Assembly: GCF_017052465.1 (NCBI RefSeq)
Contig: NZ_JAFHKT010000145.1
Span: 186,001-250,000, forward strand
DNA length: 64,000 nt
Direction of reading: 5' to 3'
Origin: Arthrobacter pascens
GTDB lineage: Bacteria; Actinomycetota; Actinomycetes; Actinomycetales; Micrococcaceae
The translations under genes and the position numbers were made by a program. Below the pieces are notes generated by a model. The model had not been told where the DNA came from and made no database searches. It worked only from the letters and a program-made list of their open reading frames with translations. Positions 1 to 64,000 of the stretch are shown here, in pieces. Numbering within the stretch: position 1 is the stretch's first letter; every line of letters starts with the position of its first letter.

Positions 1-1
1 G

Positions 2-313
2 TTCAGCTATCGCAAGTGGGGCGGTGAACAGAAGTGCAAGGCAGGCGACTGGCTGGTGGACGACGACGGCGACATCCACACCGTCGACGCGGACGTCTTC
101 GCCGCCACTTATCGACAGGTCCGCCGAGGTGCTTATGTGAAATCCACGCCGGTCTGGGCTGAAGTTGCCTCGGAAGCCGGCAGCGTGACCACCAAGGAAG
201 GCCGGACTCACTACAACAAGGGCGACTTTGTGGTGTTCAACAACGAAGATGGCACCGATGGCTACGCCATGACCGCCGAAAGATTCCAAACTCACTACGA
301 ACCGGACGAATAG
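2..313 (+). CDS. PGDYG-like hypothetical protein, 5' end outside window
   Basis: The reading frame is open to the left edge, so only the last 103 residues are visible and the start lies outside the window. Two similar segments can be seen, one around KAGDWLV near the left edge and one around KGDFVVFN near the C-terminus, each a Gly-Asp turn followed by hydrophobic residues. This resembles the PGDYG domain found in small bacterial proteins of unknown function, where such segments recur with aromatic residues and a terminal Tyr-Glu. No catalytic residues can be pointed to. The gene ends just before the convergent MFS transporter gene, so the two stop codons are almost back to back. The family assignment is tentative. 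Confidence 0.6.
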   Translation, partial: FSYRKWGGEQKCKAGDWLVDDDGDIHTVDADVFAATYRQVRRGAYVKSTPVWAEVASEAGSVTTKEGRTHYNKGDFVVFNNEDGTDGYAMTAERFQTHYEPDE

Positions 314-318
314 CGAGC

Positions 319-1863
319 TCACTGGCCCGGCGAGCCATCCGGTGATTGCGCGTAGGACCGCGCTGCCGCGGCAGGTGAAGGCGAGCATGTTGCCACATCG
401 ACTTCCACAGCGGCCGGTTTTTTGAGGAACAATGCCACCACCAGCGCGGTCGCCAGGCAGAGTCCCGCGTTCACCCAGATCGCCAGGGTGACGCCGCTAA
501 GAACTGCCGGAGCGTCAGTTGATCCAAGGGACACGAGCTGGGCCGTGAAGATGGCGCTCATGATCGGGATTCCCATGGTGATGCCTATCTGCTGGCTCAT
601 GGTGGCCAGCCCGGTGGCGAGCCCCTGCTCCCCGTCGGGCAGCCCTGAGGTGGCCGTAACCATGAAGCCGACGATGACAACCAAGTTGGCGACACCGCCG
701 ACAAACGTGGCGACCAGAAGCAGTGCGATGGCCGCGGGATCATTGCTCAGCAGGGCCAGGGACGCTGTCGCGATGGCCTGGACGATGAAGCCGTACACGA
801 TGGCCCGCTTGTTGCCGACCTTACCGATGATCTTCGGCCCGAGGATGCCGCCCAGGACGGTACCAAGGCCCAGGACAGCGAAAGCGAGCCCGGCGCCCAG
901 CGGTGTGTAGCCAAGGACCTGCTGGAGGTACAGGGTGAGAAGGAACACCAACGAGGTTTCCGTCACGAACGCCATTACGCCTGCGATATTGCCCCAGGCG
1001 ACGGTTGACCGCTTCAGGATTGTCAGGGGCACCAGGGGAAATTTGGCCCGGCGTTCCACGGCGGCGAAGGCAACGAGGAGCACCGCTGATGCGGCCAGCG
1101 ATCCCAGCGTCAGCGGGTCGGTCCAGGAGTTCTCCGCTGCGTGCGTCATGCCGAAGACGAGGGCGAGGAGGCCCAGGGTGACGGTGATGGCGCCGGGGAT
1201 GTCGAGCCGCGTTTTGGTTGTGGGCCTGCTTTCGGCGAGCACGATAGGTGCGATGACCAGGACAGCCACTGCAACAGGGATGTTGATGAAGAACGCCCAG
1301 CGCCAGCTCACCAGATCAGTCAGCAGCCCGCCCAGGATGGCGCCCGTGGTGAAGCCGGCCGCCATCAGTGCACCGTTGAGGCCCAGCGCCTTGTCCCGGA
1401 GAGGTCCTTCGGCGAAGGAACCCAGCAGCAGCGACAGCGCAGCCGGAACGACAATCGCTGTGGCGATGCCCTGCCCCACGCGGGCGATCAGCAGGACTGC
1501 CGGGTCGATGGCCAGTCCCCCCATCAGGGAAGCAGCGCCGAGCAGCGTCATACCGAAAAGGAACATCCTGCGTCGGCCGACAAGGTCAGCGACCCTGCCG
1601 AACAGCAGGGTCAGGCCCGCCGCGCAGAGAGAGAATGCCGTGGCGACCCACTGGAGGTTCTCGAGGCTGAATCCGACGTCGGTGCCGATGGTTGGAAGGG
1701 CAACGTTGAGGATGGAGAAGTCAACGGCCAAGGTGAAGCTCGCGGTTAGCAGCACAACCAGGGCAAGCCGCTGCTTACCTGTCATGCCCGGAGCCGATGA
1801 ACTCTTCGGCTGTGGCGGTGCCAGTAATGTGTCGGGCTTGGTGGTGTCGGGTTGAGCGGTCAT
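319..1863 (-). CDS. MFS drug exporter, DHA2 (EmrB/QacA) type, 14 TM
   Basis: A 514-residue integral membrane protein with the length and hydrophobic pattern of the 14-helix DHA2 branch of the major facilitator superfamily. Motif A-like LLFGRVADLVGRRRMF sits in the loop after the second helix, and the motif C-like stretch GPLRD...GLNGALMAAGFTTGAILGG marks an antiporter. These carriers expel drugs or toxic metabolites in exchange for protons. I chose the ATG at 1863 because an AAGGAT Shine-Dalgarno sits just upstream; the frame stays open to 1947 without a ribosome site. The gene is divergent from an XRE/MmyB-type regulator, the usual arrangement for a locally controlled efflux gene. The substrate cannot be predicted. 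Confidence 0.88.
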   Translation of the reverse strand: MTAQPDTTKPDTLLAPPQPKSSSAPGMTGKQRLALVVLLTASFTLAVDFSILNVALPTIGTDVGFSLENLQWVATAFSLCAAGLTLLFGRVADLVGRRRMFLFGMTLLGAASLMGGLAIDPAVLLIARVGQGIATAIVVPAALSLLLGSFAEGPLRDKALGLNGALMAAGFTTGAILGGLLTDLVSWRWAFFINIPVAVAVLVIAPIVLAESRPTTKTRLDIPGAITVTLGLLALVFGMTHAAENSWTDPLTLGSLAASAVLLVAFAAVERRAKFPLVPLTILKRSTVAWGNIAGVMAFVTETSLVFLLTLYLQQVLGYTPLGAGLAFAVLGLGTVLGGILGPKIIGKVGNKRAIVYGFIVQAIATASLALLSNDPAAIALLLVATFVGGVANLVVIVGFMVTATSGLPDGEQGLATGLATMSQQIGITMGIPIMSAIFTAQLVSLGSTDAPAVLSGVTLAIWVNAGLCLATALVVALFLKKPAAVEVDVATCSPSPAAAARSYAQSPDGSPGQ

Positions 1864-2012
1864 CTGGGTGATCCTTGTCTGCTGGTCGGGCCGCCAAGGC
1901 GGCACTTTTACGTCCTCAGCTTCAAGGAAGCCAGCAACATCAACCACACCCCTCTGTGGGTACCACCGCCAGTGACAGGATAGTTACTCCAACGAGAGGC
2001 AGAATGGGGCGC
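1864..2012. promoter_or_regulatory. divergent promoter region between MFS exporter and XRE regulator
   Basis: This 149-bp spacer separates two divergent genes and must hold both promoters. It contains a GGTACC core with poor flanking symmetry near 1962-1967. I see no convincing -35/-10 pair or clean operator, so its role as the regulator's target is inferred from gene orientation only. Confidence 0.35.
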
Positions 2013-2912
2013 ATGAGTAATCTCAGTGAACTTGGGGAGTTCCTACGCGTCCGGAGGGCATCCCTGCAGCCCGAGGACGTTGGCCTTTTGAACTACGGCA
2101 TCCGCAGAGTGCCAGGGCTCAGGAGGGAAGAGCTGGCCATGCTGGCCGGCGTCAGCAACACCTACTACACCCGGCTCGAGCAGGGACTGAGCAAAAACGC
2201 CTCCGAATCGGTCATCGGTTCCATCGCCCGCGCGTTGAATCTGAACACCGATGAGCGCGCACACTTGTTCAATCTGGCCCGGCCAGGCAAGACAAAACGG
2301 CGTACCCTGACCAAACCGGACAAGGCACGGCCCGGCACGCTAAGGCTCATCCGATCCACGTTCACCACTCCGGCGGTCGTCCTGGGCCGCCGCAGCGAAG
2401 TGCTCGCGTGGAATCCTCTCGGACAGCGACTGGTTGCCGGGCATCTGGATCTGGCTTCGCCTGAGACGCCGTCAACTCGGCCGAACATGACCCGTATGCT
2501 GTTCCTGGATCCGCACACGCGGGAGCTCTATTCGCGTTGGCAGGAGGAGGCCACGCGTGCCGTTGCGTCGCTTCGGCGCCTGGCCGGTATGACTTCCGAT
2601 GACCTTGAGCTGGCGGCCCTCGTGGGCGAATTGACGATGAAGAGCCCCGACTTCGCGACGCTGTGGGCCAAGCACCCGGTGGAGAACTGCATGTCCGGCC
2701 TGAAGTACATGCACCACCCTGAAGTCGGTGACCTGGAGCTGAATTTCGAAGTCCTGACCCAGCCTGATGAGTCAGGTCACCGGATCCTGATGTACACCGC
2801 TGACCCCGGCACTCCTGCAGCGGAAGCCCTGCAGCTGCTCCGTGCCGAAACCGATGTGCCCACAGCAGCACTAGGGCGCAGAGCGCCCAGCCACTCGGAA
2901 ATGTGGCGATGA
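2013..2912 (+). CDS. XRE-family regulator with MmyB-like ligand-binding domain
   Basis: A 299-residue transcription regulator. Residues ~5-75 form an XRE helix-turn-helix, starting LGEFLRVRRASLQPEDVGL and continuing through VPGLRREELAMLAGVS and YYTRLEQG, a signature shared by the MmyB/SCO-type regulators of Actinobacteria. The remaining ~200 residues match the MmyB-like ligand-binding (PAS-like) domain, including VLAWNPLGQRL and the HHPEVGDLELNFEVL segment. Members commonly control a divergent dehydrogenase or efflux gene, here the MFS exporter. Two in-frame ATGs (2004 and 2013) are possible; a GAGAGG lies upstream. It ends before a shared hairpin terminator. The effector is unknown. Confidence 0.88.
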   Translation: MSNLSELGEFLRVRRASLQPEDVGLLNYGIRRVPGLRREELAMLAGVSNTYYTRLEQGLSKNASESVIGSIARALNLNTDERAHLFNLARPGKTKRRTLTKPDKARPGTLRLIRSTFTTPAVVLGRRSEVLAWNPLGQRLVAGHLDLASPETPSTRPNMTRMLFLDPHTRELYSRWQEEATRAVASLRRLAGMTSDDLELAALVGELTMKSPDFATLWAKHPVENCMSGLKYMHHPEVGDLELNFEVLTQPDESGHRILMYTADPGTPAAEALQLLRAETDVPTAALGRRAPSHSEMWR

Positions 2913-2928
2913 GGAAACCGGTCATGTG

Positions 2929-2958
2929 AGGCTGCTGACCGCGATCGGTCAGCAGCCT
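2929..2958. terminator. bidirectional hairpin terminator
   Basis: An 11-bp perfect stem (GGCTGCTGACC and its complement) with a 6-nt loop, flanked by an A/T pair, lies between the converging regulator gene and the small membrane protein gene. There is no long T-run. Confidence 0.6.
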
Positions 2959-2969
2959 GGTTCGGAATC

Positions 2970-3464
2970 TCAGTCGTGTTTCATCGAAGGGCTTCGCATT
3001 CCGCTGTAGGCTACGCCGACCCCCGCCAGGAAAATAAGGACAGCGAGGTAGACCGGGCCGAGGTGCCCAAGCGTGGCCAGACCCCACGGGTAATGGGCGG
3101 GGAGGGCCACTGCTAGTCCGACGGTCGGGACCGTAACGGCCGTGGCAAAGGCCCACCGTTCTCCTCGGCGCACCCCGTACCAGGACAGGCCTGCGATGGC
3201 CAGCCCGGTCGCAGCGATGAAGCCGCTGAGCGCAATGTGCAGATGGCTGATGTAGTGATGCAGCTGTGGGCTGAACGCCTCGACCTCCGCCATCCCCTTG
3301 TCCACTTGATCAGGGCCGATACCCAGCTCGAGAAAGGCTCCCGTAAAGTTGAGTCCTAGGAAGACGCCGGCGTACGCAACGAAGGCCAGCCCGGCAAGCG
3401 TCATGAGAGCGGCTCCCGTCCGGAGGCGGGCCTGGTTCCCCGGGGTAGTCTGGATGGCAGGCAC
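2970..3464 (-). CDS. hypothetical four-helix membrane protein
   Basis: A 164-residue protein with four clear hydrophobic segments (about residues 18-40, 75-97, 104-122 and 131-152), no signal peptide and a short charged C-terminus. Between the first two helices lies a soluble loop rich in acidic residues and histidines (LHHYISHLHIALSG), so a metal or haem role is conceivable but unsupported. I do not recognise the family. The GTG at 3464 is preferred because GGAGAGG lies about 8 nt upstream; GTG codons at 3473 and 3470 are also in frame. It stands alone, convergent with the XRE regulator. Confidence 0.65.
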   Translation of the reverse strand: MPAIQTTPGNQARLRTGAALMTLAGLAFVAYAGVFLGLNFTGAFLELGIGPDQVDKGMAEVEAFSPQLHHYISHLHIALSGFIAATGLAIAGLSWYGVRRGERWAFATAVTVPTVGLAVALPAHYPWGLATLGHLGPVYLAVLIFLAGVGVAYSGMRSPSMKHD

Positions 3465-3658
3465 AGCCACCACCCCTCTCCTATTTCATGTAGGTACTCG
3501 ATAAGAGCCCTGTGATCGTAGGCCTGTCAAGAGAGACTCCTGACTAGGAGGCGCCGGGACGCCCAAGAAAAGGATGCACTCTTCGTTTCGACAGAGCATT
3601 CCATGCCCTAGGGGTCGATTGAAAGCCACCTGGACGCTAGCCGGGACTCACAACACAG

Positions 3659-3690
3659 CAGGACCCCCATGCGAACGCATGGGGGTCCTG
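3659..3690. terminator. hairpin terminator downstream of nrdF
   Basis: A perfect 15-bp stem with a 2-nt loop (AA), 21 nt beyond the nrdF stop codon. The stem is GC-rich at its centre and is not followed by a T-run on the minus strand, like other long hairpins in this window. Confidence 0.75.
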
Positions 3691-3711
3691 GCCATACTCA
3701 CAGGAGGAGGC

Positions 3712-5471
<1,760 letters not shown>

Positions 5472-5508
5472 CCTCTAACTCCTAATAAGACTCAACCGAT
5501 TTCAGTTG

Positions 5509-7665
5509 TCATAGGGCACAGCTGACGCAGCCCTCCACCTCGGTCCCTTCCAGCGCGAGCTGGCGGAGACGGATGTAGTAGATGGTCTTGATGCCCTTCT
5601 TCCAGGCGTAGATCTGGGCCCGGTTGATGTCGCGCGTGGTGGCGGTGTCCTTGAAGAACAGCGTCAGGGACAGGCCCTGGTCCACGTGCTGCGTGGCGGC
5701 GGCGTAGGTGTCGATGACCTTCTCGTAGCCAATCTCGTACGCGTCCTGGTAGTACTCCAGGTTGTCGTTCGTCAGGTACGGCGCCGGGTAGTAGACGCGG
5801 CCGAGCTTGCCTTCCTTGCGGATCTCGATCTTGGACGCCACCGGGTGGATCGAGGAGGTGGAATTGTTGATGTAGGAGATCGAGCCGGTCGGCGGAACAG
5901 CCTGCAGGTTCTGGTTGTAGATGCCGTGCTCCATGACGGAAGCCTTCAGCTCGCGCCAGTCATCCTGCGTGGGGATGTGGACGTTCTTGAACAGCTCCCT
6001 GACCTTCTCGGTCTCCGGCACCCACTCCTGCTCCGTGTACTTGTCGAAGAACTCGCCCGAGGCATATTTGGACTTCTCGAAGCCGCCGAACGTCTGGCCC
6101 GTCTCGATGGCCAGCAGGTTGGAGGCACGGACCGCGTGGTACACCACCGAGTAGAAGTAGATGTTGGTGAAGTCCAAGCCCTCTTCGGACCCGTAGTGGA
6201 CCCGCTCGCGGGCCAGGTAGCCGTGCAGGTTCATCTGGCCGAGGCCAATCGCGTGCGACTGGTCGTTGCCGCGGGCGATGGACGGCACCGAGGTGATGTT
6301 GGACATATCCGAAACAGCCGAGAGCGAGCGGATGGCCGTCTCGATGGTCAGGCCGAAGTCCGGCGAGTCCATGGTCTTCGCGATGTTCAGCGAACCCAGG
6401 TTGCAGGAAATGTCCTTGCCGGTCTCGTCGTAGGACAGGTCGTCATGGTACGTGGTGGGCTGCGAAACCTGGAGGATCTCGGAGCACAGGTTGGACATGA
6501 TGATCTTGCCGTCAATCGGGTTGGCCCGGTTCACGGTGTCCTCGAACATGATGTACGGGTAGCCGGATTCGAACTGGATCTCGGCGAGGGTCTGGAAGAA
6601 CTCGCGCGCCTTGATCTTGGTCTTCTTGATCCGGGAATCGTCCACCATCTCGTAGTACTTCTCGGTGACCGAGACGTCGGAGAACGGCATCCCGTAGACG
6701 CGTTCGACGTCGTACGGCGAGAACAGGTACATGTCCTCGTCCTTCTTGGCCAGCTCGAAGGTGATATCCGGGATCACGACGCCGAGGGAGAGGGTCTTGA
6801 TGCGGACCTTCTCGTCCGCGTTCTCCCGCTTGGTGTCCAGGAACCGGTAGATGTCCGGGTGGTGGGCGTGGAGGTACACGGCACCGGCACCCTGGCGGGC
6901 ACCGAGCTGGTTGGCGTAGGAGAAGCTGTCCTCGAGGAGCTTCATCACGGGGATGACGCCGGAGGACTGGTTCTCGATCTGCTTGATCGGCGCGCCAACC
7001 TCGCGGATGTTGGTCAGCGCGAACGCCACGCCGCCGCCGCGCTTGGACAGCTGCAGCGCGGAGTTGATGGAACGGCCGATCGACTCCATGTTGTCTTCGA
7101 TGCGGAGCAGGAAGCAGGAGACCAGCTCGCCGCGCTGCTTCTTGCCGGCGTTCAGGAACGTGGGGGTGGCCGGCTGGAAGCGGCCCTCGATGATCTCGTC
7201 CACCATCTGCAGCGCCAGCTGCTCGTTGCCGCGGGCCAGGTGCAGGGCGACCATGCAGACGCGGTCCTCGTAGCGCTCCAGGAAGCGCTTGCCGTCAAAC
7301 GTCTTCAGCGTGTAGGACGTGTAGAACTTGAAGGCGCCCAGGAAGGTCTCGAAGCGGAACTTCTTCTTGTACGCGCGGTTGAAGAGCTCACGGATGAAGT
7401 TCATCGTGTACTGGTCGAGGGTCTCGCGCTCGTAGTACTGGTTCTTCACCAGGTAGTCGAGCTTCTCCTCGAGGTCATGGAAGAAGACCGTGTTGTTGTT
7501 CACGTGCTGCAGGAAGTACTGGTGCGCCGCCTCGCGGTCGGCCTCGAACTGGATCTCGCCGTTGGGACCGTACAGGTTCAGCATGGCGTTCAGCTCGTGG
7601 TAGCCCAGGCCCTTGTACGCGGCAGGCAGTGCCGGCTTCTCCTGCTTCTCAACAGCCGTTTCCAT
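5509..7665 (-). CDS. nrdE: class Ib ribonucleotide reductase alpha subunit NrdE
   Basis: A 718-residue catalytic subunit of class Ib ribonucleotide reductase, converting ribonucleoside diphosphates to deoxy forms. It has the N-terminal helical domain without an ATP cone, as usual in class Ib, and the ten-stranded barrel with the active-site loops, for example the stretch around ISCNLGSLN and CSEILQ with the active-site cysteines. The C-terminus ends GCVSCAL, the swinging dithiol re-reduced by NrdH. I start at the ATG at 7665, preceded by AAGGGA; the frame is open to 7806 but that would overlap nrdI. It lies directly downstream of nrdI and 37 bp upstream of the endonuclease gene. Confidence 0.97.
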
Positions 7666-7691
7666 GGGCTTGTCCCTTCCTTCGGGCCTGG

Positions 7692-8210
7692 TTACTTCTG
7701 TGTCTGCGACAGTCGTGTCCAAAACTCTTCCAATCCTTTTTGTACACGGTCGACGTCTTCCGGCGTCCCCATGAGTTCGAAACGGTATAGATGGGGAACC
7801 CCGCACTTTGCGGCGATGATGTCCCCCGCCATGCAGTAGTTGTCCCCGAAGTTCGTGTTCCCGGCCCCGATGACGCCTCTCAGCAGCCGACGGTTCTGCG
7901 GGTTGTTCAGGAACCGGATGACCTGCTTGGGCACGGAGCCCTCGCCGCCTGTTCCGCCGTACGTCGGCACCACCAGCACGTACGGCTCGGAGGCAGTGAG
8001 CGGCTGATCCTTCGGATACAGCGGTATCCGCGCGGCATCCGCGCCCAGCTTGTCAATAAAGCGCCTGGTGTTCTCCGAGGTCGAAGAAAAATAGATGAGG
8101 TGACTGTGCGTCCGGTTCTCCGGCGCCCTGTCCTCGGGTGCCCGGTCCATCGGCGTCGTGTTGTCAGCCTGTGCTGCAACCGGCGCATCGGCAAGAGCCG
8201 GCGCGGCCAT
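7692..8210 (-). CDS. nrdI: NrdI flavoprotein, class Ib RNR assembly
   Basis: A 172-residue flavodoxin-like protein. The flavin phosphate loop is seen in [12 protein letters not shown], followed by the NrdI hallmarks [22 protein letters not shown] and [13 protein letters not shown]. NrdI supplies the oxidant that assembles the dimanganese tyrosyl radical of NrdF. The N-terminus has a Pro/Ala/Asp-rich extension before the first strand. ATG at 8210 has a strong GGTGAGGTGA just upstream; an ATG at 8255 with a weaker AAGG is possible and would add 15 residues. It sits between nrdH and nrdE in the operon. Confidence 0.95.
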
Positions 8211-8291
8211 GGGAGTCACCTCACCTAGTTGGGATTCATCTGCCGGAAACGGCATTCGGGCCTTGGTTGCGGGCCCCCGGGCTGACGAAGC

Positions 8292-8537
8292 CTAGGCCAC
8301 TGAAGCAGCGGCGCTCAGCGCCAGCTCTTCGATCTTGTCCGGACGGAAACCGGACCAGTGGTCCTGGTCCGTGACGACAACCGGAGCCTGCATGTACCCC
8401 AGTGACTTCAGGCGCTCAAGGGCGTCAGCGTCCTGGGAGATGTCGACGCTCTGGTAGGTGATGCCTTTCTTGTCCAGTGCGCGGTAGGTTGCGTTGCACT
8501 GAACACAGGCCGGCTTCGTGTAAACCGTAACGGTCAT
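8292..8537 (-). CDS. nrdH: NrdH glutaredoxin-like redoxin
   Basis: An 81-residue thioredoxin-fold redoxin with active site CVQC near the N-terminus and the conserved APVVV and WSGFRPDKI segments of NrdH. It passes electrons, normally from thioredoxin reductase, to the C-terminal dithiol of NrdE. ATG at 8537 is chosen because MTVTVYTKPAC is the family N-terminus and AAAGGGGACAGGG lies upstream. First gene of the nrdH-nrdI-nrdE-(endonuclease)-nrdF operon. Confidence 0.95.
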   Translation of the reverse strand: MTVTVYTKPACVQCNATYRALDKKGITYQSVDISQDADALERLKSLGYMQAPVVVTDQDHWSGFRPDKIEELALSAAASVA

Positions 8538-8708
8538 GGTCCCTGTCCCCTTTGTTGAAGTCACTGCTTCTGTACTCCTGAAGACTCTGAAGTCTCTACG
8601 TCTAAAATTTCACCGATGCGGTGGAGACCCGGCCTGGAACTGCTGTCCGCCCAGAACCTTACTGCCCGGTACTGGCTTCGCCGGTCTCCCGCTCAATCTG
8701 TATGTCGA

Positions 8709-8724
8709 TACTACATGTAGTGCA
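8709..8724 (-). promoter_or_regulatory. NrdR-box-like palindrome upstream of nrdH
   Basis: ACTACATGTAGT is a perfect 12-bp palindrome inside a 16-bp site that fits the NrdR box consensus (acaCwAtATaTwGtgt) at most positions. A second, degenerate TACAAGTA element lies about 44 bp away at 8756-8763. Paired boxes upstream of nrd operons are the normal NrdR target; nrdR itself is not in the window. Confidence 0.55.
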
Positions 8725-8946
8725 GGGGACTCTGTGGAACCCCTAGATGATGTATTACAAGTATGTCATTTAATGCACTTTTAATCCACAGGCGAGGGTC
8801 CCCAAAATGTCCGGATTTCCGGCTTTTTCACGGACGAAATCCACACCCTGTGGAGTAGTTAGCCACATTTAAACCCCAGCGTGTCGTGCGGAAGACGGCG
8901 TGTCGCAGCCCCTCCGGCGGCCCGGCCGACGTGTCCCTGGACACGA

Positions 8947-8982
8947 AAATGGGGTCCCGAAGCATGCCTCGGAACCCCATTT
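8947..8982 (-). terminator. terminator of the cfa-type operon
   Basis: Arms AAATGGGGT and ACCCCATTT enclose a further imperfect inner stem. On the minus strand it begins 18 nt after the methyltransferase stop and is followed by TTTTCG. Confidence 0.75.
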
Positions 8983-9000
8983 GTGATTAAGGAAACGCGG

Positions 9001-10326
9001 CTAGAGCTGCGCCTCCCGGCGGTCCAGCACGATCTGCTGCACATCGAGGTAGCCGGACTGGAAACCGGCCCGGGAGTAGCAGAGGTAGAACAGCCACATC
9101 CGCTGGAAGACCTCGTCGAATCCGAGCGCCCGCACCTCGCCGGCCCGCTGAAGGAACCGTTCCTCCCAAAGCCGCAGCGTCGCCGCGTAGTGATCGCCCA
9201 TGCCCCGCCGTTCCCGGACGCGGAGCGTGGTGTGCTGCTCGGTGACATTTTCGATGGCCCGCACTGAAGGGAGGAAACCTCCGGGGAAGATGTACTTGTG
9301 CACCCAGGTGTAGGCATTCCGCGTGGCGAGCATCCGCCCATGCGGCATGGTGATGGCCTGGATGGCCACCTTGCCGCCGGGCGCCAGCACCCTGTCGATC
9401 GTCTGGAAGTAGACGGGCCAGTATTCGTAACCCACCGCCTCGATCATTTCGACGGAGACGACGGCGTCGTACTCACCTTCCACGGCTCGGTAGTCCTGCA
9501 GGGCCACCGTGACCTGGCCCGAGTAGCCGGCTTCCTCGATGCGCTGCCGTGCCAGCGCCTGCTGCTCGCTGGACAGCGTGACCGTGTAGACGGTGGCGCC
9601 GCGGGCAGCCGCACGCAAAGCCAGCTCGCCCCAGCCCGTGCCGATCTCCAGCAACCGGGTCCCCTCCCCCACGCCCGCCTTGTCCAGCAGCCTGTCGATC
9701 TTGGCCTGCTGCGCCGCCGCCAGGGCCTCCCAGCCGACGTCCGGCAGCGGTCCGGCGTCCGGCGGGAACAGCCCCGAGGAGTAGCTCATGGTGGCGTCCA
9801 GGAAGGTGGCGAACAGCTCGTTGGACAGGTCGTAGTGCCGCGAGATGTTGTCCCGCGTGTTCTGCTCGGTGTTCCGCTCCTGCCGCGGCGCCCGGGGCAG
9901 GTACAGGCCGCGCAGCTTCTGCAGCGGCACGGGGATCAGCGTGTCCACCGAGGAGGCGAAGACCTCAAGCACGCCGGCCAGGTCGGACGCCTCCCAGTCC
10001 CCCGCCATGTACGACTCCCCCAGCCCGATCAGGCCGTTGTCACCGATGCGGACGTCGAAGTCGTCCGGTCTCACCATGGTCATCACCGGCGCGCCGGCGT
10101 CCCCGGTTCCCAGCACGGACCCATTGGGGTACTCAACCCGCAGCGGCAGCCGCCGGGCGGCACCCCGGAACAGGGCACCTGCGGCCTTGCCGGCCAGTGC
10201 AGCCTTCGCTCCGGCGGGCGGACGGGCGACGCCGGGCCACACCTCGGCGTCTATGGCTGCGGGAGCCGGCGGGACCCGGAGCGGACCGGATGCGCTTCCC
10301 TGGTACGTGGGGTCTGTGAGCGTCAT
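9001..10326 (-). CDS. cyclopropane-fatty-acyl-phospholipid synthase family methyltransferase
   Basis: A 441-residue SAM-dependent methyltransferase of the CFA synthase family. The N-terminal ~150 residues are the family's lipid-binding part; the SAM loop is LEIGTGWGEL and the VVSVEMIEAVG motif follows. YDLSNELFATFLD and MSYSSGLF are typical of CFA synthases, which transfer a methylene from SAM to acyl-chain double bonds in membrane phospholipids. ATG at 10326 has AGGAGG upstream and overlaps the DUF1365 stop (ATGA). Its partners, an FAD oxidoreductase and DUF1365, recur with CFA-like enzymes in many bacteria, so the product may be a modified, branched or furan fatty acid rather than a plain cyclopropane; that part is inference. 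Confidence 0.9.
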   Translation of the reverse strand: MTLTDPTYQGSASGPLRVPPAPAAIDAEVWPGVARPPAGAKAALAGKAAGALFRGAARRLPLRVEYPNGSVLGTGDAGAPVMTMVRPDDFDVRIGDNGLIGLGESYMAGDWEASDLAGVLEVFASSVDTLIPVPLQKLRGLYLPRAPRQERNTEQNTRDNISRHYDLSNELFATFLDATMSYSSGLFPPDAGPLPDVGWEALAAAQQAKIDRLLDKAGVGEGTRLLEIGTGWGELALRAAARGATVYTVTLSSEQQALARQRIEEAGYSGQVTVALQDYRAVEGEYDAVVSVEMIEAVGYEYWPVYFQTIDRVLAPGGKVAIQAITMPHGRMLATRNAYTWVHKYIFPGGFLPSVRAIENVTEQHTTLRVRERRGMGDHYAATLRLWEERFLQRAGEVRALGFDEVFQRMWLFYLCYSRAGFQSGYLDVQQIVLDRREAQL

Positions 10327-11048
10327 GAGACTGCCTCCTGCGATGGGTGGTGGGGGCGGTTGATGATGGGCAGTCCGCGGGCCCAGAGTCTGATTCCTTG
10401 CCAATGGATCTGCAGGACAAGGCGGAGCGGCGCCAACGGAACGGCGAGCGCCGCGGCGACGATGCTGCGCGGCGTCACGGAGCTGCGGACCCCCGTCATG
10501 GTGGCCGTGAAGGGCTTCCGCCCGGCCCGCTCGAGCACCACCGCGACGGCCAGCCGGCCGTCGGGTTCAGGCAACGTCAGCCGGTAGCTGCCGTCCACCT
10601 CGTTGAAGGGGGACACATAAAATTCCTTGTCGGTCCGGGCACGTCCGGCGTCATCGGTAAGCAGCAGGTAGCAGTGCCGCTCACCGTAGGTGTTGTGCAC
10701 TTCGGCAATGACCGCGCGCAGGCAGCCGTCTGCGCCGTGGCACCAAAACAGGCTGATGGGGTTGAAGACCTGGCCAAGCACCCTCGCGTTCGCCAGCATG
10801 GTGACCTTCCCGCCGTCGGGCTCCAGCCCGTTGACGGCGAGGAAGCGGTCCACGTTTGCCCGGATGCTGGCTGTGGGATCGCCCAGGTGGTCCTTCGCGT
10901 GAAAGGCGGCGAGGGGCCGCAGCCACCACGGCAGCCGGGGCAGATCGTCGAGGTCCACGTACCAGCTGTAGCTGCGGTAGGTGAAGGCGTTAGCCAGCGG
11001 ATCACGCCGCACGTGGCGGATGCTGGTGCGGTAGATCGCCGCCGTCAT
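10323..11048 (-). CDS. DUF1365 domain protein
   Basis: A 241-residue protein covering the whole DUF1365 domain: it opens with IYRTSIRHVRRDPLANAFTY and carries VLGQVFNPISLFWCH, EVHNTYGERHCYLL and KEFYVSPFNEVDGSY, all family hallmarks. The biochemical role of DUF1365 is not established, but it is regularly encoded between an FAD-dependent oxidoreductase and a CFA-type methyltransferase and is thought to act in unusual fatty acid synthesis. Start and stop both overlap the neighbouring genes by 4 bp, so the three are translationally coupled. Confidence 0.92.
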   Translation of the reverse strand: MTAAIYRTSIRHVRRDPLANAFTYRSYSWYVDLDDLPRLPWWLRPLAAFHAKDHLGDPTASIRANVDRFLAVNGLEPDGGKVTMLANARVLGQVFNPISLFWCHGADGCLRAVIAEVHNTYGERHCYLLLTDDAGRARTDKEFYVSPFNEVDGSYRLTLPEPDGRLAVAVVLERAGRKPFTATMTGVRSSVTPRSIVAAALAVPLAPLRLVLQIHWQGIRLWARGLPIINRPHHPSQEAVS

Positions 11049-12403
11049 GGCACAAGCTCCGCCGGCTGCTCCGCTGCTTCCACTGACCGGTGCCTGTCAA
11101 CGGGCGCTTCCCACTCCCGGCCCAGCCGTGCTGCCGCCCGGACACCCGAGGCTGCTCCGTCCTCGTGGAAACCCCAGCCGTGGTAGGCGCCGGCGAAGGC
11201 GAGCCGGGAATCACCGAGCTCTCCCAACCGGGCCTGGGCTGCGACGGACTCCGGCGTGTACTGGGGGTGCTCGTAGACGAGGTCCTGCAGCACGGTTCCG
11301 GCGTCGATGAGCTCGGATTCGCCGAGGCTGACGATGTAGCTGCCGCCGTCCCCGGGGCGGAGGCGCTGGAGACGCGTGAGGTCGTAGCTGACCAGCACGT
11401 GGTCCGGGCGGGCCCCGCAGGATGGCAGCCGGTAGTTCCAGGAGGCCCGGGCCGACGCGGTCCGCGGCAGCACGGCGGGATCGCGGTGGAATTTGATGTG
11501 GTTAACGGTGTACGGCATGGCGCCCAACACTCGGGTTTCGTCCGGCGTGGGATCGGCGATCATGGCCAGCGCCTCGCGCGGGTGGGCGGCGATGACGGCG
11601 GCGTCGAACTCTTCGGTGCCGGCCGCCGTCGTGATTTTGACCCCGAGGGCCGTGCGCCGCACGGCCAGCACGGGACTATTGAGACGGACCTCCTGCAGGC
11701 CGCCGACCACGCGGTCAACGTAGCTCCGGGATCCTCCTTTCACCGTCTTCCACTGCGGGGAGCCCTTGATGCCGAGCATGCCGTGGTGGTCCAGGAAGGC
11801 AAAGAGGTAGCGCGCGGGATACGACAGGGCGGTTGTCGGGTCGCAGGACCATACGGCGCTGACCACCGGAGCCATGAAATGTGCCGTGAAGTAGCCGCTG
11901 AACTTTTCCCGCTCCAGGAATGCCCCCAGGGTTTCTTCCCCGCCGGCCTCCGGGCCGGCCGCCAGCAGCGCCCGGGCCCTGCGCCAGAACCGCAGGATTT
12001 CGGCCAGCATCCGCAGGTACCGCGGCCGCAGGAGGCTGGCCGGGCGGGCAAAGACGCCGGCGGCACCTTTGGCCCCGGCGTATTCCAGCCCGCAGCCGTC
12101 GCACCGGATGCTCATGGTCATGTCCGAGTCCTGCGTTTCGACGCCGAGTTCGCCGAACAGCCTGATGAGGTTGGGGTACGTGCGGTCGTTGTGCACGATG
12201 AATCCGGTGTCGACCGCCAGCGACCCATTCGCCTGCGGGACGTCGTGCGTGTGGGCATGGCCTCCGGGCCTGGCGTCGGCCTCGAACAGTGTCACGTGGT
12301 CGCGCCGGCTGAGAATGTGGGCAGCGGTCAGGCCCGCCACTCCGCTGCCGACGACGGCGACGCGCCGCTGTCCGTCTCCTGTCCCCGCTGGGCTCGGTGA
12401 CAT
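11045..12403 (-). CDS. FAD-dependent oxidoreductase (amine oxidase type) of lipid operon
   Basis: A 452-residue flavoprotein. The dinucleotide-binding fold is VAVVGSGVAGLTAAHIL at residues ~15-31, then FEADARPGGHAHTH and DTGFIVHNDRTYPNL, a signature of the oxidoreductases paired with DUF1365 and CFA-type enzymes (COG2907 group). A second FAD contact sits near the C-terminus (FAGAYHGWGFHEDG). It likely oxidises an acyl chain before or after methylation. ATG at 12403 has AGGAG upstream; the frame extends further but without a ribosome site. First gene of the coupled three-gene operon, divergent from a LysR regulator. Confidence 0.9.
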   Translation of the reverse strand: MSPSPAGTGDGQRRVAVVGSGVAGLTAAHILSRRDHVTLFEADARPGGHAHTHDVPQANGSLAVDTGFIVHNDRTYPNLIRLFGELGVETQDSDMTMSIRCDGCGLEYAGAKGAAGVFARPASLLRPRYLRMLAEILRFWRRARALLAAGPEAGGEETLGAFLEREKFSGYFTAHFMAPVVSAVWSCDPTTALSYPARYLFAFLDHHGMLGIKGSPQWKTVKGGSRSYVDRVVGGLQEVRLNSPVLAVRRTALGVKITTAAGTEEFDAAVIAAHPREALAMIADPTPDETRVLGAMPYTVNHIKFHRDPAVLPRTASARASWNYRLPSCGARPDHVLVSYDLTRLQRLRPGDGGSYIVSLGESELIDAGTVLQDLVYEHPQYTPESVAAQARLGELGDSRLAFAGAYHGWGFHEDGAASGVRAAARLGREWEAPVDRHRSVEAAEQPAELVP

Positions 12404-12517
12404 TCTTTGCTCCTCTACTCCATTGACTGAATACTCACGGGCTATTCGGAACCGCGGGGAGCCCGGATGGGTACAGTCGTTTTTCCTGCCTGTGAGCAGC
12501 CGGAGTACTGTGGGCTG

Positions 12518-13435
12518 GTGGTCAATCCCGTACATCTCAGGACCCTGCTGGAAGTGACCAGGCTAGGGTCGTTTGCGGCCGCGGCGAGCCGGCTCGGCTA
12601 CACCGCCTCCGCCGTGTCCCAGCAGATGTCGGCGCTGGAACGTGACACGGGTGTCCACCTGTTCCAGCGGTCGGCGCGGAGTGTGGTGCCCACTGACGCC
12701 GCGGTGGTGATGGCCCGCCATGCGGCGAAAGTGCTGACGGACATCGAGGCCCTGATGGCCGCCGCGTCGAAGACCCAGGACGCCACGAGCCAGGAGCTGC
12801 GGCTCGGCATCTTTCCCAGCCTCGCCACGTATGTCCTGCCGCGGATTCTGAAGAACCCGGCCTGGAAGGGCCTGGGCATTGACCTGCGGGTTTCGGTGGC
12901 CGAGCCGGCACAGACAATCCAGGGTCTCCGCTCCGGCGGGGATGTGGACGTGGCCCTGGTGTACCAGGTGGGGCAGTCAGGACTCGCCTGGCCGCACACA
13001 ATCAACCGGCAGTGGATCGGCGACGACAATTTCCGCGTGGTCCTGCCCAGCGGCTGGGGCTTCCGCACCGAGGCGAAGGTGGCCGCGGACCACCTGTCGG
13101 ACATGCCGTGGATCATGCACCATCCCGGCACGTCCGACGCCACGGTGATCGAGCGGCTTTTTGCCAGCTGCAACCTGCATCCCCGCGTGGTGGCCTACAG
13201 CGACGACTTTCACGCCAGTTTGGAGATGGCCGCCGCGGGGCTGGGCGCTGCACTGGTGCCCGAGCTGGCCTTGCGGCACCGTCCGGCCGGCGTCGTGGTG
13301 CTGGACGTTCCGGAGATCAGGCTGGCCCGGAACGTCTTTGCGCTGCTGATCAACGAGAAGAAGACCGCCCGCGTACAGCTCTTTGTTGACCTGCTGGCGG
13401 ACACGCTCGGCAGCCTGGGGTCTTCAGATAAATAA
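12518..13435 (+). CDS. LysR-type transcriptional regulator
   Basis: A 305-residue LysR family regulator. The N-terminal winged helix-turn-helix is plain: HLRTLLEVTRLGSFAAAAS followed by SAVSQQMSALERDTGVHLF. Residues ~90-300 form the periplasmic-binding-protein-like effector domain. GTG at 12518 (or 12521) is chosen since the family starts just before the HTH; CCGGAG lies upstream. The gene is divergent from the lipid operon with ~115 bp between the two starts, so it probably controls that operon. No TN11A site is obvious. Effector unknown. Confidence 0.88.
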   Translation: MVNPVHLRTLLEVTRLGSFAAAASRLGYTASAVSQQMSALERDTGVHLFQRSARSVVPTDAAVVMARHAAKVLTDIEALMAAASKTQDATSQELRLGIFPSLATYVLPRILKNPAWKGLGIDLRVSVAEPAQTIQGLRSGGDVDVALVYQVGQSGLAWPHTINRQWIGDDNFRVVLPSGWGFRTEAKVAADHLSDMPWIMHHPGTSDATVIERLFASCNLHPRVVAYSDDFHASLEMAAAGLGAALVPELALRHRPAGVVVLDVPEIRLARNVFALLINEKKTARVQLFVDLLADTLGSLGSSDK

Positions 13436-13480
13436 TCGCCGATGCTGGAATGAGCCGCTTTTCGGGTCTATGTTGAAGAT

Positions 13481-13987
13481 ATGACCAAGGTAGCGAGCCA
13501 GCACTTCGGAGTAATCGAGCTCAACCACGGCCGGGACCGTAACATCGCCACCGAGCATGAGCTGGCTGGCCAACGCCTTGAGCTGGACCTGGTCATCAGC
13601 GCGCATGACCATTTCGATGAGGCGGCCATGCACAAGGTGGACTACCGCTTGCGCTACCTTCCGGAGCTCGTAGACGAGGTCCGCGAGATGATCGCCGAGG
13701 AGCTGGAGCAGGAAGGCACCAGCCCGCAGGAGTACCTCCGCTTCCACTGCAACGCCATCAAGGACGAGCACCTGCAGAAGGTCTTCGGCGTCACGGACAA
13801 GAGCCAGCTCACCAACGCGGTGTTCCTGAAGGCCCTGAAGCTCGGTCATGTCGGCATTTTCCCCGGCCAGCCCGAGCGCTACTTCGTCCTCGATTTCACC
13901 CTCGGATCCCACTTCACCGACGAGGTCCTGGTCGCCTCGGCGGATGAGGACGGCGTCGTGGACGACGAGATCCTCTGGGAGTCCTGA
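13481..13987 (+). CDS. DUF2004-like conserved protein
   Basis: A 168-residue soluble acidic protein. It starts HFGVIELNHGRD and ends in a strand-rich segment YFVLDFTLGSHFTDEVLVASADEDG, which fits the DUF2004 family of small actinobacterial and firmicute proteins with no known function. No catalytic motif, signal or membrane segment is visible. It lies alone between the LysR gene and a tandem of long hairpins. The family name is from memory of the pattern and should be taken as moderately sure. Confidence 0.75.
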   Translation: MTKVASQHFGVIELNHGRDRNIATEHELAGQRLELDLVISAHDHFDEAAMHKVDYRLRYLPELVDEVREMIAEELEQEGTSPQEYLRFHCNAIKDEHLQKVFGVTDKSQLTNAVFLKALKLGHVGIFPGQPERYFVLDFTLGSHFTDEVLVASADEDGVVDDEILWES

Positions 13988-13995
13988 AGTTCCCG

Positions 13996-14053
13996 TCGAT
14001 TGCTGAGTAACAGCCCTTATGAGGACGCAAAAGGGCTGTTACTCAGCAATCGA
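13996..14053. terminator. long perfect hairpin (23-bp arms), first of a tandem pair
   Basis: Arms at 13996-14018 and 14031-14053 are perfectly complementary; the loop is 12 nt. It lies 8 bp after the DUF2004-like stop. No T-run follows, and the stem contains AACAGCCCTT at its apex. Confidence 0.75.
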
Positions 14054-14060
14054 TGATTAA

Positions 14061-14107
14061 ACGCCGACGGCGGGCGGTCACCCAAAGTGACCGCCCGCCG
14101 TCGGCGT
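14061..14107. terminator. long perfect hairpin (21-bp arms), second of a tandem pair
   Basis: Arms at 14061-14081 and 14087-14107 are perfectly complementary with a 5-nt loop (CCAAA). It sits between the first hairpin and the metE stop and probably terminates metE on the minus strand. Confidence 0.78.
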
Positions 14108-14133
14108 CTCAAGCTCGATCTGCGGCTACATTC

Positions 14134-16464
14134 TTATTTTGCGCCTTCCAGCAGCTCTGCGCGAACCGTCTTGGTGGCCGCGACGAGGTTGCGCAGGGAC
14201 TCTTCGGTCTCGGCGTAGCCGCGGGTCTTCAGGCCGCAGTCCGGGTTGACCCAGAGCTGGCGGGACGGGACGTGCTTGACGGCGGTGCTGAGCAGCTCGG
14301 TGACTTCCTGCTCGCCCGGAACGCGCGGCGAGTGGATGTCGTAGACGCCCGGGCCCACACCGCGGCCGAAGCCGTGGGACTCGAGGTCGTGGACAACCTC
14401 CATGCGGGAGCGGGCGGCCTCGATGGAGGTCACGTCCGCGTCCAGTCCGTCGATGGCGTCGATGATCACGCCGAACTCGGAGTAGCACAGGTGCGTGTGG
14501 ATCTGGGTCGCGTCGGCGGCACCGGCGGTGGCCAGGCGGAACGAGTTCACGGACCACTCCAGGTAGGCGGGCTGATCAGCCTTGCGCAGGGGAAGCAGCT
14601 CGCGCAGTGCGGGCTCGTCCACCTGGATAACCTTGATGCCGGCGGCTTCGAGGTCGGCGATTTCGTCGCGCAGGGCCAGGCCGACCTGGTTGGCGGTCTC
14701 GCCCAGCGGCTGGTCATCGCGGACGAAGGACCAGGCCAGGATGGTGACCGGACCGGTGAGCATGCCCTTCATCGGCTTGCTGGTCAGGGACTGGGCGTAC
14801 TCGGCCCAGGCCACCGTGATGGGGGCGCTGCGGGTGACGTCGCCCCACAGGATGGACGGACGGGTGCAGCGTGAGCCGTAGGACTGGACCCAGCCGTGGA
14901 CCGTGACGTCGAAGCCTTCCAGGTTCTCGGCGAAGTACTGGACCATGTCGTTGCGCTCGGGCTCGCCGTGAACCAGGACGTCGTAGCCGAGCTCTTCCTG
15001 CAGCTCCACAACGCGCTTGATCTCGTCCTTCATGAGCTGCTCGTACTGCTCGTTGGTGAGGTCGCCCTTGTTGTTGCGGGCACGGGCCGAACGGATTTCG
15101 GAGGTCTGCGGGAAGGAGCCGATGGTGGTGGTGGGCAGCGGCGGCAGGTGCAGGGCCTCTTCCTGGGCGGCTTCGCGGACCGAGTACTCGGAGCGGTTGA
15201 AGTCGGCGGAGGTCAGGGCCGCGGTGCGGGCCCGGACGTCGGCGCGCTGCACGCCCTCGGCGGCGGCGCGGGACGCGATGATGCGGGTGGCTTCGTCGAT
15301 GGCCGGCTGCACGGCGGCGGCGTCGGTCAGCAGGCCGGCCAGGGTGACGACCTCGACGGCCTTCTGGTCGGCGAAGGCCAGCCAGCTGCGGAGCTGCTCG
15401 GACAGCTGCGCCTCTTCCTCGACATCGTGCGGGACGTGCTGGGTGGAGGTGGAGGTGCTGACGGCCAGCTTGGCGACGGACTTCTTCAGCTCGGCGATCT
15501 TGTCCGCCGAAGCGGCAAGATCGTTGCGCCAGATGTTGTGGCCGTCAACGACGCCGGCAACCAGGGTCTTGGTGCCCAGTGCGGCCAGGGCGGCTGCGGA
15601 GGGAACGGCGCCCTTGAAGACGTCGATGTGCAGGGCGTCGATGTTGGTGGCGGCGAGGGTGCCGAGCTGGCCGTTCAGCGCGCCGTAGGGCGTGGAGACG
15701 AACAGCTGCGGGCGCTGGGCAGCAGCCGAGAGCACCTCGTAGGAGCGGGCAACGGCTGCCTGGATCTCCTCGGCGGAGGTGTCCTGGTCAACCACAAGGG
15801 CCGGCTCGTCGAGCTGGACCCAGCTGGCGCCGGCGGCGGCCAGCTTCTCGAGCAGGGCGGTGTAGACCGGGAGGACGTCCTCGAGGCGGGACAGCGGGCT
15901 GAAGCCGGCGGGGGCGTCGTCGGAAGCCTTGCTCAGCAGCAGGAAGGTGACCGGGCCCACGATGTACGGGCGGGTTTCCACGCCGTTGGCGAGGGCGTAT
16001 TCGAATTCTTCAACGATGCGGTTGGAGGTCAGCGCGAAGTTGGTCTCCGGGCCGATCTCCGGCACGAGGTAGTGGTAGTTGGTGTCGAACCACTTGGTCA
16101 TTTCCAGCGGCTGCTGTTCCTTGTTGCCGCGGGCCAGGGTGAAGTAGCCGTCGATGTCCAGCTGTCCCTCGGCGTTGAGGAGGTTGCCGAAACGGGCCGG
16201 CACGGCGCCGACGTGGGCGGCGGCGTCGAGCACCTGGTCGTAGAAGGAGAACGTGCCCGGAACGGCGGCAGCTTCGGTCAGGCCCAGGCCCTGCAGGCGC
16301 TTCGCGGTGCCCAGCTGGATTTCCTTGGCAGCCGCATCGAGGGCGGCGGCGTCGATCTTGCCGGCCCAGTAGGCTTCGATGGCCTTCTTCAGTTCGCGGC
16401 GGCGGCCGATGCGGGGGTAGCCCAGGATTGAGGCGGACGGGAACGCGGTGTTCTGTTCAGTCAT
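14134..16464 (-). CDS. metE: cobalamin-independent methionine synthase MetE
   Basis: A 776-residue two-barrel enzyme that transfers the methyl group of 5-methyltetrahydropteroyl-triglutamate to homocysteine, making methionine in the cytoplasm. The N-terminus LGYPRIGRRRELKKA and the C-terminal zinc-site residues in HTHLCYSEF (His, Cys) and DCGLKTRG (Cys) are all present. Length is normal for the family. Shine-Dalgarno AAGGAAA precedes the ATG. It follows metF by 52 bp on the same strand, so methyl donor production and use are co-transcribed. No cobalamin riboswitch motif lies in front of the unit, although metE genes in Actinobacteria often have one. Confidence 0.97.
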   Translation of the reverse strand: MTEQNTAFPSASILGYPRIGRRRELKKAIEAYWAGKIDAAALDAAAKEIQLGTAKRLQGLGLTEAAAVPGTFSFYDQVLDAAAHVGAVPARFGNLLNAEGQLDIDGYFTLARGNKEQQPLEMTKWFDTNYHYLVPEIGPETNFALTSNRIVEEFEYALANGVETRPYIVGPVTFLLLSKASDDAPAGFSPLSRLEDVLPVYTALLEKLAAAGASWVQLDEPALVVDQDTSAEEIQAAVARSYEVLSAAAQRPQLFVSTPYGALNGQLGTLAATNIDALHIDVFKGAVPSAAALAALGTKTLVAGVVDGHNIWRNDLAASADKIAELKKSVAKLAVSTSTSTQHVPHDVEEEAQLSEQLRSWLAFADQKAVEVVTLAGLLTDAAAVQPAIDEATRIIASRAAAEGVQRADVRARTAALTSADFNRSEYSVREAAQEEALHLPPLPTTTIGSFPQTSEIRSARARNNKGDLTNEQYEQLMKDEIKRVVELQEELGYDVLVHGEPERNDMVQYFAENLEGFDVTVHGWVQSYGSRCTRPSILWGDVTRSAPITVAWAEYAQSLTSKPMKGMLTGPVTILAWSFVRDDQPLGETANQVGLALRDEIADLEAAGIKVIQVDEPALRELLPLRKADQPAYLEWSVNSFRLATAGAADATQIHTHLCYSEFGVIIDAIDGLDADVTSIEAARSRMEVVHDLESHGFGRGVGPGVYDIHSPRVPGEQEVTELLSTAVKHVPSRQLWVNPDCGLKTRGYAETEESLRNLVAATKTVRAELLEGAK

Positions 16465-16516
16465 GTGAGTTTCCTTGAAGGTTGGGAAAGTGTGAAGGTC
16501 TCGGGGAGGAATGCGG

Positions 16517-17482
16517 TCAGCTGGCGAGCTGGCGGCGGGCGAGCGCGTTCAGGCGGCTGGACGAGCGGGCCGGCCGGGCAAGTGACAGCTTGTCCAGCAC
16601 CTCCAGCGCGCTCTGGTGCTCGTTGAACGTGTAAATGTGGAGTCCGGGCGCTCCGGCGTCCAGGGCCGCGTTGGCCAGGTCCACCGTTGCGCTGACGCCG
16701 ATATGGAGCCGTTCGGCGTCGGTATCCGCCGCCGCGAGCCGCTCGATGAGCTCGGGTGCGGGTTCGACGCCGGTCAGCTCGCCGAGGCGCTTGAGCCTCC
16801 GCAGGCTGGTGAGCGGCATGACGCCGGGGATGATCGGGATGGTCACGCCGGCGCGGCGCGCCCTGGTGAGGAGGTCCGCATACTGGTCGGTGTGGAAGAA
16901 CACCTGGGTGATCGCGAAGTCGGCACCTGACCGCTGCTTAGCGAGCAGCACCTCGACGTCGTGGGCCTCGCTGGGCGATTCCGGGTGCCGCGTCGGATAG
17001 GCCGCCACACCAACGGCAACCTTTCCGGCGCACAGCAGGGCCGAGCGCCGCTGCTCCACCCGGCGGATGAGCTCAATGAGGTCCTGGGCGTAGCGCAGAG
17101 ACCCGCTGACCGGTTCGCCGCTGTCCTTGGGCAGGTCGCCGCGGAGGGCTAGGATGCCGCGGACGCCGGCGTCGAGCAGTTCGCCGATGATTTCCGCGAG
17201 CTCCGTCGGTGTGTTGCCAACGCACGTCAGGTGGGCCAGCGGGCGGAGGGTGGTCTCCAGCACCAGGCGGTTGATGAGTTCGACGGCGGTGTTCCGGTTG
17301 GAGCCGCTGGCACCGTAGGTGACCGACACGTAGTCGGGATCGGTGGCTTCCAGTTCCCGGATGGTGGTCCACAGGGTCTCGGCCGCAGCAGGCGAACGCG
17401 GCGGGAACAGCTCATAGGAGAGCGCCACCGGTGCGGTGTCGGAGAGATTTGGATGTGTGTCTATAAGGCTTGGTGGTGACAT
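16517..17482 (-). CDS. metF: 5,10-methylenetetrahydrofolate reductase MetF
   Basis: A 321-residue TIM-barrel flavoenzyme that reduces methylenetetrahydrofolate to methyltetrahydrofolate, the donor used by MetE. Conserved elements include SYELFPPRS near the start, YVSVTYGASGSNR, HLTCVGNT, ILALRGDLP and FAITQVFFHTDQY. AAGGAC lies upstream of the ATG. It heads the metF-metE unit and is preceded by a ~240-nt leader with strong secondary structure, so regulation at the RNA level is likely. Confidence 0.95.
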   Translation of the reverse strand: MSPPSLIDTHPNLSDTAPVALSYELFPPRSPAAAETLWTTIRELEATDPDYVSVTYGASGSNRNTAVELINRLVLETTLRPLAHLTCVGNTPTELAEIIGELLDAGVRGILALRGDLPKDSGEPVSGSLRYAQDLIELIRRVEQRRSALLCAGKVAVGVAAYPTRHPESPSEAHDVEVLLAKQRSGADFAITQVFFHTDQYADLLTRARRAGVTIPIIPGVMPLTSLRRLKRLGELTGVEPAPELIERLAAADTDAERLHIGVSATVDLANAALDAGAPGLHIYTFNEHQSALEVLDKLSLARPARSSSRLNALARRQLAS

Positions 17483-17635
17483 TTGCGTCCTTGGCTATGG
17501 GCCATTGAAGGCTTGACTGCCGTGGCGTGGCCCGTGCAGTTTGCGGTCAATGAATTGAGTTTGGGGAACACGAAACCCACTTCGGCAGGACGCAGCCGCG
17601 ACTGTTACGCCTGAATAGAAGCAGTCCGTGAGCAA

Positions 17636-17715
17636 ATGTCAGGCCCACATGGGGGCACCCACACCCTCCTTGGCGGCCGCATGGCGGCACATCCGCAGCG
17701 GAGGATCGCTGACAC
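17636..17715 (-). ncRNA. structured leader RNA of metF, unassigned class
   Basis: On the minus strand an 80-nt module is closed by GUGUCAG paired to CUGACAU. Within it AUCCUCC pairs with GGAGGGU, enclosing a GCCGC/GCGGC hairpin, and a GCCC/GGGC hairpin follows. Nested stems closed by a basal helix are typical of riboswitch aptamers. I cannot match it to SAM-I, SAM-IV, SAH, cobalamin or THF consensus patterns. The module lies ~150 nt upstream of the metF start. Confidence 0.45.
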
Positions 17716-17736
17716 GTTACCTCGGTAACTTGTATA
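17716..17736 (-). promoter_or_regulatory. metF promoter -10 with overlapping palindrome
   Basis: TATACA on the minus strand (17731-17736) is a plausible -10. Directly downstream, GTTACC-GA-GGTAAC is a perfect palindrome spanning the expected transcription start (17716-17729), a good position for a repressor. No matching -35 is clear, so the promoter itself is tentative. Confidence 0.45.
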
Positions 17737-17887
17737 GAACTCTAGGAGCCGTGCGGGGCCCGTTCAAGTTGGGAATCGAATTAAGACGCATTCTTACGGC
17801 CCCTTGACAGCCCGGCACAGAATATTCTTCGCCGGCCGCCCCTTGGAAGCCCTCCCTTTGGCGCTGGAAGGGGTCTATTCTTTTGCC

Positions 17888-18091
17888 ATGATCCAGCTAC
17901 CAGCCAGCTACCAGGAATATCTTGCCAGACAGGACCAGCACGTTGTTGACACCGTGCGGCCGGTGCTGATGCAGTCAGCAGCTGACCAGCGGCACGGCGT
18001 CCGAGTTGTCTACAACACCGGCGCAACCGGCCATCAGGCACACCTTGATGACACCATTCCCTACGGAACGATCATCGAAGACATCGACTGA
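17888..18091 (+). CDS. small hypothetical protein, 67 aa
   Basis: A 67-residue frame with the ATG at 17888 and GAAGGGG about 14 nt upstream. The sequence is hydrophilic, starting MIQLPASYQEYLARQD and ending in an acidic IIEDID. Third-position G/C bias is good in the second half. I do not recognise a family. It lies between the metF leader and the convergent ROK gene. It could be a genuine small gene of the lineage; coding status is likely but not proven. Confidence 0.5.
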   Translation: MIQLPASYQEYLARQDQHVVDTVRPVLMQSAADQRHGVRVVYNTGATGHQAHLDDTIPYGTIIEDID

Positions 18092-18137
18092 CTGATTCTT
18101 CCGGCAACAGGCGCCGGGCTTCATCACGCCGGCAGCC

Positions 18138-19391
18138 TCATCCCTCAAGCAATAGGCGCTGCGCGCGGGGCGCCAGCGTGTGTTCCAGGACGAGGCAGGC
18201 AGCACCCACGGCGCCCACGTCTTCGCCCACTCCGGTTCCCACCACTTCGATCGCGTGGATGTTGCCGGCGTCGCTGTTTTGCCTGATCAGTTCAGGGATC
18301 CGGTCCAGGTAGCGCTTGGACAGCGGAGCCCAGAACGGTCCGCCGAATACGACACGGTCGACGTCGAGCGTGTTGGCCACCACGGCCGCGGCGCGCGCCA
18401 CCAGCACCGCGGATTTGTCGATGATCGCGGCCGCTGCGCTGTTACCGGCGTCGGCCGCTTCGCACAGCCGGGCAAACCCGTCCTGCACGGCAGGTCCGCC
18501 GGACAGCGGAGCTGCTTCGTCCAGGACCCCGGCTGCCTGGGCTTGCGCCACGAGGACCTGCGGGATGCACGAGGACTTGACGCAGCCCCGCAGGCCGCAG
18601 TCACAGGGCGGGCCGTCGGGGTCAACGATGATATGGCCGATTTCACCGGCGTTGCCGGACGCGCCGCGCACCACCTCGTCGTTGAGCACGATGCCGCAGC
18701 CAATGCCGGTGCCCATGTACATGAAGACAAAGCTGCCGGTGCCGCTGGCGCCGCCTGCCCAGGTTTCCGCGACGGCGGCGCTGGTGACGTCCTTGTCCAT
18801 GAGGACTGACATGCCCGTGGCGTCCGCCAGGGCGTCACGGAGCGGAACACGGTCCCAGCCATTCAGCAGCGGCGGCTCCACCACCGTTCCCTGGTCGTGG
18901 TCGATCGGCCCCGGCGCGGCCACGCCCAGGCCGGCTATCTTGCCCTGCTCCACACCGGATGCCTGGATCAGCTGCTCGATCTCTCCGGCGATGGCGGCTA
19001 TCACGGCGTCCGGGTCGCCGTCGGCTGGGGTTTTGATTTGCGAGTGCTGGACCACGGCACCTACGAGGTCCAGCAGCACAAACGTTGCGACGGCGGGGTC
19101 CAGGTGCACACCGACTGCGTACATTCCCGACGGGTTGAGGCGGAGAATGGTTCGCGGTTTTCCCGGCCCACTCCCCTCCTTTCCCGCTTCGACGATGAGG
19201 TTCTGGTCCAGCAGGCGGCGGGAGATGTTTGAGATGGTCTGCGGGGACAGGCCAACGATCTGCGCGAGTTCGACGCGGCTCAGGCCTCCGGACGAGCGCC
19301 GGATCGCGTCCAGGATGACGGTCAGGTTGAAGTCACCCATGCGGGGCAGGTTTGTTCCGCGCCTAGGTGAGGGCTGGCGGATCTCGGTCAA
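18138..19391 (-). CDS. ROK family transcriptional regulator
   Basis: A 417-residue ROK-family protein. Residues ~20-80 form a winged helix-turn-helix (LSRVELAQIVGLSPQTISNISRRLL split over the recognition helix), followed by the sugar-kinase-like ROK fold. The zinc motif is CDCGLRGCV preceded by GHI, but the usual Glu after GCx is Lys (GCVKSS). The glycine-rich ATP-site equivalents are weak, so it probably binds a sugar rather than phosphorylates it. TTG at 19391 is preferred because AGGGGA lies just upstream; an upstream frame start at 19421 is also open. No sugar-transport genes are next to it, so the regulon is unclear. Confidence 0.85.
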   Translation of the reverse strand: MTEIRQPSPRRGTNLPRMGDFNLTVILDAIRRSSGGLSRVELAQIVGLSPQTISNISRRLLDQNLIVEAGKEGSGPGKPRTILRLNPSGMYAVGVHLDPAVATFVLLDLVGAVVQHSQIKTPADGDPDAVIAAIAGEIEQLIQASGVEQGKIAGLGVAAPGPIDHDQGTVVEPPLLNGWDRVPLRDALADATGMSVLMDKDVTSAAVAETWAGGASGTGSFVFMYMGTGIGCGIVLNDEVVRGASGNAGEIGHIIVDPDGPPCDCGLRGCVKSSCIPQVLVAQAQAAGVLDEAAPLSGGPAVQDGFARLCEAADAGNSAAAAIIDKSAVLVARAAAVVANTLDVDRVVFGGPFWAPLSKRYLDRIPELIRQNSDAGNIHAIEVVGTGVGEDVGAVGAACLVLEHTLAPRAQRLLLEG

Positions 19392-19514
19392 TGAATCCCC
19401 TAAGCATCGTCGGTGGGCCACTATCGATGTCTGAATCGTACGTTACCTGCTGGTATACGGGTATGTCCCACGCGCGAATACGGGAGTGCGGCGGCCGGAG
19501 CCTCCGGCGGGGGC

Positions 19515-20663
19515 CTAGCCGGCCCGCCGCTTGACGCTCACAGCCACCGTGAATTTCGGGTTACGGCCCTTGATGCGTGTGGGGCCGACGAGTCTTTCGA
19601 GCGTCGGAACGTACCGCAAATGGCTGTTGAAGACGGTCCAGAGCTCGCCGCCCGGGGCCAGGACGCGGGCGGCGGCCTCGAACATTTTGATGCCGGCGCC
19701 GGCGTGCACGCTCGCACCAAGGTGGAAGGGCGGGTTCAGCAGGATGAGGTCGGCGCTGCCGGCCGGGAGGGAAGCCATGGCATCGTCCTGCAGCACCGAA
19801 ACCTGACCGTCCAGGCCGTTGGCCTTGGCCGTGGCTGCTGCGGAGGCCGCGGCGGCCGCTGACTGGTCAGTGGCGATGACTGCCGACGCCGGATGGGCGC
19901 GGGCGTACATGGCCGCCAGGATCCCGGTGCCGCAGCCCAGGTCCACGGCCGTGGCAGCCTCGGGCATGTCCGGGAGGAACCGCAGCAGGAAGCGCGTTCC
20001 GATATCCAGCTTGGTACCGGCGAAGACGGCCCCGTGGGCACAGATGTCGAGATCAAGTTCGGAGTTGTGCTCCGTCACGGGATACGGCGGCTGCGGCTGC
20101 GCCGGCCGGGCCCGTGAGGCCACGAGGACGCGGGATTTCTGCCGCGCCAGCTGCGGCTGGACGGATTCAAAGTAGCGCCCCAGCACGGCGTTCATGCCCA
20201 AGGACATATGCTTCACGCGGCCACCGGCCAGCACCACCGTCCCGGCGGACGCGTACCGCGCCACGGCGGCGCTGATTTCCTCGAGCTCGGCAAGGGTCTT
20301 GGGAAGCTGCAGCAGCACGAGGTCCGCGCCGCCCAAAAGGGCTTCGCCCAGGGGCAACTGCTCAAAGCCGGCGGCAACGCCGAGGGTTCTCGCGTTGTTC
20401 CGGAGGGCCCGCTCCCCCGTAATGAGATCCTGGTGCACACGGATCCGGGCGGGCACCCGGGACGGTACATCCGAGAGCAGGGCGAGCGTGATCGCCCCGT
20501 AGCGGTCGCCGATGACAACTACGTCGCTCTCCGGCGTCAGTAGGTCAGCGGCCATGTCCAGCAGCAGCGTGTCAGTGGCATCCCATGCCTGCAGGTTCGC
20601 TGCCTCGACATCCGGGTATCTCCGGAGCATGCCCAGGACCTGCCCAAAACCGTTCTCCGTCAC
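19515..20663 (-). CDS. RlmG/RsmC-type rRNA guanine-N2 methyltransferase
   Basis: A 382-residue protein of two methyltransferase-like halves. The N-terminal half is a degenerate domain; the C-terminal half has the SAM motif AVDLGCGTGILAAMYAR and the catalytic NPPFHLG of N2-guanine methyltransferases. This architecture is that of RsmC (16S m2G1207) and RlmG (23S m2G1835); which base is modified cannot be told here. GTG at 20663 is chosen because the frame upstream runs into the terminator of the tRNA-Ala gene at 20717-20748. Confidence 0.82.
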   Translation of the reverse strand: MTENGFGQVLGMLRRYPDVEAANLQAWDATDTLLLDMAADLLTPESDVVVIGDRYGAITLALLSDVPSRVPARIRVHQDLITGERALRNNARTLGVAAGFEQLPLGEALLGGADLVLLQLPKTLAELEEISAAVARYASAGTVVLAGGRVKHMSLGMNAVLGRYFESVQPQLARQKSRVLVASRARPAQPQPPYPVTEHNSELDLDICAHGAVFAGTKLDIGTRFLLRFLPDMPEAATAVDLGCGTGILAAMYARAHPASAVIATDQSAAAAASAAATAKANGLDGQVSVLQDDAMASLPAGSADLILLNPPFHLGASVHAGAGIKMFEAAARVLAPGGELWTVFNSHLRYVPTLERLVGPTRIKGRNPKFTVAVSVKRRAG

Positions 20664-20716
20664 GTGCCGCTGCCGCCTGTTCGTTGCTGCTTGCCTGTGC
20701 CCATAATTTGCATAAC

Positions 20717-20748
20717 GCAAAGGACCGCCCCGCGGGACGGCCCTTTGC
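20717..20748 (-). terminator. terminator after tRNA-Ala copy 1
   Basis: GC-rich stem with arms starting GCAAAGG and ending CCTTTGC, 10 nt after the tRNA 3' end on the minus strand. Confidence 0.75.
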
Positions 20749-20758
20749 TTGTTCTAGG

Positions 20759-20831
20759 TGGAGCTGAGGGGACTCGAACCCCTGACCCCCTGCATGCCAT
20801 GCAGGTGCGCTACCAGCTGCGCCACAGCCCC
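20759..20831 (-). tRNA. tRNA-Ala(GGC), copy 1
   Basis: A 73-nt cloverleaf with acceptor stem GGGGCTG/CAGCTCC, discriminator A, anticodon GGC in the loop of a CTGCA/TGCAG-type stem, and a TTCGAGTCC T-loop. CCA is not encoded. Identical to the copy at 21561-21633. Confidence 0.97.
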
Positions 20832-21080
20832 GAACTATCGCTGCTGCCGGTCTTCGTGTTTCCCGGAAGCAACCTGAATAGCGTAATGCACAATCCTCCG
20901 GAAGAGAAATCGAGAAATGCTGCTGCCGGCATGACGCTCGGGCCGGGGTTCACCTGCCTCGGAAAATACAGTCTTGATCCGAACATGCGGGAACTCTTCC
21001 ACGGCCTTGAGGTCCATGCGCGAGCATTCAAGGAGCCGCACAGCAGCGTCGCGGCACCAAACAGACCCAGGAGGACTGCG

Positions 21081-21467
21081 GTGGCTGATGATCAGGACCT
21101 ACCCCCGCTGGACAGCGGCGTGCTGCGGTCCTTGGCAGACGAGGCTGGACCGACAGCGGCCCAGGCGTTTATCGAGGAATACCTGCAGCTGCTGCCGATT
21201 CGCGCGGCCTCCATCCTGCGTGGACTGGCCAGCGAAGACCCCAAATCAGCAGTGGAGCCGCTGGTGAGCCTGAAAGTTACGTCGGCCATGGCCGGGGGCC
21301 TGCGGCTGGAAGAGTACTGCCAGAAACTTGAGCATGCGCTGAAGCGCGGACACAGGCCGGACCCGGTTGCGGTGAAGGCGGTGCTGTTCGCAAACATCCG
21401 GCTGCTCGTGCGTGAGGCCACCCGCCAGGGCTACCTGCCCAGCCATCGCCCCGAAAGTCCGGAGTAG
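21081..21467 (+). CDS. Hpt-like protein lacking the phospho-accepting His
   Basis: A 128-residue helical protein with the Hpt (histidine phosphotransfer) pattern: VLRSLADEAG then FIEEYLQLLPIRAASIL, then the segment LVSLKVTSAMAGGLRLEEYC-QKLE which aligns with the usual AHxLKGSSxxLGxxxLxxxC-xxLE. The phosphorylated His is replaced by Val62 and the following Gly by Val66, while Leu64, Lys65 and the helix pattern are kept. It therefore cannot carry phosphate in the usual way and may act as a docking or inhibitory protein. GTG at 21081 has AGGAGG 6 nt upstream. It lies between two identical tRNA-Ala genes on the other strand. No kinase or receiver gene is nearby. Confidence 0.75.
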   Translation: MADDQDLPPLDSGVLRSLADEAGPTAAQAFIEEYLQLLPIRAASILRGLASEDPKSAVEPLVSLKVTSAMAGGLRLEEYCQKLEHALKRGHRPDPVAVKAVLFANIRLLVREATRQGYLPSHRPESPE

Positions 21468-21517
21468 CCGGCACGCCAGCCGTGCGCGCACGCTCCAAGC
21501 CGGGGAAGCAACAAAAA

Positions 21518-21555
21518 ACCGCTGGAACCAAAGCATCTGCTTTGGTTCCAGCGGT
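21518..21555 (-). terminator. intrinsic terminator after tRNA-Ala copy 2
   Basis: A perfect 18-bp stem with a 2-nt loop followed on the minus strand by TTTTTTG, beginning 5 nt after the tRNA 3' end. It could also serve the Hpt-like gene on the plus strand. Confidence 0.92.
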
Positions 21556-21560
21556 GTTGG

Positions 21561-21633
21561 TGGAGCTGAGGGGACTCGAACCCCTGACCCCCTGCATGCC
21601 ATGCAGGTGCGCTACCAGCTGCGCCACAGCCCC
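21561..21633 (-). tRNA. tRNA-Ala(GGC), copy 2
   Basis: Sequence identical over all 73 nt to the copy at 20759-20831, with anticodon GGC, discriminator A and no encoded CCA. It lies ~140 bp downstream of rsfS on the same strand, the usual place for tRNA-Ala in this gene cluster. Confidence 0.97.
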
Positions 21634-21773
21634 AATCTTCGCCGCTTCGGCGCCTTCGGCTTTCGCCTGCTGGCCCGTCCTACTGTCCGGACCGCTCCGA
21701 AGCAACTCAAATATCTTAGAACAGCGTTTCCGAAAATTCCAAATCGGGCATATTCGGCGCTGTCCGGCACCTG

Positions 21774-22175
21774 CTACTCGGAATCCGAGCCTGCGGCAGC
21801 CTTGGCCGAGGTGTCGTCACCCAGCTGCAAATCCACCACAGGGCAGTCCTTCCAGAGCCGCTCGAGGGCGTAGAAGACGCGGTCTTCCTCATGCTGGACG
21901 TGGATCACTACGTCCGAGTAATCCAGCAGCACCCAGCGACCCGCGGACCGTCCCTCGCGACGGACCGGACGGAGGTCCTGCTTGATGAGTTCCTCTTCGA
22001 TCCCGTCAACGATGGCGTTGACCTGGCGTTCGCTGGGGGCGGACGCGATCAGGAAGACGTCGGCCAAGGCAAGCCGTTCGCTGACGTCGAGGGCCACGAT
22101 GTCCTGGGCAATCTTGTCCGCCGCAGCCCTCGCTGCGTGTCGGGCTGTGGCGATGGATGAATCAGATGCAGTCAC
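21774..22175 (-). CDS. rsfS: ribosome silencing factor RsfS
   Basis: A 133-residue protein of the RsfS/YbeB/Iojap family, which binds L14 on the 50S subunit and blocks joining to 30S when nutrients are scarce. Family motifs DIVALDVSERLALADVFLIAS, GRSAGRWVLLDYSDVVIHVQ and FYALERLWKD are all present (shown here in part). The GTG start has AAGGAG upstream. It follows the tail-anchored protein gene and nadD, as in other Actinobacteria. Confidence 0.96.
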   Translation of the reverse strand: MTASDSSIATARHAARAAADKIAQDIVALDVSERLALADVFLIASAPSERQVNAIVDGIEEELIKQDLRPVRREGRSAGRWVLLDYSDVVIHVQHEEDRVFYALERLWKDCPVVDLQLGDDTSAKAAAGSDSE

Positions 22176-22219
22176 GGGACTCCTTGTAGTGGTGTAAAAC
22201 CTGGTGTTGATTGTGGAAG

Positions 22220-23620
22220 TCAGCGTGAGAGGCCGCTGATAATCATGATGACGCCGGCAATGAGGGCGAGGACTCCGAGGGCCAGCACGCCCAGCTGGAG
22301 AACGCGGAGCCGGTTGGCCCTGCCGAGGCCTGCCGTGGCGGCATCCAAGGGCTCAAGGCCATAGGCGGACTTCGCCGATACCGGCGGCAGCCCTGCGAAC
22401 TCCTCAGCCGGTTCCGCATCCCGGCCGGCGTTCACCTGGGGAGGAGTGACCGGCGCGGCGGCCGCCTTGGCGGCGGCTTCAGCACGGGCAATCACCCGTG
22501 CACGTCCAGTCGACGGCGAATTGCCGCCTGGGGACTTGGAAGGGCGGGAACCCCGAGCCGGTATGCGTGGTCCGGGATTGGTCACCACCGGAACATACGA
22601 TGTGGCCGGGCGCTTCATGACGGGGCGGTCCACGCCAGGCACCTGGACGAACTCCAGCGGCGTCACCATGGCCAGGTTGCTGGCGGTTGACGGACCGTTC
22701 TGGGGCTGCGCCGGGGTGTTCTGTTCAGCCAGTTTCTGCTTGGCGAGGGCCCGCTTGTTGAGCACGGCGGCGCGTTCAGCCAGGGCGATCTGCTGGGCCA
22801 GGATCTCAGGATCCACGGCTTCGGGATCCGTCGCCGCGATGTGCTCCATCTTGGCGATCTGGTTCTTGGCCTGTTCGGCGAGGAGGGCGCGCGCTTCAAG
22901 GGCCTGCTCAACGGTCATGCCCTCGGGCAGCTCCTGGGGAGCGCCGGTCGGCGGCTCCGGGGAGGCTGACTTCGGGGCCGCCTGTGGCCGGGCCGGGGCG
23001 GGCGTTTGGGCCGGCGCCTGCGGCTGGGCCGGGGCGGGCGTTTGGGCCGGCGCCTGCGGCTCGGCCGGCGTCTGCGCCGGGCTTTCGACGGAGGCGGGCG
23101 GGACCACCGGAATGGCCGAGGTGACGGCCTGTTCCAGCTGCATCAGCCTGAGCTGGCGCCGCGTGGGAGGCCCGCCGGCTGACAGCTGCCCCTCCTTTTC
23201 CGCAAGTTCCTTGATGGTGCGCAGCGCGGCCCGGTCTCTGGCCCTGATCTGCGATGAGCGCTCGGCCGCCGACCCGGCCGGAACGGAATCAACGGGGCCC
23301 GGCGCCACACGGCGGACACGTCCGGTCGCTGAGGTCGGACGCGTTGCCTCCGCGCCCCGGGCAGTGTCCGTCTTCCGGCGGTCCGCCGGCATCTGGGGGC
23401 CGGGCTGTTTGGCGGCAGCCCGGGCCGGGTCAGCCTGATTCGTGGCTGGCTGGCTCGCGGCAGGTTTTTTTGTCGCAGGCTGTTTTGTCGCAGGCTGTTT
23501 TGTCGCAGGGGCTACCTCACCGGCACCGGCGGTGCTGGCGTCCCGGATCTTACCCTGGGCTTCATCCCGGGCCTTCCGTAGTTCACGGCGGCTGCGGATG
23601 GGAGGCTGTTCCTGACTCAT
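22220..23620 (-). CDS. Pro/Ala/Gln-rich tail-anchored membrane protein
   Basis: A 466-residue protein of low complexity with one transmembrane segment at the extreme C-terminus (VLQLGVLALGVLALIAGVI), so it is probably anchored with its bulk in the cytoplasm. The N-terminus is Arg-rich (RSRRELRKARDE) and is followed by tandem pentamers PATKQ/PATKK/PAASQ/PATNQ near residues 42-65, and by APAQTPAPAQPQ-type repeats near residues 185-215. A helical, Ala-rich segment (~240-310) could form a coiled coil. I recognise no enzymatic domain. It sits 7 bp after nadD and 44 bp before rsfS in a co-directional cluster. Confidence 0.8.
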   Translation of the reverse strand: MSQEQPPIRSRRELRKARDEAQGKIRDASTAGAGEVAPATKQPATKQPATKKPAASQPATNQADPARAAAKQPGPQMPADRRKTDTARGAEATRPTSATGRVRRVAPGPVDSVPAGSAAERSSQIRARDRAALRTIKELAEKEGQLSAGGPPTRRQLRLMQLEQAVTSAIPVVPPASVESPAQTPAEPQAPAQTPAPAQPQAPAQTPAPARPQAAPKSASPEPPTGAPQELPEGMTVEQALEARALLAEQAKNQIAKMEHIAATDPEAVDPEILAQQIALAERAAVLNKRALAKQKLAEQNTPAQPQNGPSTASNLAMVTPLEFVQVPGVDRPVMKRPATSYVPVVTNPGPRIPARGSRPSKSPGGNSPSTGRARVIARAEAAAKAAAAPVTPPQVNAGRDAEPAEEFAGLPPVSAKSAYGLEPLDAATAGLGRANRLRVLQLGVLALGVLALIAGVIMIISGLSR

Positions 23621-23627
23621 TTAAAAC

Positions 23628-24356
23628 TCATTCAGTGCTGGCGGGATCGTCTGTCTCGGTAAGCGCAGAGCTGGTTTGTTCAGCCGGCGGTGCGGCATAT
23701 AGTCCGTATTTGGCGATGTACTGGACCACCCCGTCCGGCACGAGGTACCAGACAGGATTGTGGGCCGCCACTCGTGCCCGGCAGTCCGTCGAGGAAATCG
23801 CCATGGCCGGCACCGTCAGGAGGCTGACATCCTTGCGGCCCATGCCGTCCAGTTCGTGCCCGGGGCGTGTGACTCCGACAAAGTGGGCCAACGACCAGAG
23901 CTCGTCAATGTCTTTCCACGACAGAATCTGCGCCAGGGCGTCCGCGCCGGTAATGAAGAACAGATCAGCGTCGGGCCGCTGGCGCCGCAGATCGCGGAGG
24001 GTGTCGATGGTGTAGGTGGGACCGGGACGGTCCACATCAACCCTGCTGACCGTGAACCGCGGATTCGATGCCGTGGCAATCACGGTCATCAGATAGCGGT
24101 GCTCCGGCTCACTGACTTTCTTGCTCGACTTCTGCCACGGCTGGCCGGTCGGGACGAACACGACTTCGTCCAGTCCAAACTTGGCGGCCACTTCGCTTGC
24201 CGCTACGAGGTGGCCGTGATGGATGGGGTCAAACGTCCCACCCATCACGCCCAGCCTCAGCCGGCCTTGCCGGCCGCCGTGGTGCAGTGCGGCAGAAATG
24301 TTAGTGGCCCTGGCCGTGGTCGTGCTTGTTGGGGTGCTGGCGGTGCGGATCTGCAT
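23628..24356 (-). CDS. nadD: nicotinate-nucleotide adenylyltransferase NadD
   Basis: An adenylyltransferase that joins ATP and nicotinate mononucleotide in NAD synthesis. The nucleotidyltransferase motif [11 protein letters not shown], the [13 protein letters not shown] segment and the ISSTDCR motif are complete. The start is unsure: the family core begins at LRLGVMGG, and a GTG at 24248 would clip the first strand, whereas the ATG at 24356 used here overlaps the preceding small membrane protein gene by 56 bp. No strong ribosome site marks either. It lies between that gene and the tail-anchored protein gene in the obg-proB-proA-nadD-rsfS block. Confidence 0.94.
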
Positions 24357-24525
24357 GCTCGTCAACCGGGGAGTGGCGGTTGCCCAGGTTCGTGTAGGAC
24401 AGCGTAACGAACATCATGACCAAAAGGATGGCAAAGATCGCAACGCCAAAGACCCACGGTTCCGCCCACAGCGGGGCCCGTTCTTCGTGTTGGGCGGCGG
24501 ACAAGGCGACCTGCTGGAGCAGCAT
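24301..24525 (-). CDS. small single-pass membrane protein, His-rich tail
   Basis: A 74-residue protein with one transmembrane helix ([19 protein letters not shown], ~residues 24-42) and a hydrophilic tail ending in a run of His, Asp and Lys residues ([18 protein letters not shown]). The His-rich tail could bind metal. It lies between proA and nadD and overlaps the likely start of nadD. The hydrophobic core and G/C-biased codons support coding. I do not know a named family; similar small proteins are expected at this place in relatives. Confidence 0.7.
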
Positions 24526-24624
24526 TTTCTCCCCTAAGGCTGAAAGGATGACGACGGCGGCATGTCCCGCCGTCCCGGAGTTCTGTACTATGTTACCGCG
24601 TTGCTAGCCGCGGTAATGGCGACG

Positions 24625-25977
24625 CTAGCCGCGGACCTGGCCTTCACCCTGCACGATCCACTTCGTGGTCGTGAGTTCCGTGAGGCCCATCGGGCCGCGG
24701 GCGTGAAGCTTCTGCGTGGAGATGCCGACTTCGGCCCCCAGGCCCAGCTCGCCGCCGTCGGTGAAGCGCGTTGACGCGTTGACGATCACTGCGGCAGAGT
24801 CGATCTCCGCGATGAAGCGCTCGGCGTTCGCCAGGTCATTGGTGAGAATGGCCTCGGTGTGCCCCGACGTCCACGTGCGGATGTGCTTCACGGCATCATC
24901 GAGGCTGTCCACCATGGCCACGGCCAGGTCCAGGTCCATGTATTCGGTGGCCCAGTCCTCATCGGTGGCCGGCACGGTCTCGACATCCGCAGGGAGCGCC
25001 GCCCGGATCCTCGCATCTGCATGCAGCCTGACGCCCGCCTTGCTCAGCGCCGCAGCCACCGCCGGGAGGACCGTGGAACCGGAGTGGACCAGAAGCGTTT
25101 CCACCGTGTTGCAGACGCTGGGCCGCTGGGTCTTGGCGTTCAGGAGGATCTCCACGGCCATGTCCTCGCTGGCTGACTCGTCAACGAAAATGTGGACGTT
25201 GCCCTCACCGGTCTCGATCACCGGTACGGAGGAGTTGTTGACCACGGTCTGGATCAGCTCACGTCCGCCGCGGGGAATCAGCACGTCAACGCGGCCGCGG
25301 GCGCGCAAGAGCACGTTGGCCCCCTCACGGCCGTACTGGTCCACGGTCTGGACCGCATCGGCGGGAAGGCCGACGGCGGCGAGAGCCTCGCGAAGTACGC
25401 GGATGAGGGCCTCGTTTGTGGCCGCAGCCGCGGTTCCGCCGCGCAGGATGACGGCATTGCCGCTCTTGAGCGCCAGGCCTGCGATATCGACGGTGACGTT
25501 GGGGCGTGCCTCATAGATGGCGGCAACCACGCCCATGGGAACGTTGACCTGGCGCAGGCGCAGGCCGTTCGGCAGGGTCTGGCCGCGGACAACGTTGCCG
25601 ACGGGGTCGGGAAGGCCGGCGAGGTTTTCCAGCGCGCCGGCAAGGGACTCGATCCGGGCGTCGTTGAGGGTCAGCCGGTCGAGCAGGGCGGCCGACGTTC
25701 CATTGGCGCGGCCCGCCTCTACGTCCTTGGCGTTCGCCGCGAGGATGTCAGCCTTGCGCTCCAGGAGGGCGCTGCCGATGGCCCGGAGGCCTTTGTCCTT
25801 CAGGGCGCGGTTGGCGCGGGACATGCTGCGGGCCGCCTCGCGGGAACGGTCGGCGATCTCGTACACGGCCGCCTCGACCTCAGCTGGTGAGAGCTGGCTG
25901 TTTTCCGGCCTGGAAGGGACCTGCGTAGCGTCGGTGGATGTCTCTGCTGCTTGGTTCATCAGTGCCTCAGTCATCAT
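24625..25977 (-). CDS. proA: gamma-glutamyl phosphate reductase ProA
   Basis: A 450-residue aldehyde-dehydrogenase-fold enzyme that reduces gamma-glutamyl phosphate with NADPH in proline synthesis. The catalytic Cys lies in RPSVCNTVETLLVH; NAD-site segments VDQYGREGANVLL and LIPRGGRELI are present, as is ELGLGAEVGISTQKLHARGPMGL near the C-terminus. The first ~25 residues are a variable polar extension, so ATGs at 25974 or 25959 are also possible starts. It follows proB by 23 bp, so the two proline enzymes are co-transcribed. Confidence 0.96.
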   Translation of the reverse strand: MMTEALMNQAAETSTDATQVPSRPENSQLSPAEVEAAVYEIADRSREAARSMSRANRALKDKGLRAIGSALLERKADILAANAKDVEAGRANGTSAALLDRLTLNDARIESLAGALENLAGLPDPVGNVVRGQTLPNGLRLRQVNVPMGVVAAIYEARPNVTVDIAGLALKSGNAVILRGGTAAAATNEALIRVLREALAAVGLPADAVQTVDQYGREGANVLLRARGRVDVLIPRGGRELIQTVVNNSSVPVIETGEGNVHIFVDESASEDMAVEILLNAKTQRPSVCNTVETLLVHSGSTVLPAVAAALSKAGVRLHADARIRAALPADVETVPATDEDWATEYMDLDLAVAMVDSLDDAVKHIRTWTSGHTEAILTNDLANAERFIAEIDSAAVIVNASTRFTDGGELGLGAEVGISTQKLHARGPMGLTELTTTKWIVQGEGQVRG

Positions 25978-26000
25978 TCAAGTCTAGGTGAGTCCGGCCG

Positions 26001-27152
26001 TTAGACCAGAACCAGGTCGTCAACGTGAACTACCTCACGGTCGAAACCGCGGCCCAGGGACTCCCCCAGTTCCACGGTGGAACGGCCCAGCATTTGCGGC
26101 AGTTCGTCGGCTGAATAGTTGACCAGGCCGCGGGCAATGACGGTGCCGTCCGGCGCAATCATTTCGACGGCGTCGCCCGATTCAAAGTGGCCTTCAACTG
26201 ACGTAATACCCGCCGGCAGCAGCGAGGCGCCGTTGTCCCGGACGGCGGTCACGGCGCCGTCGTCGAGGAGCAGGCGTCCCTGCACGTGCGCCAGGTGGGC
26301 GAGCCACATCATGCGCACGGACTTGCGGCCGCTGTTGACGGAGAACCAGGTTCCCACGTCTTCGCCGGCCAGGGCGGCGGACGCGTTGGCCGTCGAGGTG
26401 ACGAGGGCGGGAATACCCGAATCGGCGGCCATCGTGGCGGCCTCGACCTTGGTCTGCATGCCGCCGGTGCCGACGCCGGCCTTGCCGGGGCTGCCGATGG
26501 TGACGCCTTCCAGGTCCTCGGGGCCGTCCACCTGCGGGATCCGTTTGGCTCCCTTGGAGGGCGGGCCGTCATACAGGGAGTCGACGTCGGACAGCAGCAC
26601 CAGCGCATCGGCACGGACCAGGTGGGCCACGAGGGCCGAGAGCCGGTCATTGTCGCCGAAGCGGATCTTGTGGGTGGCGACGGTGTCATTCTCGTTGACC
26701 ACCGGAACCACGCCCAGGTTCAGCAGGCGGTTCAGTGCCCGGAACGCGTTCTGGTGGTGGCTGCGCCGCATCAGGTCATCCGCGGTCAGCAGCACCTGGC
26801 TCACGGTCACGCCGTGCGCCGCGAAGGCGTGGGTGTAGCGGGCCATGAGCAGCCCCTGCCCAACGCTGGCTGCGGCCTGTTGGGTGGCGAGGTCGCGGGG
26901 GCGCTTGACGAGGCCCAGGGGTGCCAGCCCAGCGGAGATGGCGCCGGAGGAAACCAGAATGATTTCGGTGCCCTCGTTGCTCTTGGCGGCCAGCGCGTTG
27001 GAGAGTTCGATCAACGCCTCTTCGGAGATTCCGCCCTTGATGCTCGTGAGCGACGACGATCCGACCTTGACGACAATGCGGCGGGCCCTGGCGAGCATGC
27101 TGCGGTCGTCGGTTCTTGGTTCCTCGATGACAATTGCGGAATTATCAGACAC
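26001..27152 (-). CDS. proB: glutamate 5-kinase ProB with PUA domain
   Basis: An amino-acid kinase that phosphorylates glutamate, the feedback-controlled first step of proline synthesis. The kinase domain runs from RIVVKVGSSSL through EIILVSSGAISAGLAPLGL, VPVVNENDTVA and GTGGMQTKVEAA; a C-terminal PUA domain (~residues 290-375) is present as in long bacterial ProB. The start is uncertain: GTG at 27152 has GAGGAG 13 nt upstream within the obg 3' end, and an ATG at 27173 is also in frame. The gene overlaps or abuts obg. Confidence 0.95.
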   Translation of the reverse strand: MSDNSAIVIEEPRTDDRSMLARARRIVVKVGSSSLTSIKGGISEEALIELSNALAAKSNEGTEIILVSSGAISAGLAPLGLVKRPRDLATQQAAASVGQGLLMARYTHAFAAHGVTVSQVLLTADDLMRRSHHQNAFRALNRLLNLGVVPVVNENDTVATHKIRFGDNDRLSALVAHLVRADALVLLSDVDSLYDGPPSKGAKRIPQVDGPEDLEGVTIGSPGKAGVGTGGMQTKVEAATMAADSGIPALVTSTANASAALAGEDVGTWFSVNSGRKSVRMMWLAHLAHVQGRLLLDDGAVTAVRDNGASLLPAGITSVEGHFESGDAVEMIAPDGTVIARGLVNYSADELPQMLGRSTVELGESLGRGFDREVVHVDDLVLV

Positions 27153-27162
27153 GTGTGCGGGT

Positions 27163-28752
27163 TCACTCCTCATGTTGGGTGTTCAGTCCACTCTCCTTGA
27201 GCGGCCGTGCGGCACGGCGCCCACTGACTGATTCGGTCCAGATGCCCGCCTTGCGCTCGGCTTCCAGCTCGGCACGTGCCGCTGCCTTGGCCTCACGGCG
27301 TTCAATCTGTTCGTCGCGCTTCTGGCCACGGGTGGGCCGGTCCCCGATGTCTGCAAAGCGGACATCGGTGCCGCGCGGCGACGCCAGCAGTTCGGCGCCT
27401 GCCATCATCGTCGGCTCCCAGTCGAACACCACGCCGTCGTCGTCACCGATCACTACAGTGTCGCCGGGCTTGGCACCCTGCTTGAACAGCTCGGTTTCCA
27501 CACCCAGCTTGGCAAGCCGGTCGGCGAGGTAGCCGATGGCCTCTTCGTTGGTGAAGTCAGTCTGCTTGACCCAGCGCACGGGCTTCTCACCCAGAACGCG
27601 GAACAGCGGCTCCAGGTTCTTCTCCTCGCGGCGGATCTTGAACCCCGCCTCGTTGACTGCACGGGGGCGCAATACGGGCGCGTGTACCTTCGGCGGTGTG
27701 GCGGCCACCGATTCACGGGCGGCCTTGACGATCTCTGCCATGGCAAATCCGAGTTGCCGGAGGCCTTCGTGGCTCGTGGCCGAAACCTCAAACACGCGGT
27801 AGCCTCTCGACTCCAGCTCCGGGCGGACGAACTCGGCCATGTCCTTGCCGTCAGGCAGGTCGACCTTGTTCAAAGCCACCAACCGGGGCCGGTGGTTCAG
27901 CGGAACAACCTCGCCGTCGTTGCCGGCATAGCTCATATCAACGGCGTACTTCTCGAGTTCAGCTTCGATGATGGCGAGGTCGGAGAGTGGATCTCTGTCA
28001 GATTCCAGCGTACCGCAGTCCAAAACGTGAACCAAAGCGGCGCACCGCTCGACGTGCCGCAGGAAGTTGTGTCCCAGGCCCTTGCCTTCGCTCGCGCCTT
28101 CGATGAGCCCGGGGACGTCGGCGATGGTGAACCGCACCTCGCCTGCCTGCACGACGCCGAGGTTGGGGATGAGCGTCGTAAACGGATAATCGGCGATCTT
28201 GGGCCGCGCGGCGGACATCGCTGCGATCAGGCTCGACTTGCCGGCGGACGGGAATCCGACCAGGGCGATGTCTGCGATGGACTTCAGTTCAAGCACGATG
28301 TCGCTGGACTCGCCCTCGATGCCGAGCAAAGCGAAGCCCGGCGCCCGGCGCTTCTGGGATGACAGCGCAGCGTTGCCCAGTCCACCCAGGCCGCCTGCGG
28401 CCGCGATGAATTCGGTGCCTTCGCCGACGAGGTCCGCAAGGACGTCGCCGCCCTTCGTCTTGACGACCGTGCCGTCCGGGACGGGCAGGATGAGGGTTTC
28501 GCCGTTCTTGCCGCCGCGCCAGTCCCCCATGCCGGGTCCACCGTTGGTGGCGTGCCGGTGAGGGGCGTGGTGGTAGTCCAGCAGCGTGGTGGTCTGTGAG
28601 TCCACGCGGAGGATGACGTCTCCGCCGTTGCCGCCGTTGCCGCCGTCGGGGCCGCCCAGCGGCTTGAATTTCTCACGGTGTACGGAGACGCAGCCGTGGC
28701 CGCCGGTACCGCCGGATACGTGCAGTACTACCCGGTCTACAAAGCTCGCCAC
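27163..28752 (-). CDS. obg: Obg/CgtA ribosome-assembly GTPase
   Basis: A 529-residue GTPase acting in 50S subunit assembly and stress signalling. The glycine-rich Obg fold fills residues 1-160 ([24 protein letters not shown]), the G domain has the P-loop [26 protein letters not shown] and NKVD motifs, and an OCT domain follows around residues 360-430. A charged ~60-residue C-terminal tail is beyond the usual length, common in Actinobacteria. GTG start with GAGGAGA upstream. Directly follows rpmA in the rplU-rpmA-obg arrangement. Confidence 0.97.
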
Positions 28753-28824
28753 GGTGAATCTCCTCTATTGCTTAACTCGGCCGTACTGGACGTCCAAATT
28801 GATTGTAATGCGGTTAAAAGAACA

Positions 28825-28853
28825 GTGGAGCGGGCCATCATGGCCCGCTCCAC
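28825..28853 (-). terminator. terminator between rpmA and obg
   Basis: A nearly continuous palindrome with 14-nt arms (GTGGAGCGGGCCAT and complement). On the minus strand TGTTCTTTT follows. It lies just downstream of rpmA and may attenuate transcription into obg. Confidence 0.8.
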
Positions 28854-28870
28854 CGGTTCAGATCCTGTTG

Positions 28871-29134
28871 TTACTCTGCAGCTGCAGCGGCAACGATGTT
28901 CACGACCCGACGGCCGCGGCGGGTGCCGAATTCAACGGCGCCTGCCTGCAGTGCGAACAGCGTGTCGTCGCCACCGCGGCCAACGCCTGCACCGGGGTGG
29001 AAGTGGGTGCCACGCTGGCGGACGATGATCTCGCCTGCGGAAACTACCTGGCCGCCGAAGCGCTTGACGCCGAGGTACTGGGCGTTGGAGTCACGACCGT
29101 TGCGAGTGGAGCTCGCGCCTTTTTTATGTGCCAT
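28871..29134 (-). CDS. rpmA: 50S ribosomal protein L27
   Basis: An 87-residue L27, a basic protein near the peptidyl transferase centre. It begins [19 protein letters not shown], without the cleaved N-terminal extension seen in Firmicutes, and contains [20 protein letters not shown]. Second gene of the rplU-rpmA operon, 60 bp after rplU. Confidence 0.98.
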
Positions 29135-29194
29135 TTGGAATGCCTGCCTTTAAATTCTGGGGAATCTGCTGAAAACCTGAACAGTAACCAGTGG

Positions 29195-29503
29195 TTACTT
29201 GATACCGGTGATCTTGACCTTGGTCAGTTCCTGACGGTGACCCTGGCGCTTCTTGTAACCGGTCTTGTTCTTGAACTTCTGGATGACGATCTTCGGACCG
29301 CGAAGGTCCTGAAGGATCTCAGCCGTAACAGTTACCTTGGCCAGGTCCGCAGCTGCGGATGTGACCTTGTCACCGTCTACCAGGAGCAGTGCGGGCAGCT
29401 CAATGGTGCTGCCGGCTCCACCGGCGACGCGGTTCAGGGTAACGAAGTCTCCAACGGAAACCTTCTCTTGGCGGCCGCCTGCGCGGACAATCGCGTACAC
29501 CAC
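29195..29503 (-). CDS. rplU: 50S ribosomal protein L21
   Basis: A 102-residue L21, the usual length, with [18 protein letters not shown] at the N-terminus and [13 protein letters not shown] at the C-terminus. GTG at 29503 is chosen to match the family N-terminus; an ATG 4 codons upstream is in frame but less likely. It heads the rplU-rpmA operon and is preceded by a ~200-nt leader. Confidence 0.97.
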
Positions 29504-29740
29504 TTGGGAACTCACTTCTCTCGACGTTTATTACTAAATTTGCGTGCGGAACCTGGGGTCCAAAGGTGTTTGGTCCGGCTCTCGCTGTGCCTCAACGCCG
29601 TGGATTCGCGGGGGAATCCGTGAGCTATCCCCGGAACAATGCCGTTTGGAATTCCAAAAGGACCGTTCCCGGGGTCATAACCCAAGTGTTGGCGTAAGCA
29701 CCGAAGATCTAGAATACGCTAATTTTGCCTTCGGCCGCAA
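29504..29740 (-). promoter_or_regulatory. rplU promoter and long structured 5' leader
   Basis: TTGCGG (29735-29740) and TATTCT (29711-29716) on the minus strand are 18 bp apart and form a plausible sigma-A promoter. The resulting ~200-nt leader contains CCCCGGGAAC pairing with GTTCCGGGG across ~28 nt (about 29630-29675), which suggests ribosomal-protein autoregulation. The 344-bp gap from rplU to the thiD/tenA stop holds nothing else recognisable. Confidence 0.5.
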
Positions 29741-29847
29741 ATGAGGCTGGTTTCGGCGGGTTGTCCGTGATAAGCACCACAGGGCTGTTGCACCGACCTG
29801 CCGTCACCGTGCGCGTTCATCTTACCGGCTCCTGCGCCGGGACCCGG

Positions 29848-31398
29848 TCAGCTGTGCAGTCGCGGCGCGTCGAAGAATTCCACTTCGTACCGGGAGGACT
29901 GCCTGAAGGCCGTCAGCATCCGGCTGCGTTCCTCGTCGGATGCCGCGCGCCCCGCTGCGTCGGCGATGCCGATGGCCTGTCTGGTGGCCTCCGCGAAGCC
30001 CTCGTCGGCGTACGTCCGCAACCACTCCGCGTAGGGGTGTCCTTCAGGGGCGCCGGCGTCCAGGAATTCGGCATGCAGGGTCTCCCCCACCTCGGCGTAG
30101 AGCCAGAAGCACGGGAGTACCGCCGCCACCAGCACGGCGTAGCTCCCCGACGCCGACGCCGCCAACAGGTGGTCCACATAGGCTTTGGTGACCGGCCCGA
30201 GCTCCGGCAGCACGCTGCGGGTGCTGAGCCAGCTGCGGTGCAGCTCGGACTCGACCTCGAGGCACTGCTGCGCGGAACGGGCCCAGAACAGCTGCTCGGC
30301 CTCGGTGGGGGCGAGCGCGCTGGCCCGTGCCAGGACGCGCGAATATCCGTTGAGGTAGATGGCGTCCTGTGCAAGGTAGTAGGCGAACTCGTTTTCGGGA
30401 AGCGTGCCTTCAGCCAGCCCGCGGATGAATCCCAGCCCGTAGATCTCGTCGAGATCCGCGGCCGCCTCGGCATGGAGCACGTCCGCAAAGCTGCCTTCAG
30501 GGGCAGCGCCTGTGGACACCAGGTGGTGGAAGTGGTGGACGGGCCCGTTGCCGTGTCCCACCTCGAGCTGCCCGGAGGAGCGGAGGGCCTCCTCCAGCCA
30601 GGGCTTCACGGTGCGGAGCGACAGTTCCCAGTCCCCGAGCCGGGCCTGGGCGGTAGCCATCGCCGAGGACAGGGAACACCCGGTTCCGTGGCTGTTGCGG
30701 GTGGGTACCCGCTCGCCGTCCACCACCACGACGTCCGCAGAAAGGGCGCCGCCCGTATTCACGAGGGCGTCCGGGCAGTCGGCACCATACAGGTGCCCGC
30801 CCTTGACGAGGACGGTGGCCCCCGTCTCGGCGGCCAGCCGTTTGCCCTGCTCCAGCGCGTCCGGCCAGGTGGCGGCCTCCGGCTCCCCCAGCAGCATCGC
30901 AAGCTCGGCGAGGTTGGGAGTGATCAGGTCAGCCAGCGGCAGGAGCTCCCGCAGGGCGGCCTCGGCGGACTCCTGCAGCAGACGGTCCCCGCTCGTCGCC
31001 ACCATAACCGGATCAAGGACGACGACGCCGGGGCGCACCTTCTCCAGCCAGGTCCGAACCGCGGCGATCACCTGTGCGTCGCCCAGCATGCCAATCTTCA
31101 CGGCGTCCACGGCGATGTCGTCGCTGACGGCGGCCAGCTGTGCCGCCAGGAACTCGGCCGGCGGAACGTGCACGGCGCTGACGCCCCGGGTGTTCTGCGC
31201 GGTCAGCGCCGTGATGGCTGCCATGCCGTAGCCTCCGGTGGCAGCGATGCTTTTCAGGTCGGCCTGGATGCCGGCCCCGCCGGACGGATCTGAACCGGCT
31301 ATGGCCAGGACACGGGGAATGCCGCGGGTGGCGGGAACAGCCTCGCCAGGCGCAGGCCGGACATGGTGCAGGGCAGGTAGTGAAGACAAAGAAGACAT
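29848..31398 (-). CDS. thiD: bifunctional ThiD-TenA: HMP(-P) kinase / thiaminase II
   Basis: A 516-residue fusion. Residues ~25-285 are the HMP/HMP-P kinase ThiD (VLAIAGSDPSGGAGIQADLK, VLDPVMVATSGD, LITPNLAE and the catalytic NSHGTGCSLSSA). Residues ~300-510 are TenA, which salvages pyrimidine from degraded thiamine (FIRGLAEGTLPENEFAYYLAQD, CFWLYAEVG and a Glu pair near the end). The fusion couples salvage and phosphorylation of the thiamine pyrimidine. The ATG at 31398 directly abuts the GAAGGG of the TPP riboswitch with no spacing; TTG at 31389, 8 nt further, is an attractive alternative start. Sole gene under this riboswitch. Confidence 0.93.
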   Translation of the reverse strand: MSSLSSLPALHHVRPAPGEAVPATRGIPRVLAIAGSDPSGGAGIQADLKSIAATGGYGMAAITALTAQNTRGVSAVHVPPAEFLAAQLAAVSDDIAVDAVKIGMLGDAQVIAAVRTWLEKVRPGVVVLDPVMVATSGDRLLQESAEAALRELLPLADLITPNLAELAMLLGEPEAATWPDALEQGKRLAAETGATVLVKGGHLYGADCPDALVNTGGALSADVVVVDGERVPTRNSHGTGCSLSSAMATAQARLGDWELSLRTVKPWLEEALRSSGQLEVGHGNGPVHHFHHLVSTGAAPEGSFADVLHAEAAADLDEIYGLGFIRGLAEGTLPENEFAYYLAQDAIYLNGYSRVLARASALAPTEAEQLFWARSAQQCLEVESELHRSWLSTRSVLPELGPVTKAYVDHLLAASASGSYAVLVAAVLPCFWLYAEVGETLHAEFLDAGAPEGHPYAEWLRTYADEGFAEATRQAIGIADAAGRAASDEERSRMLTAFRQSSRYEVEFFDAPRLHS

Positions 31399-31480
31399 CC
31401 CTTCGCCGGTGCTAACCGGTCAGGTTCAACGGGTTTGGATCTCAGCCGGCTCCGTGCGCGGCACCCCGTGTCAGTCCCCC
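31399..31480 (-). ncRNA. TPP riboswitch (THI element)
   Basis: On the minus strand: GGGGUGCC, CUGAGA, ACCCGUUGAACCUGA and GGUUAGCACCGGCGAAGGG, the conserved order of the thiamine pyrophosphate aptamer. The 3' strand of its basal helix contains the Shine-Dalgarno GAAGGG, so ligand binding would directly hide the ribosome site of thiD-tenA. Confidence 0.95.
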
Positions 31481-31591
31481 AGCCTAGTTGCTAGCTCCGC
31501 TTTAGGCACTGCGTTGCAGTTTGCGACCGGCCTGACGATACCCCGCAGCCGTTGCCTGGCCGCCCCACAGCCGGTTCTGGCGTTAAAAGCA

Positions 31592-31629
31592 CAACGGGCC
31601 GGTGCCGCGATTGCGGCACCGGCCCGTTG
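31592..31629 (-). terminator. rne terminator
   Basis: A perfect 17-bp GC-rich stem with a GATT loop, starting 33 nt after the rne stop; on the minus strand TGCTTTTA follows. Confidence 0.85.
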
Positions 31630-31661
31630 AATCAGGTCAGCCCAGACGGAAAGCCGTCAGC

Positions 31662-34600
31662 TCAGAGCTCGGACGCAGGCACGCCGACGCCGAGAATGAT
31701 CGGCTCGCTGGCAGGCTTCGGGGCACTGGTCCTGCCTGCATCCGGAGCCTTGGCTTCGTGCGAGTGCCCGGCTGCTGACGCCGGCGCCGTCTCGTGGTGT
31801 TCCACCGACGTCTCGTTGGCTGCGCCCTGCGCCCGGCTGGCACTGCGGTTGCGGCGCGGCCGGCGGGTGCGGGTCTGCACTGCCGAGTGGTCAGCGAAGC
31901 GCTCGGCGTCGCTGTCCACGGCAGGGACAGGACGCGTCCCTGCCCGTGCGGCAGCAGGCTCCGGGGCCGGCTGGGCAGCAGGCGCCTCGCCAGCAGCAGG
32001 TGCGTGGTCCGCCGTCGGCTTCTGCTCAGCGGGAGCAGCCGGCGCGCCGAGGTGCGCGAAGGCTTCCTCCAGCCTGTCCAGCGTCAGGGCAGGAGTTTCG
32101 GATGCCGGCGCGCCGGCGTGCTCGACGAAAGGAAGCACCACTTTCTCGCCGCCGAAGGTCAGCACGGCACCGGGACGGCCTGAGACGCTCTCCGTCTCCG
32201 GGGTGCGGTGCACCACCGGACTCTCCGGGCCGGACTGCGCCGGTGCGGCAGCGGCAGGACGCTGCGCGCCGGCTGAGGCGGCCTGGTGGGCGGCGTCCTC
32301 ATGGAGGTGCGCTGCGTGCGCCGCGGCCGCGATGTTGGCGAGTGCGGCACGCGTCGCCTCTGCCTTGGCGTGGCGCTCGGCCTCCGTGGGCTCATGGTGG
32401 ACGGCCGCAGGTGCGGCGGGCACCGTCTCCGGAACCTGGCCGCCCTTGCCGCGCCGGCGGCTCTTGCGTTCGGTCCGAACGGGAGGCTGGTGCTCTGCCC
32501 GCGGAACGTGGTGCTCGGCGGCAACAACGTTGGCCCGCCGGTGTTCCACGGGCTCGTCGTGGGTAACCACGCCGCGGCCGGCACATGTCTCACACTGTTC
32601 GCCGAAGACTTCCAGCAGGCCGGTGCCCATGCGCTTGCGGGTCATCTGGACGAGGCCCAGCGAGGTGACTTCGGCCACCTGGTGCTTGGTCCGGTCGCGG
32701 CCCAGGCACTCCACCATACGGCGCAGCACGAGGTCCCGGTTCGACTCGAGCACCATGTCGATGAAGTCGATCACGATGATGCCGCCGATGTCCCGCAGGC
32801 GCAGCTGGCGGACAACTTCCTCAGCCGCCTCCAGGTTGTTCTTGGTGACGGTTTCTTCGAGGTTGCCGCCGCTGCCGGTGAACTTTCCGGTGTTGACGTC
32901 CACCACGGTCATGGCTTCGGTGCGGTCAATGACGAGCGAACCGCCGGACGGCAGGAAGACCTTGCGGTCCAGGGCCTTGTGGATCTGCTCGTCGATGCGC
33001 CAGGCCGAGAAGATGTCCTGGTCCTTGGTCCACTTCTCGAGCCGGCCCACGAGGTCCGGGGCCACGTAGGTGACGTAGGCCTCGATGGTGTCCCAGGCTT
33101 CATCTCCGGAGACGATCAGCTTGGAGAAGTCCTCGTTGAAGACATCGCGGACCACCTTGATGGTCAGGTCCGGTTCGCCGTACAGCAGCTCCGGAGCAAG
33201 GACCTTGGTGGACTTCGCCTGGCTGTCGATGCCCTCCCACTGCGCGCGGAGGCGGTTGATGTCGTGGGTGAGCTCTTCCTCCGACGCGCCTTCGGCCGCC
33301 GTGCGCACGATGACGCCTGCATCCTCCGGCAGGCGGTCCTTAAGGATCCGCTTCAGACGGTTGCGTTCGACGTCGGGCAGCTTGCGGGAGATGCCCGTCA
33401 TGGAGCCGCCGGGCACGTACACCAGGTAGCGTCCGGGCAGGGAGATCTGGCTGGTGAGCCGTGCACCCTTGTGGCCAACGGGGTCCTTGGTGACCTGGAC
33501 CAGAACGGAATCGCCGGACTTCAGGGCGTTCTCGATCCGGCGCTGCTTGCCTTCGAGGTTGACGGCCTCCCAGTTCACTTCGCCGGCGTAGAGCACGGCG
33601 TTGCGGCCGCGGCCGATGTCAACGAAGGCCGCTTCCATCGACGGCAGGACGTTCTGGACCTTGCCCAGGTAGACGTTGCCGATCAGCGAGTCCTGCTGCG
33701 TCTTGGACACGAAGTGCTCGGCCAGCACGCCGTCCTCGAGGACACCGATCTGGATTCTGTCGTCGCGCTGGCGCACGATCATCTGCCGGTCCACGGATTC
33801 GCGGCGGGCAAGGAATTCGGCCTCGGTGATGACGGTGCGGCGGCGGCCGGTGTCGCGGGATTCGCGGCGGCGCTGCTTCTTCGCTTCGAGCCGCGTGGAG
33901 CCCTTGACGGACGTGACGCGGTTGTTGACCGGTGCCTCGCTGACGGCGCGGGGGGCACGGACGCGGGTCACGGTGTTGGGGGGATCGTCGTCTCCCCCTC
34001 CGGTGAGCTCGAGGTCCTGGTCGCCGCGGCGGCGGCGGCGCCGGCGGCGGGACGTCACGCCGTCGTCGGCCTGGCCGGCGGTTTCCTCGTCGGCGTCCTC
34101 GGACACGTCAGAGACCTCGGTGTCTGCCTCGGTGTCGTCGCGGTCGGTGATCTCACGGTCGGCGCGGTTCCGCCCGCGGCGGCCGCGGCTGCGGCGTCGG
34201 CGGCGTCCGCCGTCGTCGTCCTGCTCGTCCTCGCCTTCGGCCTCAGTGTCCTCCGTGGCGGGAGCGGCAGCCGGACGGATCACGGTGGTGAGGTCGGGCG
34301 CCTGGAAAATGATCGACGTGACTGATGCCGGTTCAAGGAAGAGTGAGCCTGCCGGAGCGGACGGTTCCTCCTCGGTCTCGGCCGCGTCCTCGGCGCTTTC
34401 CGCTGCAGCGGCCTCCGCGGCGGCGGTCTCCGCCTGGATCTTCTCAACCGGCGTCTCTTCGACACGTGTTTCCACGGCAGAGGATTCAGCGGTGGTCACT
34501 GGCGCTGCGGTTTCAGTGGCTTCCGCGGCTGCGGATTCCGGGGCCGCCGGCTGTGCCGGCTCTTCCGCTGCGGGCTCTGCGGTTTTCGGCTCTGCCGTTT

Positions 34601-35042
34601 TCGGCTTGGCTACGCGGCGGCGGCGCACCGGCTTCGCTTCAGGTTCGACGGCGGTCTCGGCGGCGCTTTCGACGGCGGCCGGTTCAGCGGCAGCCGGTTC
34701 GCCGGCGGCCTCTTCGGCGAACGCGGGCAGCGGCTCGTCGGCAACCTTCTTGCGGGAACGCGTACGCCGCACGGGGGCTTTGGCCTCGGCAACGGAAGCT
34801 TCCACCGCCGTCACTTCGGAATGCGCGGCCTCCACCGGTTCCGACACAACGGACTCAGCGGACAACGCTGGTTCATCGAGGACGGGCTCCTGCAGGGCCG
34901 GTTCCGGCAGCGAGGCCTGGGCCTCGGCGTCCTTTACCTTGGGCGCTGCCTTGCGCCGCGTGCGGGTGGCCTTCTTGGGAGCTTCGGCTTCCCCGATGGC
35001 TGCCGGATCTTCATTAACGGCGTCTAACTGGTCATTATCCAT
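31662..35042 (-). CDS. rne: ribonuclease E/G
   Basis: A 1126-residue endoribonuclease of the RNase E/G family, the main initiator of mRNA decay and rRNA processing. The catalytic core lies roughly at residues 420-840, with the S1 segment VYLGKVQNVLPSMEAAFVDIG, RNAVLYAGEV, the DNase-I-like region VVDVNTGKFTGSGGNLEETV and the Zn-link cysteines in CETCAGRG. The first ~400 residues are disordered and rich in Ala, Glu, Pro and Arg-Arg-Arg runs, and the last ~250 are also disordered, the actinobacterial arrangement with the core in the middle. ATG at 35042 has GGAG 12 nt upstream. Its long upstream region may serve autoregulation as in other rne genes. Confidence 0.95.
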   Translation of the reverse strand: MDNDQLDAVNEDPAAIGEAEAPKKATRTRRKAAPKVKDAEAQASLPEPALQEPVLDEPALSAESVVSEPVEAAHSEVTAVEASVAEAKAPVRRTRSRKKVADEPLPAFAEEAAGEPAAAEPAAVESAAETAVEPEAKPVRRRRVAKPKTAEPKTAEPAAEEPAQPAAPESAAAEATETAAPVTTAESSAVETRVEETPVEKIQAETAAAEAAAAESAEDAAETEEEPSAPAGSLFLEPASVTSIIFQAPDLTTVIRPAAAPATEDTEAEGEDEQDDDGGRRRRRSRGRRGRNRADREITDRDDTEADTEVSDVSEDADEETAGQADDGVTSRRRRRRRRGDQDLELTGGGDDDPPNTVTRVRAPRAVSEAPVNNRVTSVKGSTRLEAKKQRRRESRDTGRRRTVITEAEFLARRESVDRQMIVRQRDDRIQIGVLEDGVLAEHFVSKTQQDSLIGNVYLGKVQNVLPSMEAAFVDIGRGRNAVLYAGEVNWEAVNLEGKQRRIENALKSGDSVLVQVTKDPVGHKGARLTSQISLPGRYLVYVPGGSMTGISRKLPDVERNRLKRILKDRLPEDAGVIVRTAAEGASEEELTHDINRLRAQWEGIDSQAKSTKVLAPELLYGEPDLTIKVVRDVFNEDFSKLIVSGDEAWDTIEAYVTYVAPDLVGRLEKWTKDQDIFSAWRIDEQIHKALDRKVFLPSGGSLVIDRTEAMTVVDVNTGKFTGSGGNLEETVTKNNLEAAEEVVRQLRLRDIGGIIVIDFIDMVLESNRDLVLRRMVECLGRDRTKHQVAEVTSLGLVQMTRKRMGTGLLEVFGEQCETCAGRGVVTHDEPVEHRRANVVAAEHHVPRAEHQPPVRTERKSRRRGKGGQVPETVPAAPAAVHHEPTEAERHAKAEATRAALANIAAAAHAAHLHEDAAHQAASAGAQRPAAAAPAQSGPESPVVHRTPETESVSGRPGAVLTFGGEKVVLPFVEHAGAPASETPALTLDRLEEAFAHLGAPAAPAEQKPTADHAPAAGEAPAAQPAPEPAAARAGTRPVPAVDSDAERFADHSAVQTRTRRPRRNRSASRAQGAANETSVEHHETAPASAAGHSHEAKAPDAGRTSAPKPASEPIILGVGVPASEL

Positions 35043-35506
35043 ATGTGGCGACACTCCTGCCCCTGACATGCCGCCACATCCGGCACCCGTTGGGGCACAT
35101 ATTGTCAAAACCCGCAGGCGTTGACAGAAGTCAATTGGCTACCCTCAGGTTCGCACCGGCAGTGGGGTGCGGCAGCCCTGAAAGGCCGGCGGGGATGTTA
35201 CTGGAACCCGTTGTTTCTGCAATCCACAACCAGGTGCCGTCCAATGGAATGCGGGAGGCAGGATTTCCTTTATCCGGGCCTCCGCTGCTTCTCATTGGCG
35301 GTCTTGGGAACAAGCCACCGGACTGGAACCCGAATGTGGTTCGCGATCCAGCCACGTTCATTCTCTCACACAGCAGTTCAAAATCGCCGTCATTGCGTGA
35401 CAAAGGCAGTCAAGTGAGCCGGGAGCGTCCCACTGCACCAAGCTTTTACCCAGAGTACGGCGATACAATCTGGGCAGGAGCACCCCAGATAAAGGACGCC
35501 AGCCCC
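35043..35506. other. rne / VKOR divergent intergenic region
   Basis: A 464-bp gap between divergent genes. A frame is open through most of it on the plus strand, but its codon bias is unlike neighbouring genes and it has no family match, so I read it as non-coding. A TACAAT at 35464-35469 could be the -10 of the downstream gene. The rest is likely rne promoter and leader. Confidence 0.5.
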
Positions 35507-36190
35507 ATGCCCAGCATTTCGTCTTCCACCGGCACGGATTCCGAGCACGAGTACGCCGGCGAAACCCTGCGACCTTCGGCAGCCGCCGAGGCTGCCCATC
35601 CAGCCATGACCCGCGACCGCCCGTTCGGGTGGCTGCTGGTCATCACCGGCATCGTGGGATGGCTCGCTTCGGGCATCCTCGTGCTGGAAAAGCTGGAGGT
35701 CCTCAAGGATCCCAACCACACCACCGTGTGCGATGTGAACCCGTGGATTTCCTGCGGACAGGTGATGCAGACCCCGCAAAGTTCGGTTTTCGGCTTTCCC
35801 AACATGTTCATCGGCATTGTGGCCTTCGCCGTGATCATCACGGTCGGAATGGCGCTGCTGTCCGGCGCCCGGTTCAGCCGGTGGTACTGGCTGGGACTGC
35901 AGACCGGCGTGACCCTCGGCTTCGCTTTCGTCGTGTGGCTCTGGTTCCAGGCACTCTATGAAATCCGCATCCTGTGCCCGTTCTGCATGGTGGTGTGGGC
36001 AGCCATGATTCCCCTTTTCGTCTGGGTCACCGTCCGCAACGTTGTCCGCGGGGCCATCCCGGCACCGGCCGGCGTGGCAAGGGTTCTCGGCGACTCCGGA
36101 TGGATCATCACCGCGCTGCTCTACGTGGCCGTCATCGCGACCATCTTCTTCGCCTTCATCCAGGTATTCATCGGCACCTCCGGCTTCTAA
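35507..36190 (+). CDS. vitamin K epoxide reductase (VKOR) family protein
   Basis: A 227-residue membrane protein with four or five helices. The VKOR core carries the loop Cys pair in CDVNPWISC, a Ser-bearing SSVFGFPN motif, and the membrane active-site CPFC in ILCPFCMVVW. Bacterial VKORs replace DsbB and re-oxidise a periplasmic DsbA by passing electrons to quinone. No fused thioredoxin domain is present. ATG at 35507 has AAAGGA upstream. It stands between rne and ndk. Confidence 0.93.
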   Translation: MPSISSSTGTDSEHEYAGETLRPSAAAEAAHPAMTRDRPFGWLLVITGIVGWLASGILVLEKLEVLKDPNHTTVCDVNPWISCGQVMQTPQSSVFGFPNMFIGIVAFAVIITVGMALLSGARFSRWYWLGLQTGVTLGFAFVVWLWFQALYEIRILCPFCMVVWAAMIPLFVWVTVRNVVRGAIPAPAGVARVLGDSGWIITALLYVAVIATIFFAFIQVFIGTSGF

Positions 36191-36199
36191 GCCAAAGAA

Positions 36200-36268
36200 A
36201 AAGCGCGAACTGGCAGCTGATGCCCCCAAAATCATCTTTTGAGGGCATTAGCTGCCAGTTCGCGCTTT
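36200..36268. terminator. long hairpin (26-nt arms) between VKOR and ndk
   Basis: Arms at 36200-36225 and 36243-36268 pair along their full length with one G-U; the loop is 17 nt. It lies 10 bp after the VKOR stop and 8 bp from the ndk stop, so it can act on both converging genes. Confidence 0.82.
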
Positions 36269-36275
36269 GGCGTTG

Positions 36276-36695
36276 CTAGGGCTGGAACCAGATCTTGATC
36301 TCGCGCTCAGCCGAGTCGACGGAATCCGAGCCGTGGACCAGGTTCTGCTGGACCTTCACGCCCCAGTCGCGGCCAAAGTCACCGCGGATGGTGCCCGGAG
36401 CCGCGGTCGTGGGGTCGGTGGTGCCGGCCAGCGAGCGGAAACCCTCGATGACGCGGTGGCCTTCGAAGATCGCGGCGACCACGGGGCCGCTGAGCATGAA
36501 ATCGACCAGCGGCTCGTAGAAGGGCTTGCCCGCGTGCTCTTCGTAGTGCTGCTCGAGCAGCTCCCGGGTGGCGTTGACCTTCTTGAGCTCGGCCAGGGTG
36601 TAGCCCTTCGCCTCGATGCGGCCAAGGATTTCGCCGGTCAGGTTCCGGGTGACGCCGTCGGGCTTGATCAGGACGAGAGTGCGCTCAATGCTCAC
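36276..36695 (-). CDS. ndk: nucleoside diphosphate kinase
   Basis: A 139-residue NDP kinase that balances nucleoside triphosphates. It starts IERTLVLIKPDGV, has the catalytic His in GHRVIEGFR context? replaced reading: the active-site His lies in NLVHGSDS, and AAPGTIRGDFG and ERTLVLIKPDG are complete. GTG at 36695 matches the family N-terminus; the frame runs on upstream without reason. It follows the DUF4233 gene by 40 bp. Confidence 0.96.
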   Translation of the reverse strand: MSIERTLVLIKPDGVTRNLTGEILGRIEAKGYTLAELKKVNATRELLEQHYEEHAGKPFYEPLVDFMLSGPVVAAIFEGHRVIEGFRSLAGTTDPTTAAPGTIRGDFGRDWGVKVQQNLVHGSDSVDSAEREIKIWFQP

Positions 36696-36735
36696 AGCTG
36701 CTCCAATGCGGTTGGTTGTGGGTTTCCGGGTAAGT

Positions 36736-37200
36736 CTACGGGTTCTGGCCGGCGCCTTCATCGTGGGCTCCGTCCGAATGCGCGGCCTCCCATTCCGCCT
36801 GTTCCCGGGCCCTTTGCGCGGCTTCCCTGTCGAGCCGGATGCCGGTCCGGATCCCGTACCACCAGGCCAGGGCAAACAACGCGCCCACGAGGAACATCAT
36901 CGGCTCCACGAAACCGGCGAGGATGAGCACCAGCTGCAGCAGCCAGCCGAGGCCGACGCCCCACGGTTTGGACAGGACGGCGCAGGCCAGCACCAAAACC
37001 ACGCTCAGCCCGATGCCCACGGACAGAATCAGCACCGGGGACAGCTCGCTGCGGCGCAGTCCGAACACGGCCAGCGTGGCGAAGAAGGCCACGAAGCCTT
37101 CCAGCAGCAGCACGGTGGACGCGAACATCACCTTGGTGGACCGGCGCTTCTTCGGCATGCCCGGCCGCCATTCCCGCTGGGCTTTCGTCAGCTTCGCCAC
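36736..37200 (-). CDS. DUF4233 membrane protein
   Basis: A 154-residue protein with four hydrophobic helices between a basic N-terminus (KAQREWRPGMPKKRR) and a charged C-terminal tail. It matches DUF4233, which is found next to folC in Actinobacteria. Function is unknown. The GTG start lies 3 bp after the folC stop, so it is translated from the folC transcript, and ndk follows. Confidence 0.9.
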   Translation of the reverse strand: MAKLTKAQREWRPGMPKKRRSTKVMFASTVLLLEGFVAFFATLAVFGLRRSELSPVLILSVGIGLSVVLVLACAVLSKPWGVGLGWLLQLVLILAGFVEPMMFLVGALFALAWWYGIRTGIRLDREAAQRAREQAEWEAAHSDGAHDEGAGQNP

Positions 37201-37203
37201 GGG

Positions 37204-38565
37204 TCAGGCCTCCGTTTTTCCAAGCAGGATGCGGGCATCCGCCACCAGCGTGATGGAACCCGTCACCAGCACGCCGCCGGCCAGGTCCTCGTTGGCCTCC
37301 GCCCGTTCCACGGCCCACTCGAGGGCGTCGTCCAGTTTCTCGGCGATGTGGATGTTCTCCTCGCCAAAACCGAGGTCGACGGCGAGCTCCGCCAGTTCCG
37401 CGGCGGGGACCGCCCGCGGCGAGTTCGACTGGGTGAAGCAGAATTCCTCGGCAAGGCCGCCGAGGGACTCCTTGAGCTGGCGGAGAATCTCCTCGGCGTC
37501 CTTTTCCTTGAGGACACCGACCACCACGACGATCTTGCTGAAGCTGAAGGCTTCCTCGATGGCTTCGGCCGAAACGCGGATGCCCTCCGGGTTGTGCGCA
37601 GCGTCCACGATGATGGTGGGCGCGGTGCGGAGCACCTCGAGGCGGCCCGGCGAGGTAACCGTGGCGAAGGCCTCCTGCAGCACCTCGGCGGACAGCTCCT
37701 TTTCGCCGCCCCCAAGGAATGCTTCCAGGGCGGCCACGGCGACGGCCGCGTTCTCGGCCTGGTGCGATCCGTGCAGCGGAACCATGAGGTCCTGGTAGCG
37801 CCCGGCGATGCCCTGGACGGTCACTACCTGTCCGCCCACGGCCACCTGACGGGATTCGACGCCGAATTCCACGCCTTCGAACTTAAAAGGCACCTGGACT
37901 TCGCGGGCTTTCTCCAGCAGCACCTGTGCGGCGTCCACCGGCTGGGCCGCGCTGATGAGGAAGCCGCCGGGCTTGATGATGCCGGCCTTCTCACGGGCGA
38001 TGTCCTCCGTGGTGTCGCCCAGCAGGTCCGTGTGGTCCAGCGAAATGGGGGTCACCACGGACACCTGGCCGTCGCCCACATTGGTGGCATCGGTGATGCC
38101 GCCGAGCCCCACCTCCATGATCGCCACGTTCACCGGCTGGTCGGCGAAGACGGCGAAGGCAAGGATGGTCAGGCATTCGAAGTACGTGAGCCGCGGCTGG
38201 CCCTCGGCAGTGAGTTCGTCGTCCACGATCTGCAGGTAGGGCCGGATCTCGTCCCAGATGCGCACGAACGTCTCGTCGGACACCGGGGCCCCGTCCAGGC
38301 TGATCCGTTCCGTGACCTTGGACAGGTGCGGGCTGGTGTAGCGGCCGGTGCTGAGGCCGTGGGCGCGCAGGCCGGCCTCGATCATCCGGGCCGTGGAGGT
38401 TTTTCCGTTGGTGCCGGTGATGTGGATGATCGGGAAGGCCTTGTTCGGCTCCCCCAGCACATCCATGGCGCGGAACAGCGGCGCGAGGCGGGGTTCCATC
38501 TTGTTTTCCGGCGCCCGGCCCAGCAGCTCGGCGTAGACGCTCTCCACGGAAAATTCGTCAGTCAT
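37204..38565 (-). CDS. folC: bifunctional folylpolyglutamate synthase / dihydrofolate synthase
   Basis: A 453-residue Mur-ligase-fold enzyme that makes dihydrofolate and adds glutamates to folates. The P-loop is ITGTNGKTSTARM, followed by YTSPHLSKVTERI, EVGLGGITDATNV and ISLDHTDLLGDT, then VDAAHNPEGI in the C-terminal domain. Its polyglutamylated folate products are the substrates of MetF and MetE. It starts 5 bp after the ileS stop, so ileS-folC-DUF4233-ndk form a likely operon. Confidence 0.95.
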   Translation of the reverse strand: MTDEFSVESVYAELLGRAPENKMEPRLAPLFRAMDVLGEPNKAFPIIHITGTNGKTSTARMIEAGLRAHGLSTGRYTSPHLSKVTERISLDGAPVSDETFVRIWDEIRPYLQIVDDELTAEGQPRLTYFECLTILAFAVFADQPVNVAIMEVGLGGITDATNVGDGQVSVVTPISLDHTDLLGDTTEDIAREKAGIIKPGGFLISAAQPVDAAQVLLEKAREVQVPFKFEGVEFGVESRQVAVGGQVVTVQGIAGRYQDLMVPLHGSHQAENAAVAVAALEAFLGGGEKELSAEVLQEAFATVTSPGRLEVLRTAPTIIVDAAHNPEGIRVSAEAIEEAFSFSKIVVVVGVLKEKDAEEILRQLKESLGGLAEEFCFTQSNSPRAVPAAELAELAVDLGFGEENIHIAEKLDDALEWAVERAEANEDLAGGVLVTGSITLVADARILLGKTEA

Positions 38566-38570
38566 ATGTT

Positions 38571-41500
38571 TCAGGCCTCTACTTTTTCGACGGCGATCTG
38601 CAGCTCTGTGTCATCCCCGTTGGAGTGCAAGCCCAGTTCCACCGTGAGCGTTTCGGTCACCACGAGGTTTTCGTGTGCCTTGAGGGCGTCGACAAGGTTC
38701 AGAGGCGCGGAGATCGTGGTCCGGATCCGGTCGCTCACGTTGAGTCCGGCGTCCTTGCGTGCCTGCTGGATGGAGCGGACCATGTCCCGCGCCAGTCCTT
38801 CGGCCTCGAGCTCGGGCGTCACCTCGGTGTTCAGGACCACAAAACCGCCGGTGGGCAGTACTGCGGCAGCAGAAGACGCCGTTGCTGAACCGCCCTCGGA
38901 CTCGGCCACCACGGTCTCGAGTGTGTATTCCTGCGGCTCCAGCTCGAGCCCGCCGGCGGTCACCACTCCGGCGTCAGAAACTGACCAGTCACCGGACTTG
39001 GAGCCCTTGATGGCGAGCTGGACGTTCTTGCCCAGCCGCGGGCCCGCGGCGCGGGCGTTGACCACGAGTTTCTGTTCGATGCCGAACTCCTCCGGGGAGG
39101 CGCTGGCGGCGTCCAGGAGGCGCACGGAGCGCAGGTTGAGTTCATCGGCGACGACGGCGGCGAACCCTTCCAGCGCATCCGCGCCGGGTGCCACGACAGT
39201 GAGTTCCTGCAGCGGCAGGCGCACGCGCAGGTTCGCTGCCTTGCGTAGGGACGACCCGGTAGAACAGATCTGCTGCACGCGGTCCATCGCCTGCACGAGC
39301 GCAGGGTTGGCCGGGAACAGGTCAGCCTCTGGCCAGTCGGCCAGGTGCACGGAGCGTCCGCCCGTCAGGCCGCGCCAGATCTCCTCGGACACCAGCGGCA
39401 GCAGCGACGCCGCCACGCGGGAGACGGTCTCGAGCGCGGTGTAGAGCGCGTCGAAGGCCTCAGCGTTCTCGTCGAAGAAGCGCTGGCGGCTGCGGCGCAC
39501 GTACCAGTTGGTGAGCATATCCAGGTAGCTGCGCAGTTCGTCGCAGGCGCCGGAGATGTCGTAGCTGTCCAGCTGGGCGGTCATGTTGCGGACCAGGTCC
39601 CCGGTGTTGGCCATGAGGTACTGGTCCAGCGTGTCCGCGTAGCCGTCGTAGCGCAGCTTCGCATCGTAACCCTGTCCGCCGTTTGCGGCGTTCGTGTACA
39701 GCGTGAAGAAGCTGTACACGTTCCACAGCGGCAGGATGACCTGGCGCACGCCGTCGCGGATGCCCTGCTCGGTGACCACAAGGTTGCCGCCGCGCAGGAT
39801 GGGGCTGGACATCAGGAACCAGCGCATGGCGTCGGAGCCGTCGCGGTCCAGGACCTCGGAAACGTCCGGGTAGTTGCGCAGGCTCTTGGACATCTTCTGC
39901 CCGTCCGAACCCAGCACGATGCCGTGGCTGATCACGTTGCGGAAGGCCGGCCGGTCGAACAGCGCCGTGGACAGGATGTGCAGCATGTAGAACCAGCCGC
40001 GGGTCTGCCCGATGTACTCCACGATGAAGTCCGCCGGGTTGTGGGTGTCGAACCACGCTTCGTTCTGGAACGGGTAGTGGACCTGGCCGTAGGGCATGGA
40101 GCCGGAGTCGAACCAGACGTCCAGCACGTCCTCCACGCGGCGCATGACGGACTGGCCCTCTTCCGGAGTGCGGGGGTCGTCCGGGTTGGGGCGGGTCAGT
40201 TCGTCGATGAAGGGCCGGTGCAGGTCGATCTGGCCGTCGTTGTTCAGCGGCAGGCGGCCGAAGTCGGCCTCGATCTCGGCAAGCGAGCCGTAGACGTCGG
40301 TCCGCGGGTACTCGGGGTCCGTGGACTGCCAGACAGGGATGGGGCTGCCCCAGTAGCGGTTGCGGCTGATGGACCAGTCGCGGGCGTTGGCGAGCCACTT
40401 GCCGAACTGGCCGTCCTTGACGTTCCCGGGGATCCAGTTGATCTCCTGGTTCAGCTCGGACATGCGGTCCCGGAACTTGGTGACCTCAACGTACCAGGAG
40501 GAGACGGCGCGGTAGATCAGCGGGTTGCGGCAGCGCCAGCAGTGCGGGTAGCTGTGCTCGTAGCTGGCCTGGCGGACCATGCGCCCCTGGGCGCGCAGCA
40601 CCTGCGTGATGGGCTTGTTGGCCTCGAACACCTGCAGGCCGACGATGTCGTGCAGGTCGCCGTGGGCGAACAGGTGCAGGAACTTGGCGCCTTCGTCCAC
40701 GGACAGGATGACTGGGATGCCGGCTTCCTCGCAGACCTTCTGGTCGTCCTCACCGTAGGCGGGTGCCTGGTGGACGATGCCCGTTCCGTCGGTGGTGGTG
40801 ACATAGTCGGCCACGAGGAACTGCCAGGCGTTCTCGGTGCCGAACTTCTCGGTGTCGCTGAAGTCGTGCCACAGCGGCTCGTAGCGGAGTCCTGCAAGCT
40901 CGGCGCCGGTATGTGTGGACGTGACGGCGGCGGCCGCGGCAGCAGCGCCAGCGGCACCATCACCGTACCCCAGGTCCTTCGCGTAGGTGCCCAGCAGGTC
41001 TGCGGCGAGCAGGAAGCTGCCCGTAACGGGTGCGTCCGCAGAGGCGGCCTTGACGCCGTTCGGCCCGGCGGGCAGCACCGCGTAGGTGATGTCAGGCCCG
41101 ACGGCGAGCGCCAGGTTGGTGGGCAGGGTCCAAGGGGTGGTGGTCCAGGCGAGCGCCTGCACGCCGGCCAGCTGCCGGGAGAGTTCCGACTTCCCCGCCG
41201 TGATGGGGAACGTCACCGTGACGGTCTGGTCCTGGCGGTTCTTGTAAACGTCGTCGTCCATGCGCAGCTCGTGGTTGGACAGCGGCGTCTCGTCCTTCCA
41301 GCAGTAGGGCAGCACGCGGTAGCCGTTGTACGTCAGGCCCTTCTCGTGCAGCTGCTTGAAGGCCCACAGCACCGACTCCATGTACTCGACGTTGAGCGTC
41401 TTGTAGTCGTTGTCGAAGTCCACCCAGCGGGCCTGGCGGGTGACGTATGCCCGCCATTCGTTGGCGTACTTCATGACCGATGCCCGGCAGGCGTCGTTGA

Positions 41501-41912
41501 ACTTGTCGATGCCCATGGCCTCGATCTGGGTCTTGTCCGTCATGCCCAGCTGCTTCATGGCTTCCAGCTCGGCAGGCAGCCCATGGGTGTCCCAGCCGAA
41601 GCGGCGCTCAACGCGCTTGCCGCGCTGGGTCTGGTAGCGGCCCACCAGGTCCTTGGCGTAGCCGGTCAGCAGGTGTCCGTAGTGCGGCAGGCCGTTGGCG
41701 AAGGGAGGGCCGTCGTAGAAGACGAACTCGTTGCTGCCTGGGGCGCCGCCGGGCAGGTCCGCGCTGCGCTGGTCAATGCTCGCCTGGAAGGTGCCGTCCT
41801 CGTCCCAGTACTTGAGGATCCGCTCCTCAATCTCCGGAAACTTCACGGAGGTGGATACGCCGGAGGTGTTGGCGCCCGGCGCTGCGGCAGAGGCCTTGGG
41901 GTAATAGGTCAT
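38571..41912 (-). CDS. ileS: isoleucyl-tRNA synthetase
   Basis: A 1113-residue class I synthetase. The HIGH motif is HYGH in [15 protein letters not shown] and the KMSKS motif is [20 protein letters not shown] and the editing domain are present. The length and the long C-terminal region fit the eukaryote-like IleRS2 type, which is less sensitive to mupirocin; that class call is inference. ATG at 41912 has AGGAT upstream; the frame extends to 41951. Expression is controlled by the T-box leader upstream. Confidence 0.96.
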
Positions 41913-41959
41913 CTCGACATCCTGGGTTGAGCTGGTGAACAAGTGGATCATTCAGGATG

Positions 41960-42182
41960 CGAGGACGGCCCGTGCACTGCTGGCCGGCTTTCGCCGTTCA
42001 ACGCACCGGTACCGCGGTACCACCTCACTTACCGGGACTGGAACCGCCCCGGGGGGCTGCTCCGGCTCCGGCCGCTCATTACTGCTGTGACGGGCTTACC
42101 CGTCCGGTTCTACTGGCCCTGCACGCCGAAGGCGCGCCGGGCGTTCTTCCGGAAGCTCGCCGGTGATGGCCGGGTCAAAGCT
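41960..42182 (-). ncRNA. ileS T-box riboswitch, actinobacterial translational type
   Basis: On the minus strand the T-box core GUGGUACCGCGG (42012-42023) is unmistakable. Upstream, a short stem I carries the Ile specifier AUC at 42165-42167 in the context GGCCAUCACCGG, followed by GAGCUUCCGGAAGAAC. Stem I is minimal, and no intrinsic terminator with a U-run lies between the T-box and the ileS start, so it fits the ultrashort class that controls translation. Confidence 0.93.
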
Positions 42183-42295
42183 GTTGCCACAAGTCTAGCG
42201 GCTGTGCTCGCGGACTCCCTAACCGGTCAGGGCCGACAGAACGGTCCTCCTGCGCCGATTCCTGCCGCCACCCGATCCTGCCTAGACTCGATGGC

Positions 42296-43414
42296 ATGAC
42301 CGCCTCAGCCCCCGGACCGGCCCGACAGGGCCCCGCCCGCCCGCAACCGGCCGCACCGTCACACGGCGCCGCCTTCGCGTGGCGCGTGCTGGCGGTCGCG
42401 GTCCTGGTGCCGGTGGTTTCCCTGTCGATCTTTCGCGCCGTTCCGGCCCAGTGGCCGACGCCGGTGGTCCAGCTGCTGTCCTTCACCCCATGGCTGGTGG
42501 TCCCGGCCGTCCTGGCACTGGGCCTGGCGCTGGCCGGCCGCCGCGCGTGGGTCACTGCTGTGGCCGCGATCCTGTTGGCCGCCCAGCTGTTCTGGCTCTT
42601 TCCGCTGGACGCCGGCCGCAGCATTGCCGATGCCTCCAGTTCCAGCACCGGGCTCACGGCCATGAACATCAATTCACAGTTCGGTGAAGCGGATGCCGCG
42701 GAGATCGTCCGGCTGGTCCGGGAAAACGGCGTGGAACTGCTCGCGGTGCAGGAACACACGCAGGACTTTGAGGACCGGCTGGCCGCGGAGGGCCTGGGAA
42801 GCCGGCTGCCGCACAGGATCAGCAGCCCCACTGACAACGGCGCCGGCAGCGCAATCTATGCGGCCCACCCGATGGAGCCCGTCGGACTGCTGCCGGATAC
42901 GCCCTTCCAGATGCCGACGGTCCGCCTCACGGTTAATGAGGCCGGCCGCACCACCGTCCTGGAGGTCACGAACGTGCATGCGCTGCCCCCGGTGGACGTC
43001 CGCGTCGCGCAGTGGCGCAGCGACCTCGCGGCGCTGGGACGCCTGGCCGCGCCGGACGGTCCCGTAGCCCAGGGCGGATCAGCTGCACAGAATGGTTCGG
43101 GTGCACTGGACGGATCGGGTGCACGGCCTGCCAACCGCCTGCTGATTGGCGACTTCAACGCCACCTACGACCACTCCGAGTTCCGGGCGGTGCTCGACGG
43201 CGGCCCGGGCCCGAAGTTGGTGGACGTGGGGACCGCGTCCGGCCGGCGGCTGACCCCCACCTGGCCGATGGAAGGCGTGCCCCTGCCGGGCATTGCCATC
43301 GACCATCTCGTCACGAGCCCGCAGATCGCGAGCTCCGGCTATGCGGTGCACCGGGTCCCGGGAACCGACCATGCCGCGATCCTGGCCACCCTGGCGATCC
43401 CGGCAGGTAACTAG
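42296..43414 (+). CDS. membrane-anchored endonuclease/exonuclease/phosphatase family protein
   Basis: A 372-residue protein. Three hydrophobic helices (~residues 28-110) are followed by an EEP domain: MNINSQFGEAD, ELLAVQEHTQDF with the metal-binding Glu, LLIGDFNATYDH with Asp and Asn, and the C-terminal GTDHAAILATL with the catalytic Asp-His. The family hydrolyses phosphodiesters (nucleic acids, lipids, sugars). Residues ~258-280 are a Gly/Ser/Ala-rich insert of imperfect repeats. ATG at 42296 lies just beyond the T-box region on the other strand. Substrate unknown. Confidence 0.86.
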   Translation: MTASAPGPARQGPARPQPAAPSHGAAFAWRVLAVAVLVPVVSLSIFRAVPAQWPTPVVQLLSFTPWLVVPAVLALGLALAGRRAWVTAVAAILLAAQLFWLFPLDAGRSIADASSSSTGLTAMNINSQFGEADAAEIVRLVRENGVELLAVQEHTQDFEDRLAAEGLGSRLPHRISSPTDNGAGSAIYAAHPMEPVGLLPDTPFQMPTVRLTVNEAGRTTVLEVTNVHALPPVDVRVAQWRSDLAALGRLAAPDGPVAQGGSAAQNGSGALDGSGARPANRLLIGDFNATYDHSEFRAVLDGGPGPKLVDVGTASGRRLTPTWPMEGVPLPGIAIDHLVTSPQIASSGYAVHRVPGTDHAAILATLAIPAGN

Positions 43415-43430
43415 GTCCAGCGGCGGTCCG

Positions 43431-44192
43431 TCAGGCCCGCTTGCGGATGATCTTGTGGTTGGCGGCCTGCGCGACGGGCCGGATCACGATCTGGTCCAGG
43501 TTCACATGGTGCGGGGCGCAGACGGCGTAGCGCACCACATCCGCCACGTCCTCTGCTGTCAGCGGCTTTTCCACGCCCTCGTAGACCTTCTGCGCCGCCT
43601 GTTCATCACCCAGCCGCATAAGCGCGAATTCCTCGGTGCGCACCAGCCCCGGCGCCACTTCAATCACGCGGACGTTGTTTTCGGCCTCCTCCAGCCGCAG
43701 GGCGTTGGTCACGGCGTGCTGGGCGAACTTGGCCGCGTTGTAGCCGGCGCCGCCCTCGTAGGCCACGAGCCCGGCCGTGGAGGTCAGGTTCAGGACGGTT
43801 CCCTCGCCGTGCTCCCGCAGCATGGGCAGGAATGCGCGGGTAAGTTTCATGGTGCCAAGGACGTTGACCCGGTACATCCACTCCCAGTCATCCGTCTGCG
43901 CCTGTCCCACGGGATCTGCCCCGCGGGCGCCGCCGGCGATGTTGACCAGGGTGTCGATCCCGCCGCCGGCGGTGACGTCGGCCAGGAGCCTGGCGACGTC
44001 CGCGTCCTCGGCGATGTCGGCAGGAATGGCGACTGCACCCGTCTCTGCCGCCAGGGCGTCCAGCCGCTCCTGGCGCCGGGCAACGGCGTAGACCGTCCAT
44101 CCCTCGGCCCTCAGCGCGCGGACGGTCGCTTCACCAATGCCGGTGCTCGCACCGGTAACTACAGCTGCTTTGTTGCTCGATGCCTCAGTCAT
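43431..44192 (-). CDS. short-chain dehydrogenase/reductase (SDR)
   Basis: A 253-residue classical SDR. The cofactor loop is VVTGASTGIGEATVRAL, the NIAG motif follows, and the active site is YNAAK preceded by the catalytic Ser in NLTSTAGLVAYEGG. Arg37 after the second strand (YAVARRQERL) favours NADPH. The nearest type is the YdfG/serine-3-dehydrogenase-like group of small reductases. Substrate unknown. It lies alone on the minus strand, next to the DUF488 gene. Confidence 0.9.
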   Translation of the reverse strand: MTEASSNKAAVVTGASTGIGEATVRALRAEGWTVYAVARRQERLDALAAETGAVAIPADIAEDADVARLLADVTAGGGIDTLVNIAGGARGADPVGQAQTDDWEWMYRVNVLGTMKLTRAFLPMLREHGEGTVLNLTSTAGLVAYEGGAGYNAAKFAQHAVTNALRLEEAENNVRVIEVAPGLVRTEEFALMRLGDEQAAQKVYEGVEKPLTAEDVADVVRYAVCAPHHVNLDQIVIRPVAQAANHKIIRKRA

Positions 44193-44223
44193 GGCACCAC
44201 CCTAACGGCATTCGGCAAACGTC

Positions 44224-44592
44224 TTAGCCGTGCCGCGACTGCAGGAACTCCAGCAGCACCCGGGCATGGTTCACTTCCGGATCCTTGGCACCGTACAGCA
44301 GGGTCACCTTGCCCTGCCGCGCCGCGAGTTCCAGCAACTGCCCCACGGCCGGGTTCTGTTCCAGCTCCGCTTCATACTGCCCGCGGAAGTCATCGAAACG
44401 CTCCTTCATGTGGCCGAATTCCTGCCTGAGGGGCGGCGACGGCGCGATCTCCTTGAGCCACAGCTCCAGGCCGGCGCGCTCCTTGCTGACCCTGCGCGGC
44501 CACAGCCTGTCCACCAAAACCCGGCAGCCGTCGTCGTCCGCGGGTTCATCATAGATCCGCTTGATCACGAAACGGCCGTGCGCGTTCTCCAT
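44224..44592 (-). CDS. DUF488 family protein
   Basis: A 122-residue protein of the DUF488/YeaO type: IKRIYDEPADDDGCRVLVDRLWPRRVSKERA is at the N-terminus (partly quoted: RVLVDRLWPRRVSKE), with WLKEIAPSPPLRQEFGH and TLLYGAKDPEVNHARVL following. The biochemical role is not known. ATG at 44592 is used; an ATG 3 codons upstream (44601) is possible. The reading frame continues upstream antisense to valS, which I take as fortuitous. Confidence 0.88.
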   Translation of the reverse strand: MENAHGRFVIKRIYDEPADDDGCRVLVDRLWPRRVSKERAGLELWLKEIAPSPPLRQEFGHMKERFDDFRGQYEAELEQNPAVGQLLELAARQGKVTLLYGAKDPEVNHARVLLEFLQSRHG

Positions 44593-44667
44593 ACCGGGCA
44601 TGCTACTGCAGGTGTCACGGACACCGCCGCTGCAAGAACCCGGCAGCGGCCATGAAACAATTGCTCC

Positions 44668-47289
44668 ATGGCTGAAGCAAATCAGGGTACAGACACGCCC
44701 ACCACCGCCCCTATCAACGTTCCGGACAAGCCCGCCCTCGAAGGGCTCGAAGCTGCCCTGACGCAGCGCTGGCTCGAGGAAGGGACTTACAAGTTCAACC
44801 CGGACACCACCCGGGAGCAGGTCTACTCGATCGACACTCCCCCGCCGACTGCATCGGGTTCCCTGCACGTGGGCCACATGTTCTCCTTCACGCAGACGGA
44901 CGTCCAGGCCCGTTTCATGCGCATGACCGGCAAGAACGTCTTCTACCCGATGGGCTGGGATGACAACGGCCTGCCCACGGAGCGCCGCGTCCAGAACTAC
45001 TATGGCGTCCGCTGCGATCCGGCCATCCCCTACAACGCGGATTACCGGCCGCCGGCGCAGCCCGCGAAGAACCAGCGCGATTTCGACGTCGTTTCCCGGC
45101 AGAACTTCATCGACCTGTGCGAGGAGCTCGCCGTCGAGGACGAGAAGGTCTTCGAGAACCTGTTCCAGACGCTCGGCCTGTCCGTCGACTGGGACCTCAC
45201 CTACCGCACCATCGATGACACCTCCCGCGCGGTGTCCCAGCGTGCCTTCCTCGCGAACCTGGCGGCCGGCGACGCCTACATGGCCGAAGCCCCCACCCTG
45301 TGGGACGTGACGTTCCGCACCGCCGTCGCCCAGGCCGAGCTCGAGGACCGCGAAGTGCCGGGCGCGTACTACCGGTACCCGTTCTTCACCGCCGACGGCG
45401 AGAAGATCTTCATCGAGACCACGCGTCCCGAACTGCTCGCCGCCTGCGCCGCGCTCGTGGCCAACCCCGACGACGAGCGCTACCAGCCGCTGTTCGGCAA
45501 GACCGTGAAGTCCCCGCTCTTCGACGTCGAACTGGAAGTCAAGGCCCACCCCCTCGCCAAGGCGGACAAGGGCTCGGGTGTTGCCATGGTCTGCACCTTC
45601 GGCGACCTGACGGACGTCACCTGGTGGCGGGAACTCCAGCTTCCCACGCGTGCCATCGTGGGCCGCGACGGCCGCATCCTCGCCGACACGCCGGACTGGA
45701 TCACCACCGACGCCGGCCGCGAGGCGTACGCAGCCATCGCCGGAAAGACCGTCTTCTCCGCGAAGGAGGCCGTGGTGGAGCTGCTCACCGAGGCCGGCCT
45801 GATGGATGGCGAGCCCAAGAAGATCACCCACCCGGTGAACTTTTTTGAAAAGGGCGACAAGCCTCTCGAGGTTGTCACCTCCCGCCAGTGGTACATCCGC
45901 AACGGCGGCCGCGACGAGGACCGCCGCGGGCGCCTGATTGCCCGCGGCCACGAGATCGAGTTCCACCCGGCCTTCATGCGCTCCCGGTTCGAGAACTGGA
46001 TCGCTGGATTGAACGGTGACTGGCTCGTGTCCCGCCAGCGGTTCTTCGGCGTTCCGATCCCGGTCTGGTACCCGCTGGATGCCCAGGGCAACCCTGACTA
46101 TGACGCGCCCATCCTGCCCTCGGACGAGCAGTTGCCGGTGGACCCGGCCGCGGACGCGGCGCCCGGCTTCGACGAGGCCCAGCGCGACCAGCCCAACGGC
46201 TTCACGGGCGACGCCGACGTGCTGGACACGTGGGCCACGTCCTCCCTGACCCCGCAGATCGTGGGCGGCTGGAGCCGGGACGAGGAGCTGTTCGGCAAGG
46301 TCTATCCGTTCGATCTCCGCCCGCAGGGCCACGACATCATCCGGACGTGGCTGTTCTCCTCCGCAGTGCGTGCGGACGCGCTGCAGGACTGCGCCCCGTG
46401 GAAGCACGCCGCCATTTCCGGCTGGATCCTGGACCCTGACCGCAAGAAGATGTCCAAGTCCAAGGGCAACGTTGTGGTGCCGACCGATGTCCTGAACGAG
46501 TACGGCTCCGACGCCGTACGGTACTGGGCGGCCTCCGCCAAGCTGGGCGCCGATACGGCCTACGAGATCGCGCAGATGAAGATTGGCCGGCGCCTGGCCA
46601 TCAAGCTCCTGAACGCGTCCAAGTTCGTGCTGAACCTCGGAGCCACAGAGAACTCCGTGGTCTCCACCGACCTGTCAGTACTGACCAACCCCCTGGACCG
46701 TGCGCTCCTGGCTCAGCTTTCGGACGTGGTGGCGCAGTCCACCAAGGCGTTCGAGAACTACGACTACGCCCGTGCGCTGCAGATCACCGAGAGCTTCTTC
46801 TGGCAGTTCACGGACGATTATGTGGAGCTCATCAAGGACCGTGCCTACGGTGCCGCTGGCGAAACCGAGCAGGCCTCCGTGCTGGCCGCCCTGGCCACCG
46901 CGCTGGATTCCCTGCTCCGCCTCTTCGCCCCGTTCCTGCCCTTCGCCACGGAGGAAGTATGGAGCTGGTGGCGCACGGGGTCCGTGCACCGGGCCGCGTG
47001 GCCGGCTGCGTTGGAGATCGCCGACGGCGACACCGCCATGCTGGGCACCGTGGGCATTGCCCTGAGCGGCATCCGCAAGGCCAAGTCCGAGGCCAAGGTC
47101 AAGCAGCGCACCGAGGTGCTCACGGCGACGATTACGGCCACCGGCCCGCTCGTGGCCCAGCTCCGGGCCGGCCTCAATGACCTGAAGGCTGCGGCGAACG
47201 CCCAGGACATCGGTCTGGAAACCGGCGACGGCGAACTGACCGTCAGCGACGTGGTGCTGGTTCCGGCCGAGGAGAACGCGCCGGCCTGA
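44668..47289 (+). CDS. valS: valyl-tRNA synthetase
   Basis: An 873-residue class I synthetase that charges tRNA-Val and edits threonine. The HIGH motif is HVGH in SGSLHVGHMFSF, the KMSKS motif is KKMSKSKGNVV; MGWDDNGLPTERR, the editing domain (IFIETTRPELLAACAALVANP, in part) and a C-terminal tRNA-binding region are present. The C-terminal coiled coil typical of E. coli ValRS is very short. ATG at 44668 has a weak ribosome site. No T-box is seen upstream. Transcription ends at a tandem of hairpins. Confidence 0.96.
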   Translation: MAEANQGTDTPTTAPINVPDKPALEGLEAALTQRWLEEGTYKFNPDTTREQVYSIDTPPPTASGSLHVGHMFSFTQTDVQARFMRMTGKNVFYPMGWDDNGLPTERRVQNYYGVRCDPAIPYNADYRPPAQPAKNQRDFDVVSRQNFIDLCEELAVEDEKVFENLFQTLGLSVDWDLTYRTIDDTSRAVSQRAFLANLAAGDAYMAEAPTLWDVTFRTAVAQAELEDREVPGAYYRYPFFTADGEKIFIETTRPELLAACAALVANPDDERYQPLFGKTVKSPLFDVELEVKAHPLAKADKGSGVAMVCTFGDLTDVTWWRELQLPTRAIVGRDGRILADTPDWITTDAGREAYAAIAGKTVFSAKEAVVELLTEAGLMDGEPKKITHPVNFFEKGDKPLEVVTSRQWYIRNGGRDEDRRGRLIARGHEIEFHPAFMRSRFENWIAGLNGDWLVSRQRFFGVPIPVWYPLDAQGNPDYDAPILPSDEQLPVDPAADAAPGFDEAQRDQPNGFTGDADVLDTWATSSLTPQIVGGWSRDEELFGKVYPFDLRPQGHDIIRTWLFSSAVRADALQDCAPWKHAAISGWILDPDRKKMSKSKGNVVVPTDVLNEYGSDAVRYWAASAKLGADTAYEIAQMKIGRRLAIKLLNASKFVLNLGATENSVVSTDLSVLTNPLDRALLAQLSDVVAQSTKAFENYDYARALQITESFFWQFTDDYVELIKDRAYGAAGETEQASVLAALATALDSLLRLFAPFLPFATEEVWSWWRTGSVHRAAWPAALEIADGDTAMLGTVGIALSGIRKAKSEAKVKQRTEVLTATITATGPLVAQLRAGLNDLKAAANAQDIGLETGDGELTVSDVVLVPAEENAPA

Positions 47290-47309
47290 TCAGCATCCGG
47301 ACAGCAGTA

Positions 47310-47342
47310 AAGCCCCATCAGCGTCCAGCGCTGGTGGGGCTT
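47310..47342 (+). terminator. valS terminator 1
   Basis: Arms AAGCCCCATCAGCG and complement (one G-U), followed by CTGTTTTT. A classical intrinsic terminator 20 nt after the valS stop. Confidence 0.9.
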
Positions 47343-47360
47343 CTGTTTTTGGGCAAAGGG

Positions 47361-47396
47361 GAAGCCCCATCAGCTTTTTGCGGTTGGTGGGGCTTC
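47361..47396 (+). terminator. valS terminator 2 (related to terminator 1)
   Basis: Arms GAAGCCCCATCA and complement around a T-rich loop, followed by GACTTTTC. The arm sequence repeats that of terminator 1, 50 bp upstream. Confidence 0.75.
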
Positions 47397-47600
47397 GACT
47401 TTTCGGCTGTCTGGTGACATCTTTGACAGTCTGGCAAGATCCTTAGAAATTTCAGGTCTTCCTACCTTGTCACTGGTAGCCTGCTTCTAACTTTGCCGAA
47501 GGCTGCGTTAGATGCATGTCACTGAATCTTTGGTTCTTGCGTCCCTCTTCTTTCGAAGTGGGTAAGAACTATTCTGGTCCCCTGGTTTTGGATGCGCAAG
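47397..47600. other. AT-richer hairpin-dense spacer
   Basis: About 200 bp with clearly lower GC than the flanks. It contains small stems CTACC/GGTAG (47462-47479), TCTAAC/GTTAGA (47486-47512) and GTTCTT/AAGAAC (47533-47569). The first part (47405-47440, TGTCTGGTGACATC onward) resembles the end of an IS481-type element, but no transposase is present. No credible coding frame. Confidence 0.4.
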
Positions 47601-47640
47601 AGCCCTGGGAGAACTACTCTCGTGTAGTTCTCCCAGGGCT
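47601..47640 (-). terminator. terminator of the DsbA-like gene
   Basis: A perfect 17-bp stem with a 6-nt loop, 27 nt after the stop of the minus-strand gene at 47668; no T-run. Confidence 0.75.
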
Positions 47641-47667
47641 CCCTGGCGCCGAATACGGCTTGGACTG

Positions 47668-48282
47668 CTAGTTGAACGCGGGGCTTTCCGTCCGGCTGCG
47701 CTTGATCTCAAAGAAATGCGGGTAGGACGCCAGCGTGACAGTGGCATCCCACAAACGGCCGGCTTCCTCGCCCCGCGGAATGCGAGTGAGCACGGGGCCA
47801 AAGAAGGCGGTTCCGTTGAAGGCAACCACCGGGGTCCCGACGTCCTGGCCCACCAGCGAAATCCCCTGTTCGTGACTGGCACGGAGCTGGGGGTCAACAG
47901 CGTCGGACTCCGCGGCCTGCGCCAGTTCGGCAGGAAGTCCACAATCAGCGAGGGCCTTGCTGATGACGATCGAAAAGTCCTTCTGTCCGCCGTCGTGGAT
48001 CTGCGAGCCCATGGCGTCGTAGAGCGGCTTGACCACCTGGTCGCCGTGCACTTCCTGGGCGGCGATAATCACGCGGACCGGGCCCCACGCCTTGTCCATG
48101 GCTTCACGGTACTTGGGGTCCAGCTCACGGCCTTCGTTGAGCACGGACAGGCTCATCACGTGCCAGTCGGTGGTGATGTCGCGGACACCTTCCACCTCGC
48201 CGATCCAGCGCGAGGTGATCCAGGCGAACGGGCACAGGGGATCGAACCAGAAGTCTGCCTTGTTGGAGAGAGTCTCAGTCAT
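47668..48282 (-). CDS. DsbA-family protein, Rv2466c-like (mycothiol-dependent)
   Basis: A 204-residue thioredoxin-fold protein with an inserted helical domain. The start FWFDPLCPFAWITSRW matches the Rv2466c family of Actinobacteria, which use mycothiol. The active-site motif here is CPFA, so only one Cys is present, a monothiol form. VVAFNGTAFFGPVL holds the cis-Pro region equivalent, and IPRGEEAGRLWDA is family-typical. Such proteins reduce nitro compounds or mixed disulfides with mycothiol. AAGGAA precedes the ATG. It follows clpX on the same strand but after a 120-bp gap. Confidence 0.83.
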   Translation of the reverse strand: MTETLSNKADFWFDPLCPFAWITSRWIGEVEGVRDITTDWHVMSLSVLNEGRELDPKYREAMDKAWGPVRVIIAAQEVHGDQVVKPLYDAMGSQIHDGGQKDFSIVISKALADCGLPAELAQAAESDAVDPQLRASHEQGISLVGQDVGTPVVAFNGTAFFGPVLTRIPRGEEAGRLWDATVTLASYPHFFEIKRSRTESPAFN

Positions 48283-48404
48283 AGGTGAATTCCTTCACTG
48301 TTCGTGGCGGGCAGCAGTGATCTCGCATCGGCGCGCGCGAACGCATCACGTGGAGGTCAGCGGGGACGGCGCACCACAGGCACGCCGTTAAGCACAGCCG
48401 GGAA

Positions 48405-49694
<1,290 letters not shown>

Positions 49695-49823
49695 ATGTGA
49701 ACCCCTTAGTATCTTGCTGCGAGTGCAGCCCTGCACCGGTTGTTTGCATCCCGGCCATCTTCTCGCAGACTGGCCGTGATTACATCCACTCTAGGTCACA
49801 TTCTGCCCGAGAGGTGGAAACCA

Positions 49824-49863
49824 GACGCCGGTGCGGTCCAAAAATCTGAACCGCACCGGCGTC
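49824..49863 (-). terminator. hairpin between clpP2 and clpX
   Basis: Perfect 14-bp stem (GACGCCGGTGCGGT and complement), 15 nt after the clpP2 stop; A/T-rich loop, no T-run beyond it. clpX probably has its own promoter beyond this point. Confidence 0.75.
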
Positions 49864-49877
49864 CGGGTGAGCCGCTG

Positions 49878-50537
49878 CTATCTGGCAATCGCCTGCGGCT
49901 TGATCTTGCGCGAATCCAGCACCTGGTCGATCAGGCCGTAGCTCTGGGCCTCGGCGGCGGTGAGGATCTTGTCCCGCTCGATGTCATTGTTGACCTGCTC
50001 CGGGGTCCGGCCGGAATGCTTGGCCAGGGTGTCTTCCAGCCAGGAGCGCATCCGCATGACCTCGGCCGCCTGGATCTCCAGGTCGGAGGCCTGGCCGCCC
50101 TGGCCGCCGGACAGCGAGGGCTGGTGGATCAGCACGCGGGCGTTCGGCAGGGCCAGACGCTTTCCGGGCGTTCCCGCCGCAAGCAGCACGGCTGCGGCGC
50201 TGGCCGCCTGGCCAAGGCAGACGGTCTGGATTTCCGGGCGGATGTACGTCATGGTGTCGTAGATCGCGGTCATGGCGGTGAAGGAACCGCCCGGGGAGTT
50301 GATGTAGAGGGTGATGTCGCGGTCCGGGTCCGTGGACTCCAGCACCAGCAGCTGTGCCATCACATCGTCGGCTGAAGCGTCATCAACCTGGACACCGAGG
50401 AAGATGATCCGGTCCTCGAACAGCTTGGTGTACGGATCCTGGCGCTTGAAGCCGTACGGCGTGCGCTCTTCGAACTGGGGCAGCACATAGCGGCTGGTCG
50501 GCAGGTTGCCGGCAGTCGAGCCGAAATTGTAGTTCAT
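49878..50537 (-). CDS. clpP2: Clp protease proteolytic subunit ClpP2
   Basis: A 219-residue serine protease subunit. The catalytic Ser is in [11 protein letters not shown], His in [11 protein letters not shown], and the Asp lies in the C-terminal NDIERDKIL region. [14 protein letters not shown] is typical of the actinobacterial ClpP2 type, which forms a mixed ring with ClpP1 and docks ClpX. AGGAG precedes the ATG. 40 bp after clpP1. Confidence 0.96.
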
Positions 50538-50576
50538 GTTCTTTACTCCTGGATTCAGTTCGCTCTGCGTGCCGGT

Positions 50577-51200
50577 TTAGTTCTGGGCCGTTCCGCCGCC
50601 GCCGGCTACCGAGCCGGCGTGCGCGGAGATCTTATCGAAGAAGCCGTATTCGAGTGCTTCGGTTGCTGTGAACCACTTGTCGCGGTCGTTGTCCTTCAGG
50701 ATCGTGTCCACCGTCTGGCCGGTCTGCTCGGCTGTCAGCTCAGCCATGACCTTCTTCATGTGCAGGATGAGCTCAGCCTGGATCTTGATGTCGGAGGCCG
50801 TGCCGCCGATGCCGCCCGAGGGCTGGTGCATCAGGATGCGGGCGTTCGGGGTGGCGTACCGCTTCCCCTTGGTCCCGGAAGACAGCAGGAACTGGCCCAT
50901 GGAAGCGGCAAGTCCGGTGGCGACGGTGACGACGTCGTTGGGGATGAACTGCATGGTGTCGTAGATCGCCATGCCGGCCGTCACGGAGCCGCCGGGAGAG
51001 TTGATGTAGAGGTAAATGTCCTTGCTCGGGTCCTCGGCGGACAGGAGCAGCAGCTGAGAGCAGATGGCATTCGCGTTTTCATCGCGGACCTCGGAGCCAA
51101 GCCAGATGATGCGCTCTTTCAGCAGTCGGTTGTAGATGTAGTTGTCCTGGGCTGCCGGATCGACAGTTGCCATGCGGGGCGCCCCTGCTTGCTGTGACAT
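50577..51200 (-). CDS. clpP1: Clp protease proteolytic subunit ClpP1
   Basis: A 207-residue ClpP subunit with catalytic Ser in [10 protein letters not shown], His in [10 protein letters not shown] and Asp in NDRDKWFTA. It forms the partner ring of ClpP2. AGAGGT precedes the ATG. Follows tig after a hairpin terminator, so it likely has its own promoter within the 220-bp gap. Confidence 0.96.
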
Positions 51201-51368
51201 GTGTACTTACCTCTCGCTGGTGACGGTGACATCACTGAACTTCACTACTTGGACACTAACCGCTTTCGCAGCGGTTTTGTTCGCCGAAATCGCGCTGTTC
51301 GCTGACGGCGCACGATCGCCGGCGCCGGGTGCCGCGGCCCCTCCGGCGGCACGGCGGAGTTAAACGAA

Positions 51369-51400
51369 GCAGCCCCCGGATCATCGGATCCGGGGGCTGC
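51369..51400 (-). terminator. trigger factor terminator
   Basis: Perfect 14-bp stem (GCAGCCCCCGGATC and complement) with a 4-nt loop, 25 nt after the tig stop on the minus strand. Confidence 0.8.
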
Positions 51401-51424
51401 TGTCATGCTGGAACTTCGCAGCTG

Positions 51425-52807
51425 TTAGAACTTCGCGGCTGCGGGATCGTCGCTGGGGGCGACCTCGGCTGCTTCTTCGGAAGCTTCGCCTTCGGCGGCC
51501 TGGGCCTCATCCTGGCCTGCGGGGCGAACGAAATCGCTCAGGTCAACCTTGTTGCCCTCGGAGTCCGTGACCTCGGCCTGGCCGAGAACGACTGCCAGAG
51601 CCTTGCGGCGGCGGACCTCGGAAACCATCATCGGGACCTGGCCGCTCTGATCGATGATCTGGGCGAACTGGTTCGGGTCCATGCCGTACTGGCTGGCGGT
51701 GGTGACGATGTAGTCGATCAGCTCGTTCTGGCTGACGCCCACTTCTTCCTTCTCAGCAATGGCGTCGAGGATGATTTCGTTCTGGAAGGCGCGCTCGGTG
51801 TTGGCCTTGACCTCGGCGCGGTGCTCCTCGGTGTCGTGCTCACCCTCACCATGGGAGTTCTCGGCCTTGAAGTGCTGCTCGATCTGCTCTTCGACGACAG
51901 AGTCCGGAACCGGAACCTCGACGAGTTCGACGAGCTTGTCCAGGACCTTGTCGCGGGCCTCAACGCCCTGCTCCACGATCTTGGAGTCGGCGGCCTGCTT
52001 GGCGAGGTCCTCGCGCAGTTCGGCGAGGGTGTCGAACTCGGATGCCAGCTGGGCGAAGTCATCGTTCGCTTCGGGAAGCTCACGCTCCTTGACGGACTTG
52101 ACTACGACCTTGACCTGGGCGGCTTCACCGGCGTGGTCGCCGCCGACGAGGGTGGTATCGAAGATGGCGTCTTCGTCGGCGCTGAGGCCGGTGACTGCCT
52201 CGTCCATGCCTTCGAGCATGGTCCCGGCACCAACCTGGTAGGACAGGCCGGAAGCGGAGTCCACCTCGGCGCCGTCGATGGTCGCCGTGATGTCGATGGT
52301 GAGGAAGTCGCCGTCGGCCGCCGGGCGGTCCACAGACTTCAGCGTGCCGAAGCGGCCGCGCAGCTCGTCGAGGGCCTTGTCGACGTCGGCCTCGGAGGAC
52401 TCGGCAGCGGCGACCTCAACCTTGATTCCGGCGTAGTCCGGGAGTTCGATCTCCGGACGGACGTCGACCTCGGCGTGGAACTTGAGCTCGCCGTCGGTTG
52501 CGGAGGGGTCCGGAACCTCGGTGATCTCAACCTCGGGACGGCTCAGCGGGTGGATGCCCGATTCCTGGACGGCAGCCTGGTACCAGCCGTTGAGGCCCTC
52601 GTTGATGGCCGTCTCCAGCACGTAGCCGCGGCCGACGCGCTGATCGATCAGCTTGGAGGGGACCTTGCCCTTACGGAAGCCAGGGACAGAGATCTGCGAA
52701 GCAACAGTCTTGTATGCCTCGTCGATGCTGGGCTTCAATTCCTCAAAGGGGACCTCAACATTGAGCTTGACCCGCGTGGGGGTGAGGTTCTCGACAGCGC
52801 TCTTCAC
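51425..52807 (-). CDS. tig: trigger factor, ribosome-bound chaperone
   Basis: A 460-residue chaperone that meets nascent chains at the ribosome exit. The ribosome-binding signature is in [15 protein letters not shown], the FKBP-type PPIase domain is at ~residues 160-245 ([18 protein letters not shown], in part), and the helical C-terminal arm follows. The last ~40 residues are acidic and low in complexity. GTG start with AGGAG upstream. First gene of the tig-clpP1-clpP2-clpX block. Confidence 0.97.
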
Positions 52808-52889
52808 GGTCTAAGTACTCCTGGTTTTGTTGGATGGGGGTTCTTGCAAACGCGATTCTCGGCCCAGGCCATCGGCCCGGGCCGCAGAG

Positions 52890-52964
52890 TCGGGGTGACA
52901 GGATTTGAACCTGCGACTTCCTGCTCCCAAAGCAGGTGCTCTAGCCAAGCTGAGCTACACCCCG
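52890..52964 (-). tRNA. tRNA-Pro(TGG)
   Basis: A 75-nt cloverleaf with acceptor CGGGGTG/CACCCCG, anticodon TGG in the loop TTTGGGA of a CCTGC/GCAGG stem, and T-loop TTCAAATCC. CCA is not encoded. It lies just upstream of tig on the same strand. Confidence 0.97.
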
Positions 52965-53102
52965 TAATGCACAGGACAGTCTACGTTCATACCCGCCGGC
53001 TTTGCACATTTGACACCGGGGGCATGAATTAGGTTTAGTTATATCCGGCTTGAACAGCCAGCCCGAAGAGCCGCAGTGAAAACGAAAACACCGCCTTCTT
53101 CC

Positions 53103-53173
53103 GGGGACGTAGCTTAATGGTAAAGCCTCAGTCTTCCAAACTGATTACGCGGGTTCGATTCCCGTCGTCCCCT
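53103..53173 (+). tRNA. tRNA-Gly(TCC)
   Basis: A 71-nt cloverleaf with acceptor GGGGACG/CGTCCCC, anticodon TCC in the loop CTTCCAA, T-loop TTCGATTCC and discriminator T. CCA not encoded. Confidence 0.97.
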
Positions 53174-53178
53174 CCGCG

Positions 53179-53204
53179 AAGGGCCCCTCTCACGAGGGGC
53201 CCTT
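53179..53204. terminator. terminator after tRNA-Gly
   Basis: Perfect 11-bp stem AAGGGCCCCTC and complement with a TCAC loop, followed on the plus strand by TCCTGTTT. It begins 6 nt after the tRNA and may also serve the converging glycosylase gene. Confidence 0.82.
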
Positions 53205-53243
53205 TCCTGTTTCCGGCATCTGTTTCCGGCCTCTCGGGCCTTC

Positions 53244-54170
53244 CTAGGCCTGGCCCGTGCTCTGGCAGGTGGGGCACCAGTACAGTTTGCGGGCAGCATG
53301 CTCGGCCAGCGCCACCGCCGTGCCGCACACCCGGCACGGTTGGCCGTGCCGCCGGTAGACAAAGTGGGCCTCCTCGCTGGGCGGCAGCGAATTGGGCTCG
53401 CTCCAGTAGCCGGCCGTCGTGGTGATGATCCGGCCGTCGCGGACACCGTCGGCCATGACCGCCGCCGTGTCGTCCCAGACCCGCCCTGCAGCGGAGGCGG
53501 TGAGCGACCGGCCCGGAAGCAGCGGGTCGATACGCTGCCGGAAGAGCACCTCGGCCCGGTAGACATTCCCGATGCCGGCGATCACCTTTTGGTCCATCAG
53601 CAGAGTCGCGAGCGGGGTACTGCGCGCCGTAAGCCGCTTGATGAAGGCGTCGCGGCCGCCGTTCACGTTATGCAGCGGATCGGGCCCGAGCCGCCGGAGG
53701 ACCGCCTCCGCTTCGGCTTCGGTGATGGCCGCGCAGGTCGTGGCACCGCGTAAATCGGCCCAGCCATGATCGCTGGCCAGCCTCACCCGCACGGCGCCGA
53801 CCGGTTCCGGCGGACCGGCGTAGCCTGCGGTGTCTCCGTCGTTCCCGGCGCCGTCGGCCCCGGCGCCAGCCGGCACCTCACGCTCCCCCACCCTGCGCGG
53901 AGCCCCGATGCTTGACGCGCCACGGAACTCGCGGTCGCCGCCGAAGTCCCAGGCGCCGTACAGGCCCAGATGGACGTGCAGCACGATCCCGTGCTCAAAA
54001 TGCAGGAACAGATGCTTGCCGTGCGCCGCCGAGCGCACCAGCGTGCGGCCGTCCAGCACGGCCGCGCCGGCGGCGAAGCGGCCCTGGGGACTGGAGACGG
54101 CCAGCCGCCGGCCGGCAAAGACGTCGCGGAACTGCCGGGCCAGCCGGTGGATGGAATGCCCCTCGGGCAC
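53244..54170 (-). CDS. Fpg/Nei family DNA glycosylase, Nei2-like
   Basis: A 308-residue base-excision repair glycosylase/AP lyase. The N-terminus PEGHSIHRLAR has the catalytic Pro and Glu; the helix-two-turn-helix is in LLMDQKVIAGIGNVYRAEVLF and the C-terminal zinc finger is CRVCG...WCPTCQ. PEGHS rather than PEGP/PEGD fits actinobacterial Nei2. A ~35-residue Gly/Ala/Asp-rich insert lies near residue 110. GTG at 54170 shares its G with the rpiB stop (TAGTG), so translation is coupled. Confidence 0.9.
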   Translation of the reverse strand: MPEGHSIHRLARQFRDVFAGRRLAVSSPQGRFAAGAAVLDGRTLVRSAAHGKHLFLHFEHGIVLHVHLGLYGAWDFGGDREFRGASSIGAPRRVGEREVPAGAGADGAGNDGDTAGYAGPPEPVGAVRVRLASDHGWADLRGATTCAAITEAEAEAVLRRLGPDPLHNVNGGRDAFIKRLTARSTPLATLLMDQKVIAGIGNVYRAEVLFRQRIDPLLPGRSLTASAAGRVWDDTAAVMADGVRDGRIITTTAGYWSEPNSLPPSEEAHFVYRRHGQPCRVCGTAVALAEHAARKLYWCPTCQSTGQA

Positions 54171-54664
54171 TACTCGACGACCTCGCCGGTGGTTTCGTAG
54201 GTTGCAATTTTCCCGATCCGGCGGATGTGGCGTTCGTCGTTGCTGAAAGGCTCCTGCAGGAACGCCTCGATGAGGGCGGTGGCCTCGTCAACACTGTGCT
54301 GCCGGCCGCCCACAGCCACCACGTTGGCGTCGTTGTGCTGCCGGGCCAGGGTTGCCGTGGAGTGGTTCCAGGCCAGTGCCGCACGGACGCCCTTGACCTT
54401 GTTCGCGGCAATCTGCTCGCCGTTCCCGGAGCCGCCGAGCACGATACCCAGGGCGTGCACGCCGGCCTGCTGGTCCGCCACGACCGCGAGTGCTGCGTTG
54501 ATGCAGAAGGACGGGTAGTCATCCAGTGCGTCGTATTCCTTGGGCCCGTGGTCCACCACGTCGTATCCCTTGGCCGCCAGGTGGCTGACCAGGTGGGCGC
54601 TCAGTTCCATCCCGGCGTGGTCGGTGGCGATGTGGACGCGCGGAAATGCAGGAGTTGTGGTCAC
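54170..54664 (-). CDS. rpiB: ribose-5-phosphate isomerase B
   Basis: A 164-residue RpiB/LacAB-type isomerase that interconverts ribose-5-phosphate and ribulose-5-phosphate. It has RVHIATDHAGMELSAHL, DVVDHGPKEYDALDDYP, the catalytic region LGIVLGGSGNGEQIAANKVKGVRA (in part GGSGNGEQIAANK) and NDANVVAVGGRQH. The usual Cys of the GCGTG-type loop is Ser in this branch (GGSGNG). GTG start. First gene of the rpiB-nei pair. Confidence 0.94.
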   Translation of the reverse strand: MTTTPAFPRVHIATDHAGMELSAHLVSHLAAKGYDVVDHGPKEYDALDDYPSFCINAALAVVADQQAGVHALGIVLGGSGNGEQIAANKVKGVRAALAWNHSTATLARQHNDANVVAVGGRQHSVDEATALIEAFLQEPFSNDERHIRRIGKIATYETTGEVVE

Positions 54665-54768
54665 GGTGGGTTCCGTTCAGTCATGGGCGCCGGGGCGCAG
54701 CCGGGCTGTTCAGGTCAAAATCAACAGCTCCCAGAGTACTAGGTGGCACCCAGGTCATGACTCGCCAG

Positions 54769-55785
54769 TTACGCGTCAGCCTCTCCCTGCAACGGCGAAC
54801 GGCCTTCGCCCCGGGCACGCGCGGCAACGCGGGTGAGGAGTTCGGCGAGGCGCGCTGCGGCGTCGGGGTTCCCGCCGCTCACCGCAAGCCGGTGGCCGTC
54901 GGTTTTCCGGACGACGACGGCGGGTCCGCTGCTCACGAGCACGGCTGCGGTTTCACCGTGGTTGCGGTAGCCCCAGCCGCCATAGTCAGCCGCGCGGACG
55001 TCCGCCGGAGCGGCAGCGGAGATGGCCTCGGCCGGCACATCCACCACCCGCAGTATCCCGGCGACGAAAACCCGCAGCCCGCTGCGGTCCGCTGTGACAC
55101 GGGCAAAGAGAAAGGCCGCACCGACGATGGCCGCGGCAACCAGCAGGGCTCCCAGCCACGGAACCGCGATCGAAATGAGCAAAGCCGGAAACAGGCTGGC
55201 AATGCCGATCATGACGAAGACGGAGCTGCGGGCGTGGACCCACATCCTGATCGAATCCCTGGCCAGCTCGGGGTCAAGCTCCAGCTCCAGGGCACGCTGC
55301 AGCGCCTGGTCGTCCTCGGGTGTCCACTGCCGGTCCGCTTTGAATACGAACCCCATGATGACCCCCAGGGAGAGAGCGGCGCCGCTCCCGGTGGCCAGCA
55401 CGATCAGGTCCACATGGGAGTCCCGGGCGTCGGCCACCCCGGCCTGCCCCACAAGGCCTGCTGCCAGCACGGCCGTCACGAACAGGCTCAATGTGAGGCC
55501 GGCACCCATCATGATGCGCCGCATCACTGTGGGCCGGGAAAGGGGCACGGCCTGCAGCAGCACCAGCCAGCCGGCGGCGACGATCAGCGCAGCCCCGCCG
55601 CCCACGTAGGCTTCAAAGGGCGCAAAGCTGGCACCGCCGGCCTCGTCCCAGCGAACCGCCAGGGGGTCCGGCAGGTCGGGCTGCAACAGCATGGCGCTGA
55701 CGGCGAACGCCGAAGCGAGCAGTACGGGAAACCCGATTGCGAAGCGCAGCGCCTTAGTGTCCACCGAATCGAGGAACTTTCCCAT
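54769..55785 (-). CDS. membrane protein with DUF1648-like N-terminus
   Basis: A 338-residue membrane protein with about six helices in two groups (residues ~15-145 and ~190-225). The segment PDLPDPLAVRWDEAGG between helices 1 and 2 resembles the DUF1648 pattern (PxxVPxHW...G). The C-terminal ~110 residues after the last helix are soluble and may form a PH-like fold (TADRSGLRVFVAGILRVVDVP). The function is unknown. It is convergent with nothing and divergent from pepN. Confidence 0.75.
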   Translation of the reverse strand: MGKFLDSVDTKALRFAIGFPVLLASAFAVSAMLLQPDLPDPLAVRWDEAGGASFAPFEAYVGGGAALIVAAGWLVLLQAVPLSRPTVMRRIMMGAGLTLSLFVTAVLAAGLVGQAGVADARDSHVDLIVLATGSGAALSLGVIMGFVFKADRQWTPEDDQALQRALELELDPELARDSIRMWVHARSSVFVMIGIASLFPALLISIAVPWLGALLVAAAIVGAAFLFARVTADRSGLRVFVAGILRVVDVPAEAISAAAPADVRAADYGGWGYRNHGETAAVLVSSGPAVVVRKTDGHRLAVSGGNPDAAARLAELLTRVAARARGEGRSPLQGEADA

Positions 55786-55910
55786 GCCTTAACGCTACTC
55801 CGGCGGCGCCGCCGGAGGGACCGGAAACGTGATCCGCGCAACTTGCCAAAGACCCGGCCAATGAAAGAATGGCTTCACAGTAATACCCACCACTCTCTGG
55901 AGGCACAATC

Positions 55911-58472
55911 TTGCCAGGTATGAACCTGACGCGCGCCGAAGCCCGCGAACGCGCCGAACTGATCTCCGTCGATTCCTACGAAGTAAGCCTGGACCTGACC
56001 AGGGGCGAGAAAGTATTCGGCGCCACCACCACCGTAAAGTTCAGCGCTGCGCCCGGCTCCTCCAGCTTCATCGACGCCGTGACCGAGTCGGTGCACAGCG
56101 TGACACTCAACGGGCGGCCATTGGACCCCGCGGAGGTCTCCGACGGCATCCGCATCCAGTTGCCGGACCTGGCAGCGCACAACGAGCTCACTGTGGTGGC
56201 GGACACGCCGTACATGAACACGGGCGAGGGACTGCACCGCTTCGTTGACCCGGTGGACGGCGAGGTGTACCTGTACACCCAGTTCGAGGTGCCGGACTCC
56301 CGCCGCATGTTTGCCGTCTTCGAGCAGCCGGACCTCAAGGCCACGTTCAAGTTCACCGTGACGGCCCCGTCGCACTGGGACGTCGTCTCCAACTCCCCCA
56401 CGCCGGCGCCCGCGGAAACGTCCCCCGGAGCTGACGGCGGCGCCCGCTCCGTATGGGAGTTTGCGCCGACTCCGCGGCTTTCCTCCTACGTCACAGCCTT
56501 GATTGCGGGCCCCTACCAGTCCGTTCGCAGCGACGTCACGGGATCGGACGGCCGCGTCATTCCGCTCGGCGTGTTCGCCCGGAAGTCCCTGATGCAGTAC
56601 CTGGACGCCGACAACATCTTCGAGCTCACCCGCCAGGGGTTCGAGTTCTTCGAGGCTCAGTTCGGCTGCCCCTACCCCTTCGAAAAGTACGACCAGCTGT
56701 TCGTCCCCGAATTCAACGCCGGGGCGATGGAAAACGCCGGCGCCGTGACCATCCTGGAAGGCTACGTCTTCCGGGGCAAGGTCCCGGAAGCCCAGGTGGA
56801 ACGCCGCGCCATCACGGTCCTGCACGAACTGGCGCACATGTGGTTCGGGGACCTGGTGACCATGCGCTGGTGGAACGACCTCTGGCTCAACGAGTCCTTC
56901 GCCGAGTACATGTCCCACCTCGCCGCGGTGGAGAACACGAAGTTCCAGAGCGCCTGGACCACGTTTGCCTCGGTCGAAAAGTCTTGGGCCTACCGCCAGG
57001 ACCAGCTGCCCACCACACACCCCATCTTCGCGGAGATCAACGATCTCCAGGACGTCGAGGTCAACTTCGACGGCATCACCTACGCCAAGGGTGCGTCCGT
57101 GCTGCGCCAACTCGTGGCGTGGGTGGGCCCGGAACAGTTCATGGCCGGCGTCCGTGAGTACTTCGCCAAGCACGCGTGGGGCAACACCGAGCTGGGCGAT
57201 CTGATGATCGAGCTGGAGAAGGCCAGCGGTCGCGACCTGGACCGGTGGGGGCGCCTCTGGCTGGAGACCGCCGGGGTGAACACGCTTCAGCCCGAGCTGG
57301 CCGTGGATGCGGACGGCGTGATCACCGGCTTCGCCATCCGGCAGTCGGCCGTCGCCGACCAGCCGACTCTCCGCCCCCACCGCCTTGCCGTGGGGTTCTA
57401 CGATGTCACCGCAGAGGGAAAGCTGGAGCGCACCCACCGCGAGGAGCTCGACGTCGAGGGGGAACGCACCGACGTGCCGGCGCTGGCCGGACTGCGTCAG
57501 CCGGACCTCATCCTCCTCAACGATGACGACCTCGCCTACGCCAAGGTCCGGCTGGATGAGAAGTCGCTGGCCACGGCCACGGCGCATTTGAAGGACTTCA
57601 GGGAGAGCCTGCCCCGCACGCTCGTGTGGGGCTCGGCCTGGGACGCCGCCCGCGACGGCGAGACCCCGGCCCGTGGCTACGTGGACCTGATCCTTTCCAA
57701 CATCGCCGCCGAAAGCGACTCCTCGGTGATCCTGGTCCAGCTGCGGCAGCTGGCCACCACGCTGACGTTCTACGTTGCCGAGGAACGCCGGGAAGCCACC
57801 ATCGTGGCTGCGACCGACCGGCTGTGGGACCTCGCCTCAGGGGTGCCGGGCGGCTCGGATGCGCAGCTGCAGTTCGTCAAGTCCTACGCCCTGCTGGCCC
57901 GCAGCGGGCAGCAGCTGGATAACGTGGCCGGGCTGCTGGACGGCTCCCTCACACTGCCCGGGCTGGCGGTGGACCAGGACCTGCGCTGGGAGCTTGTGGC
58001 CTCCCTCGTGGTGGGCGGACAGCTGGGCCAGGAGCAAATCGACGCCGAACTGGCACGGGACAACACCTCCAGCGGGCAGAACGCGGCCGCTCTGGCGAAG
58101 GCGGCTATCCCCACGCCCGAGGCGAAGGCCGCAGCCTGGGAGTCGATCGTGGTCAAGGGCGAGCTGTCCAACGCCATTCAGGCGTCGGCCGTCGCCGGGT
58201 TCACGCGCGTGCTGGACACCCGCCTGCTGGAGCCGTACTCGGAGAAGTACTTCGAGGCGGTTCCCGGAATCGTCGCGGAGCGGACCAATGCGCTGGCGCA
58301 GCAGATCGTCGTCGGACTTTACCCGGCGCAGCTGACCACGCAGTCCACCGTGGACCGCACGGACGAGTTCCTGGCGTCCCTCCCGGAGGAGAGCGCGGCG
58401 CTGCGCCGCATGATGCTGGAAAACCGCGACGGCGTTGCCCGGGCCCTGCGGGCACGCGCGGCCGACGTCTAG
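55911..58472 (+). CDS. pepN: aminopeptidase N (M1 family)
   Basis: An 853-residue zinc metallopeptidase of the M1 family that removes N-terminal residues from peptides. The exopeptidase motif GAMENAG and the zinc site HELAHMWFGDL...NESFAE are complete, and the C-terminal helical domain (~residues 520-853) is that of actinobacterial PepN. TTG at 55911 is taken because TGGAGG lies 7 nt upstream; the ATG at 55920 is 9 nt further on. Cytoplasmic, no signal peptide. Confidence 0.96.
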   Translation: MPGMNLTRAEARERAELISVDSYEVSLDLTRGEKVFGATTTVKFSAAPGSSSFIDAVTESVHSVTLNGRPLDPAEVSDGIRIQLPDLAAHNELTVVADTPYMNTGEGLHRFVDPVDGEVYLYTQFEVPDSRRMFAVFEQPDLKATFKFTVTAPSHWDVVSNSPTPAPAETSPGADGGARSVWEFAPTPRLSSYVTALIAGPYQSVRSDVTGSDGRVIPLGVFARKSLMQYLDADNIFELTRQGFEFFEAQFGCPYPFEKYDQLFVPEFNAGAMENAGAVTILEGYVFRGKVPEAQVERRAITVLHELAHMWFGDLVTMRWWNDLWLNESFAEYMSHLAAVENTKFQSAWTTFASVEKSWAYRQDQLPTTHPIFAEINDLQDVEVNFDGITYAKGASVLRQLVAWVGPEQFMAGVREYFAKHAWGNTELGDLMIELEKASGRDLDRWGRLWLETAGVNTLQPELAVDADGVITGFAIRQSAVADQPTLRPHRLAVGFYDVTAEGKLERTHREELDVEGERTDVPALAGLRQPDLILLNDDDLAYAKVRLDEKSLATATAHLKDFRESLPRTLVWGSAWDAARDGETPARGYVDLILSNIAAESDSSVILVQLRQLATTLTFYVAEERREATIVAATDRLWDLASGVPGGSDAQLQFVKSYALLARSGQQLDNVAGLLDGSLTLPGLAVDQDLRWELVASLVVGGQLGQEQIDAELARDNTSSGQNAAALAKAAIPTPEAKAAAWESIVVKGELSNAIQASAVAGFTRVLDTRLLEPYSEKYFEAVPGIVAERTNALAQQIVVGLYPAQLTTQSTVDRTDEFLASLPEESAALRRMMLENRDGVARALRARAADV

Positions 58473-58533
58473 GAACGGCGGCTGACGCCGGCGGGCCCCC
58501 GGCGGCGCGCCGGCCGGCGTCTAAACTGGCGGC

Positions 58534-59025
58534 ATGGCCCTTGACGAGCACCATTATTCGCTGACTGTTCGCTGGACCGGCAACCGCGGGAGCGGCACGT
58601 CGTCGTACCGGGACTACTCCCGGGACCACGACGTCGAGATTCCCGGGCTGCCGGTCCTCAAAGGCTCGGCCGACCCCACCTTCCACGGAGACCGTTCCCG
58701 GTACAACCCGGAGCAGCTGCTGCTCACGGCCCTGGCGCAGTGCCACATGCTGTCCTTCCTGCACGTGGCCGTGCGGCACGGCGTGGCCGTTCTGTCCTAT
58801 GAGGACCACGCCAACGGACTGATGCGGCTCAACCGTGACGGCAGCGGCCAGTTCGAAACGGTGACCCTCCGCCCCCACGTGACGGTGGCTGACCCGGCAC
58901 ACGTCGCGCTTGCCGAGGAGATGCACCGGGAGGCCAACGCGGTGTGTTTCATCGCCCGCAGCGTAAATTTCCCCGTGTTGCACGTTCCCGTTACCACAGC
59001 GGCCGGGAGCCGGCCACCGGAATAA
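58534..59025 (+). CDS. OsmC family protein
   Basis: A 163-residue OsmC/Ohr-fold protein. The two redox Cys are in LTALAQCHMLSFLHVA and ANAVCFIARS, and the Glu/Arg-bearing RYNPEQLLL segment is present. The family reduces organic hydroperoxides with a thiol donor, but this subgroup (YhfA/OsmC-like) is less well defined. ATG at 58534. Precedes the MscS gene on the same strand by 99 bp. Confidence 0.92.
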   Translation: MALDEHHYSLTVRWTGNRGSGTSSYRDYSRDHDVEIPGLPVLKGSADPTFHGDRSRYNPEQLLLTALAQCHMLSFLHVAVRHGVAVLSYEDHANGLMRLNRDGSGQFETVTLRPHVTVADPAHVALAEEMHREANAVCFIARSVNFPVLHVPVTTAAGSRPPE

Positions 59026-59124
59026 CCCCGCTACGCTTAAAAGGAAACGGCGACCAACCCGCCGCGCATACGCGGGCAGGAAATTCCGGCTGGCGCCGGA
59101 CAGCAACAAGGAGCATCCCTACAG

Positions 59125-59796
59125 ATGTACAGCATGTTTACAACGCCGTCGGCCTCGCTTGAGCCCGCAGGGTTCAACGTCGCCGGCATAGCGATCAGCC
59201 TCGGCGCGGGCATTCTCCTGTGGCTGGTGGCAACCTACGTGATCTCCCGGATCACCAAGCGGGTCGCCAGCGGAACGACACTGTTCAAGAAGCCCCACTT
59301 CCGGTGGGTCGCTCCCGCCCTGCGCGCCCTGGACCATGAACGCCGTGTCCAGCGTGCCCGGACCATCGGGTCGCTGCTGAACAGCGTGATCGGCGTGGTC
59401 CTCGCCGTCATCACCAGCATCTACGTGCTGAAGAACCTCGACGTCGACGTCGCGCCGCTGCTGACCAGCGTCGGTATCCTCGGTATCGCCATCGGTTTCG
59501 GTGCCCAGCAGCTCATCCGCGACTTCCTGGCCGGCATCTTCATCACTATCGAGGACCAGTACGGCATCGGGGACATCATCGAGACCAGCGAAGTGGTTGG
59601 CGTGGTGGAGTCGATCGGGCTGAGGATCACCCGGGTCCGGGACGACAACGGGGCCATCTGGTACTTGCGGAACGGCGAAATCCTTCGCGTGGGAAACCGC
59701 TCGCAGGGCAATTATGTGGCCCCCGCAGAGGAGCCAGACGCCGGGCCGCTTGAGGCCGATGCCCAGCACGGACCGCAGCAGAAAGCCGGAGAGTAA
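59125..59796 (+). CDS. small-conductance mechanosensitive channel family protein
   Basis: A 223-residue MscS-type protein. It has helices at ~20-42 and ~80-102, the pore helix segment SVGILGIAIGFGAQQLIRDFLAGIFI (in part GIAIGFGAQQLIRDF), and the beta domain EDQYGIGDIIE...VVESIGLRITRVRDDNGAIWYLRNGEI. The chain ends soon after the beta domain, so the C-terminal alpha/beta cage of E. coli MscS is missing; the last ~30 residues are a polar tail. AGGAG lies upstream of the ATG. The next gene, a truncated haemoglobin, begins 2 bp after its stop. Confidence 0.92.
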   Translation: MYSMFTTPSASLEPAGFNVAGIAISLGAGILLWLVATYVISRITKRVASGTTLFKKPHFRWVAPALRALDHERRVQRARTIGSLLNSVIGVVLAVITSIYVLKNLDVDVAPLLTSVGILGIAIGFGAQQLIRDFLAGIFITIEDQYGIGDIIETSEVVGVVESIGLRITRVRDDNGAIWYLRNGEILRVGNRSQGNYVAPAEEPDAGPLEADAQHGPQQKAGE

Positions 59797-59798
59797 CC

Positions 59799-60257
59799 AT
59801 GACCATCCCGACTCCTTCGGAACCCAACGCGCCCCGGCAGCTGATGCGCAACGACCCGTTCAGCCAGCCGGGCTACACCGACAACTTCTATGACGCTGTT
59901 GGCGGCCACGAGACCTTCGTGAAGCTGATCGACGTGTTCTACGACGGCGTGGCTGCAGACCCTCTGCTGCGGGCAATGTATCCGGAAGAGGACCTGGAAC
60001 CGGCCAAGCGGCGGTTCCTGATGTTCCTCGAACAGTATTGGGGCGGTCCCACCACCTATGGCGAGGAACGCGGCCATCCCCGGCTGCGCATGCGCCACAT
60101 GCCGTTCAAGGTGACGCCGGAGGCGAAGGACCGCTGGCTGCACCACATGCGCGCGGCCGTGGACTCGCTGGAGCTGCCGCCGCTGTACGAGGGCACCCTG
60201 TGGGACTACATGGAGCGGGCGGCGCTCTCCATGGTCAACAGCCCGTCCGGGGCCTAG
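59799..60257 (+). CDS. glbO: group II truncated haemoglobin (GlbO type)
   Basis: A 152-residue globin of the 2-on-2 type. The group II hallmarks are FYDGVAADPLLRAMYPEEDLEPAKRRFLMFLEQYWGGP (seen in parts), the distal tyrosines, the proximal His in LRMRHMPFKV and Trp in DRWLHHM (G8). Such proteins bind O2 and detoxify reactive oxygen or nitrogen species in mycobacteria. GGAGAG precedes the ATG. It is 2 bp after the MscS gene, so the two are almost certainly co-translated. Confidence 0.95.
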   Translation: MTIPTPSEPNAPRQLMRNDPFSQPGYTDNFYDAVGGHETFVKLIDVFYDGVAADPLLRAMYPEEDLEPAKRRFLMFLEQYWGGPTTYGEERGHPRLRMRHMPFKVTPEAKDRWLHHMRAAVDSLELPPLYEGTLWDYMERAALSMVNSPSGA

Positions 60258-60286
60258 GCACGCCAGGGTTCGCTGGCGGGTCCGTG

Positions 60287-60949
60287 CTAGAGCAGGCCTG
60301 CACCTGTCCGGGCCAGGACGTGCCCGCGGCTGCCGCTGAGGCGGAACCAGCGCCCGGCCCGGTAGAGCCGCTGTTCGTCGCTGGCCAGGAAGCCGAGCGC
60401 GAGGGCGGCGAACGCCGCGCCCGCCGGTAGCCCGGAGCGCCCCTCGAGTTCGCGTCCCCAGACCGCGGCGCGGGCGTTGTTGACGATGAGGGCGCCGGGG
60501 TTGTCCGGCATGATCCCCGCGACCTCTGCGATGCCCGCCTCCGCAGCCTCCCGCAGCTCGGAGTCCGGAATGGCACCGATCAGCTCCCAGCCTCCCCGCG
60601 GCGCTCCGACGCCGGCCCAGGATTCCGTGACGGTCGACGGCGGGACCGGCAGCTCGGCGTCGTTCTCCCCCGCCCGGGCGAGCCGGTCGAGGACGGCCGC
60701 CAGCGGCACGGTGACATCCGTGGTGGACGGTTCCGCCAGGCCCATGGTGCGGAGCCCGAGGATGGTGGGTGTGGACTCCCCCAGGATCCGGGGCCGGAGC
60801 ACGCAGACGTACGCGGCCAGTACCGGACCTGCGGCCTGGAGGCGGATGGCGCCGTCGTCGACGGCCTTGGCGCGGGTGGCGTAGGTGCGGAGATCGGCAA
60901 GATCGCGTGGGTCCGCGAAGCGGAAGGACTGGGTGAGGAGATCAGACAC
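60287..60949 (-). CDS. hypothetical protein, 220 aa
   Basis: A soluble protein with no signal or membrane helix. Features are a predicted alpha/beta pattern, SDLLTQSFRFADPRDLADL at the N-terminus and PDNPGALIVNNARAAVWGREL in the middle. It resembles a conserved actinobacterial family of unknown role, but I cannot name it. GTG at 60949 (or 60958) is a likely start; the frame is open upstream to 61069 over the tesB promoter region. Convergent with glbO and divergent from tesB. Confidence 0.75.
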   Translation of the reverse strand: MSDLLTQSFRFADPRDLADLRTYATRAKAVDDGAIRLQAAGPVLAAYVCVLRPRILGESTPTILGLRTMGLAEPSTTDVTVPLAAVLDRLARAGENDAELPVPPSTVTESWAGVGAPRGGWELIGAIPDSELREAAEAGIAEVAGIMPDNPGALIVNNARAAVWGRELEGRSGLPAGAAFAALALGFLASDEQRLYRAGRWFRLSGSRGHVLARTGAGLL

Positions 60950-61011
60950 ATCTAAAACACTACCGGCTGGGCTCGGTTGAGCGCTGCCGGGGCGACGTCT
61001 AGAGTCAAACC

Positions 61012-61992
61012 ATGACTGAAGCGGACGCCGGATTGCAGGAAGTACCCACCAATGACCCCACCACTTCACTGATCGAACTGCTGGACCTCGGTGAACTTGA
61101 AGGTGCCCGCACGGATGAGGATATTTTCATGGGCCCGTCCCAGCGCCAGCCGCACCAGCGGGTCTTTGGCGGCCAGGTGCTGGCCCAGTCCCTCATCGCG
61201 GGAATGCGCACCGTGGAGGACGACCGGACGGTGCATTCCATGCACGGATATTTCCTCCGGCCCGGCGACGCAGACAAGCCCATCACGTTCGGGGTGCAGC
61301 GGCTGCGGGACGGCCGCTCGTTCTCGGCGCGCCGGGTCCATGCGTATCAGGAGGGAAAGCCGATCCTGTCCATGATTGCCTCCTTCCAGGCCGGGGACGA
61401 GGGCATCGAGCACCAGTCGGAGATGCCGGCCGGAATCCCGGATCCGGAGTCCCTCCCCAGCACCGCCGACCTTCTGGGGAAATACGACCATCCCGTGGCG
61501 CGGCACTGGGCCTATGAACGGCCGTTCGACATCCGCCACGTGGACCCTGCCCTCTATGTCGCGGCCACCGGCAAGAAGGAAGCCAGCAATGCCGTCTGGA
61601 TGAAGACCTTCAGCCGTATGCCGGACAATGCCAATACGCACCGGGCGGCCTTGGCCTACGCCAGCGACTACACCCTGCTGGAATCGATCCTGCGCAAGCA
61701 CGGGCTGAGCTGGATCACCCCGGGGATGAGCGTGGCCAGCCTGGACCATGCCATGTGGTGGCACCGGCCGGTGCGGGTTGACGAGTGGCTGCTCTACGTC
61801 CAGGAATCGCCCAGCGCCCAGGGTGCCCGGGGGCTGGCCACGGGCAAGATCTTCAACCGCGACGGCCTGCACGTGGCGTCCGTGGCCCAGGAAGGCATGG
61901 TCCGCGTGCCGACGGACCTGAAGAGCAAGGTTGCGGGCGCTTTCCAGTCCAAAGTCCTGCAGCACCAGATGCGCAAGGCCGACCGGGACTAG
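61012..61992 (+). CDS. tesB: acyl-CoA thioesterase II (TesB)
   Basis: A 326-residue double hot-dog thioesterase that hydrolyses acyl-CoA. It has RVFGGQVLAQSLIAG, HSMHGYFLRPGD, RDGRSFSARRVHAYQ in the first half and LDHAMWWHRPVRVDEWLLY and GLATGKIFNRDGLHVASVAQEG with the Asp and Gln/Thr active-site region in the second. ATG at 61012. Ends before a hairpin. Confidence 0.95.
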   Translation: MTEADAGLQEVPTNDPTTSLIELLDLGELEGARTDEDIFMGPSQRQPHQRVFGGQVLAQSLIAGMRTVEDDRTVHSMHGYFLRPGDADKPITFGVQRLRDGRSFSARRVHAYQEGKPILSMIASFQAGDEGIEHQSEMPAGIPDPESLPSTADLLGKYDHPVARHWAYERPFDIRHVDPALYVAATGKKEASNAVWMKTFSRMPDNANTHRAALAYASDYTLLESILRKHGLSWITPGMSVASLDHAMWWHRPVRVDEWLLYVQESPSAQGARGLATGKIFNRDGLHVASVAQEGMVRVPTDLKSKVAGAFQSKVLQHQMRKADRD

Positions 61993-62022
61993 TCCCGTCC
62001 TCCTGCCCGCGGGCATGCGAAA

Positions 62023-62047
62023 GGCCGGTTCCCGCTGTGAACCGGTC
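62023..62047 (+). terminator. weak hairpin after tesB
   Basis: Stem CCGGTTC/GAACCGG with outer GG/CC and a 7-nt loop, 30 nt after the tesB stop; no T-run. Confidence 0.5.
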
Positions 62048-62126
62048 CCCATAAGTTGGACTCGCTACGCCCCGCCGGTCGTATGGAAGGATGACTGAAC
62101 TAACCTCTGGGGGGGATGGGGAATCA

Positions 62127-62630
62127 ATGATGATCACAGGCAAACGCAAGGGCATGGCACCCATCGCAGCAATTGGGGTGATTGTCGGTCTCACAAGCTG
62201 CGCGGTCAACTCGCAGCCTGCTGCTGTGCCGCAGAAATCTACAACCACGCAACCCGCAGCCGCTTTCCAGTACAGGGAATTCGCTTCTGTCGATGATGCC
62301 CGTCGAGCTGTTGCCGGCGTGATCGGCTGCGATGACGAGCCTAAGACGGATCCCATCATCAATCCGGACCTTGCAGGTTTCACGGCTGAATACGTCGTGT
62401 GCGCAAACCGTGTCCAGGTTGTGTGGTTCAAGACCGAAGAGGCCCGAAATGCCGAGCACCAGCTACACAGTGATTCGGCGCAGCCGCTGACCATTGTTGA
62501 GGGCGGGAACTGGATGGTAGTGGACATGTCGGAAGCACTGGATGAGCCTCCAAGCGGCAAAGATTTGAGGGCACTGGCTCAGGAACTCGGCGGCAATTTC
62601 AGATACGTGAGCGGGGTTGGATCTTCCTGA
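62127..62630 (+). CDS. putative lipoprotein
   Basis: A 167-residue secreted lipoprotein. The signal peptide KRKGMAPIAAIGVIVGLTSCAV ends in a lipobox LTSC with Cys at about residue 25, followed by a Thr/Ala/Pro linker. The mature part has two Cys (GCDDEP, YVVCANR) that could form a disulfide and no known domain. ATG at 62127 (or the next at 62130) is chosen so that the signal peptide starts near the N-terminus. Codon bias is slightly weaker than the neighbours, which hints at a fast-evolving or acquired gene. Confidence 0.72.
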   Translation: MMITGKRKGMAPIAAIGVIVGLTSCAVNSQPAAVPQKSTTTQPAAAFQYREFASVDDARRAVAGVIGCDDEPKTDPIINPDLAGFTAEYVVCANRVQVVWFKTEEARNAEHQLHSDSAQPLTIVEGGNWMVVDMSEALDEPPSGKDLRALAQELGGNFRYVSGVGSS

Positions 62631-62784
62631 TACGAGGAAAAACCGCCTGCTCCAGCCGGTCGCAAGGCTGCCAGCCCCGGCACAGCCTCGAAAAGATTTG
62701 TTGCTTTGCCACTTCCTACGCGGCGAGCGCCTGTGCCTCGTCCCTCAAGGGTCCTCAGATAACGAACTACTCTCCTGCATGCCA

Positions 62785-62835
62785 CTGCTCCCCGACGGTA
62801 AGGACTGATTTCTCAGTCCAACCTTCGGGGAGCAG
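62785..62835. terminator. long imperfect hairpin before ettA end
   Basis: Arms of 24 and 23 nt (62785-62808, 62813-62835) with a small internal bulge and a 4-nt loop; outer 11 bp are perfect (CTGCTCCCCGA). It lies 27 nt beyond the ettA stop, so it serves ettA on the minus strand. Confidence 0.7.
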
Positions 62836-62862
62836 TTCACAACCGGCCTTTTACAGTGGCGG

Positions 62863-64000
62863 CTAGTCGCGGGTGAGGCGGCGGTGGGTGACGCGGTGCG
62901 GCTTCGCGGCGTCGGGGCCGAGCCGCTGCACCTTGTTTTCCTCGTAGGATTCGAAGTTGCCCTCGAACCAGTACCACTTCGAGGGGTTTTCGTCGTCGCC
63001 TTCGTAGGCCAGGATGTGGGTGGCCACCCGGTCCAGGAACCAGCGGTCGTGCGAGACCACCACGGCGCAGCCCGGGAATTCGAGCAGGGCGTTTTCGAGG
63101 CTGCTCAGCGTTTCGACGTCGAGGTCGTTGGTGGGCTCGTCGAGGAGCAGCAGGTTGCCGCCCTGCTTGAGGGTCAGCGCGAGGTTCAGGCGGTTGCGCT
63201 CACCACCGGACAGCACACCGGCCTTTTTCTGCTGGTCCGGGCCCTTGAATCCGAAGGCCGCCACGTAGGCGCGGGACGGCATCTCAACATTGCCCACCTG
63301 GATGAAGTCCAGTCCATCGGACACGACCTCCCACAGCGTCTTGTTGGGGTCGATGCCGCCGCGGCTCTGGTCCGCGTAGGAGATCTTGACGGAGTCACCG
63401 ATCTTCAGGTCGCCGCCGTCAAGCGGTTCGAGCCCGACGATGGTTTTGAAAAGCGTGGTCTTGCCGACGCCGTTAGGGCCGATGACGCCGACAATGCCGT
63501 TGCGCGGCAGCGAGAAGGAGAGACCATCGATCAGGGTGCGGTCCTCGAAGCCCTTCTGCAGGTTCTTCGCCTCCAGGACCAGTCCGCCGAGGCGGGGGCC
63601 CGGCGGGATCTGGATTTCCTCGAAGTCCAGCTTGCGGGTCCGGTCAGCCTCGGCCGCCATTTCCTCGTAGCGTGCAAGACGGGCCTTGGACTTGGTCTGG
63701 CGGCCCTTGGCGTTGGAGCGCACCCATTCCAGTTCTTCGGTGAGGCGCTTGGCCTGCTTGGCGTCCTTCTTGCCCTGGATTTCCAGGCGGGCACGCTTCT
63801 TCTCCAGGTAGGTGGAGTAGTTGCCCTCATACGGGTAAAGGTGGCCGCGGTCCACTTCGGCGATCCACTCAGCGACGTGGTCCAGGAAGTACCGGTCGTG
63901 GGTGACGGCCAGAACGGCTCCGGCGTAGCTGGAGAGGTGCTGTTCCAGCCACAGCACGCTCTCGGCGTCGAGGTGGTTGGTGGGCTCGTCCAGGAGCAGC
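62863..64000 (-). CDS. ettA: energy-dependent translational throttle protein EttA, 5' end outside window
   Basis: The C-terminal ~378 residues of an ABC-F protein that gates the ribosome at the E site. The frame is open to the right edge. The visible part starts with the first Walker B (LLLDEPTNHLDAESV), then the linker and arm (YSTYLEKKRARLE, GRQTKSKARLARYEEM), then the second ABC domain with Walker A GPNGVGKTTLFKTI, signature LSGGERNRLNLAL and Walker B LLLLDEPTNDLDVETL. The C-terminus has the FEGNFESYEENK segment typical of EttA. No membrane domain, as expected for ABC-F. Confidence 0.95.
   Translation of the reverse strand, partial: LLLDEPTNHLDAESVLWLEQHLSSYAGAVLAVTHDRYFLDHVAEWIAEVDRGHLYPYEGNYSTYLEKKRARLEIQGKKDAKQAKRLTEELEWVRSNAKGRQTKSKARLARYEEMAAEADRTRKLDFEEIQIPPGPRLGGLVLEAKNLQKGFEDRTLIDGLSFSLPRNGIVGVIGPNGVGKTTLFKTIVGLEPLDGGDLKIGDSVKISYADQSRGGIDPNKTLWEVVSDGLDFIQVGNVEMPSRAYVAAFGFKGPDQQKKAGVLSGGERNRLNLALTLKQGGNLLLLDEPTNDLDVETLSSLENALLEFPGCAVVVSHDRWFLDRVATHILAYEGDDENPSKWYWFEGNFESYEENKVQRLGPDAAKPHRVTHRRLTRD

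Follow-up and report, generated by a model that had tools for sequence, protein, structure and literature searches.

The S-adenosylhomocysteine (SAH) riboswitch acts as an ON switch on methionine-cycle genes, methionine synthase genes among them, and in enterobacteria metE is activated in a homocysteine-dependent manner by MetR. Classes of the SAM-VI type are small multi-helix junctions of narrow taxonomic range which control translation. In the portion of PMC6800512 that was consulted, the THF-II (folE motif) riboswitch is an RNA class linked to a folate-pathway gene. The element described here, which lies in the leader of metF in Arthrobacter pascens, would resemble the SAH riboswitch in the control of the methionine cycle but has no Rfam match. 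It shares both genomes and pathway with the SAM-IV riboswitch (RF00634), the model of which does not match the metF leader. From the THF-II riboswitch it differs in gene context, and from the SAM-VI-type classes in gene context and sequence, again with no Rfam match in either case. MetR is a DNA-binding protein whereas the metF element is a leader RNA, although the logic of MetR is the logic that we propose for this leader. We regard it as a riboswitch-type leader that appears to be new at class level, the binding of a ligand being putative.

The window, meaning the whole stretch of 64,000 nucleotides that was analyzed, carries metF and metE on the minus strand (Table 1). The best NCBIfam model for the metF product was TIGR00676 (methylenetetrahydrofolate reductase equivalog; E value of 1.8e-76), with a score of 257.1 bits that is below the curated cut-off of 293.7. 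The leader RNA spans the region from a predicted start near 17732 to the metF ATG at 17482, minus strand, with its conserved core at 17715 to 17636. The sequence-only reading of this DNA had placed the core in the 5' leader of a methionine unit, and this context was borne out by the protein models and by comparison with relatives, metF being directly downstream in 99/99 aligned copies and metE being seen behind metF in 97 of them. In a pattern scan of named genomes, metF was found within 500 nt of the motif in 114 of the 117 matches listed, and the remaining three stretches stop 150 to 164 nt past the motif.

Table 1. Features of the metF leader and downstream genes (positions in the window)
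Feature	Position	Strand	Remark
-35 box TTGAAC	17762..17767	minus	Sequence pattern
-10 box TAGAGT	17739..17744	minus	Sequence pattern; 17-nt spacer
P0 hairpin GUUAC-CGAG-GUAAC	17716..17729	minus	Predicted 5' end of transcript; adjoins P1
P1 5' strand GUGUCAG	17709..17715	minus	GUCAG constant except one A-to-G change
J1/2 CGA	17706..17708	minus	Constant in 71/71 core sequences; its A doubles as first P2 base
P2 5' strand AUCCUCC	17700..17706	minus	Two-sided changes at 5/6 counted pairs across the family
P2 terminal loop/extension	17670..17699	minus	Length and sequence vary
P2 3' strand GGAGGGU	17663..17669	minus	From the core alignment
P3 hairpin GUGGG-UGCC-CCCAU	17649..17662	minus	Nearly invariant; weakly supported
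J3/1 GUGGGC	17643..17648	minus	Conserved; in the alternative state, could pair with metF codons 2-4
P1 3' strand CUGAC	17638..17642	minus	Constant in 71/71
Switching strand GACAUUUGC	17632..17640	minus	P1 end and tail; complementary to metF start site
3' domain closed by CACGGA/UUCGUG	17569..17630	minus	Contains inner stems; throughout the genus, diverged or reduced elsewhere
metF Shine-Dalgarno AAGGA	17488..17492	minus	Read from sequence
Start-site complement GCAAAUGUC	17478..17486	minus	Contains metF AUG (17482-17480)
metF	16517..17482	minus	Methylenetetrahydrofolate reductase family; ATG at 17482
metE	14134..16464	minus	Cobalamin-independent methionine synthase; NCBIfam NF003556 and TIGR01371, both above cut-off

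The basal helix of the earlier reading (GUGUCAG, 17715 to 17709, with CUGACAU, 17642 to 17636) and its nested helix (AUCCUCC, 17706 to 17700, with GGAGGGU, 17669 to 17663) were found on the minus strand as it had described them. Of its two small hairpins, GCCGC..GCGGC is a variable extension of P2, the loop of which differs in length among relatives, consisting of a few bases in many and being much longer in others. Likewise, the 80-nt module that had been proposed is a real conserved core, but the functional element is larger and adds the 5' hairpin P0, the 3' domain and the metF start site. The element as such was therefore correctly recognized, while its expression platform and 3' domain had gone unseen. 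Inside the genus, the 3' domain has no pairs with two-sided change.

The core was aligned across the family in 71 rows and compared with 500 shuffles. In this alignment 99.4% of cells were paired and 72 cells carried two-sided changes (shuffle mean, 22 ± 5.5), values that were reached by 0/500 shuffles in each case, and sliding the helix partners abolished the pairing signal. No excess was found in the count of pairs with two-sided change (5 versus 4.2 in shuffles, 210/500 reaching 5) or in further pair types (15 versus 13.7, 51/500 reaching 15). The covarying pairs that had been put forward as a check on the element were found in P2 (5/6 pairs), and the changes in P0 were compensating too. 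P1 (GUCAG/CUGAC) was nearly invariant, being constant but for one G-U, and showed no covariation. P3, together with a possible pseudoknot in which GCC of the P3 loop may pair with GGC/GGU of J3/1, varied only between U-A and U-G and between G-C and G-U, with pairing broken in three rows for P3 and in one row for the pseudoknot. P1, P3 and the pseudoknot are thus indicated by conservation and not by covariation. Within the genus alone (30 rows) there were no two-sided changes, since the core is invariant there. Folding energy was uninformative, with a z value of -0.24 for the 80-mer (68/200 shuffles folded equally well or better) and other z values of -1.75 for the minus strand and -0.21 for the opposite strand. 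Comparison among relatives, rather than folding energy, indicates that the structured RNA is real: a conserved structured leader domain of the riboswitch kind, with pair-keeping changes in P2 and P0 and with P1 invariant. Throughout, counts across loci come from related sequences and not from independent samples.

The same alignments bear on a leader-peptide attenuator, in which an upstream ORF such as GUG GGU GCC CCC AUG UGG GCC UGA would be translated, as might be supposed from the GGAGG just ahead of GUG codons in the window's genus. This candidate was contradicted and rejected, and we consider it extremely improbable, as neither the ORF frame, nor its codons, nor the GGAGG is conserved. 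As P2 covaries, some relatives (for instance L061) have lost the GGAGG; the frame is broken in L115, L117 and L128; and the Met/Trp codons are altered in L083, L126 and L063.

Scanning of the window at the Rfam 15 gathering thresholds revealed no family at the element. At E values up to 5 across 17300 to 18100 (801 nt) there was again nothing at the element, the one sub-threshold match being antisense at 17593 to 17626, outside the 80 nt, and at E values up to 1 in 14 diverse relatives there was nothing except a tRNA elsewhere in one of them. On these three results a known Rfam class was rejected. The Rfam search that had been suggested therefore returned no significant match, and the claim of the sequence-only reading that the known SAM, SAH, cobalamin and THF signatures are missing stands. 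Among individual models, SAM-IV (RF00634) gave no match at the metF leader and matched elsewhere in 14/14 genomes; SAM (RF00162) gave none at the element and none in the window's genome, G000, at E values of ≤0.001, while 5/14 genomes have one; and cobalamin (RF00174) gave none at the element or in any of the 14 genomes. For SAH and THF, no match to any Rfam 15 family was obtained at the element. A highly diverged member of the SAM, SAH, THF or cobalamin classes, missed by the Rfam models, would suit a gene context compatible with SAM, SAH or folate sensing, but we judge it improbable in view of the empty scans at relaxed E values in the window and the 14 relatives and of the separate presence of SAM-IV in all 14 genomes.

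Elsewhere in the window, a TPP riboswitch was matched above the gathering threshold at 31381 to 31478 on the minus strand (60.4 bits). Two tRNA genes with equal scores lie about 800 bp apart on the minus strand, at 20759 to 20831 and 21561 to 21633. On the opposite strand, the ORFs across these genes encode one and the same GAEGTRTPDPLHAMQVRYQLRHSP peptide and are likely to be spurious.

In the parts consulted of RNA-discovery papers and reviews (PMC11109978, PMC8632094 and PMC2864571, and likewise PMC10043782, PMC7266159 and PMC6429828), no metF/metE RNA motif of this kind was found; an earlier unnamed listing in supplementary motif lists is possible. The phrases "homocysteine riboswitch" and "methyltetrahydrofolate riboswitch" were not found in the portions of the literature searched, in which "methionine riboswitch" does occur.

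A DNA search with the leader matched its own genome and 31/36 other genomes of the same genus, and 0/22 genomes from other families of the order. Of the five same-genus genomes without the leader, four had no metF match at all and one (G018) had just distant homologues (≤34% identity). These five genomes (G005, G008, G018, G023 and G034) have neither this metF nor a match to the MetH activation domain. A covariance model built from 30 aligned leaders was then applied to 295 genomes taken as Micrococcaceae by record names, and matched 91 of them at E values of ≤1 and 90 at <1e-3 once the doubtful G068 (18.3 bits) was left out. When compared by eye, all 90 RNA-bearing genomes had a metF protein match (E value of ≤1e-40). 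Another 80 family genomes had a metF match and no RNA match, and their metF was mostly more distant. The exception was a set of eight metF genes of genus g52, which at 60 to 64% identity overlap the low end of the RNA-bearing metF genes. These eight genomes gave no match to model R1 and no credible match to model R2 within about 0.7 kb and 5 kb around or upstream of metF (best, 14.4 bits); the RNA may have been lost in them, or may have diverged beyond the reach of the models.

The aligned set consists of the 99 loci, out of 100 submitted, that the model matched. The pattern scan of named genomes yielded at least 117 stretches, for which 80 titles were examined. Among the matches listed, the titles were Arthrobacter, Pseudarthrobacter, Paenarthrobacter, Sinomonas, Acaricomes, Haematomicrobium, Psychromicrobium and Specibacter, along with a Renibacterium MAG and a Micrococcaceae MAG; five of the titled genera were confirmed as Micrococcaceae by taxonomy look-up. 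Sporosarcina beigongshangi was the sole title from outside the Arthrobacter group among the 80. The record concerned (L230, NZ_JADHDY010000014.1, strain REN13) carries the Micrococcaceae element, and its name looks wrong.

Beyond the family, searches at the level of the order (396 genomes) and the class (345 genomes) gave no convincing copy. Weak matches of up to 31.5 bits numbered 15 in the order search, 14 of them in other families and one (G114) within the family, and the class search added a single outside match of 27.6 bits. In the stretches examined, none of these 16 was accompanied by a credible metF or metE. Six of them (L146, L148, L149, L152, L153 and L322) have in common a coding-like stretch, WVWxPPWGP, recognized by eye, and four (L145, L150, L156 and L157) overlap long open frames; the other six were judged by the presence of metF or metE alone. 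The center of L157 (G538, another family of the order) holds a near-match, GGGTCAGCGA...CCCTGACATTCG, within the long open frame and not before metF, probably by chance.

Upstream of P1, a sigma-70-like pattern (TTGnnn-(17 or 18)-TAnnnT) was present in 99/99 loci compared with 56/1980 shuffled flanks (2.8%), and the end of the -10 box sits 22 to 27 nt ahead of P1 in 95/99 loci. This near-constant distance, seen by comparison of the loci, suggests that the transcript starts near 17732, at the foot of P0, as predicted from the sequence. A 5-bp P0 hairpin adjoining P1 was detected by script in 77/99 loci, in the forms GUUAC/GUAAC, GUUGC/GCAAC and GCUAC/GUAGC. Farther upstream, above the promoter, conserved DNA on the minus strand at 17777 to 17789 and 17820 to 17832 contains GCGTCTTAATTCG-like and GAA-N5-TTC-like sequences, and a TAATTC element lies upstream of the promoter in 62/99 relatives. 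It is possible that this conserved DNA represents transcription-factor sites besides the RNA.

Downstream in the leader, the 3' strand of P1 with its tail reads CUGACAUUUGC and the metF start reads GCAAAUGUC, and the two are complementary. Over the 99 loci, the score of the best tail-to-start helix averaged 21.9; shuffled start regions scored 13.0 (SD of 2.2) and a metF coding sequence control 13.8 (SD of 2.1; n = 396). The 99th shuffle percentile was reached by 87/99 loci. One locus, L094, had no clear start helix, and in L095 the best helix was elsewhere, yet folding gave a start-site pairing of 0.98. GCAAAUGUC was absent from 12/12 sampled upstream regions of distant-clade metF genes without the RNA and from all eight g52 metF regions without the core, indicating that it is not a general feature of metF. 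Compensating changes were observed in L072 and L073, where UUUGU occurs with ACAAAUGUC, and in five g52 loci, where UUCGUAC(G) is matched by (C)GUACGAA ahead of the Shine-Dalgarno sequence.

For a fixed-register test and for ensemble folding, start sites were chosen by motif, which found them in 98/99 loci: 92 coincided with an in-frame metF start, that of L083 was out of frame with its alignment, and five were of the shifted UUCGUAC type. In the fixed register (12 positions including flanks), two-sided changes were counted in 20 cells (shuffle mean, 17.3; 117/500 reaching 20), and pairing was 79.3% against 78.0% (2/500 reaching it). As the start helix varies little, its formal covariation is weak. 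When 98 full leaders were folded as ensembles, the start-site pairing probability was >0.5 in 96 and >0.9 in 92, and that of P1 was >0.5 in none. P1 exceeded 0.5 in 11/98 with the RNA up to the start site and in 22/98 with the sensing domain alone. Even the sensing domain by itself is thus predicted to hold P1 weakly, so that P1 may need a ligand, the pseudoknot or a protein, or may be less important than the proposed model implies. One of the two exceptions in start-site pairing was the leader of the window itself, which has a long P2 insert and gave a start-site pairing of 0.12 and a P1 of 0.01. In several minimum-energy structures, GUGGG of J3/1 paired with metF codons 2 to 4.

Two competing states are therefore predicted by folding, in which GACAUUUGC pairs with P1 or with the start site and the state with the buried start is preferred, within the limits that the two pairings are not strictly exclusive in five g52 loci and that this platform is not dominant in the window's copy. 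A stable start-site helix predicted from energy alone in 96/98 leaders might also be that of a ligand-free device, either an RNA thermometer or a fixed translational damping, with the helix melted or opened by ribosomes. We find this quite unlikely, because the near-invariant UGUGGGUGCCCCCAUGUGGG and CGA segments and the P1-P2-P3 junction would be left unexplained.

The relation between the two helices also bears on direction. In the five g52 loci the start-site pairing uses the tail only (UUCGUAC) and does not overlap CUGAC, so that the start helix could coexist with P1. An OFF arrangement can be drawn from this, in which P1, closed by ligand, stacks on the tail:start-site helix and the bound form has a buried AUG, and OFF control by SAM or methionine suits the methionine pathway. 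However, the best helix begins with GACAUUU in 91/99 loci and so takes up the GAC required for P1. Among the 88 loci where metF aligns from residue 1, 85 have UCN as codon 2, as expected if GAC:GUC pairing is selected. Forcing both helices, moreover, costs about 11 (L110) and 17 (L121) kcal/mol over the free ensemble, before ligand energy. We consider the OFF arrangement unlikely.

Other sequences were noted ahead of metF genes without the RNA. In L323 to L327 (g52), with no detectable core, ACGAAGAGG is kept ahead of the start codon and looks like a relic of the start-site complement. Distant-clade metF genes (L331, L334, L336, L337, L339, L340 and L342) often have a different short hairpin, of the CUCCCUCG...CGAGGAG type, which by eye pairs the Shine-Dalgarno sequence and is perhaps another metF leader element.

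The explanation that we favor, and hold to be probable, is a new orphan riboswitch class for translational control of metF-metE, in which ligand would close P1 and free the AUG (ON). Transcription would begin just ahead of P0, and the sensing domain would be a three-way core of P1, the covarying P2, and P3 with the possible loop-J3/1 pseudoknot. The switching strand GACAUUUGC would have two partners, the 5' strand of P1, closing the sensing domain, and GCAAAUGUC, burying the AUG. In the ligand-free form, start-site pairing would prevail and translation would be off; upon binding, P1 would be closed, the AUG freed and translation switched on. Binding, the ligand and the ON direction are our inference. 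As the ground state is predicted to be buried and P1, by itself, to be weak, closure of the junction by a ligand would be expected to switch translation on. The riboswitch-like character claimed in the earlier reading is supported by the lack of an Rfam match, the covariation of P2 and the metF-metE context, with small-molecule binding itself putative.

The element was found as one site per matched genome, at one operon. This, with its restriction to one family among the genomes searched, would also fit the same RNA being read by a protein, either a regulator or MetF/MetE acting on their own message, and the conserved unpaired and hairpin sequences could serve protein recognition as readily as metabolite binding. 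Metabolite aptamers have conserved joining regions around a covarying junction, and the conservation across such regions here is more like theirs, so that we regard reading by a protein as rather unlikely.

If a metabolite is bound, it would probably be one of the methionine cycle or of folate metabolism: homocysteine, SAH or a methyl-folate. SAM-IV riboswitches occur elsewhere in 14/14 genomes checked, and the window's genome has three. Of these, the first precedes metX and the second a cysteine-desulfurase-like gene (SufS subfamily model, with a score under the cut-off); the third is located some 730 nt upstream of an O-succinylhomoserine sulfhydrylase (metZ-type) gene, which is the nearest ORF of ≥200 aa in the forward direction there. 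By pathway logic, homocysteine, SAH or folate is an attractive ligand, because the final steps are under an RNA other than SAM-IV. We tentatively suggest, as a possibility that we would not put higher, the first natural riboswitch class for homocysteine (or methyl-folate), an ON switch, with the homocysteine-making genes separately under SAM-IV. Build-up of the substrate would then close P1 and free the metF start codon, making the RNA a counterpart of MetR. A logic based on B12 was rejected: no cobalamin riboswitch was found in 14/14 genomes, and as the MetH activation domain (PF02965) was present in just 3/14, the presence of the RNA does not follow MetH.

As far as the literature was searched, a riboswitch for homocysteine or a methyl-folate would have no precedent. 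As a candidate orphan riboswitch, the leader has a single gene target and many natural variants, its core is defined at about 60 nt, and the expression platform proposed for it is concrete and testable. Should the proposed direction be correct, the last step of methionine synthesis would be governed by an ON switch of the substrate type, and one pathway would be split between two RNA sensors, with SAM-IV acting on other genes. The first codons of metF (Met-Ser-Pro) may themselves be shaped by RNA pairing.
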